A stretch of DNA of 25,522 bases from IMG/VR virus record IMGVR_UViG_3300025873_000041, positions 1 through 25,522 of that record; one strand, 5' to 3'. A program made the translations under genes and the position numbers. The notes under the pieces were generated by a model, which saw only the letters and a list, made by a program, of their open reading frames with translations, had not been told where the DNA came from and ran no database searches. This DNA is from a virus. Positions 1 through 25,522 of the stretch are shown here, in pieces (within the stretch, counting starts at the first letter, position 1; each line of letters opens with the position of its first letter).

Positions 1-75
1 TTTTCCTCGGTTTGGTTTATCTTCTCTTCACTCTTCTATTATACATGAACACACTATAGTTTGAAGAGTTATTTC
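1..75 (-). promoter_or_regulatory. Promoter cassette copy 1 (drives a gene left of the window)
   Basis: Read on the minus strand, this is one of five near-identical promoter/leader modules in the window. The -35 is TTCAAA (plus-strand 60-65) and the -10 is TATAAT (38-43), with a 16-bp spacer. Perfect 7-bp inverted arms ACTCTTC and GAAGAGT (63-69 and 30-36) bracket the promoter, 26 bp apart. The leader ends in an ACCGAGG-type ribosome binding site at the window edge, so the controlled gene starts just outside the window. The arms suggest a repressor or activator site, but no binding protein is identified. Confidence 0.75.
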
Positions 76-100
76 GTATTATTTTTCAATAAACCAGGGC

Positions 101-123
101 AAAAAAAAGCCCCCGTGGGGGCT
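101..123 (-). terminator. Intrinsic terminator of the 141-503 gene
   Basis: On the minus strand a GC-rich hairpin (AGCCCC / GGGGCT, plus-strand 108-123) is followed by eight T residues (101-108 as A on the plus strand). It lies 17 bases past the stop of the 141-503 gene and upstream of promoter copy 1, so it closes a one-gene transcription unit. Confidence 0.85.
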
Positions 124-140
124 CGTTTCAGGTTTGGCTT

Positions 141-503
141 TCAGGATGGGATGGAGTTAATTTCCATAAGTCTCTCAACTTCTGATCTGAGTGCATCCAT
201 GAAAAAGGTGGTCTGGGAGATGTTTCCTTGGAACCATTTTCCATTTGTTGTATCTTCGATCATCACCGCGTGATTCGTGGAGCAGATAAAATCAGCTTGA
301 TAGCAACAATCATAATCCATTATGTATTCTTCATTATTGAACCCTCGATCTTCAATTAGCCAGCTTGCATATTTGGTAATTGTTGCTCCATTTTGGAACC
401 GTATCCATTTTCCAGTTTCCCAACTTTTGCTTCTGATGTTGATCCGGATTGGGTTCGCGTTCTCGATTGCTTCTTTGATCTGTTCTATTGTGAGTTTTTT
501 CAT
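141..503 (-). CDS. Hypothetical protein, 120 aa, in a single-gene transcription unit
   Basis: I do not recognise the family. The protein begins with a charged segment (MKKLTIEQIKEAIENANPIR), followed by a mixed alpha/beta-looking body with aromatic residues and a CC pair in the middle (DYDCCYQADF), and a C-terminal amphipathic helix (FFMDALRSEVERLMEI). There is no signal peptide or membrane segment, so it is probably cytoplasmic. The ATG at 503 sits 6 bases after a CCGAGG ribosome binding site in the leader shared with the other cassette genes. It has its own promoter upstream (504-581) and its own terminator downstream (101-123). This one-promoter, one-gene, one-terminator layout matches small early phage genes that act on the host, but that role is inference only. 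Confidence 0.75.
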   Translation of the reverse strand: MKKLTIEQIKEAIENANPIRINIRSKSWETGKWIRFQNGATITKYASWLIEDRGFNNEEYIMDYDCCYQADFICSTNHAVMIEDTTNGKWFQGNISQTTFFMDALRSEVERLMEINSIPS

Positions 504-581
504 TTTGTCCTCGGTTGGTTTAGTGTTTCTTTCTACTCTCTCATCATACCATGTTACAGTATCATTGGAAGAGTTATTTTG
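504..581 (-). promoter_or_regulatory. Promoter cassette copy 2 (drives the 141-503 gene)
   Basis: Minus-strand copy of the repeated promoter module. The -35 is TTCCAA (plus 565-570), the -10 is TATGAT (543-548), and the spacer is 16 bp. The upstream CAAAATAACTCTTCC block is the same as in the copy at 3866. The left arm ACTCTTC is intact (568-574); the right arm at 535-541 is imperfect but is placed at the same 26-bp distance. The module ends in the ACCAACCGAGG leader directly before the ATG at 503. Confidence 0.8.
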
Positions 582-599
582 ATCTTTCTACAAATCAAA

Positions 600-974
600 T
601 TACTCGACCCGCCTTTCACCAGCCGCCCTTCGGATCTTCTCCTCAGTCCGAATGTCTTCCACTGTGATCGCCACATGATCGAGGGTGGATTGTAATTTAT
701 TCAGCGATGCGAAAACGCCCTTCAACTTTCTCTCAATACCATCCGTCAATGAATCTCTGTGTGAATTTATATCTTCAATTACAGCTTGGTAGCGATCCCG
801 CAGATCGGCCAATTCCTTCTCTCTTCGGTCGCGCAGTTCCTCCAACTCCGCAGTAAAATCGGCCAACATCTTGTCTTGCTTTTTGGCAGATTGAATGGAC
901 CCATAAATTAAATAAATAGCAAAAAGCCCAAGGGCTGAGTAGTCCAACAGCGAGCCCAGCAATTGATCGATCAT
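600..974 (-). CDS. Small membrane protein with coiled coil (holin- or spanin-like, uncertain)
   Basis: The 124-residue protein has an N-terminal hydrophobic segment at about residues 10-27 (YSALGLFAIYLIYGSI), then a long charged heptad-like helix at about residues 35-70 (ADFTAELEELRDRREKELAD), and a further helical tail. One membrane pass plus a coiled coil fits phage holin-associated or spanin-like proteins, but nothing in the sequence proves a lysis role. The start at ATG 974 is chosen over an upstream in-frame start because GGAGG lies 6 bases before it. It is the last gene of the left minus-strand operon (replication initiator, HTH protein, adenine methyltransferase). A lytic-enzyme candidate lies elsewhere, at 6252-6854, so lysis genes, if these are such, would be split. 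Confidence 0.7.
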   Translation of the reverse strand: MIDQLLGSLLDYSALGLFAIYLIYGSIQSAKKQDKMLADFTAELEELRDRREKELADLRDRYQAVIEDINSHRDSLTDGIERKLKGVFASLNKLQSTLDHVAITVEDIRTEEKIRRAAGERRVE

Positions 975-1071
975 AGAACCTCCAGCCTCAAATATAGCGC
1001 AGAACCAAGGGGCACAAAAATCGAAAACATTCTCCATCGGTTACAATGTGTTGATCACACATGGGGATACG

Positions 1072-1242
1072 ATGCCGGAAAAAGAGACTACTTTGTCAGC
1101 ATTGATCCCGCTGTTGAAAGAATTCCCGACATTGATTTTGGCCTTGCTCGTTTGGTCTGAACTACGCGAGATCCGAATACAGATTGTGCCTATTTTACAC
1201 AAGCTGGAGACGCGATCTATTGAGTGTAACTCCATCAGATAA
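1072..1242 (+). CDS. Possible small membrane protein on the plus strand (56 aa)
   Basis: This short ORF lies on the opposite strand in the only sizeable gap (975-1247) of the left minus-strand operon. Starting at ATG 1072 it encodes a hydrophobic leucine-rich segment (LSALIPLLKEFPTLILALLV) followed by an amphipathic helix (ELREIRIQIVPILHKLE), a plausible one-pass membrane peptide. A GGGG run lies 5 bases before the ATG; an in-frame ATG at 1048 has no visible ribosome binding site. The minus-strand reading of the same region gives no convincing protein. I see no clear promoter for it. It could be a holin-like or regulatory peptide, or a chance ORF. Confidence 0.42.
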   Translation: MPEKETTLSALIPLLKEFPTLILALLVWSELREIRIQIVPILHKLETRSIECNSIR

Positions 1243-1247
1243 TTTGG

Positions 1248-1718
1248 TTATTTGACAATAGCCGAGAATCGAGGTGTTCTTCTCTTCTCATCAAAAACCA
1301 GTAGACAGGATGGGGCTGGAGCCGAACTTTGTGCTTCCTGGAATTTGATCCGTCCTTTTACCAATCGAATTTCGGCTGACCGCATCGCCCAATCATGCCA
1401 CCACTTTGTGTCGGTACGGGCAAAAGTAAGACATACGACAGTGCAGCCTTTGGTGCTTTCCCAATATGCTTTTTCGATCCATTTTCCAATTTCACGACCA
1501 TAAGGAGGATTGAGCCAAATCGATCCACCAGCGGAGAGCGAACACCAATCCATACTCAGCGCATTTTCGGTCAGATAGGGTACGCACTTATGGTTTTCAT
1601 GGGATGCGGCTGCGTCAAGTACAAAATCGAATTCCTTATTGATCTTGTTGAAGAACGCCCAAGGCGTCCCCCAATCCTGTTTTTTGCTGCTGAATAATTT
1701 ATCATCCGACCAACTCAT
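1248..1718 (-). CDS. Phage DNA N6-adenine methyltransferase (Dam-type, phage_Nmethyl family)
   Basis: Transfers a methyl group from S-adenosylmethionine to the N6 of adenine in DNA. The 156-residue protein matches the compact phage family in length and order: QDWGTP near residues 14-19, the SAM-binding region FVLDAAASHENHKC at 32-45, and the catalytic NPPYG at 70-74. It ends with the usual basic, proline-containing tail. The ATG at 1718 is 6 bases after the stop of the preceding HTH gene, so the two are co-transcribed. Its likely roles are protection against host restriction or timing of replication. GATC sites are conspicuously dense in this window, which would suit a GATC-specific enzyme, but the recognition site cannot be read from the protein. 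Confidence 0.88.
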   Translation of the reverse strand: MSWSDDKLFSSKKQDWGTPWAFFNKINKEFDFVLDAAASHENHKCVPYLTENALSMDWCSLSAGGSIWLNPPYGREIGKWIEKAYWESTKGCTVVCLTFARTDTKWWHDWAMRSAEIRLVKGRIKFQEAQSSAPAPSCLLVFDEKRRTPRFSAIVK

Positions 1719-1724
1719 AATTGT

Positions 1725-2273
1725 TCACCCATCTGTAATCCAGATCCGACCGCCATTGATTACTCGTGGTATTGCTGTCATCCAATCCGACCCGCGCCAG
1801 ATTGGTACAATCGCATTGGGAAAAAGCAATCTTGTACAATGCTGTCCCTCCATCCACTGCGCGATCAATGAGAGACAATTCTTCACCTTTTCATGTTTTG
1901 CGGGGTCATCAAATCGGTGTAGCTGTGCAGATCTGGAAAACCATTTTGTAGATCCACACCATTTGGTAAATGGATCCGCTGCCCATCTACGGTGAAGAGA
2001 ATAGAACATCGCAAGAATTCCCGCCTCTTCCAATGATGGTGATGGAGGTATTTTTGTGCAATATGCATTGACTTTTCGCCCTCCGCGTTTTGTTGTCTGC
2101 AACAGTCCCCGATTTTTCAGTCTGGATGATCCCCGTTTGATGGTCCCCGAATCCAGGCCGGTTACCTCTGCGATCTCTCTGTGGCCAATCTCTGTCTTTG
2201 ATCGAATCGCCAACCAGATCAGGATCTCGCTTTTTGTGCATTTGCTCAATGTCATTATCTCTTCGGGGTTCAT
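1725..2273 (-). CDS. HTH (winged-helix) DNA-binding protein, 182 aa
   Basis: The N-terminal third is a helix-turn-helix of the MarR/DprA-like winged type: KSEILIWLAIRSKTEIGHRE, then IAEVTGLDSGTIKRGSSRLK as the recognition helices, and a basic wing (TTKRGGRKVNAYCT, about residues 60-73). The rest has no family I recognise. The ATG overlaps the stop of the replication-initiator gene by 4 bases (ATGA, 2270-2273), indicating translational coupling. By position it may be a replication accessory protein or operon regulator; in lambda the equivalent slot after O holds P, but no helicase-loader motif is visible here. Confidence 0.72.
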   Translation of the reverse strand: MNPEEIMTLSKCTKSEILIWLAIRSKTEIGHREIAEVTGLDSGTIKRGSSRLKNRGLLQTTKRGGRKVNAYCTKIPPSPSLEEAGILAMFYSLHRRWAADPFTKWCGSTKWFSRSAQLHRFDDPAKHEKVKNCLSLIAQWMEGQHCTRLLFPNAIVPIWRGSDWMTAIPRVINGGRIWITDG

Positions 2274-3112
2274 AGCATCAACCGAAAAAGAATATGCTCT
2301 GTATTCTTGGATTTTATCAACCGACGAAGGTGGCCTGGATCCTCTTTCGGTGGTGGATGATCCTCCAACATCTGTTCAATGTCGGGGTTTTTTCGTAATG
2401 GTGTGAGCTTACAAATAGATGCGGCTTCAATAATTGGGACACATGTTTTCACCCACTCAAAAAGAACTGCGGGAATTCCTCTTGGACATTTGGGTACACC
2501 ATTCGTTTCTGTCTTCAAAGGAATCCAATCCTTTTCTACTTTTTTTAACTCTTTGGGTGCAGGTTTTGCAGGGTCTATAAATTCAGGAAGGGTAATTAAA
2601 TTAATTGTCTCTTCTTTTTCTCTTCCTTCTCTCTTATGGTGTCCGATTTGACAGGTTTTTGTGACAGATATGTCATGTTTACCTGTCAAATATGTCATGT
2701 TCGATTGTCCACTTTGGCATGTTTCTTCGTCCTCCAACCTGTCAGATATGTCATGTTTGTCCGATATGTCAGGTAAACCTGTCACATTTGTCATGTTTTC
2801 CTGTCCTGGTTGACAGGTTTTCCTGTCAGATATGTCATACCTCAAAGCGAGAATAAATCTTTCTTGACTCCTGCAACCTCCCTGGATTACAAATCCATTC
2901 TCTCTGAGCCAAGCCAATCCCCGATAGACTTGGCGATCTGAGATTTTCAGGTTTTCGGCTATTCGGATGATCCTAGGGAATACTGCCCCGGTTCCTCTTA
3001 AATCGTGAGAGACAAGTGAAATATAAACAGCCAGCGCAGATGCTGGTGGTTTTTTACTCATAAGCTGCCCCATTTCATTCATGGTAATCTGGGCAAATGC
3101 TGGTTTCGACAT
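2270..3112 (-). CDS. Replication initiator-like winged-helix protein (lambda O-like)
   Basis: The 280-residue protein starts with a winged helix-turn-helix at about residues 20-85: PPASALAVYISLVSHDLRG, IAENLKISDRQVYRGLAWLR and ENGFVIQGG. This is the layout of phage replisome organisers. The middle, residues about 91-150, is low complexity and repetitive at the protein level (three TCQxG units, several DISD and NMT units) because the DNA beneath it is a cluster of 17-bp iteron-like repeats. The C-terminal part is basic with proline segments. An origin inside the initiator gene is the arrangement of lambda O. It is the first gene of the left minus-strand operon, with the divergent control region 3113-3310 upstream. 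The start at ATG 3112 follows AAAGGATCAAA. The family assignment is by architecture, not by a diagnostic catalytic motif. Confidence 0.75.
   Translation of the reverse strand: MSKPAFAQITMNEMGQLMSKKPPASALAVYISLVSHDLRGTGAVFPRIIRIAENLKISDRQVYRGLAWLRENGFVIQGGCRSQERFILALRYDISDRKTCQPGQENMTNVTGLPDISDKHDISDRLEDEETCQSGQSNMTYLTGKHDISVTKTCQIGHHKREGREKEETINLITLPEFIDPAKPAPKELKKVEKDWIPLKTETNGVPKCPRGIPAVLFEWVKTCVPIIEAASICKLTPLRKNPDIEQMLEDHPPPKEDPGHLRRLIKSKNTEHILFRLML
2662..2838. repeat. Iteron-like repeat cluster inside the initiator gene (candidate origin)
   Basis: Six copies of a repeat with plus-strand consensus CCTGTCAGATATGTCAT occur at 2662-2676 (5' end lost), 2682-2698, 2738-2754, 2758-2771 (variant TGTCCGATATGTCA), 2778-2794 and 2822-2838. 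Extra TGACAGG/CCTGTC half sites lie between and beside them (about 2649 and 2811). The core is a near-dyad, TGACA-N4-TGTCA when the arms are perfect. Spacing is irregular, which argues against CRISPR. The placement inside a winged-helix initiator gene strongly resembles the lambda ori in gene O. Confidence 0.75.
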
Positions 3113-3136
3113 TTTGATCCTTTGGTGTATTCGTGA

Positions 3137-3167
3137 CCAAGGATCAAATGTGATACACTATCCTTGG
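3137..3167. promoter_or_regulatory. Inverted repeat, candidate operator before the initiator gene
   Basis: Perfect 8-bp arms CCAAGGAT (3137-3144) and ATCCTTGG (3160-3167) are separated by 15 bp. The site lies 25-55 bases upstream of the initiator start, where a minus-strand promoter would be expected. There is no T tract after either arm, so a protein-binding site is more likely than a terminator. No promoter consensus is clear enough to fix a start point. Confidence 0.5.
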
Positions 3168-3173
3168 ACATTC

Positions 3174-3217
3174 ACCCGTCGATTTCATGTTTAGCGGCAT
3201 TGATCGACGGGTTTTTG
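3174..3217 (+). terminator. Hairpin with T run, candidate terminator in the divergent region
   Basis: Perfect 10-bp arms ACCCGTCGAT (3174-3183) and ATCGACGGGT (3203-3212) enclose a 19-base loop and are followed on the plus strand by a short T run (3212-3216). A plus-strand terminator here is odd, because the nearest plus-strand gene starts after it, at 3311. It may end a short RNA made from within 3113-3173, or be a protein-binding dyad or attenuator in a minus-strand leader. Confidence 0.5.
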
Positions 3218-3310
3218 TTTGTGGTCATTCCCTGACCGTTGGCTCTTGTTCCGTTTGAAAGCGTTGATGTATATGATACAGTATAACACACTTCACACGG
3301 GGAATTCAAA

Positions 3311-3859
3311 ATGACTACAGATCCGATCTATTTTGTAGACACCGAAACGACGGGACTATCAGCGAAACGACACGAGATAACCGAGATATGTATCCTCCGC
3401 AGACAAGAAGGAGAAGTGGACCGGCAGTGGACTTGGAGGGTAAATCCAGATCGTCTATATATGGCATCACCACGCGCACTTGAAATTAACGGATTTGATA
3501 TGGAGATTTGGGCTGAGACAGGATTGAGCCAATCCGAGGCAGCGAAAGAATGTGCAGAGGTACTTCAATCACCAGGGACTATCGTTGCCCACAATGCACA
3601 GTTCGATCTCAAGTTCCTATATGAATTGATGCACCAGCAACAACAGGCTTTTTCATTCCCAGAAAATGTTGTATGCACCCGAACCCTGGCGCACCAGCTT
3701 TCGAGTGTCACCGGATGGGACAAATGTTCGATGGACGCAATCCGTGGATATATGGGTTGGTCAACCGAAGGAGCCCACACCGCTACGAAAGATGTGGATG
3801 ATTTGGCGAAGCTGTATGATCACCTGATTGGGTTGATTTCAGATCGGGTATCTGTTTGA
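3311..3859 (+). CDS. DnaQ-like 3'-5' exonuclease (DEDDh family)
   Basis: Likely a proofreading-type or nucleic-acid-trimming exonuclease. All five DEDDh residues are visible: D10 and E12 in DTETTG (Exo I), D99 in AHNAQFDLKF (Exo II), and H156 and D161 in HTATKD (Exo III). The length of 182 residues equals a stand-alone exonuclease domain with no polymerase attached. The ATG at 3311 follows GGGGAATTCAAA. It is the first plus-strand gene after the divergent region. A weak promoter can be drawn (TTGAAA at 3255-3260, TACAGT at 3277-3282, 16-bp spacer), which is not a copy of the repeated cassette. Its substrate, host RNA/DNA or phage DNA, cannot be told. Confidence 0.9.
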   Translation: MTTDPIYFVDTETTGLSAKRHEITEICILRRQEGEVDRQWTWRVNPDRLYMASPRALEINGFDMEIWAETGLSQSEAAKECAEVLQSPGTIVAHNAQFDLKFLYELMHQQQQAFSFPENVVCTRTLAHQLSSVTGWDKCSMDAIRGYMGWSTEGAHTATKDVDDLAKLYDHLIGLISDRVSV

Positions 3860-3865
3860 AAGATA

Positions 3866-3937
3866 ATGCAAAATAACTCTTCCAATGTTACTGTGTTATG
3901 GTATGATGATAGTAGACATTAACCACCGAGGCACAAA
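3866..3937 (+). promoter_or_regulatory. Promoter cassette copy 3 (drives 3938-4222)
   Basis: Plus-strand copy of the repeated promoter/leader module, starting 7 bases after the exonuclease stop. The -35 is TTCCAA (3880-3885), the -10 is TATGAT (3902-3907), with a 16-bp spacer and TACTGTGTTATG inside it. The left arm ACTCTTC is present (3876-3882), but the right arm is degraded. The leader ends CCACCGAGGCACAAA before the ATG at 3938. Confidence 0.8.
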
Positions 3938-4222
3938 ATGTTCAAGTTGATTTTAGGACCGAAGCAATACACCAACAATACCCTGCGGCACAGCGGGGAT
4001 TTCACACAAGAAATACTCGTAGATTTTGAAGACGGACAAGAATGCTCATTGGGATTTTTGTCAGCAATGCACGACATTATTTCAGGAGAGATCATCCAGT
4101 GGGTTCTTATCGACTCCAATGGTGATAGTCTTCCGGGTCTTCAAATGTGTTTCAAATCAAAGGAATCAGCAAGAGAGGCAGCGAATTCATTTCTTGTTCA
4201 GTACCTGAAAAGAACGGCATAG
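3938..4222 (+). CDS. Hypothetical protein, 94 aa
   Basis: No family is recognised. The protein is acidic in its first half (LVDFEDGQECSLGFLSAMHD), has a beta-like central segment (IIQWVLIDSNGD) and a C-terminal helix rich in alanine and serine (SKESAREAANSFLVQYL). It is small and soluble by appearance, with no signal peptide or membrane span. It has its own cassette promoter upstream and a strong terminator 25 bases past its stop, making it a single-gene unit like the 141-503 gene. That organisation suggests independent early expression, not a subunit of a larger complex. Confidence 0.75.
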   Translation: MFKLILGPKQYTNNTLRHSGDFTQEILVDFEDGQECSLGFLSAMHDIISGEIIQWVLIDSNGDSLPGLQMCFKSKESAREAANSFLVQYLKRTA

Positions 4223-4246
4223 AAGCAAACTCCAAACCAGACACGA

Positions 4247-4267
4247 GCCCCCTTCGGGGCTTTTTTT
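4247..4267 (+). terminator. Intrinsic terminator after 3938-4222
   Basis: Stem GCCCC (4247-4251) and GGGGC (4256-4260) with a CTTC loop, followed by seven T residues. It separates the 3938-4222 gene from the next promoter cassette. Confidence 0.9.
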
Positions 4268-4289
4268 GTCCGGGCTTATTGTAGAGATA

Positions 4290-4363
4290 ATGCAAAATAA
4301 AGCTTCCAAAGATACTGTGTTCATGTATAATGGAAGAGTAGAACAAACCAACCGAGGCACAAA
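4290..4363 (+). promoter_or_regulatory. Promoter cassette copy 4 (drives 4364-4567)
   Basis: The -35 is TTCCAA (4304-4309) and the -10 is TATAAT (4326-4331), with a 16-bp spacer and an extended -10 TG. The left arm is AAGCTTC (4300-4306), whose CTTC pairs with the perfect GAAGAGT right arm (4333-4339), again 26 bp apart. The leader ends ACCAACCGAGGCACAAA immediately before the ATG. Confidence 0.85.
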
Positions 4364-4567
4364 ATGTTAAACGAAATAATCACCCTTCCATTTTTTCCAT
4401 ACACCGGAAGGGTCGTAAAAGAGCGATTCCAAAATATGGCAGAGATTGAGATTATCGAAACCAACCTTGATCCAGTTGAAAAAACAAACCCTGAATGGGC
4501 GAAGTATATTTATCAAAATCAAGGAAAGAAAATGATATGTCTTCCCTTCGTGTTTACAAGAAAATAA
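4364..4567 (+). CDS. Hypothetical protein, 67 aa
   Basis: A very small protein of unknown function. It has a hydrophobic, aromatic N-terminus (IITLPFFPYTGR), a charged middle (AEIEIIETNLDPVEKTNPEW) and a basic end. There is no clear membrane span. The ATG lies behind the standard cassette ribosome binding site CCGAGG, 7 bases away, which is the main reason to accept it as a gene. Downstream lies a terminator-like hairpin without a T tract, so its transcript probably continues into the 4622-5131 gene. Confidence 0.72.
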   Translation: MLNEIITLPFFPYTGRVVKERFQNMAEIEIIETNLDPVEKTNPEWAKYIYQNQGKKMICLPFVFTRK

Positions 4568-4589
4568 ACCCAAACACTACCTGAAACGA

Positions 4590-4602
4590 GCCCTTCGGGG
4601 GC
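4590..4602 (+). other. Terminator-like hairpin lacking a T tract
   Basis: GCCC (4590-4593) and GGGC (4599-4602) repeat the GCCC-TTCG stem used by the true terminators at 4247 and 5618, but the following bases are ACAACC instead of T. It sits just before the CCACCGAGG ribosome binding site of the 4622 gene, which has no cassette promoter of its own. It looks like a decayed cassette boundary joining two units. Confidence 0.55.
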
Positions 4603-4621
4603 ACAACCACCGAGGAAGAAA

Positions 4622-5131
4622 ATGTTATTGAGCAAACAACACCCCTGGACCGATGGCCGACCAATCAAAGTCATATTCCAGGGCATCGAATATATCGCAC
4701 ATGTACGGTTTTGCTATTTTACAGGAAAGATTGATATGGACATTGTTGGTACTACAAAATCGGTAAACGGACCCAAATATAGATCAAAGGCACACCATGC
4801 CATCGCACAGAAGGTGAAAGTCATGGCGAAAAATGCCGATCTGACCAACGAAGGCGACAAGCCATCAATCGACCGATACTTTAACTTGGATGGCGTATTT
4901 TGGATAAAATCGGGGCGCGCTGACCACTGTAGAAACACCACGAAGACACATGCCTGTATTTCAGGAAGCACCGTGATGCTTTGTGGGGCAAAGCAAGGAG
5001 ATATGTATTGGGATGCTGACGCTGAAGACGTATCTTGCAAACGCTGCCAAAGGGTCATTTCCAATCGGGTCTTGCCTGCGCCCACTATCAACTCAGAGCT
5101 TTCTGCTTCTCTCGGTCGATACTTCAAATAG
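4622..5131 (+). CDS. Hypothetical protein with a C-terminal zinc-binding Cys/His motif
   Basis: The 169-residue protein has an N-terminal half of unknown type with a basic AHHAIAQKVKVMAK helix (about 57-70). The C-terminal half has a likely zinc site, H110, C121, C139 and C142, in the pattern THACISG...LCGA...VSCKRC. This H/C-C-CxxC pattern is common in small phage proteins and usually means a structural zinc knuckle. The function is unknown; nucleic-acid or protein binding is an inference. The ATG at 4622 follows ACCGAGGAAGAAA. It has no promoter cassette of its own and is probably read from the 4290 promoter through the weak hairpin at 4590-4602. Confidence 0.75.
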   Translation: MLLSKQHPWTDGRPIKVIFQGIEYIAHVRFCYFTGKIDMDIVGTTKSVNGPKYRSKAHHAIAQKVKVMAKNADLTNEGDKPSIDRYFNLDGVFWIKSGRADHCRNTTKTHACISGSTVMLCGAKQGDMYWDADAEDVSCKRCQRVISNRVLPAPTINSELSASLGRYFK

Positions 5132-5140
5132 AGGTACATA

Positions 5141-5215
5141 GTGCAAAATAAAGCTTCCAACTGTAGTGTGTTATGCTATAATTGAAGAGTAGAAAGAAAC
5201 CAACCGAGGCACAAA
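5141..5215 (+). promoter_or_regulatory. Promoter cassette copy 5 (drives 5216-5611)
   Basis: The -35 is TTCCAA (5155-5160), the -10 is TATAAT (5177-5182), with a 16-bp spacer and extended TG. The left arm AAGCTTC (5151-5157) and perfect right arm GAAGAGT (5184-5190) are 26 bp apart. The leader ends ACCAACCGAGGCACAAA before the ATG at 5216. Confidence 0.85.
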
Positions 5216-5611
5216 ATGAAAAAAGTCACAGTCGACACAGTAGGATTATCTCTCAAAGAGCGAGTGGCAGCAGACCGAAGAGAACGACGCGAAAACGCTG
5301 TTCACTTCACACTCTCAACAATGGTTATCAATGACCAAACAAGCCTGAAATGGGAACATGAATCCGATGATTGGATGCACTATTTAGTCAATGAGCGGGG
5401 GCAGCTTGTCGCGACCATACACAAAGCATCCTTCAATACAAACGGTCAAGCAACAAATGATCGAAGTGGACGCTCCCGTCGCGCTGATGGTCCACGATAC
5501 ACCGGTAGCCTGATTGTGAATGGTCAAGACGTAGAAATAGCACCTGAATTTACGCTCCATGGAATGAAAGAATCACTTATTGAAAAAGCGGAAGAGCTTT
5601 TTTGCCAATAA
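5216..5611 (+). CDS. Hypothetical protein, 131 aa
   Basis: No known family is recognised. The N-terminus is strongly charged and basic (SLKERVAADRRERRENAVHF), followed by a beta-rich region (WEHESDDWMHYLVNERGQLV, TGSLIVNGQDVEI). A polar Arg/Ser-rich loop lies in between (about residues 80-92). There is no membrane segment. It is a single-gene unit with cassette promoter copy 5 upstream and a strong terminator 7 bases after the stop. It is the last plus-strand gene before the convergent boundary with the late operon. Confidence 0.75.
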   Translation: MKKVTVDTVGLSLKERVAADRRERRENAVHFTLSTMVINDQTSLKWEHESDDWMHYLVNERGQLVATIHKASFNTNGQATNDRSGRSRRADGPRYTGSLIVNGQDVEIAPEFTLHGMKESLIEKAEELFCQ

Positions 5612-5617
5612 ACCACC

Positions 5618-5638
5618 GCCCTTCGGGGCTTTTTTTTT
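5618..5638 (+). terminator. Intrinsic terminator closing the plus-strand region
   Basis: Stem GCCC (5618-5621) and GGGC (5626-5629) with the stable TTCG tetraloop, followed by nine T residues. It is the same stem as at 4247 and, without T residues, at 4590. Confidence 0.9.
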
Positions 5639-5652
5639 GCCCTTTTGCATTA

Positions 5653-5738
5653 TTGCCCACCACCGTCAATCATAGTATTATAGACCTGTGGGGGTGGTTC
5701 CCTGCACACCTTTCGGGGTGTAGTTTTTGGGGGTGGGG
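5653..5738 (+). other. G-rich intergenic region with hairpin and possible short transcript
   Basis: In the convergent gap, a fair promoter can be drawn on the plus strand: TTGCCC (5653-5658), 17 bp, TATTAT (5676-5681). It is followed by a hairpin ACACC/GGTGT (5706-5721) with five T residues (5724-5728), giving a predicted RNA of about 45 bases. A similar motif, GGGGGTGG then TTCC, occurs on both sides (about 5690 and 5729). The four G runs (5690, 5715, 5729, 5735) could form a quadruplex. It might be a small RNA, a terminator region, or part of a packaging site. Confidence 0.35.
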
Positions 5739-5814
5739 TTCCTCGGCTCTGCCCCCTCTTCTATTTTTAGCATCAGATCCAATAGCGTCATTTCTGCGTG
5801 ATTGATAAAAACGA

Positions 5815-6216
5815 CTATTGACCGTGGACTATATCGCACATTTTGGGGACTGAGTGTCGGAGAGCATTTCCAATTATCTCCACCGTTTCGGCTCTGGTAA
5901 CCCGCGCCCCGCCTGGGGTATTCTCACCTCTGGCCGCTGCAATGTCATGTGGAAGATCCCCCAGATTTTTAGCGACAACAGCGATCAATTCCCATTTCAC
6001 CGAAGCTGCATGGGATAACGCATTCACGCCAAGAATAGACTTTTCTATTTGCTGCCCAACCCGGAGAATAAAGCCCAAGACAATTGGGAATACCTCCTCT
6101 CTGGTTACAGTTCTTCCACCGTCGCTATCTGCCGATCTTGCCTCCTTGATCTCGTCGTAAAGGATTATTGATTCTTGGACGAAAATCTGTACCATTCGTA
6201 GCTGGGGTATTCGCAT
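5815..6216 (-). CDS. Hypothetical protein, 133 aa, with an internal duplication
   Basis: Last gene of the late operon. No family is recognised. The sequence holds two similar motifs: GGRTVTREEVFPIVLGFILR (residues 33-52) and GGARVTRAETVEIIGNALR (102-120), each a Gly-Gly-x-x-VTR-x-E turn leading into a hydrophobic helix. The region between them is helical and alanine-rich. The ATG at 6216 is preferred because GAGG lies 8 bases upstream and it follows the lytic-enzyme gene by 35 bases; further upstream the frame overlaps that gene. Position after the lysin could suggest a lysis or release role, but no membrane segment supports that. Confidence 0.7.
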   Translation of the reverse strand: MRIPQLRMVQIFVQESIILYDEIKEARSADSDGGRTVTREEVFPIVLGFILRVGQQIEKSILGVNALSHAASVKWELIAVVAKNLGDLPHDIAAARGENTPGGARVTRAETVEIIGNALRHSVPKMCDIVHGQ

Positions 6217-6251
6217 TTTGGATCCTCGTTGGAGTGAAGAGAAACCATAAC

Positions 6252-6854
6252 TCACAAAAATACACCGTCCACAACCGTATACGTATATCGAGATCCGAAA
6301 CCATTCTGTTTTTGGAGATGTACCAATTCCATGAAACGATCCCAACCCATCGAGATCACAGTGCAACCGGCTGACCATTTTCCAACTTGAGTACTCGTTT
6401 CGGACCTGCTCGCCCTGTGGATCTGGATCCCGTATCCTTCGTATTCCTGACCATCGGTATCGAGAATAGTGTCTCGGTTATTGTCCCTCCAAACCTTGAC
6501 CGGCAATCGAGGAACAAGACATTCGTATTGCCCACGGTGAGATCCCAATTCATACCCTGCCCGAATTTGCTGCGGGGCGCAAATGATAGCCGTACCTGCA
6601 ACCCGCATCGGATTTTCCAACCAGTACAAACCAGGATCCGTGGAACATGGGAACATTTCTTCGTACCATTTTCCACCCAATCGATAGACTACATGAACCC
6701 AATCATCAAATAGACCAGCTTCTCTTCCTGGCGACCGCGCCCCGATGATGTTCAAATCATACGCGGATCCGGTAAAAACCCGAAAGTCCAACCTATCCAA
6801 TTCATCGATTATTTTGGGCTTCTCTTCTGATATGCGCTTCAATGGTGGATTCAC
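6252..6854 (-). CDS. L,D-transpeptidase-like peptidoglycan-active protein (candidate lytic enzyme)
   Basis: The 200-residue protein carries the paired motif YGIQIHRAS (H146) and KWSAGCTVI (S161, C164) in its C-terminal half. A histidine about 18 residues before an S-x-G-C is the active-site pattern of YkuD-type L,D-transpeptidases and related phage cell-wall proteins, in which C164 would be the nucleophile. It likely cuts or remodels peptidoglycan crosslinks, at lysis or during entry. There is no signal peptide, so export would need a holin, or the protein is virion-borne. The GTG start at 6854 overlaps the hub gene stop by 4 bases (GTGA) and follows GGGAG; the frame stays open further upstream, but only inside the hub gene. 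Family membership is inferred from this motif alone. Confidence 0.62.
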   Translation of the reverse strand: MNPPLKRISEEKPKIIDELDRLDFRVFTGSAYDLNIIGARSPGREAGLFDDWVHVVYRLGGKWYEEMFPCSTDPGLYWLENPMRVAGTAIICAPQQIRAGYELGSHRGQYECLVPRLPVKVWRDNNRDTILDTDGQEYEGYGIQIHRASRSETSTQVGKWSAGCTVISMGWDRFMELVHLQKQNGFGSRYTYTVVDGVFL

Positions 6855-8476
6855 CTTTTCTCCCTTCCGGACAGGATCCCAAGTTGGAGAACACACGAAG
6901 CCGATCCGAATACATACGAACAATTCAAAACCATCGCTCGCTGTGCATTGAATGAATTCCCGCGCCCCATATAAAGCCCGGATAGAAACTGACTTGTGAT
7001 CTCTACCACATCACCCGCGCACAGTATCGCGAATTTGAGCCCAACTCTCAATACCAGTTTTTCAGATGGGTAAAAATCCCACCCTTTCATACGATTGAGA
7101 TCACCAACCGCCATCTCATTTCTTTTCTCTGCACCTGTCCCATCATCATCATCATACACAAACCGGAGATCCCGTACTGTCTCTTGTATATACGGAAGAG
7201 ATGGAACACGATTATTTGTAAAGTTAGATGCTGCCGGTGTCATTGTTGACGCACCATTATATTGGGGCACGATGTTTGCCAAAACATTTGCATAGTGGTT
7301 TTGAATACTTGAATTGTAGAATTCATGCGTGATAATCTCCTGAATGTCAGAAGTATTGATCCGCGCTGCAACCGTTGGCTCATATCCCATCTCAAGACCA
7401 GTGGGATCCGAACAACCTCGCCAAGAAACATAACCCTGTCTTTGTACTGGCCATTGACCAGCCGAAGAAGACAATCCAATCAGATCACGAAAACCACCCG
7501 CCCAAGGTGAGGTTATTGCATGGCTCCACCGATAACGGGTAGATCCATCTGACCTTTTTATCAATGGCCCATTTATACTGTGTGCATCAAAGTTATCGTA
7601 AATCCCCGCCCCATACATTCCACCAATTCCCCAATGACCGGGATAAACGTCAAAGGGTCCATTTGCTCCCGTTCCAGTTGAATCGATCAGCATTCCCATT
7701 ATCACCCACGGATAACCCCGAACCCATGGACAATACTTTATTGTTGATCCACTGCTCAGTGTTCCCACTGCAACATTCCCCACCGGATAATCCACACCCG
7801 CAACACCCGATAATTCAATCGCTGTTTTTCCGGTGTATTTGACGAAAAAGTAATCCGTCGCACTCGTGAAACATTGCACCAACGCCTGGCCGCCTGTAGG
7901 CAGATCCCAATCAAGAGCCGCAGTAACGTCCATCGTCGTATCGACTGTGTTCCAGGTTGATGTTGTTGTTGTTGTTGCTCCCGCTCGATTGAAAAGCTGG
8001 AATTTATCATATCCAAGAGGATACACCCCGGCCCGAACGTGATTGTTTAGCCTATTCTGAAAAGTAGAGATGAGATCACGAAAGGTAAGACGCCAAACAC
8101 CACGAGATCCAGATAATCCATCAAGAGACCCCATTGCGATACGCTCAAAACCTGAAAAGCCATTTAGCCGACAGTGCAACTCTGCAAATTGGCCGCGTCG
8201 GATATACCCTGCAATGTCCCGAATGTCACCGACCAAACCCACCGACCATCCCCCGAAAGAAACAGACCACCGTTGAGGAATTACCGTCGTTCCTTGAACC
8301 TGGACAGATCCAGCATCTATTTTGATACGTTTGGTTTGTACTGGCCAAGTTACCCCGGTGGATCCAAGGGTGATCCCATCTCCAACAGATCCATATACCT
8401 CTACAAACTTCAATTCAAATTCTGGTACGATTGACCCAGAACCTAAACCAGCAACAAAATCAGTAGACCAACCCAC
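6851..8476 (-). CDS. Tail hub / baseplate-like minor tail protein
   Basis: The 541-residue virion protein lies directly after the distal tail protein in the canonical siphovirus order (tape measure, distal tail, hub). It is rich in Gly, Ser, Thr and aromatic residues and looks beta-structured throughout. The last quarter (LVLRVGLKFAILCAGDVVEI, about 480-500) resembles tail hub proteins in which a beta domain is followed by a loading/coat motif. A run of TTTTTSTWNTVDTTM (about 172-186) may be a linker. It probably caps the tail tube and anchors receptor-binding or peptidoglycan-cutting parts. The start is GTG 8476, three bases past the preceding stop, with GGGATGA upstream. No enzymatic motif is seen. 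Confidence 0.72.
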   Translation of the reverse strand: MGWSTDFVAGLGSGSIVPEFELKFVEVYGSVGDGITLGSTGVTWPVQTKRIKIDAGSVQVQGTTVIPQRWSVSFGGWSVGLVGDIRDIAGYIRRGQFAELHCRLNGFSGFERIAMGSLDGLSGSRGVWRLTFRDLISTFQNRLNNHVRAGVYPLGYDKFQLFNRAGATTTTTSTWNTVDTTMDVTAALDWDLPTGGQALVQCFTSATDYFFVKYTGKTAIELSGVAGVDYPVGNVAVGTLSSGSTIKYCPWVRGYPWVIMGMLIDSTGTGANGPFDVYPGHWGIGGMYGAGIYDNFDAHSINGPLIKRSDGSTRYRWSHAITSPWAGGFRDLIGLSSSAGQWPVQRQGYVSWRGCSDPTGLEMGYEPTVAARINTSDIQEIITHEFYNSSIQNHYANVLANIVPQYNGASTMTPAASNFTNNRVPSLPYIQETVRDLRFVYDDDDGTGAEKRNEMAVGDLNRMKGWDFYPSEKLVLRVGLKFAILCAGDVVEITSQFLSGLYMGRGNSFNAQRAMVLNCSYVFGSASCVLQLGILSGREKR

Positions 8477-8479
8477 GGA

Positions 8480-9316
8480 TCATCCCAGCTTGAAATAGTT
8501 GGGACGATAAGATCCGACAAGACTAACCGCGCCATGTTTTGGACTTGCGTCGAATGAATCAAGCGTTGCACCAAAAGGAACCAAATCTTCACCTGTAATT
8601 ATATCTGTGACCATGGCCCATTCTTCCAATGTCCCGCCTGGATGGGAAGCGAATAGACCGGCATTATTTGTCGTTAATCTCAAATTTAGTGACCACAATC
8701 TTCCTCCCTCATTGGTGACTATATTTTTCCCAACATCTGCTTGGGGTCTTTTCAGCATTGGCCAAGACCGCCACCATCGACAAAATACTGGTCGGTCATA
8801 AGTGAAAACTATTGACCCATCAAGATTGAGAGATCCCCCACTTGTCCTGGTTATGTTTACTGTGTCGGCTTTGATTATTTCGGTAATTACGCCTGGCCCA
8901 CCCGTCATCAAAACATAACGCTCGCCTGTGGTCGGTGGTTGGTATCCCCACATATCGGCAAATGTATCGGGTCCAAGGGTTATGCTTGTTTGTAATGATG
9001 TTGGTTCGACAATTACCGGGATCGCGCTGGATTTGGTGTGATCTGCTGAAAAAGCGACATTGTATCCACGGTCAAGGTGATTTTGGAGTGCCCACAACTT
9101 CGCAGCAACCTCCTCGCCCAATAGCATCCGATCCCGCTGAATGGTTACCATTTCGTTTCCACGCCCAACAGATCGAAAGATCCCTCCATCCATTGATCGA
9201 CCATCCACCGCATCAATGTCCCAATCAGAAAACAGTTCACCCAAATCCTCACCAAGATCAATCTCGACCAATCTGCGACCATCAGGCTGGGGATAAAACC
9301 AGAATTTCGCGCTCAT
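8480..9316 (-). CDS. Distal tail protein-like (Dit-like) minor tail protein
   Basis: 278 residues. The call rests mainly on its position between tape measure and hub, the usual place for the distal tail protein that forms the ring at the tail tip, and on its size. The N-terminal part (AKFWFYPQPDGRRLVEIDLG...) and the mostly beta composition fit. There is no catalytic motif or membrane segment. The ATG at 9316 overlaps the tape-measure stop by one base (TGATG); an in-frame TTG three bases earlier is possible. It ends four bases before the GTG of the hub gene, consistent with coupled translation. Confidence 0.7.
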   Translation of the reverse strand: MSAKFWFYPQPDGRRLVEIDLGEDLGELFSDWDIDAVDGRSMDGGIFRSVGRGNEMVTIQRDRMLLGEEVAAKLWALQNHLDRGYNVAFSADHTKSSAIPVIVEPTSLQTSITLGPDTFADMWGYQPPTTGERYVLMTGGPGVITEIIKADTVNITRTSGGSLNLDGSIVFTYDRPVFCRWWRSWPMLKRPQADVGKNIVTNEGGRLWSLNLRLTTNNAGLFASHPGGTLEEWAMVTDIITGEDLVPFGATLDSFDASPKHGAVSLVGSYRPNYFKLG

Positions 9317-11706
9317 CAAGTACCCCCGAACAGCGGAGAGGATCCACCACCAAAAGCCAAAAAGCGATTCTCGATCCTTCTGACCAATTCATCAACAGCA
9401 TTGGATTCGACTATGGTTCCCGAAACGTTGATAGTTATCCCACCGCCCCCAGATTGAGAACTGAGATCCCGCTGTACCTCTTGCCCTGCCTGGCCTGTTC
9501 TGGGAACCACGAATTCCCCCGGATGGAGAACAGCGAGCCCGGATGATTGACCCGTAAATCTCAAACCCGATTCAGCGAAGGGGATCCGCCCACCCGATTC
9601 TCTCGATTTAATTGCATCAGCAAGCATATTGATCAATGTCGCCCATCCCTTAAAACCACCTGATGGCTCAACATCATCCCCGCTCTTATTTTTCGTTGGG
9701 TCTCCAAAAACACTTGGCAAGGCGTCTCGCAATGCCGAAGTCATAGATTCAGCGAATAAACGGGGTAAGGATACCAGAACATCAATCAGCATTAAGCCAA
9801 AATCATCAAGGATTCCAGGCAATACCTCAACCAAAATCTCTGGCAATACTTTCATTCCGATCTCAATCGATCTTGCTTGGTTTCGGATCCGTTCTTCCAC
9901 CGACTCAACCGCCAAAACACGCGCACGAGCATCGGTCGCCCTTTTTCCTGTTTCTGGATCGATCAATCCAGCCTGTCCAATTTGTGCAGCCGCGCCCAAA
10001 ACAGCCTTGATTGCACCAACAACAGGAGCAACCATCGCCATCGCACCAGCCGACCCACCAGCGGATCCGATTGCGCTTTTTATTCCTTTCTCAATCTGTG
10101 GTGTCAAACCACTGACAAAACCGGAAACATCACCCGTCAATAACGATGAAAGACCATTCCCAGCCCTTGTGATTTGGTCGCCCAATTTGGCAAATGCTTC
10201 GGCTTGCTTCTCTGCCGCCTTGCTTTCCTCCAATTTCTTCAATTCCAAATTAACAGCCGCCACTTGAATCTCATATTCATAAGTGGCAAGCTCAAGAGCT
10301 TCCATTCCTCGATCAAAATCACCGCTCGCTTCTGCCGCGTTTCGGATCTCGTCTTCAATCGCTGCAAATGTTGCCTCAAGTTGGTCTTTCTCGGTGACGA
10401 TTTTGGACTTTGCTATGAAGTCATCCAGGAATTTTGTGCCAGCCTCGATCCCGCTTGTATCGGGCGCAATACCTTTTCCTTCTCCATCAGCATCAAGGTT
10501 TTGTAAATCTGCTAACAGTTTTTCAAGTTGTGCCGCTGCATCCTCCGCTCTCTTTTCGTCAATCTCAAGACCAGAGAGGAGATCCTCGATCATTTTTTCG
10601 TATTCTGCCGCTGCATCCTTTCCAGCATCCACCGCAGTCGTGAACCCAAAAATGTCGACCCATGCATCCGAAGTTGCCCCCGATAGGGTTTTTCCTGTTA
10701 TTTTTTCGGTGAGGGTATCAACCAGACCCATTATTTGAAGCACATTGCCCAATTGGGGACTAACTATTGTCGCGATCATCGTTCCAAGATTGCTAAACCG
10801 ATCCGTAATAAGTTTGATCCAAAAGGCATACTTTTCAAATGTATCCTCACCTGCAATGATGAACGCCTGGATAAAAGCGAGCGACTTTCCGGTCTCAAGA
10901 AGCACGGACGAGAATACACCAACAACACCCGTTCCGGTTGCGATAGTCTGGAATGTCCCCTTTGATACGATGGATAAAGCCGCCAATTGTTCCTGGAATG
11001 CGGCCGCTTGTTCACTTGCTTCTTTCCCTGTTTTGACACCGAACTTTTCAGCAAAACCAAGAAACTTCTCAAACTCTGCCGACGCCCCGAATGCTTGTAG
11101 GAAACTGCCAGCAGACCGACCGAATAAGAGAAAAGCCGCTGTGGCTCTTTTGGTTGGGTCTTCGATTGCCTGGAATTTATTGGTGAGATTCACCATTATT
11201 TGATCGGAGGATAATGCGGCCCCACTCGCATCGGTCAATGCGATACCCAAACCCTTCGCCACCTTGCTCGATCTCGTCCCCGCTGTGGCAATTGCAGCGA
11301 ATGTCTGGGGTAGGCGTGACATAAACGCATCAGCGGCCCCAGCGGCTTGCCCAGAGCCTTCAAACGCTTGAATTATTGCCTGGACACCTTGAGCCGAGAT
11401 CCCCGACTTGACGGCTATGTCATTCAGTTGATTGACACTATCAACCGCAGATTTTGCAAATTCATAGGATGCTTCGGCTGCACGTTTGAGCCCCATCGCC
11501 AAAACACCAATACCAGCCGCAGCAATCGCAACCTTTCCAAGAGCCCCACCGATTTTGGCAAGTGATCCAGCAGTTCTTTTCCCTTGCTTCTCTGTCTTTT
11601 TGAGATCCTTATTTAATTCCCCGACCGCCTTTTCTGTCTTTTTAACATCGACACGAGACTTTCCGGTCTCAATGTCCAATATGTATTTGACGATAGTGGA
11701 AGGCAT
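9316..11706 (-). CDS. Tape measure protein
   Basis: The 796-residue protein sets tail length and is ejected during infection. The N-terminus is a lysine/glutamate-rich helix (VDVKKTEKAVGELNKDLKKT), followed by a hydrophobic Gly/Ala segment (VAIAAAGIGVLAMGLKRAA, about 54-72), long alanine-rich helices, and a second hydrophobic stretch around residues 545-580 (AGAMAMVAPVVGAIKAVLGA). Near the C-terminus is SGLAVLHPGEFVVPRTG, a motif very typical of tape measure proteins. By the usual 1.5 angstrom per residue rule, the tail would be roughly 120 nm. The ATG at 11706 starts one base after the stop of the second chaperone frame. It is the longest gene in the window. Confidence 0.93.
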   Translation of the reverse strand: MPSTIVKYILDIETGKSRVDVKKTEKAVGELNKDLKKTEKQGKRTAGSLAKIGGALGKVAIAAAGIGVLAMGLKRAAEASYEFAKSAVDSVNQLNDIAVKSGISAQGVQAIIQAFEGSGQAAGAADAFMSRLPQTFAAIATAGTRSSKVAKGLGIALTDASGAALSSDQIMVNLTNKFQAIEDPTKRATAAFLLFGRSAGSFLQAFGASAEFEKFLGFAEKFGVKTGKEASEQAAAFQEQLAALSIVSKGTFQTIATGTGVVGVFSSVLLETGKSLAFIQAFIIAGEDTFEKYAFWIKLITDRFSNLGTMIATIVSPQLGNVLQIMGLVDTLTEKITGKTLSGATSDAWVDIFGFTTAVDAGKDAAAEYEKMIEDLLSGLEIDEKRAEDAAAQLEKLLADLQNLDADGEGKGIAPDTSGIEAGTKFLDDFIAKSKIVTEKDQLEATFAAIEDEIRNAAEASGDFDRGMEALELATYEYEIQVAAVNLELKKLEESKAAEKQAEAFAKLGDQITRAGNGLSSLLTGDVSGFVSGLTPQIEKGIKSAIGSAGGSAGAMAMVAPVVGAIKAVLGAAAQIGQAGLIDPETGKRATDARARVLAVESVEERIRNQARSIEIGMKVLPEILVEVLPGILDDFGLMLIDVLVSLPRLFAESMTSALRDALPSVFGDPTKNKSGDDVEPSGGFKGWATLINMLADAIKSRESGGRIPFAESGLRFTGQSSGLAVLHPGEFVVPRTGQAGQEVQRDLSSQSGGGGITINVSGTIVESNAVDELVRRIENRFLAFGGGSSPLFGGT

Positions 11707-11707
11707 A

Positions 11708-11926
11708 TCAGAGGAGATCCGCGAGATCGAAAACAGACAGGGTTGGTTGGGGCGGGTTCTTTTTTCCCGCTCGTTTCAATACTTTTTTAACCCGATCGGA
11801 TCGAGCCAGTACACACCTTGAGCATATCACAAGATCCGACCACGATAAACCTGCAACCTCCGAAGGCAGTTTTCCATAAGACCTGGCAATTATGTCTACC
11901 AAATGAACATAATTAGGATCTGTCTC
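11708..11926 (-). CDS. Tail assembly chaperone, second frame (predicted +1 frameshift product)
   Basis: This frame encodes ETDPNYVHLVDIIARSYGKL followed by PSEVAGLSWSDL and a basic, cysteine-containing tail. The GKLPSExxGLSWxDL pattern is typical of the downstream part of the two-frame tail chaperones (G/T type) found before tape measures. It has no ATG with a ribosome binding site; the only nearby start is TTG 11902, with nothing upstream of it. The frame stays open across the end of the first chaperone gene in the +1 frame, so it is most likely joined to that protein by a ribosomal +1 shift (or -2). 72 residues are counted after the proposed slip at 11927-11930. Confidence 0.75.
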   Translation of the reverse strand, partial: ETDPNYVHLVDIIARSYGKLPSEVAGLSWSDLVICSRCVLARSDRVKKVLKRAGKKNPPQPTLSVFDLADLL

Positions 11927-12434
11927 GAAACGTTTCCAGCCGCGTTATAGCCTCCGAATGTCCAGAAAGTGCCCGTTCAAGAATGGCGGTTCGATCCTCT
12001 TTTGTGATCATTCCAACCCATAGCCGACCTTGATCTGCATCTTGTTGATCGACACCAGTAACGAGATGTAACCTTTCCCACGTTTTCCCTTCGTCACTGC
12101 TCGCCCTTTTCACGATCTGGATCAAAAGATGATCTTGGCTTGCTTCCATTTTCAAGAGACTTTCAGGTTTGATCGTTCCCATCGCCTGGATCAACTCTTC
12201 AATCAACTCTTCCTCCAAGTCAGCAAAATCTCTGCCCTTGATCCTGGCTTGGAGAGAAGCAAAACCTTTTTTTTCGTTCTTGCCCATGATCTGAGTGGCG
12301 ATCATCGACGAAGTCAATCCCGCAGCTTCGGTTTCAGCGGGAGATAATATGCGCCCTTCAATCTCAAGCGCACCGTCAAATATGGACAAGGTGAATTTGG
12401 CCGACTCCTGGATCTGCCTCAATATATCTTTCAT
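11913..12434 (-). CDS. Tail assembly chaperone, first frame
   Basis: The 173-residue protein lies between the tail tube gene and the tape measure, the fixed position of the G-type chaperone that coats the tape measure during tail assembly. It is acidic and mainly helical (FADLEEELIEELIQAMGTIK about 90-109, then a glutamate-rich C-terminus), with no membrane segment. The ATG at 12434 follows CACCGAGGAAAAC, the same CCGAGG ribosome binding sequence used by the early cassettes. Its last codons (ACG TTT CGA GAC AGA TCC TAA) contain two possible +1 slip sites leading into the 11708-11926 frame; most chains would stop here and a minority would be extended. Confidence 0.85.
   Translation of the reverse strand: MKDILRQIQESAKFTLSIFDGALEIEGRILSPAETEAAGLTSSMIATQIMGKNEKKGFASLQARIKGRDFADLEEELIEELIQAMGTIKPESLLKMEASQDHLLIQIVKRASSDEGKTWERLHLVTGVDQQDADQGRLWVGMITKEDRTAILERALSGHSEAITRLETFRDRS
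11927..11930 (-). other. Candidate +1 ribosomal frameshift site TTT-C
   Basis: The first-frame codon TTT is followed by CGA. A tRNA-Phe on TTT can re-pair one base forward on TTC, after which the ribosome reads GAG ACA GAT CCT and continues in the second chaperone frame. CGA is often slowly decoded, which would favour the slip. TCC-TAA at 11913-11918, just before the stop, is the alternative +1 site. Confidence 0.5.
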
Positions 12435-12460
12435 GTTTTCCTCGGTGGTTTATTGTTTAA

Positions 12461-13402
12461 TTAGTTGCCAGTTGGTGACGCATCTTGATTGATGATCTTG
12501 ATCTCCAGTGCTTCGTTAGGACTAACGCCCTGTCCGACAAATGTCATGGATCGGGTGATCACCCCAAAACTATTCACATCGTCGGAATACTCTCGAAGAT
12601 ATGCATCACGCAACCGGATCTCAAAATTATCCATATCGGAATTTTGAAAAGTGATTGTTACGTCGGAGGTATTCCCTACAAGTTGAGCTTGATACAAAAC
12701 GTCCCCATTCATATCTGCCTCAATTGACAGGGTGCACTCCCGAATGTCGGAAAGCTGTGGCTCGCCTGTCAGCTTGCTACCAAGATTGTTCCGTCGCTCC
12801 TGTGAATTTTGTAGATCGAGATTGAAGGATCGAATGTCATAATTCACACCCGCAAAAAGCATTTGGCTTGCTTCAAAATGCAATACCTCTCTACCATCAC
12901 CAAATCCAGGAGGCGGAAGTGCAGCCGCTCGATTATTTGCTGTCTTTGCAATAATCTCGAATGAACCCATCAATTCGCCACCGGCCTCACAGGAAAGATT
13001 CATCGATGCAACTTTGCATCCCAGGAATTCTTCCGATGTTCCGGATCCTCGCTGGTTTTTGATCGCCAATGAAGGAATGGTCAAAGTCGGAGTAAATGTG
13101 TGGGTATATGGTCCTGAACCTGTGGATGCTACGGACCCCAACGCTGCTTTTATCAGCATTCCACTACCTTCGTAGTGCATCGGCAGTTCGATAGTCCCAC
13201 CGGCTATCTCCATACCATCGTAGCTATCGATCTGGAATGCAGCACTTGAAGAACTGAGATGTGTTTTCCGGTTGCGTTCTTGAGATCGAGACAAGGAACT
13301 GGAATTGATACGGTTATCAACAGGATAAGAACCAGGAGCAACACCCCAGGTTGATTCTTCTGCCAATTTCACATAGGCTTGACGCCCGAACTCTATAGCC
13401 AT
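12461..13402 (-). CDS. Major tail tube protein
   Basis: The 313-residue protein fits the tail-tube subunit by position, just before the chaperones, and by sequence: MAIEFGRQAYVKLAEESTWG with EESTWGVAPG, then HYEGSGMLIKAALGS and YTHTFTPTLTIPSL, which resemble the N-terminal half of siphovirus tube proteins. The body is beta-rich and low in cysteine. Copies stack as rings to form the tail tube. The ATG at 13402 has a strong AAGGAG ribosome binding site 8 bases upstream, as expected for an abundant structural protein. The end of the gene is 26 bases before the chaperone start. Confidence 0.87.
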   Translation of the reverse strand: MAIEFGRQAYVKLAEESTWGVAPGSYPVDNRINSSSLSRSQERNRKTHLSSSSAAFQIDSYDGMEIAGGTIELPMHYEGSGMLIKAALGSVASTGSGPYTHTFTPTLTIPSLAIKNQRGSGTSEEFLGCKVASMNLSCEAGGELMGSFEIIAKTANNRAAALPPPGFGDGREVLHFEASQMLFAGVNYDIRSFNLDLQNSQERRNNLGSKLTGEPQLSDIRECTLSIEADMNGDVLYQAQLVGNTSDVTITFQNSDMDNFEIRLRDAYLREYSDDVNSFGVITRSMTFVGQGVSPNEALEIKIINQDASPTGN

Positions 13403-13415
13403 TTTCAGTCTCCTT

Positions 13416-14180
13416 TTATGCTTCCGGAAGTAGTTTTTGCACTTTCACGAGGCATGATAAAATATATACATTCAAATTGATACTTTTAACGATACACCGA
13501 ACACTGTAGTCCGTACCATTATCACCGGCTTGTAGTCGAACACGAACCCAACCGTCTACAAATCGAGATTCATTCTCGACATATCTGGCTGTGCTATCAA
13601 CACCACCAGAGGTTAGAGACTCAACTTCGACATAAGACGGATCGTCAAATAGATTGCGCCCATTGCTGGGGGTGGATCTTCTTTCAAATAGCCCACTCGT
13701 AGAAAACCAAACATCGATAATTTCACCGGGATCTTTGATAAATGTCGTCAGTGGTTGGTTTGCGATTGCTTGGTTTCGGGTTGATACTACAACAAAACCA
13801 CCTGGGCCTCCCTGGTGGGGGACTCCTGTCAATGGTCCCGATGTTGAAAACACAGATGATAGATCCGTAGTCTGGTTAGGATTATCAAAGTATATCCAGC
13901 AGACATTCATCCTGTTCTTGTCCGATATGGTCATATTATCCACTTCAAGAGTGAGTAATTTATTTGGGCCATGATAGGTCTGTCGCTTGAACGTAGCCAA
14001 ATCGCCATGTTGATTCGTCACTACTATGTCGTACCCGTCTGCTCGTATATTGTCCCAGAATGCATCAAATTTGGACGGTACTACTATCGACAAGTCTATT
14101 GTACCCGATCCACCACCAGCACCAATAGCGTTGATTGTAACCGCTATGCGTCGCTTGAATCCAGATGAGTACCAACCCAT
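13416..14180 (-). CDS. DUF2341-like virion protein of unknown role
   Basis: The 254-residue protein begins GFKRRIAVTINAIGAGGGSG, and continues with DLSIVVPSKFDAFWDNIRAD and GYDIVVTNQHGD. The pattern of a hydrophobic strand, FW near the middle, xADGxDIxxT and a later aromatic WIYFDNPN strongly recalls the DUF2341 domain, a beta-sandwich seen in surface and extracellular proteins. Here it sits between the tail terminator and the tail tube, so it is likely a virion component such as a decoration or extra tail domain; this is inference. The ATG at 14180 is two bases from the preceding stop, preceded by GGGG. An equivalent gene is not part of the standard HK97 order. Confidence 0.65.
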   Translation of the reverse strand: MGWYSSGFKRRIAVTINAIGAGGGSGTIDLSIVVPSKFDAFWDNIRADGYDIVVTNQHGDLATFKRQTYHGPNKLLTLEVDNMTISDKNRMNVCWIYFDNPNQTTDLSSVFSTSGPLTGVPHQGGPGGFVVVSTRNQAIANQPLTTFIKDPGEIIDVWFSTSGLFERRSTPSNGRNLFDDPSYVEVESLTSGGVDSTARYVENESRFVDGWVRVRLQAGDNGTDYSVRCIVKSINLNVYILSCLVKVQKLLPEA

Positions 14181-14182
14181 AA

Positions 14183-14638
14183 TTAAACCCCAAACTGGTT
14201 TGAAAATGTGACCGATAATTCCATCATAGCAATTCCGACTGCGGGGATCCCCATCTCTTGCCCATCCAGGGCGGTGCGAGAGATCAATACGTCCTCTATA
14301 GTTCCGGATAATCCCAAAGACCGATCCGAGGTTACAGATTTGGATATATCGCCAGCAAGATCGAGCGCATTTGTAACCCTATCCGAAAGAGATACACCAC
14401 CAGCAAAAGCGAGGATTTGAAACCGCATATCTCCAGTATATCTCCCAAGTGACCGTCCTTGTTTTTCTACCGTATCAACATAAATAATCGAAGCAGATGG
14501 GATAACCCCGGACAGATCCACCGCCCCAACCGTTACAGATCCTGTGGCAGATAAGTCATACCCCGAAAATCCCGCTGTATAGTCTTGAGCGATCACGACT
14601 TGAAGTCGGTTCAATACTGTATTTTCTATAACCGGCAT
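14183..14638 (-). CDS. Tail terminator-like protein (head-tail joining)
   Basis: The 151-residue protein starts MPVIENTVLNRLQVVIAQDY and has the conserved-looking segment VEKQGRSLGRYTGDMRFQIL, followed by a helix RVTNALDLAGDI. Size, position after the HK97 gp10-like gene and predicted alpha/beta make-up match phage tail terminators (gpU-like) that cap the tail before joining the head. The ATG overlaps the preceding stop by one base (TGATG at 14636-14640). No diagnostic catalytic residues are expected for this family, so the assignment is mainly by context. Confidence 0.68.
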   Translation of the reverse strand: MPVIENTVLNRLQVVIAQDYTAGFSGYDLSATGSVTVGAVDLSGVIPSASIIYVDTVEKQGRSLGRYTGDMRFQILAFAGGVSLSDRVTNALDLAGDISKSVTSDRSLGLSGTIEDVLISRTALDGQEMGIPAVGIAMMELSVTFSNQFGV

Positions 14639-15048
14639 CAGATAGACCTATCACCAAGCGACATTCTGACAATTTTAGCCAGTTTGTCGGGCAGGGTTTT
14701 CTCGGTCTTCTGCATTGCTCGTGCCATGAAAAGTCGGGGCTTCAATTTTCCTTCTCCGAATTCAATCTTCGCAGCGTACTCCACATCGGCAGGGATCCCC
14801 GCATGACCCACTATATTCTGACCACCAGCACGGAGTAAAAATCCGAATTGTCCGTGAGGCAATCGTTGAGGTTTGATCGATGCTCTCAAACGACCCGTCC
14901 AAACTCGTGGGAAAGTCCTCGCATTTATTTTTGCAAAGTCCTCAGTTTCGTGGCCCAACTTTTCACCTTCAAGGGTTAGTTTTTTCGCCATTATCTTGGG
15001 CTGGTCATACAAAAGACGTTGTAATTCCTGGAAAGTAATCGTCGTCAC
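14638..15048 (-). CDS. Tail completion / head-tail joining protein (HK97 gp10-like)
   Basis: The 136-residue protein contains the family's familiar features: an N-terminal helix (TFQELQRLLYDQPKIMAKKL), TGRLRASI (about 68-75), the segment ADVEYAAKIEFGEG with its YAxxxEFG pattern, and LKPRLFMARAM near the end. These match HK97 gp10-type joining proteins that act between connector and tail. The start is GTG 15048, which overlaps the connector stop by four bases (GTGA); the frame is open further upstream, but only inside the connector gene. It is co-transcribed with the structural genes around it. Confidence 0.82.
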   Translation of the reverse strand: MTTITFQELQRLLYDQPKIMAKKLTLEGEKLGHETEDFAKINARTFPRVWTGRLRASIKPQRLPHGQFGFLLRAGGQNIVGHAGIPADVEYAAKIEFGEGKLKPRLFMARAMQKTEKTLPDKLAKIVRMSLGDRSI

Positions 15049-15647
15049 AATAGCACCGATGGAGATCGGAAAGGGCGTAGGATCTCTTTCACCTCTTCGG
15101 GCATTTGCGGTTTGGCTGGGGTTAGCGAATTCCCTCGTTGTCCTATTGAGAGTTTGCCCAATGTCTGTTTTTGCCGCTGTAGTTGAGAAGCCCAAACGCA
15201 GATTGCATGAACCAAATCATCCGGTGGGGATCCAGTAGAATAACCAAAATTGCCGACAACCTTATTCCCTCTGTGAGCATAGACAAAACCACGGGTTGCG
15301 GCTGTAGGTTTGATAATTAGTTGCGACCATTCAAGATCCAGTATCAGATCCCCCGTTGCAATCGCGGTGGATGATCCGTATTCCTGGTTGGCGTCGCTGT
15401 GAACAGTAGACACACTCACAAGCGGTTTCACTGGTAATTGGAGAATATTTGAATTCGTATTGGTCGGCCCGTCGACGTACAGGGTTAATGTGGCTGCGTC
15501 CAGTGCCGGGGAGGTACCCGGAAAACCCAGAAACCTCGCAATCATCTCCTCTGTCCGAGAGATAAGAGAAGTGAGCGCAGCGTCGGCCCCCGTCCCCTGG
15601 ATTTCGGGCAGGTACTCCCGCAGGGTTGAGGCAGACACCAAGCTCAT
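15045..15647 (-). CDS. Head-tail connector (gp6-like adaptor)
   Basis: The 200-residue protein begins SLVSASTLREYLPEIQGTGA followed by DAALTSLISRTEEMIARFLG, a typical adaptor opening in which DAxLxxLIxxxExxIxxxLG forms the first helices. It then has a beta segment (ATLTLYVDG, LQLPVKPLVSVSTV) and C-terminal helices (DDLVHAICVWASQLQRQ). It would dock on the portal and link it to the tail terminator. The ATG at 15647 has GAAGGA about 10 bases upstream and lies 26 bases after the capsid gene stop. Confidence 0.85.
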   Translation of the reverse strand: MSLVSASTLREYLPEIQGTGADAALTSLISRTEEMIARFLGFPGTSPALDAATLTLYVDGPTNTNSNILQLPVKPLVSVSTVHSDANQEYGSSTAIATGDLILDLEWSQLIIKPTAATRGFVYAHRGNKVVGNFGYSTGSPPDDLVHAICVWASQLQRQKQTLGKLSIGQRGNSLTPAKPQMPEEVKEILRPFRSPSVLL

Positions 15648-15673
15648 CTTTTTTCATCCTTCAATCTCGATAA

Positions 15674-17137
15674 TCATACTGGGGGCAAGTGATAACCATA
15701 AGCCACATTTTGTGTTCCCGCTGGATCCATGCTCGTTTGGGAAGCGCGAAGTGTAGCAGCAAGTTGAATAGTGCCACTTGGAACGTGCTTGTCCTGTTCG
15801 ACCGTGATCCCCCGACGCATGAAAATCGGATAACTATCGCGAGCGACCAGAACCATTCCCGTTCTGTTCGTGGTTATGTTGTCGTATACACCACCAGTAT
15901 TCATATCGGTGGTTAGGAAACGACTCATAACTACTGGAATTCCAGCAATTCGGCTGATTTCGCCTGTCAAGATTGACGCCAATGGGCCATATTTTTCGAC
16001 CGTGACACATTCAGTCAATGTGAGCAGATTTGCGACTACCAATTCCGGGGGCATGATAAAAATACGATCAGAACCATTTAACTCACCGAGCGCAGCGACC
16101 AATTCCATCAATGTCGTAAAGGTGAACGCGGCCCCGTATCCTTTTGTGCATGGGCCCCCGGTTGCAATAGCCTTCTTTCTCAAACCATCAAAAGCCCTTC
16201 GGTGATCACCGGGACTACCAAGACCAGTTGATCCTCCACCCCATCGAGATCGAGGGTTCCAGGTTGCGATTGTATCCTGAGTACCTGCGGTATCACCATT
16301 CAACATGCAGTCTTCAAATCCGTCTTCAAGATCCGAAACGATAGCTTTTGACAGTGCCGGGGCAATCGCCATGATGGTATCTTCGGCTGCGTCCTGGTCG
16401 ATGTTGTAAAGTACCGCCAATGATGCAGCGCGGATTGTGGCTTGTGACGTTCCCACAGTTGACGCGGTATAATTAGCCACCGCATCGGTTGATGCTGCAC
16501 GGATATAGGGAACACCACCGCGATCAATTCTTGGAAGTAACATGGTTTCTCGGTCCATTGGGACTTCAGGAAACAGACTTCGGAGGTTTCGGGGTGTTTG
16601 GAAAGTCTCATACAGAGATGTTCCGAACGCATCTGGGATCCACTCGGCCCCGACACCGACACTATCGGAAAACGCTTTGGAGATATGGTCACGTAAAAAG
16701 CCGGGAGCCTTTTGGAGATGTGAATATAGCTTTATATCATTCTTCGGGGTGTGCGGTTCACGTTGGAGCAAACGACAAAAAGAACGCTTCTGGGCTATGT
16801 CGACCAATTCCTTATGCCATGCATTGCAAGGAGATCCGCTATCAACAAGTCCTTCCTGCTCAACATTGACGCGCCCAAGTCCTGGTGTGTCGATTGTTTT
16901 GGTTTCGGTTGACCATTGAACACCATCATCAGAGATGAAACGACGAAGAGCAAGATCACCACCAGAAACCGGGATCGCTGTTGGCTGCGTCTGTGCTTCG
17001 ACCATCTTGCGGTGGGCTTCTTTCAAGTCAGAGACTTGAGATTCAAAGTTTTGAAGTCTATTCTCCGAACTCTTTTGATGGGATACGATTCCAGCGATTA
17101 CCTTTTTCGCTTCTTCGACCGCGTTTTGTTTAGACAT
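15674..17137 (-). CDS. Major capsid protein (HK97 fold)
   Basis: The 487-residue protein has an N-terminal scaffolding-like coiled coil (residues about 1-50: NAVEEAKKVIAGIVSHQKSS, NRLQNFESQVSDLKEAHRKM), the delta domain that HK97-type capsids carry and the prohead protease removes. The rest matches the HK97 fold by order: SGVGAEWIPDAF-like N-arm/E-loop region, then a P-domain, and DSYPIFMRRGITVEQDKH towards the end. It directly follows the protease gene. A very strong ribosome binding site AGGAGG lies 9 bases before the ATG at 17137, as expected for the most abundant virion protein. The delta-domain cleavage site is not certain from sequence alone. Confidence 0.92.
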   Translation of the reverse strand: MSKQNAVEEAKKVIAGIVSHQKSSENRLQNFESQVSDLKEAHRKMVEAQTQPTAIPVSGGDLALRRFISDDGVQWSTETKTIDTPGLGRVNVEQEGLVDSGSPCNAWHKELVDIAQKRSFCRLLQREPHTPKNDIKLYSHLQKAPGFLRDHISKAFSDSVGVGAEWIPDAFGTSLYETFQTPRNLRSLFPEVPMDRETMLLPRIDRGGVPYIRAASTDAVANYTASTVGTSQATIRAASLAVLYNIDQDAAEDTIMAIAPALSKAIVSDLEDGFEDCMLNGDTAGTQDTIATWNPRSRWGGGSTGLGSPGDHRRAFDGLRKKAIATGGPCTKGYGAAFTFTTLMELVAALGELNGSDRIFIMPPELVVANLLTLTECVTVEKYGPLASILTGEISRIAGIPVVMSRFLTTDMNTGGVYDNITTNRTGMVLVARDSYPIFMRRGITVEQDKHVPSGTIQLAATLRASQTSMDPAGTQNVAYGYHLPPV

Positions 17138-17149
17138 TTGAAAAGCCTC

Positions 17150-17887
17150 CTATTGGCTCAAAAAAGCAGCAAGAGCCGCAAGGTGAAAATCTTTTTCCTC
17201 GGTCTCATCTATGGTTTCGGTTTCTTCCTCGATCTCGTCTTCAATCTCTTCGTCTTCCGGATACTCTTCAACAGGCTTGGCAAAAGTGATCGTTATACTT
17301 TCTTCATTCTCTGTTAGATCCAGGATATGTCGAAGTTTGAGAGAAGGTATCGCGCCAATCTCACCCCGGACAATTGATCGAATCCTTGCATCCAGATCAT
17401 CATTTGATCGAGCAGATATAGACGCATCGGGATTGGCCGGAATAGTCACGATTGATACCTCCAGTAATTCAGAACTTGAAAAATATGTGCCCTTGTTTTC
17501 ACTGTGGTATCTGTGATCGGATGGTAGTTTTGAGCGCGGGGTAAATTCAACCGCTCGAAAACCCACTGATACCGAATGAAGAAAACCCGCGTCAACCTTT
17601 CGGGCTATCTCCCTTCCAATCCCATCATCGCCAGTATCGAATTCAACATCAATCTCAAGAGCCCCATCTCGCACCTCAACCAAACCGCGACCTATCGGAA
17701 GCGACATTGGATTATGGTTGAGTAAAACAACGGGGTTGCTTTTGTAGCTTTCCAGGTTCCAGCCTTCTTGGTTTATTATATCCCCATAGCGATCTTCGTT
17801 ATCAGTTGAGGCGACAAAACTAACGACACTACCGCTATTGTTTCCAGCCGCTTCTTTTCTCTCAATTGATAGTGCTTTTTTTATCAT
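17150..17887 (-). CDS. Prohead maturation protease (HK97 family, peptidase U35)
   Basis: Serine protease that cleaves the scaffolding domain of the capsid protein during head maturation. Visible family features are the opening ASTDNEDRYGDIINQEGW (about 26-43), the catalytic histidine H58 in VVLLNHNPMSLPIGR, and the catalytic serine S107 in LHSVSVGF. The conserved LLEVSIVTIPANPDA follows at about residues 141-155. After residue ~205 comes a very acidic tail (EDEEIEDEIEEETETIDETE), longer than usual and possibly an internal scaffold or self-cleaved segment. The 245-residue length is somewhat above the family norm. It precedes the capsid gene by 13 bases. Its start is separated from the MuF gene by the oppositely oriented RusA gene. 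Confidence 0.9.
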   Translation of the reverse strand: MIKKALSIERKEAAGNNSGSVVSFVASTDNEDRYGDIINQEGWNLESYKSNPVVLLNHNPMSLPIGRGLVEVRDGALEIDVEFDTGDDGIGREIARKVDAGFLHSVSVGFRAVEFTPRSKLPSDHRYHSENKGTYFSSSELLEVSIVTIPANPDASISARSNDDLDARIRSIVRGEIGAIPSLKLRHILDLTENEESITITFAKPVEEYPEDEEIEDEIEEETETIDETEEKDFHLAALAAFLSQ

Positions 17888-17931
17888 GGGATACTTTATA
17901 TCATATTTCGAGGAACCCGGTAAAATAACAA

Positions 17932-18360
17932 ATGAGCCAAAAAAAGACTGAATTCGTCATATTGGGACAACCAATCCCATGCCCCCGACCACGAGTGACG
18001 ATGCGGGGTACTTTCTACCCCAAAAAATACCGCCAGGCAAAAGAGATATATGCTGGTCAAATCAGCTTCCATTTCGCGCAGCATCGCATTTCTTCTTTTG
18101 TTGGTCCTGTTTCTCTACATGTTGAATTCGTCCATAAGCGACCCAAGGCACTCAAGGGAATAGATCGAATGTGGAAAACAACTCGCCCAGATGTTGATAA
18201 TTTGGTGAAGACCATCAAAGATGCACTTTCCGCTGGTGGAGCATGGAAAGACGATAGCCAATGTTGTATTTTGTATTGTATTGATAATTATGGTGAGCCA
18301 AACGAAGAACCACATACCCGAATAATTATGTCGGAAATTATCGGATCACCTTTGGGCTAA
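17932..18360 (+). CDS. rusA: RusA-family Holliday junction resolvase
   Basis: Resolves branched DNA, which phages need before packaging. The 142-residue protein has the RusA order: an N-terminal strand with GQPIPCPRPR (12-21), the catalytic core RPDVDNLVKTIKDAL (85-99) with acidic D87, D89 and D97, and D107-D108 in WKDD. It is on the plus strand although all neighbouring structural genes are on the minus strand. It fills the 450-bp gap between the MuF and protease genes and overlaps the MuF 3' end tail-to-tail by 23 bp. No clear ribosome binding site precedes the ATG at 17932 (GAGG is about 17 bases away). Only a weak promoter-like TAAAAT is visible, so how it is expressed is unclear. Confidence 0.88.
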   Translation: MSQKKTEFVILGQPIPCPRPRVTMRGTFYPKKYRQAKEIYAGQISFHFAQHRISSFVGPVSLHVEFVHKRPKALKGIDRMWKTTRPDVDNLVKTIKDALSAGGAWKDDSQCCILYCIDNYGEPNEEPHTRIIMSEIIGSPLG

Positions 18361-19084
18361 CAGTGCATCGGCAATTTATATCGAGAGAAGGAACGCCAAA
18401 ACCTCCCGGTGCGTCGGCATATTCCCCATCAACCTCGAAATTCATATTCACGCCAATCCGCTGTTGATCAAGATACTTGTGTTCATCTCTGACTTTGTCA
18501 TCTCTTGCGCTCATCCATTCTTTTTCAAGTTCTATTCCTTGCGATTGGGCTTCTCGATAAGCATCGACCGACGCTCCATTCACAGCGCGAGTTGCCTCTG
18601 TCCTGGCGATCATAGTTGCACGACCGACCGACATTGACCCCGACTTCGCAAGTTGGATAGCCATATTTTCGATGGATAGTCCCCCAACCAAACCAGTTTC
18701 GATTATTGATTTAACCGCTACACCTGTTGTAGCTGTGATCTGTTGGGCTGCGGCAGACATAGCAACGTTCGCCATTTCACGATCTGCAAAAGGTACAGTC
18801 AAATCAATGTCAGCGATGGAAGCGATGGTTTGTAATTGCTCTGTACCTGCAATCTGCCAGTGTCGGACAAATGTTGGGCCCACGGTCGATATGTATTCTC
18901 TTTGTTCCTCTGCAATCGCGAGTAATTCCTTCCAGGACATAACAGTCCGGAGATGAATGTCGACGCCTTTTGACTCTGTGACCTGTTCACGAATCCGCTT
19001 TTTATATCGTTTAAGGGAATCGAGCATGTAACGACGAACAACCCGATAGATTGCTTTTTCAGCGGGTTGATGAATCCGACGCAA
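18338..19084 (-). CDS. Head morphogenesis protein (SPP1 gp7 / Mu F-like minor capsid protein)
   Basis: The minor capsid protein that joins the head near the portal. Recognisable parts are a central MuF block (MIARTEATRAVNGASVDAYR), EWMSARDDKVRDEHKYLD, and a C-terminal DINCRCTVSPK; these define the family. The coordinates use the earliest possible start codon in frame after the portal stop, TTG 19084, with GGAG four bases upstream. However, the frame is open and protein-like further upstream (TPRDRQWWRWLRRIHQPAEK), back to an A10 tract that the portal frame also reads. The true N-terminus may therefore be made by a -1 shift from the portal, giving a portal-MuF fusion. Confidence 0.82.
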   Translation of the reverse strand: MRRIHQPAEKAIYRVVRRYMLDSLKRYKKRIREQVTESKGVDIHLRTVMSWKELLAIAEEQREYISTVGPTFVRHWQIAGTEQLQTIASIADIDLTVPFADREMANVAMSAAAQQITATTGVAVKSIIETGLVGGLSIENMAIQLAKSGSMSVGRATMIARTEATRAVNGASVDAYREAQSQGIELEKEWMSARDDKVRDEHKYLDQQRIGVNMNFEVDGEYADAPGGFGVPSLDINCRCTVSPKVIR

Positions 19085-19125
19085 CCATCTCCACCATTGG
19101 CGATCTCGTGGGGTTGATGCTTTGG

Positions 19126-20382
19126 TCAGGCTCTTTTTTTTTTCGTTAAACTACGCCCGACAAATTCTGCTCCTGTTCTGTCATCATTCTCGGATATATC
19201 AAGATCGGTGGATGGTAGTGGTTGAACCAATCCCTCTGCCGTATATGCCGATGCTGGATCTGCTCCGAGATGGATATGCATTTGCACACGTTGAAGCCGC
19301 TCGGTTCTTACAGCCTGCAATGCTTCCACCTCAGAATAATCATGGATAACCCTAAAATCTGGATCCCACTTTTTAGCGACTGTGGTGAATAGGGTCTCCA
19401 TTCTACTTCCTCGCTTTTGCTGAACGCTCCAGTAGTGAACTGCTTGCTGTTTTGAAGTTGCATAATTTGCAGATGGAAGACCAAGAACCGAACCAGGAAC
19501 ACCGAGAACAGCGGAAACAGATTCACGGGTCATGGACCGAACCACTTTAAATTCCATATCTCGCGGGGTGAGATTGAGCGTTTCCATTTTCACCGCACCG
19601 GATAGCACCAATGCGCCACCGCTCTTGACCAATCCAGTATATTGGTCGGCTATCTGTTTCCTCACTTCGCTCGGCCAAATGTCCCCATCCTCGGCTGGGC
19701 TCAATAAAACGTCGGGTCTTCCTTGTGCGCTCGCTTGGCTTGCAAGTTTTTGGGCGTTTATGTCCCCATCCAACTCAAATCTCAATGCTTCCACTGCGCC
19801 TGTTCCGTATAGACTACTCGGACCCATTGAATATGTGGAATTACGAAGATGAATTACACGCTCTGGAGGATAGACTACCGCTTGACCACTTGATCGATGC
19901 TGGTATCCAGACAAGCCTTCGGCTGGGGTTGTGATTATTTCTGTTTCGCCAGGATGCAGTCGAATAAGTGAAACCGGCTTCTCACCAGCACCCAAAAGAA
20001 GTGTATAGGCATTCCCTGGCAACATCAAATCAATCGCCAATTGCTCACGCCACAATTCACCATCGGTAGAACTATTCGGTTGAGCCAATAGGTCCAGAAC
20101 CTCGTGATTTTGGATTATCTCTTCCTTTTCTCCTTTTCCCCGAATGAGCAATAATGGAAGCGCAGCCAAATCTTGTGCTGCTCGTGTTGCAGCAGCATGA
20201 ACATACGCATGAATTCCAAGAGCAGATAACGCATTCGTTTGAGAATACGGGGCACGAACCCCACCAGCGGAAGCCCACGCAGCACCATGGTTTGGTTTTT
20301 CGGGTGTCATTTCAACCGGACCTTGTTTACCGATCACCGCACCCCATAGTCGACCCCAATACCCTGGTGTATTTTCATCCAT
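19126..20382 (-). CDS. Portal protein (HK97 family)
   Basis: The 418-residue protein forms the dodecameric ring through which DNA enters the head. HK97-portal features seen are AYVHAAATRAAQDLAALPLL (about 54-73), HEVLDLLAQPNS, LPGNAYTLLL, VIHLRNSTYSMGPSSLYGTG, the VVRSMTRESVSAVLGVPGSV segment and SNYATSKQQAVHYWSVQQK. Its length is normal for the family. The ATG at 20382 has AGGAG 9 bases upstream and is 9 bases from the terminase stop. The last codons run through ten consecutive A residues (19134-19143 as T on the plus strand), encoding KKKRA before the stop. This makes a candidate slippage site into the MuF frame. Confidence 0.93.
   Translation of the reverse strand: MDENTPGYWGRLWGAVIGKQGPVEMTPEKPNHGAAWASAGGVRAPYSQTNALSALGIHAYVHAAATRAAQDLAALPLLLIRGKGEKEEIIQNHEVLDLLAQPNSSTDGELWREQLAIDLMLPGNAYTLLLGAGEKPVSLIRLHPGETEIITTPAEGLSGYQHRSSGQAVVYPPERVIHLRNSTYSMGPSSLYGTGAVEALRFELDGDINAQKLASQASAQGRPDVLLSPAEDGDIWPSEVRKQIADQYTGLVKSGGALVLSGAVKMETLNLTPRDMEFKVVRSMTRESVSAVLGVPGSVLGLPSANYATSKQQAVHYWSVQQKRGSRMETLFTTVAKKWDPDFRVIHDYSEVEALQAVRTERLQRVQMHIHLGADPASAYTAEGLVQPLPSTDLDISENDDRTGAEFVGRSLTKKKRA
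19134..19143 (-). other. A10 slippery tract at the end of the portal gene (candidate -1 slip)
   Basis: On the coding strand the portal reads ACG AAA AAA AAA AGA GCC TGA. A -1 shift, or an extra A from transcriptional slippage, enters the frame GAA AAA AAA AAG AGC CTG, which is open into the MuF gene. A AAA AAG is the classical dnaX-type slippery element. No downstream pseudoknot was modelled. Confidence 0.5.
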
Positions 20383-20391
20383 TTTGAACTC

Positions 20392-21873
20392 CTATCTGTG
20401 TCGATTATAGCGTACCCACTGCATTGTTTCGTATCGTAACGCATCAAGAGCGTGATCATTCTCCTTTTTGGGCCTGTCCCTTTTTGATTTGGCATCCCAG
20501 CGATACAGTTTGAATTCTCGGATCAAATTCTTACAACCAGGGTGGATCAACAGTCCTGGTTTTCCCTCGCCATCGACTGTCATCAATTCCCTCAGCATCC
20601 CAATTCCTTCAAGAACACCCATGTGTTTTGGTGCTTTATGGGTTGGGATCATGCACTCTCGCGCCAAGGTTAGTCTTCCGTCCTTTGACTCTGGGTCGGC
20701 TACAGTCCAAAAATAATCTTCGGCTTTTGACATTTCCTTGATTTTCCTCCCAGCCTCAATCGTAGTTAGTCCTGTCTGATATAATTCTTGGTATACCACC
20801 AGAGTTGGATCGGCCCGAAGAGATCCGGAAGGAGCAACCGCGATCCATAAACAACAAAAAGGGTGAGTAGATCCGAAGTCAATAGACCGATGCCGTTCCC
20901 AATTATCTCCAATCTCAACAGATTGAATATGTAATTTTGGCAAGAATTCAGAATATACCAGACCAGCCTGTGAGGTAAATTCACCGAACAACCGCGACCG
21001 CTGTGATGCTTCGGATAAATGAGCGACTGCACTTTTCATCTTTTGAGAGGAGATATACGGATTATCGAGCCCGGAGATACGATCTGTTGAAAAGCCTGGA
21101 TACGGCTTGTCCAAAAAGCGATCATGCATCCAGGTGAGCCCTTTTAGCGGGGTTGCTGTTACCAATACCCAACCCTTGGAATCAACAACCCGAAGCATTG
21201 TTTCGTCAAATATGTCCTGCCCCGGTTCTTCGTCCAACCACACAATAGTTGGAGATCCACCTTGCCACTTTTCCCTTCCCGAATCACAAGACATTGATAC
21301 GATCCGACCGTTATTTGGTAATACCGCAAGTCCTCTATTATTTGCTGTCCATTGTCTTTTTTTGGTTCCTTTCGGTAAATACTGGTCGAGCTTTGGGCGT
21401 AAATACTCCAAACTATCACCATACGAAAGTGAGCCTATCCAGACAACACCGGGCTTTTCTGGGATAAGTGATTCTGGTATGTCATTCAAAGTCATCCAAT
21501 CTCGAACCCAATGCTCATTGGAACCCGCAGCAATAGCAACAGCCAGCATACTGCCCATTTGGGTTTTCCCCGCTCTATTCCCTCCAGCAACCAAACAAGC
21601 ATCGCCCCCAAGTAATATGGATCGAATGACCTGTTTTTGAGATGTTCGGGGTTCGACAATCCCGCACCGATCACAACGAAAAACACCGCCAGATATGTGT
21701 ACCATTGGGCGACCACAACCTCTTGCCCTTGGGGATTCATTCCCTGAACCATCCCACCTACAACAATGTGGCTCCCACAATCGCGCCACCGAAAGCGGAT
21801 ACTTTGCAGCTTTCCGAATCAATGCCCTCCTTGCTTCCAAGCCTCTCGATAATAATGCACGATTGTTAATCAT
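20392..21873 (-). CDS. terL: Terminase large subunit (ATPase and nuclease)
   Basis: Powers DNA packaging and cuts concatemers. In the 493-residue protein from ATG 21873 the motor has Walker A GGNRAGKT (97-104), Walker B IVWLDEE (210-216) and motif C VTATP (238-242). The nuclease has D332 in SIDFGS, D393 in VADPE and D473/D477 in ENDHALDAL. An N-terminal cysteine cluster (C37, C38, C53, C67, C70) with CDRCG may bind zinc, an extra element before the motor. The chosen ATG overlaps the TerS stop by 8 bases; in-frame TTG 21897 and ATG 21894 lie inside TerS without a ribosome binding site. It is followed by the portal gene, 9 bases away. Confidence 0.95.
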   Translation of the reverse strand: MINNRALLSRGLEARRALIRKAAKYPLSVARLWEPHCCRWDGSGNESPRARGCGRPMVHISGGVFRCDRCGIVEPRTSQKQVIRSILLGGDACLVAGGNRAGKTQMGSMLAVAIAAGSNEHWVRDWMTLNDIPESLIPEKPGVVWIGSLSYGDSLEYLRPKLDQYLPKGTKKRQWTANNRGLAVLPNNGRIVSMSCDSGREKWQGGSPTIVWLDEEPGQDIFDETMLRVVDSKGWVLVTATPLKGLTWMHDRFLDKPYPGFSTDRISGLDNPYISSQKMKSAVAHLSEASQRSRLFGEFTSQAGLVYSEFLPKLHIQSVEIGDNWERHRSIDFGSTHPFCCLWIAVAPSGSLRADPTLVVYQELYQTGLTTIEAGRKIKEMSKAEDYFWTVADPESKDGRLTLARECMIPTHKAPKHMGVLEGIGMLRELMTVDGEGKPGLLIHPGCKNLIREFKLYRWDAKSKRDRPKKENDHALDALRYETMQWVRYNRHR

Positions 21874-22315
21874 CCAGGTCCACCACCGGACCATCAATCA
21901 TTGGAGAGATCACACGATCTGCATCTTCAATCTCTTTCCGTAATTCTTCAACGCTCAAGATTTCGCTATCTGCTTCCACCGAGACCGACAGTGACATTTC
22001 ACGACGATAACCATGACGACGTTCAAGCATCCATGCTGCGGCTTGCCAGGATCCTTCCATAGCTGCATTCTGTATCAGTGCGAGCGACTTGATAGCAGAT
22101 TGAGACTCCGCTTGATCAACATCACGAACAAATTCAGCAAAGTCAGATTCCTGGTCTTGATCTCGTCTTCCTCTACTCATCCAGGATTGTAATGTTCTGA
22201 GTGGGATCCCTGCGTATGCGGATGCTATCTCTCTTGTACTTCCAACCCTTGTCGCCTCGATTACTCGCTTTTTTCTGTCTGCTGTGAATTTACTTGGTCG
22301 CCCCGGTTTTCCCAT
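21866..22315 (-). CDS. terS: Terminase small subunit
   Basis: Binds the packaging site and guides TerL. The 149-residue protein has the common opening GKPGRPSKFTADRKKRVIEA followed by an HTH (REIASAYAGIPLRTLQSWMS, about 28-47), then an acidic helical oligomerisation region (SDFAEFVRDVDQAESQSAIK) and AAAWMLERRHGYRRE, which is usual for this group. The ATG at 22315 is preferred over an in-frame GTG at 22324 because AGGTGAAGG lies at proper distance. It overlaps the 3' end of the TAGT glycosyltransferase gene by 26 bases and the start of TerL by 8, so modification and packaging genes are translationally linked. Confidence 0.88.
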   Translation of the reverse strand: MGKPGRPSKFTADRKKRVIEATRVGSTREIASAYAGIPLRTLQSWMSRGRRDQDQESDFAEFVRDVDQAESQSAIKSLALIQNAAMEGSWQAAAWMLERRHGYRREMSLSVSVEADSEILSVEELRKEIEDADRVISPMIDGPVVDLDD

Positions 22316-23225
22316 TGCCTTCACCTTTTCTGTGCAGTCCCATCCCGTAATTATTCGGTGTTTTCTCTACGTCATAATCCTCGCGACGGAGCAGTTTGTT
22401 TCTCTTGAATGGTCTATAGTCCACATGGTGATGGACACGACCGAATCTGAATACTACTTTTGAAACGTCAGGATGAGCATCAACCAGCATTTGTGATTTG
22501 GCTACAGTCCCGGTTTTTGAGTATTTTTCTCCTTTTGCCCTGTCTTCTGGCACATATATCTCTTCGGTATTTCCTCCTTTCATTATTTGGGTGGGCGTTT
22601 TTTGTTGTAAAAAGGCATTGAATAAAACAGTACACCAACCGGCTTTCAGCATATCCAGGGAAAGAATGGTGTCTTCGTTATACCGACCACGCCAACGAAA
22701 AGGCACATCATTTCTTATGAAATTACAGCTATATATTCGCCTGTTGGCAACGAACGGTGGGTATACATCTCGCGACGGGCAAAACATAAAATACTGTGGA
22801 CCTGCCATTGCGATATTTTTATACCGTTTACAAAAATCCTCCATGGCAAAAAAGATTGCACGGTCGCTCACTCGGATCCTTCTATTTTTGTGGAACCTGT
22901 AGAATGATCGAATGTTGTCATCCATAGTCCAGTGATAATCATGGCCGCTCGCAATCGAATGGTCCCAAATGAAGTTTCGGGCTGGTCCCGCACCAGTGCC
23001 CATATTGTCGGTGCCGAAGTCATCCAATAGATCATACTTTTCTTTGTATGTCAGATCCATGCAGAGCAGCTTTTTCTTGTCCACTCCGTTTTCCCGATAG
23101 TAGTCGTATTCCTGGGGCTCGATTACCAATAGATAATCGATACCGATAGAATCAAAATACCGCGCGGTTAGTCTTCTCTCTATTTCCGCTCGGCCTTTGC
23201 TCGGTATGTAAATCGGAGGAATCAA
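22290..23225 (-). CDS. TET-associated glycosyltransferase (TAGT)-like DNA-base glycosyltransferase
   Basis: The 311-residue protein matches phage TAGTs in order: an opening YIPSKGRA (6-13), LLVIEPQEYDYYRENG (32-47), GPARNFIWDH (80-89), the metal-binding WTMDDNI (99-105; D102, D103), RWRGRYNEDTILSLDMLKAG (177-196) with E184/D185 as possible catalytic residues, and the C-terminal HHHVDYRPFKRN. In the known systems such enzymes attach sugars to hydroxymethylated cytosines made by a phage TET-like oxygenase. No such oxygenase or DNA cytosine methyltransferase is seen in this window. The TTG start (23225) overlaps the ParB stop by four bases and has GGAGG 10 bases upstream. It overlaps TerS downstream, linking it to packaging. 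A sugar transfer to another target cannot be excluded. Confidence 0.85.
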   Translation of the reverse strand: MIPPIYIPSKGRAEIERRLTARYFDSIGIDYLLVIEPQEYDYYRENGVDKKKLLCMDLTYKEKYDLLDDFGTDNMGTGAGPARNFIWDHSIASGHDYHWTMDDNIRSFYRFHKNRRIRVSDRAIFFAMEDFCKRYKNIAMAGPQYFMFCPSRDVYPPFVANRRIYSCNFIRNDVPFRWRGRYNEDTILSLDMLKAGWCTVLFNAFLQQKTPTQIMKGGNTEEIYVPEDRAKGEKYSKTGTVAKSQMLVDAHPDVSKVVFRFGRVHHHVDYRPFKRNKLLRREDYDVEKTPNNYGMGLHRKGEGNGKTGATK

Positions 23226-23872
23226 TACCTATAATCCTCCGTCTTGTCCCAATCCTTTTTCGGATACCAAATACTCTTGGTGTTTTCATTCACTTTCTGG
23301 TCGAGTAGTTTTGCAAATTCACTTATTGCAGCAACGTCATCAAAATGAATAATTACGTGGGCGAACGACTTTTTGTCTTCATTCTCATATTCGGGCATTC
23401 CAACCCATTCCTCCCATGGATCGTTGACCCCATCTTCCTTTTCAAGAAACAAATTGGTCAATTCATCCTTACTGAATCCGATGCTTGAAAGATCAACGTC
23501 TTTCTCTTTCAGATCCGCCAATAACCCTGGCAAAATGTTGTTGTCCCAAGATGATAGCTCGGCAGTTTTGTTATCTGCGATTGCATACGCAGCGGCTTTG
23601 TCATCATCGAAGTCAGCGAAGACAACCCTTGCCTTTTTTCTCCCCAAAAGTCGGCAAGCCTTCCACCTTGTATGTCCCGCCATTATTCTATTACTGCTCA
23701 GTTGTACGATAATCGGAGCGACAAAACCGAACAACTTGATACTCGCTGCCAGTGTTTCTACAGCCTCATCATTATGGCGAGGGTTTTTCTCCCATGGGAA
23801 AATGTCCTCGATTGGCACCCAAGACATTTGGTCTTCAAGAGCGACAAAATTATGTTCTTGTTCCTGTTCCAT
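23222..23872 (-). CDS. ParB/Srx-like domain protein
   Basis: The 216-residue protein has the ParB N-terminal core: VPIEDIFPWEKNPRHNDEAV (19-38), ETLAASIKLFGFVAPIIV (39-56), the signature-like IMAGHTRWKACRLLG (63-77) and AIADNKTAELSSWD (97-110). This domain binds or hydrolyses nucleotides in ParB and related proteins; in phages it is often found with DNA methyltransferases and base-modification genes, where its role is unclear. The start at ATG 23872 is preferred because AAGGAG lies 10 bases before it and it follows the methyltransferase stop by 7 bases. The C-terminal half is acidic and unassigned. It is not a partition protein by context, as no ParA is present. Confidence 0.86.
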   Translation of the reverse strand: MEQEQEHNFVALEDQMSWVPIEDIFPWEKNPRHNDEAVETLAASIKLFGFVAPIIVQLSSNRIMAGHTRWKACRLLGRKKARVVFADFDDDKAAAYAIADNKTAELSSWDNNILPGLLADLKEKDVDLSSIGFSKDELTNLFLEKEDGVNDPWEEWVGMPEYENEDKKSFAHVIIHFDDVAAISEFAKLLDQKVNENTKSIWYPKKDWDKTEDYRY

Positions 23873-23879
23873 ATCAATA

Positions 23880-24527
23880 CTACTCCTTGAGCCAACTGCC
23901 TGTGAGATTCCAACCGCTCTCAAATGTTGGTCTAATTATGGGGCTGAACCCATTCATTTCAATTTTGGTCATTATTCCTTCTGCCCATCTTTTCCAGGGC
24001 TTTCCGACTATCGGATGGAATTCCAGAATAATAGCCCGTAACTGTGGTTGAATTATTTCGTACCCATATTCAGCACCCTCAACATCGATTTTGACTACCG
24101 TCGCGTCTTTTACTGCTTCCTCATATCGTATTGTTGGTACCTTGATCCGTTTGAATTTACCGCGTGATTTTGCAATGCTATTCGTAACGCCAATCCCTTT
24201 TGATATAAAGAATTCAACAAACGGGTCATCATTCCCTACAACAGCCAAATTGAATAATTGCATTTTCGGCTGGCGATTCATCGATAAAATCTTGAACGTA
24301 TGCGGTGTCGGTTCAAATGATAGGACTTGTTTTGCTCCGTTTTTAGCGGCCCAGATCGAATACTCCCCAACATAAGCACCTATATCTGCAACAACATCTG
24401 TATCAAATAGTTTGATGCTTTTGCATTCTCGCATTCCATTTGTAAAGGGTTTCGACGCCTTTTTGCTTCTCATTGCATAATGGCCGCCAGTAGTAGGGTT
24501 TTTGACCCATATCGGTGGATTATCCAC
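23880..24527 (-). CDS. FkbM-family SAM-dependent methyltransferase
   Basis: The 215-residue protein has the class I methyltransferase motif I VVADIGAYVGEYS (45-57), FEPTPHTFKILSMN (71-84) and VVKIDVEGAEYGYE (144-157), which together are diagnostic of FkbM-type O-methyltransferases. These normally methylate hydroxyl groups on sugars or polyketides. Next to a TAGT glycosyltransferase, a plausible role is methylating the sugar added to DNA; this is inference. The GTG at 24527 overlaps the previous gene by 8 bases and has GGTGA close upstream; ATG 24473 is a later alternative that would still keep motif I. It is translationally coupled to the ParB-like gene. Confidence 0.87.
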   Translation of the reverse strand: MDNPPIWVKNPTTGGHYAMRSKKASKPFTNGMRECKSIKLFDTDVVADIGAYVGEYSIWAAKNGAKQVLSFEPTPHTFKILSMNRQPKMQLFNLAVVGNDDPFVEFFISKGIGVTNSIAKSRGKFKRIKVPTIRYEEAVKDATVVKIDVEGAEYGYEIIQPQLRAIILEFHPIVGKPWKRWAEGIMTKIEMNGFSPIIRPTFESGWNLTGSWLKE

Positions 24528-24792
24528 AAGTCACCATCAGAAACAAGCAAACTACAACACAAGCGAAGACACCACCGATGCGAAGTGGATCCAATCGCGG
24601 AGGGTTTGAAAGCGTTGGTCCTGGTTGGGGTGGATCCCATGGATCGGGATCTGGGGACCATGTTCGGACTTCGGGGTATTCATTCACCCGCTGTTTAGAT
24701 AATGCAACCTCGAAAGGAGATAGCAGAAGAACAGCTTTTTCCCCGTTTTTATCAACCCCGCAGTAATAGCGGTATTCGCTCAGTTGCTTCAT
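24520..24792 (-). CDS. Small proline-rich, C-terminally membrane-anchored protein
   Basis: 90 residues. After an N-terminal part with no recognised fold comes a stretch rich in proline and aspartate (SPDPDPWDPPQPGP), then a C-terminal hydrophobic segment GGVFACVVVCLFLMVTCG that could anchor the protein in the membrane with its N-terminus in the cytoplasm. No family is recognised. The ATG at 24792 overlaps the upstream gene stop by four bases (ATGA), which decides the start. Its stop lies inside the start of the FkbM gene. It is carried in the same operon as the modification genes but does not look like an enzyme. Confidence 0.65.
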   Translation of the reverse strand: MKQLSEYRYYCGVDKNGEKAVLLLSPFEVALSKQRVNEYPEVRTWSPDPDPWDPPQPGPTLSNPPRLDPLRIGGVFACVVVCLFLMVTCG

Positions 24793-25040
24793 TTGGGCAC
24801 TTCGACCCAGCAATCCACACAACTACCGAAAAGGATCAATCGGGTTCGCTCGTATTTAACCGGATCTCCACCACCGTTTTTTGCCGGTGGATTTACATTG
24901 ACTGAATAGTCATTCCCTTCTGGGATCTTCAATAATCGCGACGAACCATCTTGAGCCCAGAATACGTTTTTCTCTTTTGCTACAGCGTCGAGCGCAATCC
25001 GGTGAGTAATCTTCGCCAACAACATTGGGGTGATTTTCAT
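24789..25040 (-). CDS. Hypothetical protein, 83 aa
   Basis: Unknown function. A helical N-terminus (MKITPMLLAKITHRIALDAV) precedes a probably beta-structured part (RLLKIPEGNDYSVNVNPP) with a Gly-rich turn and a final RLILFGSCVDCWVEV that holds a CxxC. The single CxxC is not enough to call a zinc site. The ATG overlaps the stop of the ribbon-helix-helix gene by four bases (25037-25040) and its own stop overlaps the next ATG, so it is firmly inside a translationally coupled operon, which is the best evidence that it is real. Confidence 0.7.
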   Translation of the reverse strand: MKITPMLLAKITHRIALDAVAKEKNVFWAQDGSSRLLKIPEGNDYSVNVNPPAKNGGGDPVKYERTRLILFGSCVDCWVEVPK

Positions 25041-25267
25041 TTCTCTACCTCCAATGTTTCCAATGTTTCCAGGAACCTATCCAGTGCAAGCCTGACGATC
25101 CCTCCTCTGGACAGTGAGCGATCCTGGTTAATTAAGTCATCCATAATTTTGATAGTAGATGCTTTGAACCGAACAGACATTGTCCATCTTCGGTCTTCTG
25201 GATTGTGCATCGGTCTTCCACCACGGGTTCCCGCGCGGATAAGCAGTTTGTCTTCCTCGGTCAGCAT
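25037..25267 (-). CDS. Ribbon-helix-helix (CopG/Arc-like) DNA-binding protein
   Basis: The 76-residue protein contains a short strand RWTMSVRFKAS (27-37), helix TIKIMDDLINQ and helix SRGGIVRLALDRFLETL, the strand-helix-helix layout of Arc/MetJ/CopG regulators that dimerise and bind DNA with the strand. It is probably a transcriptional regulator. A GAGGGAG ribosome binding site lies 6 bases before the ATG at 25267. Upstream, the minus strand reads TATGATACAGTAACAC, similar to a sequence before the exonuclease gene (about 3272-3289), which might be a shared operator, possibly for this protein; that link is speculative. Confidence 0.78.
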   Translation of the reverse strand: MLTEEDKLLIRAGTRGGRPMHNPEDRRWTMSVRFKASTIKIMDDLINQDRSLSRGGIVRLALDRFLETLETLEVEK

Positions 25268-25308
25268 TTCTTCTCCCTCGTGTTACTGTATCATAGTTCA
25301 GTTGATTT

Positions 25309-25522
25309 TCAAAATGGAATTATGGTCACATCACCACTTTTGATCTTATCGAGCAATCTGGTCCGGTTTTTAGTCCCCCAATGAGATGGACGCCCATGAC
25401 CATTTGACTCCGACCAAGCTGCAACAGCGTCATAGCCTCCGAACTCAGAGACCGCTGCACAGAAAGATTTTCGATCTTCCTCCCAAGATGGATGATGGGT
25501 TGGAGCCCCATTTTCTGGTTCT
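25309..25522 (-). CDS. Hypothetical protein, 3'-terminal fragment cut by the window edge
   Basis: The frame is open from the right edge of the window to a TGA at 25309-25311 and codes for the last 70 residues of a protein whose start lies outside. The visible part reads ENGAPTHHPSWEEDRKSFCA, then AVSEFGGYDAVAAWSESNGH and GRPSHWGTKNRTRLLDKIKS. It is polar, with tryptophan and histidine spaced along it. The family is not recognised. The choice of frame over overlapping ones rests on its composition and on the 41-base gap to the next gene, which leaves room for that gene's upstream signals. Confidence 0.55.
   Translation of the reverse strand, partial: EPENGAPTHHPSWEEDRKSFCAAVSEFGGYDAVAAWSESNGHGRPSHWGTKNRTRLLDKIKSGDVTIIPF

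Follow-up and report, generated by a model that had tools for sequence, protein, structure and literature searches.

PeSLs of T4-type phages are reportedly composite promoter-terminator motifs, described as 'mobile regulatory cassettes'. In phage lambda, the operator OR1 sits inside the promoter PR, between the -35 and -10 hexamers. Shared control of early genes is also known from archaeal viruses. In the SIRV2-type early regulon, for example, one consensus regulatory sequence stands before most early accessory genes (function unknown), their promoters are of the archaeal TATA/BRE type, and shut-off by Aca8, a small DNA-binding protein of the wHTH class, has been proposed (PMC11065993). A shared early promoter has in turn served as a guide to anti-defence genes in archaeal viruses (PMC11065993). 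In addition, the SAS/ESAS elements of cluster K mycobacteriophages are start-associated repeats at small genes, half of them with 17-bp inverted repeats and with a subcluster-specific consensus (PMC3203893), and cluster A phages have the same operator at several phage promoters as well as stoperators that are spread (PMC6550527).

Of these systems, the T4 PeSLs and the SIRV2/Aca8 early regulon come closest to the locus described here. This locus was found in the window, by which we mean the whole stretch of DNA analysed, an entire siphovirus-type IMG/VR contig of 25,522 bases. Protein scans of the window identified a Phage_portal-type portal, terminase, capsid protease, tail genes and a Dam-type methyltransferase, and an O-like initiator and a DnaQ-like exonuclease are also encoded. 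Among the window proteins scanned, which were part of the ORFs, none was recognised as a sigma factor, an RNA polymerase, an integrase or a CI-like repressor. A comparison of the window DNA with 50,697 phage records gave no match, as did an Rfam search, and querying genome_contigs with the terminase or portal found no host. The virus is a small bacterial phage, undescribed so far. Its early region contains five cassettes, on the strands and at the positions originally given from the sequence, together with two replication-related neighbours:

1..75, minus strand: cassette W1, with -35 TTCAAA at 65-60, core at 57-41, -10 TATAAT at 43-38 and ACCGAGG at 11-5
504..581, minus strand: cassette W2, with -35 TTCCAA at 570-565, core at 562-546 (ATACTGTAACATGGTAT), -10 TATGAT at 548-543, ACCGAGG at 515-509 and ATG at 503
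2270..3112, minus strand: O-like replication initiator, with ATGTCA-type repeats inside the gene at 2640-2842
3311..3859, plus strand: DnaQ-like exonuclease, a conserved neighbour
3866..3937, plus strand: cassette W3, with -35 TTCCAA at 3880-3885, core at 3888-3904, -10 TATGAT at 3902-3907 and ACCGAGG at 3925-3931
4290..4363, plus strand: cassette W4, with -35 TTCCAA at 4304-4309, core at 4312-4328, -10 TATAAT at 4326-4331 and ACCGAGG at 4351-4357
5141..5215, plus strand: cassette W5, with -35 TTCCAA at 5155-5160, core at 5163-5179, -10 TATAAT at 5177-5182 and ACCGAGG at 5203-5209

The predicted promoter elements are exact in the window. TTCMAA-N16-TATRAT has five matches against 0.02 expected, all of them inside cassettes, with TTCCAA in four copies and TTCAAA in W1. 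The -35 hexamers agree with TTGACA at only about three of six positions, and the promoters, whose -35 is thus poor but whose -10 is good, appear to be of sigma70 type and are presumably used by host sigma70. The leader motif ACCGAGG, said to be followed by ATG throughout, is present in all five copies; for W1 the contig ends before the ATG and the gene, which are therefore not visible. W1 and W4 are alike over 108 nt, including the upstream terminator, which makes the repeat larger than had been described, and the cassette is well supported as a repeated unit. The expectation that each cassette serves a single gene needs amending at W4, which precedes two genes (67 and 169 aa) split by a hairpin and a promoterless leader. 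The genes and remaining elements are as follows:

107..124, minus strand: intrinsic terminator upstream of W1, within the repeated unit
141..503, minus strand: W2 cargo gene, 120 aa, no family
3938..4222, plus strand: W3 cargo gene, 94 aa, no family
4245..4262, plus strand: intrinsic terminator upstream of W4, within the repeated unit
4364..4567, plus strand: W4 cargo gene, 67 aa, no family
4582..4624, plus strand: second cassette type, with a vestigial TGAAACGAG, a hairpin (CCCTTCGGGG, at 4589-4602 between the 67-aa and 169-aa genes) without a T-run, the leader ACCGAGG and ATG, and no promoter
4622..5131, plus strand: second gene behind W4, 169 aa, no family and no phage relative
5216..5611, plus strand: W5 cargo gene, 131 aa, no family and no phage relative
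5612..5637, plus strand: terminator after the 131-aa gene (GCCCTTCGGGGCTTTTTTTT)

Pfam and PHROG gave no family for the genes behind the window cassettes, the defence-system library PADLOC had no match among the cargo, and no phage relatives were found for the 169-aa and 131-aa proteins, the two cargo proteins searched.

A terminase search identified one relative with this region, G002 (IMGVR_UViG_3300024520_000357; 30,088 bp), which is syntenic with the window at a DNA identity of about 70-86%. Matches between counterparts in the two are 86% for the exonuclease, 71% for the initiator, 79% for the HTH protein and 97% for a 145-aa protein. G002 carries seven further cassettes, in the corresponding early region, with R1-R4 after the exonuclease and R5-R7 on the other arm; W3, placed directly 3' of the exonuclease stop, is the orthologue of R1. 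Judged from G002, the contig of the window is without approximately 2 kb between its two ends, comprising early genes. The same search also returned G001 and G003, neither of which contains the early region, and, at a greater distance (50%), four further contigs; the two of these that were examined, L050 and L051, have a different leader, AACAACGGAGA, and unlike promoters. Searches with the pattern CTTCCAA..TATRAT, with the hairpin-leader pattern, and with the initiator-associated HTH and RHH proteins as baits led to nothing beyond G002. Since G002 is the sole other genome found with this region, conservation rests on two phages.

The typical joint in G002 reads TGAAACGAGCCC-TTCG-GGGCTTTTTTTTTGCCC...promoter...AACCAACCGGGG...ATG, and for three G002 genes the stop codon is the TGA that the joint itself supplies. 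The same TGAAACGAG also stands in the window, but there it is left unused behind the earlier stops of two genes, a vestige that we read as a footprint of gene exchange. The cargo genes of the window have no recognisable homologous counterparts in G002, and the 34 nt at window positions 4591-4624 are identical to G002 7065-7098, where they lie 5' of an unrelated gene. The two sequences thus demonstrate differing cargo between conserved neighbours. Because the relative retains the switch with other genes behind it, the switch marks a swappable set, probably of early genes.

This arrangement resembles the T4 PeSLs, in which a repeated intergenic stem-loop or terminator and an early promoter lie between exchangeable small genes; early activity is predicted here. 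The composite of terminator and promoter is repeated, both in the 108-nt unit of the window and in the units of G002, and the cargo varies between constant joints. However, this phage is not a T4-like myovirus, as its portal, terminase and tail genes are of another type, and its cassettes differ from PeSLs in having a conserved spacer core, a standard leader to the ATG and an extra, promoterless hairpin-leader form.

The comparison shows that both phages have kept a 17-bp core, TTACTGTGTTATGGTAT, between the -35 and the -10. Counted from the -10, it comprises columns -14 to +2, filling the spacer and reaching into the first bases of the -10 itself. When the twelve cassettes were anchored on the -10, the spacer columns TACTGTGTT were nearly as conserved as the -10, which the -35 and the arms were not; the conserved block is the spacer core TACTGTGTT..(G)TA. 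Identity over the core segment (-14 to +5) is 0.73 within the window, 0.71 within G002 and 0.73 between them, whereas the upstream segment (-40 to -15) gives 0.76, 0.34 and 0.35, respectively. Likewise, the orthologues W3 and R1 agree at 93% over the 14 bases that follow the -10 and at only 38% in the upstream half. Thus, the core has been held in both phages, and the -35 half has become alike across the window copies, homogenised perhaps by gene conversion or perhaps by fit to a phage-specific factor. The 16-bp spacing, originally thought to be fixed, is constant in the window; in G002 two cassettes need 18 bp if TTG marks the -35.

Weaker copies of the core also recur outside the cassettes, at two further promoters, the same two in both phages:

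3278..3294, minus strand: core-like site GAAGTGTGTTATACTGT in the exonuclease promoter, in the opposite orientation; the G002 counterpart is GAACCGTGTTATATTCC
25037..25267, minus strand: ribbon-helix-helix-like (RHH-like) protein, 76 aa, candidate repressor from a weak Pfam hit and a low-confidence model
25283..25299, plus strand: core-like site TTACTGTATCATAGTTC overlapping the RHH-like gene promoter; TTACTGTATCACGTTTT lies upstream of the G002 RHH gene

In a window scan with a matrix built from the twelve cassettes alone, the reverse strand of W2 and then the exonuclease and RHH-like upstream regions scored best. The latter two were the best of 30 non-cassette window regions (p about 0.005 each), and the same two upstream regions were the best of 14 in G002 (p 0.016 and 0.030); taken singly, none of these promoter values stays significant once corrected, and the two phages share homology. 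R6 of G002 contains a second, overlapping core, CTACTGTATCATAGTAT, which has the 14 bases TACTGTATCATAGT in common with the RHH site of the window. The inner symmetry of the core is weak, its best pair being equalled in 124 of 200 column permutations at 4 bp and in 27 of 200 at 7 bp. As symmetry alone does not prove the core, its support comes from conservation and recurrence, and on these grounds we regard it, with moderate support, as a putative repressor operator. With cassettes in the same place in G002 and the core at two further promoters, the original suggestion of a coordinately controlled, probably early gene set with multiple-operator logic is strengthened. A search of viral_contigs for the exact core TASTGTGTTCATGTATAAT gave five matches besides G002, mostly within coding sequence and with L040-L042 being one identical sequence; we read these as chance.

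The core-like site in its own promoter makes the RHH-like protein the best repressor candidate, and it may bind the core. The protein is 68% identical between the window and G002; the Pfam family RHH_1 was matched by the G002 homologue only (E=0.038), the structure model is strand-helix-helix at low confidence (pLDDT 56), and a PDB sequence search with the pair returned no RHH chain. G002 also encodes a Cro-like HTH protein, which the window is without at the corresponding place and which could be the regulator in G002.

We propose, as a probable reading of the sequences, that the cassettes are early sigma70-type promoters with a shared repressor operator, most plausibly shut off by the RHH-like protein, and that the joints double as sites for recombination. 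Each copy would join two small genes as a self-contained regulatory unit, which when full consists in order of the last part of the preceding gene and its intrinsic terminator, the promoter with its core, and a short leader with the ribosome site CCGAGG. Early in infection, every small gene would be transcribed separately by host RNA polymerase. An accumulating phage repressor would then bind the core, as lambda repressors do at OR1 inside PR, and would close the cassettes, the exonuclease promoter and its own gene together. Since the joints are nearly alike, they may also offer homology for swapping genes in and out.

Other explanations must be weighed against this one. Perhaps the cassettes are alike through recent duplication or recombination only, as PeSL-like spacer modules with no dedicated regulator. 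The repeat unit does contain a stop codon and terminator, constant joints enclose variable cargo, the 34-nt segment is identical across phages before unrelated genes, and the -35 half is homogenised in the window although W3 and R1 share 93% of the initial leader. Neutral homogenisation, however, would treat the core and its flanks equally, and equal conservation between phages is seen in the core only; at the exonuclease and RHH promoters the core also recurs by itself, with no other part of the cassette. We therefore hold this explanation to be rather unlikely. An activator or phage-encoded sigma factor that reads the core would account for a -35 weak enough to need help and for a -35 half that differs between phages, yet no sigma factor or RNA polymerase gene was seen among the proteins scanned, a part of the ORFs. 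Moreover, because the core overlaps the -10 and is reversed at the exonuclease and RHH promoters, an operator fits better than an activator or sigma site, and we consider positive control of this kind improbable.

The original prediction had instead been that a dimer could bridge two 7-bp arms, set 26 bp apart across the promoter in a 33-bp repeat. Copy 1 does have perfect ACTCTTC/GAAGAGT arms, and some G002 cassettes contain CTCTT on the left and portions of the arm on the right. CTTC-N26-GAAG is exact in copies 1, 4 and 5 and fails in the fourth copy claimed, the right side being AGAG in copy 2 and TAGT in copy 3; a window-wide search for the pattern added one exact instance, at 17302, in coding sequence. 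Among inverted pairs of the window copies the arms rank second (4 bp) and fourth (7 bp), but column permutation of the five copies gave pairs as good in 178 of 200 (4 bp) and 109 of 200 (7 bp) cases. In G002 they rank 438th of 1952 (4 bp) and 599th of 1596 (7 bp), with the arms of R2 shifted by 2 bp and R4-R7 without a left arm. By position, the left arm shares bases with the -35 hexamer, and the right one is found where transcription is expected to start. On the strength of column permutation and of G002 we reject the arms as the operator, and a bridging dimer is very hard to credit.

The proposed shut-off of a shared operator by one small protein has its nearest likeness in the SIRV2/Aca8 regulon, where a single consensus regulatory sequence likewise serves several accessory genes; here five and seven cassettes in the two phages have such a sequence in common. 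The hexamers here are, in contrast, of bacterial type and the candidate is RHH-like, all read from sequence. As to the putative self-regulation, the region upstream of the RHH gene is, in each of the two phages, one of the two top-scoring regions outside the cassettes. Lambda PR/OR1 is similar in position only, the putative operator lying in the spacer and -10; unlike lambda, the scanned window proteins include no CI/Cro pair, on a contig that is short of the roughly 2 kb present in G002. The SAS/ESAS elements are similarly numerous at small-gene starts, but the repeats here contain a promoter and terminator, and the 13-bp SAS consensus GGGATAGGAGCCC has one chance-level match in the window, in coding sequence. 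Unlike the stoperators of cluster A, the sites here are promoter-bound rather than spread.

It is tempting to speculate further, if only tentatively, that these genes form an exchangeable island for takeover or counter-defence, with standard joints, one autoregulated RHH silencer, a -35 half that evolves in concert and a core that stays fixed. The cassette could serve as bait for the small orphan genes of an uncultured phage lineage, beyond the reach of homology annotation. In addition, because concerted change within a phage affects one half of the joint but spares the other, these phages provide a natural test of whether recombination or a DNA-binding protein keeps the joints alike.

Besides the repeated terminator-promoter-leader cassettes that precede small early-region genes, the window and its syntenic relative IMGVR_UViG_3300024520_000357 (G002; sequence L035) carry several further features:

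Window 5614-5759; G002 1-137 and 29718-29856: 140-nt element
Window 2640-2842: ATGTCA/CTGTCA-type repeats within the O-like initiator gene
L035 7751-7999: Cro-like HTH gene, adjoining the ribbon-helix-helix-like (RHH) gene
Window 22290-23225: gene for a TET-associated glycosyltransferase (TAGT; Pfam match at E=2e-36)

The window has a single copy of the 140-nt element and G002 has two, at 97.8% identity. The element comprises a terminator, a promoter-like TTGCCC-N17-TATTAT and G-rich hairpins with a strong stem at the end, and in one instance a tail-fibre-like gene lies downstream. The element shows one compensatory pair change, and an Rfam search with it returned no match. Perhaps this is a second type of joint, one that carries a structured leader. 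A different leader, AACAACGGAGA, is common to several genes of the more distant contigs L050 and L051, whose terminases are related at 50%, where it lies downstream of TATAAT boxes and in some cases is accompanied by TTATGCGCATA; possibly these leaders reflect the same habit as the cassettes in another sequence.

Several proteins encoded behind the cassettes (w94 of the window, 3938-4222; g57, g70 and g103 of G002) seemingly share a weak C-terminal F-x-[ST]-[KR]-x-EA-x-x-[FW], which was not significant by phmmer. At the corresponding place the window has no Cro-like HTH gene. The ATGTCA/CTGTCA-type repeats also occur in G002, and are probably lambda-like origin iterons lying within the initiator gene.

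In the window, a ParB-like gene adjoins the TAGT gene; the matching position in G002 holds a ParB-like protein that apparently runs on into a DNA methyltransferase. These genes suggest possible DNA hypermodification.

Follow-up and report, generated by a model that had tools for sequence, protein, structure and literature searches.

Why does a phage carry a DNA repeat in the middle of the gene of its putative replication initiator, and is this repeat kept as DNA or as protein? The question is raised by the virus record IMGVR_UViG_3300025873_000041, whose 25,522 bases were analysed as a whole (hereafter, the window). Its terminase, portal, head morphogenesis, tape measure and minor tail genes are those of a tailed phage, and its source is a small, undescribed one. 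A previous reading of the DNA, made from the sequence only, had proposed a probable origin of replication consisting of six copies of a 17-bp repeat in 2662-2838. The array is in fact larger: nine copies of an 18-bp imperfect palindrome lie in 2638-2839, mid-gene, about 270 bp into the initiator gene (Table 1).

The start-to-start spacing of the copies is 22, 22, 22, 34, 18, 22, 22 and 22 bp. The matrix of the sites and its reverse complement agree best at the exact centre (0.57, versus 0.39 or less with any other offset), which makes each copy an imperfect dyad. Since a spacing of 22 bp leaves a remainder of 1 on division by three, all three frames are used across the array, and a single DNA motif is read as DISD (GACATATCTGAC), CQPGQ (TGTCAACCAGGACAG) or MTNVTG (ATGACAAATGTGACAGG). 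The residue units recognized by the sequence-only reading (TCQxG, DISD, NMT) were correct and are these three frames. Its remark that the repeat is not a multiple of three stands for the spacing but not for the length of the unit.

Table 1 Features of the initiator gene, its iteron array and their surroundings (positions in the window; aa, residues of the initiator)
Feature	Position	Strand	Remarks
Putative replication initiator gene	2270..3112	-	280 aa; HTH_36, phrog_270 and phrog_678 profiles; 71% identical relative
N-terminal winged-helix-type domain of initiator	~aa 11-90		HTH_36 match
Repeat-encoded linker of initiator	~aa 91-160		AlphaFold confidence low over 76-194
C-terminal helical domain of initiator	~aa 213-280		AlphaFold confidence along chain
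Array of nine 18-bp imperfect-palindrome iterons	2638..2839	-	Consensus CMTGWCAWATNKGACAGG; 14-bp core TGWCANNNNKGACA
Iteron 9	2638..2655	-	CCTGTCAAATCGGACACC; adjoins AT-rich tract
Iteron 8	2660..2677	-	CATGACATATCTGTCACA
Iteron 7	2682..2699	-	CATGACATATTTGACAGG
Iteron 6, weakest	2704..2721	-	CATGCCAAAGTGGACAAT; TGCCA here, TGTCA in L001
Iteron 5	2738..2755	-	CATGACATATCTGACAGG
Iteron 4	2756..2773	-	CCTGACATATCGGACAAA
Iteron 3	2778..2795	-	CATGACAAATGTGACAGG
Iteron 2	2800..2817	-	CCTGTCAACCAGGACAGG
Iteron 1	2822..2839	-	TATGACATATCTGACAGG
Candidate unwinding element	2574..2637	-	Purine-rich tract, then AATTAATTTAATTA; nearest-neighbour stability
Downstream HTH-type gene	1725..2273	-	182 aa; overlaps initiator by 4 bp (ATGA); 79% identical in L001
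Divergent intergenic region	3113..3310	.	Promoter-like -35/-10 with TG, - strand, 3309-3280; consensus matches only
Inverted repeat in divergent intergenic region	around 3177-3214		CCCGTCGAT...ATCGACGGG

The evolution of the array was studied with the one array-bearing relative found, a 30-kb viral contig (L001/G001) that aligns with the window for the most part and encodes a protein 71% identical to the initiator; the conservation comparison is thus one of two genomes. Two other contigs are related to the window through their terminase and portal genes; both are fragments, in which the initiator was looked for and not found. A tblastn of the whole initiator against 50,697 annotated phage records had no match at E 0.01, and searches for it in the GTDB genomes found none either. 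Seven other viral contigs retrieved by a scan for the iteron DNA pattern contain an isolated match each, without an array, and were taken as chance. A weak N-terminal match in Vibrio phage 1.233.A corresponds to a short gene without repeats, and a Sporosarcina match to a short HTH gene. The terminase relatives in bacterial genomes are partial matches, 27-30% identical. Rfam and tRNA searches gave no match. Neither the window nor its relative is a closed contig, and the ends of each are inside dispersed repeats. In the window, these intergenic repeats (1-137 on the minus strand, 480-588, 3858-3945, 4232-4371 and 5138-5240) measure 80-135 bp and are 75-88% alike; most contain a promoter-like core (about CTTCCAAnnnTAnTGTGTTATGnTATAAT), and L001/G001 has related copies. 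These repeats resemble a phage promoter module present in several copies.

The array is unlikely to be due to chance: with one mismatch at most, TGWCANNNNNGACA has 37 matches in the window versus 13.5 +/- 3.7 in dinucleotide shuffles, a number reached in 0 of 100 shuffles. With a matrix trained exclusively on L001, all nine array sites score higher than any place outside it in the 25.5 kb, the weakest of them by a narrow difference (11.46 versus 11.05 for the best outside place). The window and L001 proteins were also recoded in 2000 trials, keeping the protein and drawing synonymous codons from the phage's own codon usage. The recoded sequences contain 0.7 exact sites on average and four at the most, versus seven observed in the window and ten in L001, and the array was recreated in none of the 2000 trials in either phage.

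The comparison with L001 points in the same direction. All nine sites are present there with identical spacing, and the seven core positions that are strictly conserved show 0 differences in 63 bases, while the codon-position rates of the gene's N-terminal part predict 12.3 (log10 P about -6.7, a generous figure since the seven positions were chosen for being invariant). The remaining core positions differ in 10 of 63 bases, and the DNA separating the sites in 23 of 72. The synonymous codons provide a test free of that choice of positions: codons for the same residue are identical in 34 of 38 cases within the core versus 78 of 143 outside the array (Fisher p = 5e-5). As judged from these two genomes, the data favour an array selected as DNA rather than as protein, as the sequence-only reading had suspected: sites and spacing are kept and silent positions are frozen. 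The case that this reading had named as a refutation, a conserved linker over scrambled repeats, is the opposite of what L001 shows.

The protein encoded around the array probably belongs among the O-like/HTH_36 phage replication initiators, the profile match of its N-terminal DNA-binding domain being significant. The Pfam profile HTH_36 matches the window initiator with 28.3 bits and that of L001 with 26.9 bits (cut-off 25 bits), and phrog_270, annotated as "replication initiation protein", does so at 1.1e-6 and 1.5e-5, respectively. Weaker matches to the N-terminus come from three "replication initiation O-like" PHROG profiles (678, 391 and 345; phrog_678 at 2e-4), which also match lambda O and the HTH_36 initiator of Pseudomonas phage PP9W2. 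The winged-helix initiator that had been read from the translation is supported by these profiles. Nevertheless, Phage_rep_O (PF04492), which scores 123 bits on lambda O itself, has no match in the window or L001 proteins, and a direct comparison of the initiator with lambda O detected no similarity. With two sequences as input, AlphaFold gave a model of poor quality as a whole; the helical regions towards the N- and C-termini are the better ones, and the very low confidence of the repeat-encoded part is consistent with a disordered linker. A fold search with this low-confidence model gave no fold match.

Next to the array lies the least stable DNA of the gene. Nearest-neighbour stability is lowest over the 50 bp of 2574-2624, directly past the last iteron, and just one other place in the window is less stable. 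The L001 gene has its least stable tract in the same place, and in both phages the least stable 40 bp start 10-24 bp past the last iteron core. In lambda O, the corresponding tract starts 3 bases past the fourth and last iteron. Each of the three tracts contains AT-rich DNA as well as a run rich in purines, and all lie on the same side of the iterons when viewed in the direction of the gene. The AT-rich tract that adjoins the repeats in lambda-type origins is therefore present here, as a candidate for melting.

The array is very probably the core of a lambda-type replication origin located inside the gene of its own initiator and bound by the product of that gene. The way in which it would work is inferred from lambda (PMC7466680; PMC8508860). 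Initiator dimers would bind the nine 18-bp dyads via the N-terminal HTH domain, and the bound dimers, stacked at about two helical turns (22 bp), would build an O-some-like nucleoprotein complex. This complex would strain or melt the AT-rich tract just downstream of the array, where the host replicative helicase would be loaded through the C-terminal domain of the initiator, the product of the overlapping downstream gene or a host loader. The product of 1725-2273, which has weak HTH profile matches only, is a possible partner of the initiator; it has no match to a loader, and no helicase loader or P-like gene was recognized among the proteins scanned, which come from incomplete contigs. A bolder and rather doubtful proposal is that the whole module is unlike O-P, an HTH_36 initiator with an unusually long nine-iteron in-gene origin for which the 1725-2273 product or the C-terminal domain of the initiator would act as a new helicase recruiter.

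The GC skew changes sign near the array, and in G001 its minimum is at 2702, beside the G001 array. In both cases, the orientation of the genes changes at the same place, so the skew is not decisive for the origin. Just downstream of the replication genes is a Dam-type adenine methylase gene (1248-1718, minus strand). It seems to be absent from L001, since the blastn alignment breaks off at 1719 and the next aligned stretch is 622-996. A RusA-like resolvase gene (17932-18360, plus strand) lies on the opposite strand inside a long block of minus-strand structural genes. Further on, the product of 22290-23225 (minus strand) matches a beta-glucosyl-HMC-alpha-glucosyltransferase profile and its gene adjoins that of a ParB-like protein (23222-23923, minus strand); the L001 protein seems to be a fusion of the ParB-like part with a DNA methyltransferase. 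A DNA modification module is possible.

Several other scenarios may be considered for the array. A protein-level expansion of the linker by slippage or duplication, devoid of any function in the DNA, would agree with the low complexity of this linker and its very low model confidence, but the single motif that yields three unrelated peptides according to frame, the silent positions shared with L001 and the failure of recoding to restore the array already contradict it, and hardly any likelihood is left to it. Alternatively, the repeats could be a cluster of operators controlling the transcription of the downstream HTH protein, a repressor or the initiator. Multiple dyads would fit a regulator, and a second HTH gene overlaps that of the initiator. 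Moreover, plasmid iteron arrays often autoregulate as well. Yet, the array is about 270 bp inside the gene and no array site lies near the divergent promoters, the intergenic region (3113-3310) being free of iterons; the nine sites and the adjoining unstable tract, found in both phages, suit an origin better. A purely regulatory role thus seems improbable.

A partition (parS-like) or packaging site for another phage protein would find a candidate ligand in the product of 23222-23923, which has a ParB-N domain. However, this ParB-like gene adjoins the terminase genes, its L001 counterpart (L001 8754-10421) is longer (by reading, methyltransferase-like sequence follows its ParB-like part), and no ParA was seen. 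Moreover, the array lies inside an initiator-like gene, at least about 5 kb from the ParB-like gene across an unclosed gap. Such a site is very improbable. With the array read as an origin, an uncultivated phage lineage gains a likely origin and initiator, and the layout of lambda is seen again around an HTH_36 initiator whose sequence has no detectable relation to that of lambda O. A simple rule for searches is also suggested: look in initiator genes for one DNA dyad that occurs in all three frames and has the gene's least stable stretch after it.

Iteron plasmid origins consist of tandem initiator sites at a spacing of about two turns, beside an AT-rich unwinding element, and the iterons are usually outside the rep coding sequence. 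The window shares with them the tandem sites, their approximate spacing and the adjoining AT-rich tract, but its iterons are inside the initiator gene. In this respect it resembles the origin in gene O of lambda (NC_001416), which has four in-gene iterons (PMC7466680), and the similarity that the sequence-only reading had seen in this arrangement holds for the layout. The lambda iterons are also mid-gene, 18 bp long and imperfectly palindromic, with a dyad symmetry whose best offset is one base from the centre; they are spaced by 20-24 bp, not all multiples of three, and use mixed reading frames; an AT-rich, purine-skewed tract follows immediately 3' in the direction of the gene, and the next gene overlaps by ATGA. 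The differences concern the components: four iterons of unrelated sequence versus nine here, Phage_rep_O versus HTH_36, and a next gene that encodes the helicase loader P in lambda and an HTH protein in the window.

The Stx phages P27 and 933W, with six in-gene iterons (PMC7466680), are similar in having more than four of them together with an AT-rich tract, but have six rather than nine, with lambda-type sequence and O protein. Repeats have also been reported within the O-like gene gp56 of Pseudomonas phage MD8 (PMC8508860). In Pseudomonas phage PP9W2, the gene of primosomal protein I (OM141125.2) contains five GGCAN5TGCC dyads (L024:2046-2137) in all three frames, directly followed by its least stable tract, and these dyads are likely an in-gene origin. 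PP9W2 is like the window in its HTH_36 N-terminus and in the order of dyads and unstable tract; unlike the window, it encodes its own DnaB-like helicase next door, and the repeats of PP9W2 and MD8 differ from those described here in sequence and number. The layout of an in-gene iteron origin is thus already known and the window adds another example, set apart from the known cases by its nine iterons, by HTH_36 in the place of Phage_rep_O and by the lack of a recognizable P or loader among the proteins scanned.

Follow-up and report, generated by a model that had tools for sequence, protein, structure and literature searches.

A candidate DNA-glycosylation module formed by a TAGT glycosyltransferase and its partner domain upstream of the terminase genes in a viral genome fragment

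Among described systems, one of the closest counterparts of the locus examined here is ggt of phage T6, whose product falls within the TET-associated glycosyltransferase (TAGT) family PF20691 (E 4.8e-11), is of GT-A type and, according to the available text of a 2026 report (PMC13216743), is a characterised DNA glucosyltransferase. The same text places solitary TAGTs, unaccompanied by a T4-type alpha- or beta-glucosyltransferase and of undefined function, in 288 of 753 phage genomes, and in its available portion makes no mention of a ParB or other partner domain, a terminase-linked slot or FkbM for these enzymes. In T6, ggt adjoins the gene for dCMP hydroxymethylase, and its substrate is hydroxymethylcytosine (hmC) that derives from this hydroxymethylase and is already glucosylated. 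A chemistry different from that of TAGT is found in Mom, of the phage Mu type, which carbamoylmethylates adenine and takes the unmodified base as its substrate. Much of the phage base-modification field was reportedly defined by Iyer 2013; that work lay outside our literature search, and some of the neighbourhood considered below may already be covered in it. Within that search, ParB was not found jointly with hypermodification, terminase and Mom, FkbM was not mentioned with phage DNA modification, and the modified-base literature on HHTV-2 contained nothing on a glycosyltransferase or ParB.

The window analysed here takes in the whole of an IMG/VR virus record (25,522 bp, without further contigs) and represents a genome fragment. 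In order of transcription, its minus strand encodes an FkbM-type SAM-dependent O-methyltransferase (215 aa; 23880..24527), a ParB-like protein (23222..23872), a TAGT (311 aa; 22290..23225), and the small (TerS; 21866..22315; phrog_4102, E 1.2e-26) and large (TerL; 20392..21897; phrog_2, E 3.8e-28; Terminase_6N) terminase subunits, followed by a portal and a MuF-like protein. The TAGT, ParB_N and FkbM families have all been described before. The three genes recognised in the initial annotation were recovered at the same place on the minus strand with their motifs (YIPSKGRA, WTMDDNI and RYNED in TAGT, GHTRWKA in ParB, FEPTP and KIDVEGAE in FkbM). That annotation had also described the FkbM gene as running into TerS by 26 nt; from the sequence and its open reading frames the overlap is present (22290..22315), but the transcription order and the TerS start at ATG 22315 assign it to the end of TAGT and not to FkbM. 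The likely start of ParB is ATG 23872, located 7 nt past the FkbM stop and with AAGGAG ten bases upstream, and within the sequence TTGA lie both the stop codon of ParB and the start codon of TAGT (TTG). As listed, the ParB open reading frame begins at TTG 23923.

Assignment of the third gene to the TET-associated glycosyltransferase family was confirmed by an HMM search, in which PF20691 was matched at E 2.3e-36 (126 bits, relative to a curated Pfam cut-off of 27.5) over profile positions 2-204 of 205. An AlphaFold model of the protein (pLDDT 87.7) resembles SpsA/GT2-type GT-A folds with low TM-scores of 0.38-0.42, and a PDB sequence search returned chance matches only. Both the MDDN and RYNED motifs are intact, and residues D102, D103, N104, E184 and D185 are invariant among 30 aligned relatives. 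A very large distance separates the window TAGT from T6 Ggt, whose very long branch prevented its reliable placement in the TAGT tree.

To the best 80 viral loci, retained as TAGT relatives, the window protein is related at 50-60% identity, and in 76 of them ParB is located upstream of TAGT on the same strand. In three of the four loci lacking ParB, TAGT starts less than about 750 bp from the end of its contig; in the remaining one, L067, TAGT itself is truncated by the contig end. TerS and/or TerL were identified downstream of the ParB-TAGT pair in most of the 80 relatives. The pair was also present in 10 of 11 bacterial-genome loci, including those of Xenophilus, Rhodovulum euryhalinum and an Acidobacteriaceae isolate, with the eleventh starting at a contig edge. 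Given the presence of ParB upstream of TAGT in nearly all viral relatives, the grouping is, on the strength of gene order, non-accidental and well above chance.

Two regions were delineated within the ParB-like gene, itself defined by its ParB_N match, predicted fold and start site. The ParB_N domain (open reading frame residues 33-118; 23570..23827), carrying the GHTRWKA motif together with ADNK, scored above the curated Pfam cut-off (E 6e-11), and the predicted fold matches ParB/Noc CTPases, including CTP/CDP-bound ParB and Noc (E 5e-8). By domain and modelled fold, the protein is therefore a putative member of the ParB/Noc CTPases, with nucleotide use predicted. Many of its best phage matches carry a DNA methylase annotation. 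Plasmid partition was weighed as a role for this ParB and discarded, the gene being locked to TAGT. The listed open reading frames of the window include no evident ParA gene.

The last ~67 residues of ParB (23222..23425) constitute a second region, here named the TAGT partner domain (TPD), which we defined through an invariant motif, its fusions to TAGT and its adjacency to TAGT. The motif reads W..MPE[FY]...F...F...TKSIW[YF]P, with W173, M176, P177, F203 and P221 invariant among 41 aligned ParBs, and no match to the domain was found in PHROGs, NCBIfam or, for one protein, Pfam. In the AlphaFold model of ParB, TPD is mostly without assigned strands. When TPD alone was searched against viral contigs, it was located at over 500 places, of which 80 were kept; TAGT adjoins TPD in 79 of these, the exception being at a contig end, and in about a quarter of the 80 loci TPD occurs as a stand-alone small protein of 74-114 residues without ParB_N. 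The TPD profile also revealed N-terminal fusions to TAGT in Aeromonas phage Aeh1 (56.5 bits) and in Vibrio phages 1.076.O (37.0 bits) and 1.124.O (35.6 bits), an N-terminal TPD on each of the tandem TAGTs of Vibrio phage Kuja (33.2 and 26.1 bits), and a TPD upstream of TAGT in phage henriette. For the DNA of Aeh1, the literature gives an 'unknown base' only (PMC8056088). TPD thus occurs in three arrangements, as its own gene, as a ParB tail and as a TAGT head, a classical sign that it may be a physical partner of TAGT, onto which it would dock. In the libraries searched, neither TPD nor the strictness with which it pairs with TAGT appears to have been described. Neither TPD nor a ParB partner accompanies T6 Ggt, unlike the window TAGT.

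The position occupied by TAGT between ParB_N and the terminase genes was also found to hold a range of other enzymes. In Psychrobacter phage Y8A this slot is filled by Mom (PF25680, E 1.8e-55); in Streptococcus phage Javan117 by an N6/N4 DNA methylase (N6_N4_Mtase) fused to ParB; and in mycobacteriophage Zemanar by Tet_JBP, an amino-acid:DNA transferase (ADDT) and a P-loop kinase. The Zemanar cassette (ParB-TET-ADDT-kinase-terminase) resembles the window in placing ParB-linked base-modification genes directly before the terminase, and differs from it in possessing a TET oxygenase, in lacking TAGT, and in a ParB for which the TPD profile search was negative. TAGT itself fills the slot in Lactobacillus phage c5, E. 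coli phage 666R9, haloarchaeal HHTV-2 and Porphyromonas phage 005b. The c5, HHTV-2 and E. coli Rac-type pairs share with the window the order ParB_N, TAGT, terminase, but belong to a separate TAGT clade, and their ParB tail is another conserved region rather than TPD. A related ParB-TAGT pair, at 80% query coverage or more, was detected in 885 of 5426 complete E. coli genomes. Since T6 Ggt belongs to the TAGT family, the same slot holds other DNA-modifying enzymes, and ParB_N folds like the ParB/Noc DNA clamps, DNA is, from this context, the likely acceptor of the sugar transferred by TAGT.

The FkbM gene upstream of ParB matched both PF05050 (E 3.2e-9, 37.6 bits; cut-off 22.7) and the NCBIfam model fkbM_fam, TIGR01444 (E 6.7e-20, 72 bits; cut-off 37.7), and its SAM motifs DIGAYVGEYS, FEPTP and KIDVEGAE are intact. 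As a single query the protein found no relatives in viral contigs or the phage collection. One TAGT locus, L023, carries an FkbM upstream of ParB-TAGT that is 48% identical to that of the window, and a two-row alignment of these two sequences, searched independently of TAGT, reached about 31 viral loci at 42-71% identity. TAGT was present in 26 of 29 records of this FkbM subfamily; two of the remainder are short contigs with an end-cut FkbM, and one record of 66 kb is truly without a match. Varied gene orders were observed, including ParB-TPD, FkbM, TAGT; FkbM, ParB-TPD, TAGT (as in the window and L023); TPD, FkbM, TAGT; and FkbM followed by a fused TPD-TAGT. Across 103 TAGT loci, a tally which joins two search sets and in which the FkbM share is inflated, TPD was identified in 97 and ParB in 86. 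Because the subfamily was retrieved by a search of its own and yet accompanies TAGT in nearly all records, its candidate membership of the ParB-TAGT functional group is supported. Around the TPD-TAGT core elsewhere there are also genes for an additional glycosyltransferase (Gly_transf_sug), for a methyltransferase of class I, for a radical SAM-SPASM protein, or for an NDP-sugar epimerase paired with a UDP-glucose dehydrogenase-like gene. Such exchangeable neighbours are as expected of a module whose sugar may vary.

Gene order, family membership, intact motifs, the exclusivity and fusion of TPD with TAGT, the equivalence of the slot and the recurrence of FkbM together make it probable that these genes form a DNA-glycosylation module that has TPD-TAGT as its obligate core and occupies a conserved slot for DNA modification immediately before the terminase. 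In such a module, ParB_N would bind or clamp phage DNA and bring the complex there, and the TPD tail may dock TAGT and present a DNA base to it. TAGT would then move a sugar from an NDP-sugar onto a base of replicated phage DNA, presumably before packaging, and FkbM, expressed late with the packaging genes, might O-methylate a hydroxyl of the added sugar; in related phages this decorating step would be performed by other, swapped-in enzymes. The acceptor base could be canonical, as it is for Mom, or could first be hydroxylated by an unrecognised enzyme. Counting against the module, no acceptor-making enzyme is known for TPD-TAGT phages, and to our knowledge the characterised DNA glycosyltransferases use hydroxylated pyrimidines as substrate; the distance of the window TAGT from T6 Ggt, the loose placement of T6 in the tree and the scarcity of assigned strands in the modelled TPD weigh the same way.

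A different chemistry had been proposed in the initial annotation, whereby a C5-methyltransferase and a TET/JBP oxygenase encoded elsewhere in the genome would generate 5-hydroxymethylcytosine, to be glycosylated by TAGT and methylated by FkbM. The family is indeed named for its association with TET, and the window is only a 25.5-kb fragment of an incomplete genome; nevertheless, Tet_JBP was matched in none of 64 distinct virus records (50 TAGT relatives and 15 FkbM-TAGT records, with L023 in both), nor in 11 whole bacterial genomes carrying such prophages. Two positive controls, the divergent TETs encoded by phages Nigel and Zemanar, were detected by the same search at E ~5e-8, scoring under Pfam's own cut-off, and a still more divergent oxygenase could therefore be missed. 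Nor was the thymidylate-synthase/dCMP-hydroxymethylase family, found in the controls T6, Kuja, henriette and Aeh1, identified in 24 small TAGT-phage records and 14 further FkbM-group records, and C5-methylases, which would favour the TET route, occur in only 4 of those 24. For two phages deposited as complete, c5 (31.8 kb) and 666R9 (38.7 kb), neither the annotation nor Pfam searches of the proteins left unnamed in it pointed to an oxygenase, a hydroxymethylase or a DNA methylase. As judged by these searches, the relatives screened lack the oxygenase of a TET/JBP-dependent glycosyl-hmC system, the small-phage records lack the dCMP hydroxymethylase of a T4-type glucosyl-hmC system, and the hydroxymethyl machinery that distinguishes T6 was not found in the window group. 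We thus regard the TET route as unlikely. Of the hypermodification cassette originally proposed, the functional grouping and DNA modification as the best reading are retained, and the TET/hydroxymethylcytosine chemistry is not.

The sugar might alternatively be destined for something other than DNA, with TAGT and FkbM glycosylating and methylating a protein of the virion or of packaging, or else a glycan on the host surface. Enzymes of the SpsA/GT2-type GT-A fold, to which the TAGT model was matched, act mostly on glycans and proteins, the usual substrates of FkbM enzymes are sugars in natural products or glycans, and the module touches TerS. Set against these points, the ParB-linked slot elsewhere holds Mom, DNA methylases and TET cassettes, and ParB_N is a DNA-associated fold. 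The sole characterised member of the TAGT family also acts on DNA, according to the available text of PMC13216743, and a non-DNA acceptor appears improbable overall. A further alternative retains DNA modification by ParB and TAGT and treats FkbM as an independent passenger, acting for example on host polysaccharide. Although the majority of TPD-TAGT loci lack FkbM, which was found in 2 of 50 TAGT records, and although in the window it is located at the outer edge of the cassette, the co-occurrence recovered independently of TAGT and the many records in which FkbM lies between ParB-TPD and TAGT, with overlapping genes, argue against a passenger, and we consider this explanation unlikely.

Returning to the DNA-glycosylation module, a more specific form of it can be put forward tentatively, and with somewhat less than even confidence. 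Here TPD-TAGT would constitute a self-sufficient DNA glycosyltransferase that, needing neither TET nor hydroxymethylase, attaches a sugar straight to a canonical base or to a hydroxyl group supplied by some unrecognised enzyme. TPD would serve as the enabling adaptor, and swappable enzymes, here FkbM, would diversify the sugar, resulting in O-methylated sugars on DNA.

Through these analyses, solitary TAGTs, which are common in phages, gain an apparently undescribed obligate partner domain, as well as a range of interchangeable decorating genes and a conserved slot in common with DNA-modifying enzymes, proven or predicted. The partner domain, the slot and the decorating genes together turn a 'function unknown' into one that is testable in cultivated phages and E. 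coli prophages. If the proposed module is correct, DNA would be glycosylated, and its sugar methylated, without hydroxymethyl-pyrimidines, which would be relevant to restriction evasion and to DNA-labelling enzymes.

One record departs clearly from the association between FkbM-type O-methyltransferases and TAGT glycosyltransferases. This 66-kb record (L133) encodes an FkbM protein 47% identical to that of the window, and a TAGT was not found in it by PF20691; it is the sole clear exception to the link.

Among other genes of the window, a phage Dam-type N6-adenine methyltransferase was identified on the minus strand (1248-1718; PF05869, E = 3.4e-27), which is possibly linked to the acceptor base. 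A Dam gene is also present in Vibrio phage 1.124.O, two genes away from TAGT. On the plus strand, a RusA resolvase gene (17932-18360; PF05866, E = 6.9e-20) sits between the minus-strand prohead protease and MuF genes, and the plus-strand gene group begins with a DnaQ-type exonuclease (3311-3859; RNase_T, E = 2.6e-17).

Within the TAGT clade of Lactobacillus phage c5, HHTV-2 and E. coli (L164, L165, L166 and L167), the ParB tail consists of another conserved region, which has an ADYYA-type motif and may be this clade's equivalent of the TAGT partner domain (TPD) that ends the window ParB. The E. coli ParB (ynaK) and TAGT pair (L166, 4208-5924) belongs to this clade and not to that of the window; among 5426 complete E. 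coli genomes, 885 carry it with a query coverage of 80% or more. Since approximately 690 further complete genomes possess just part of the query, broken copies of this Rac-type pair may be common in E. coli. A ParB-Mom pairing was also observed in Psychrobacter phage Y8A (L163, 3462-4719), where ParB is followed directly by a Mom gene and then by the terminase.

Tandem TAGT genes, located behind a single ParB or accompanied by a TPD, were identified in four loci (L087, 4997-6912; L085, 7575-10263; L182; L194). This arrangement suggests that two sugars are added successively.
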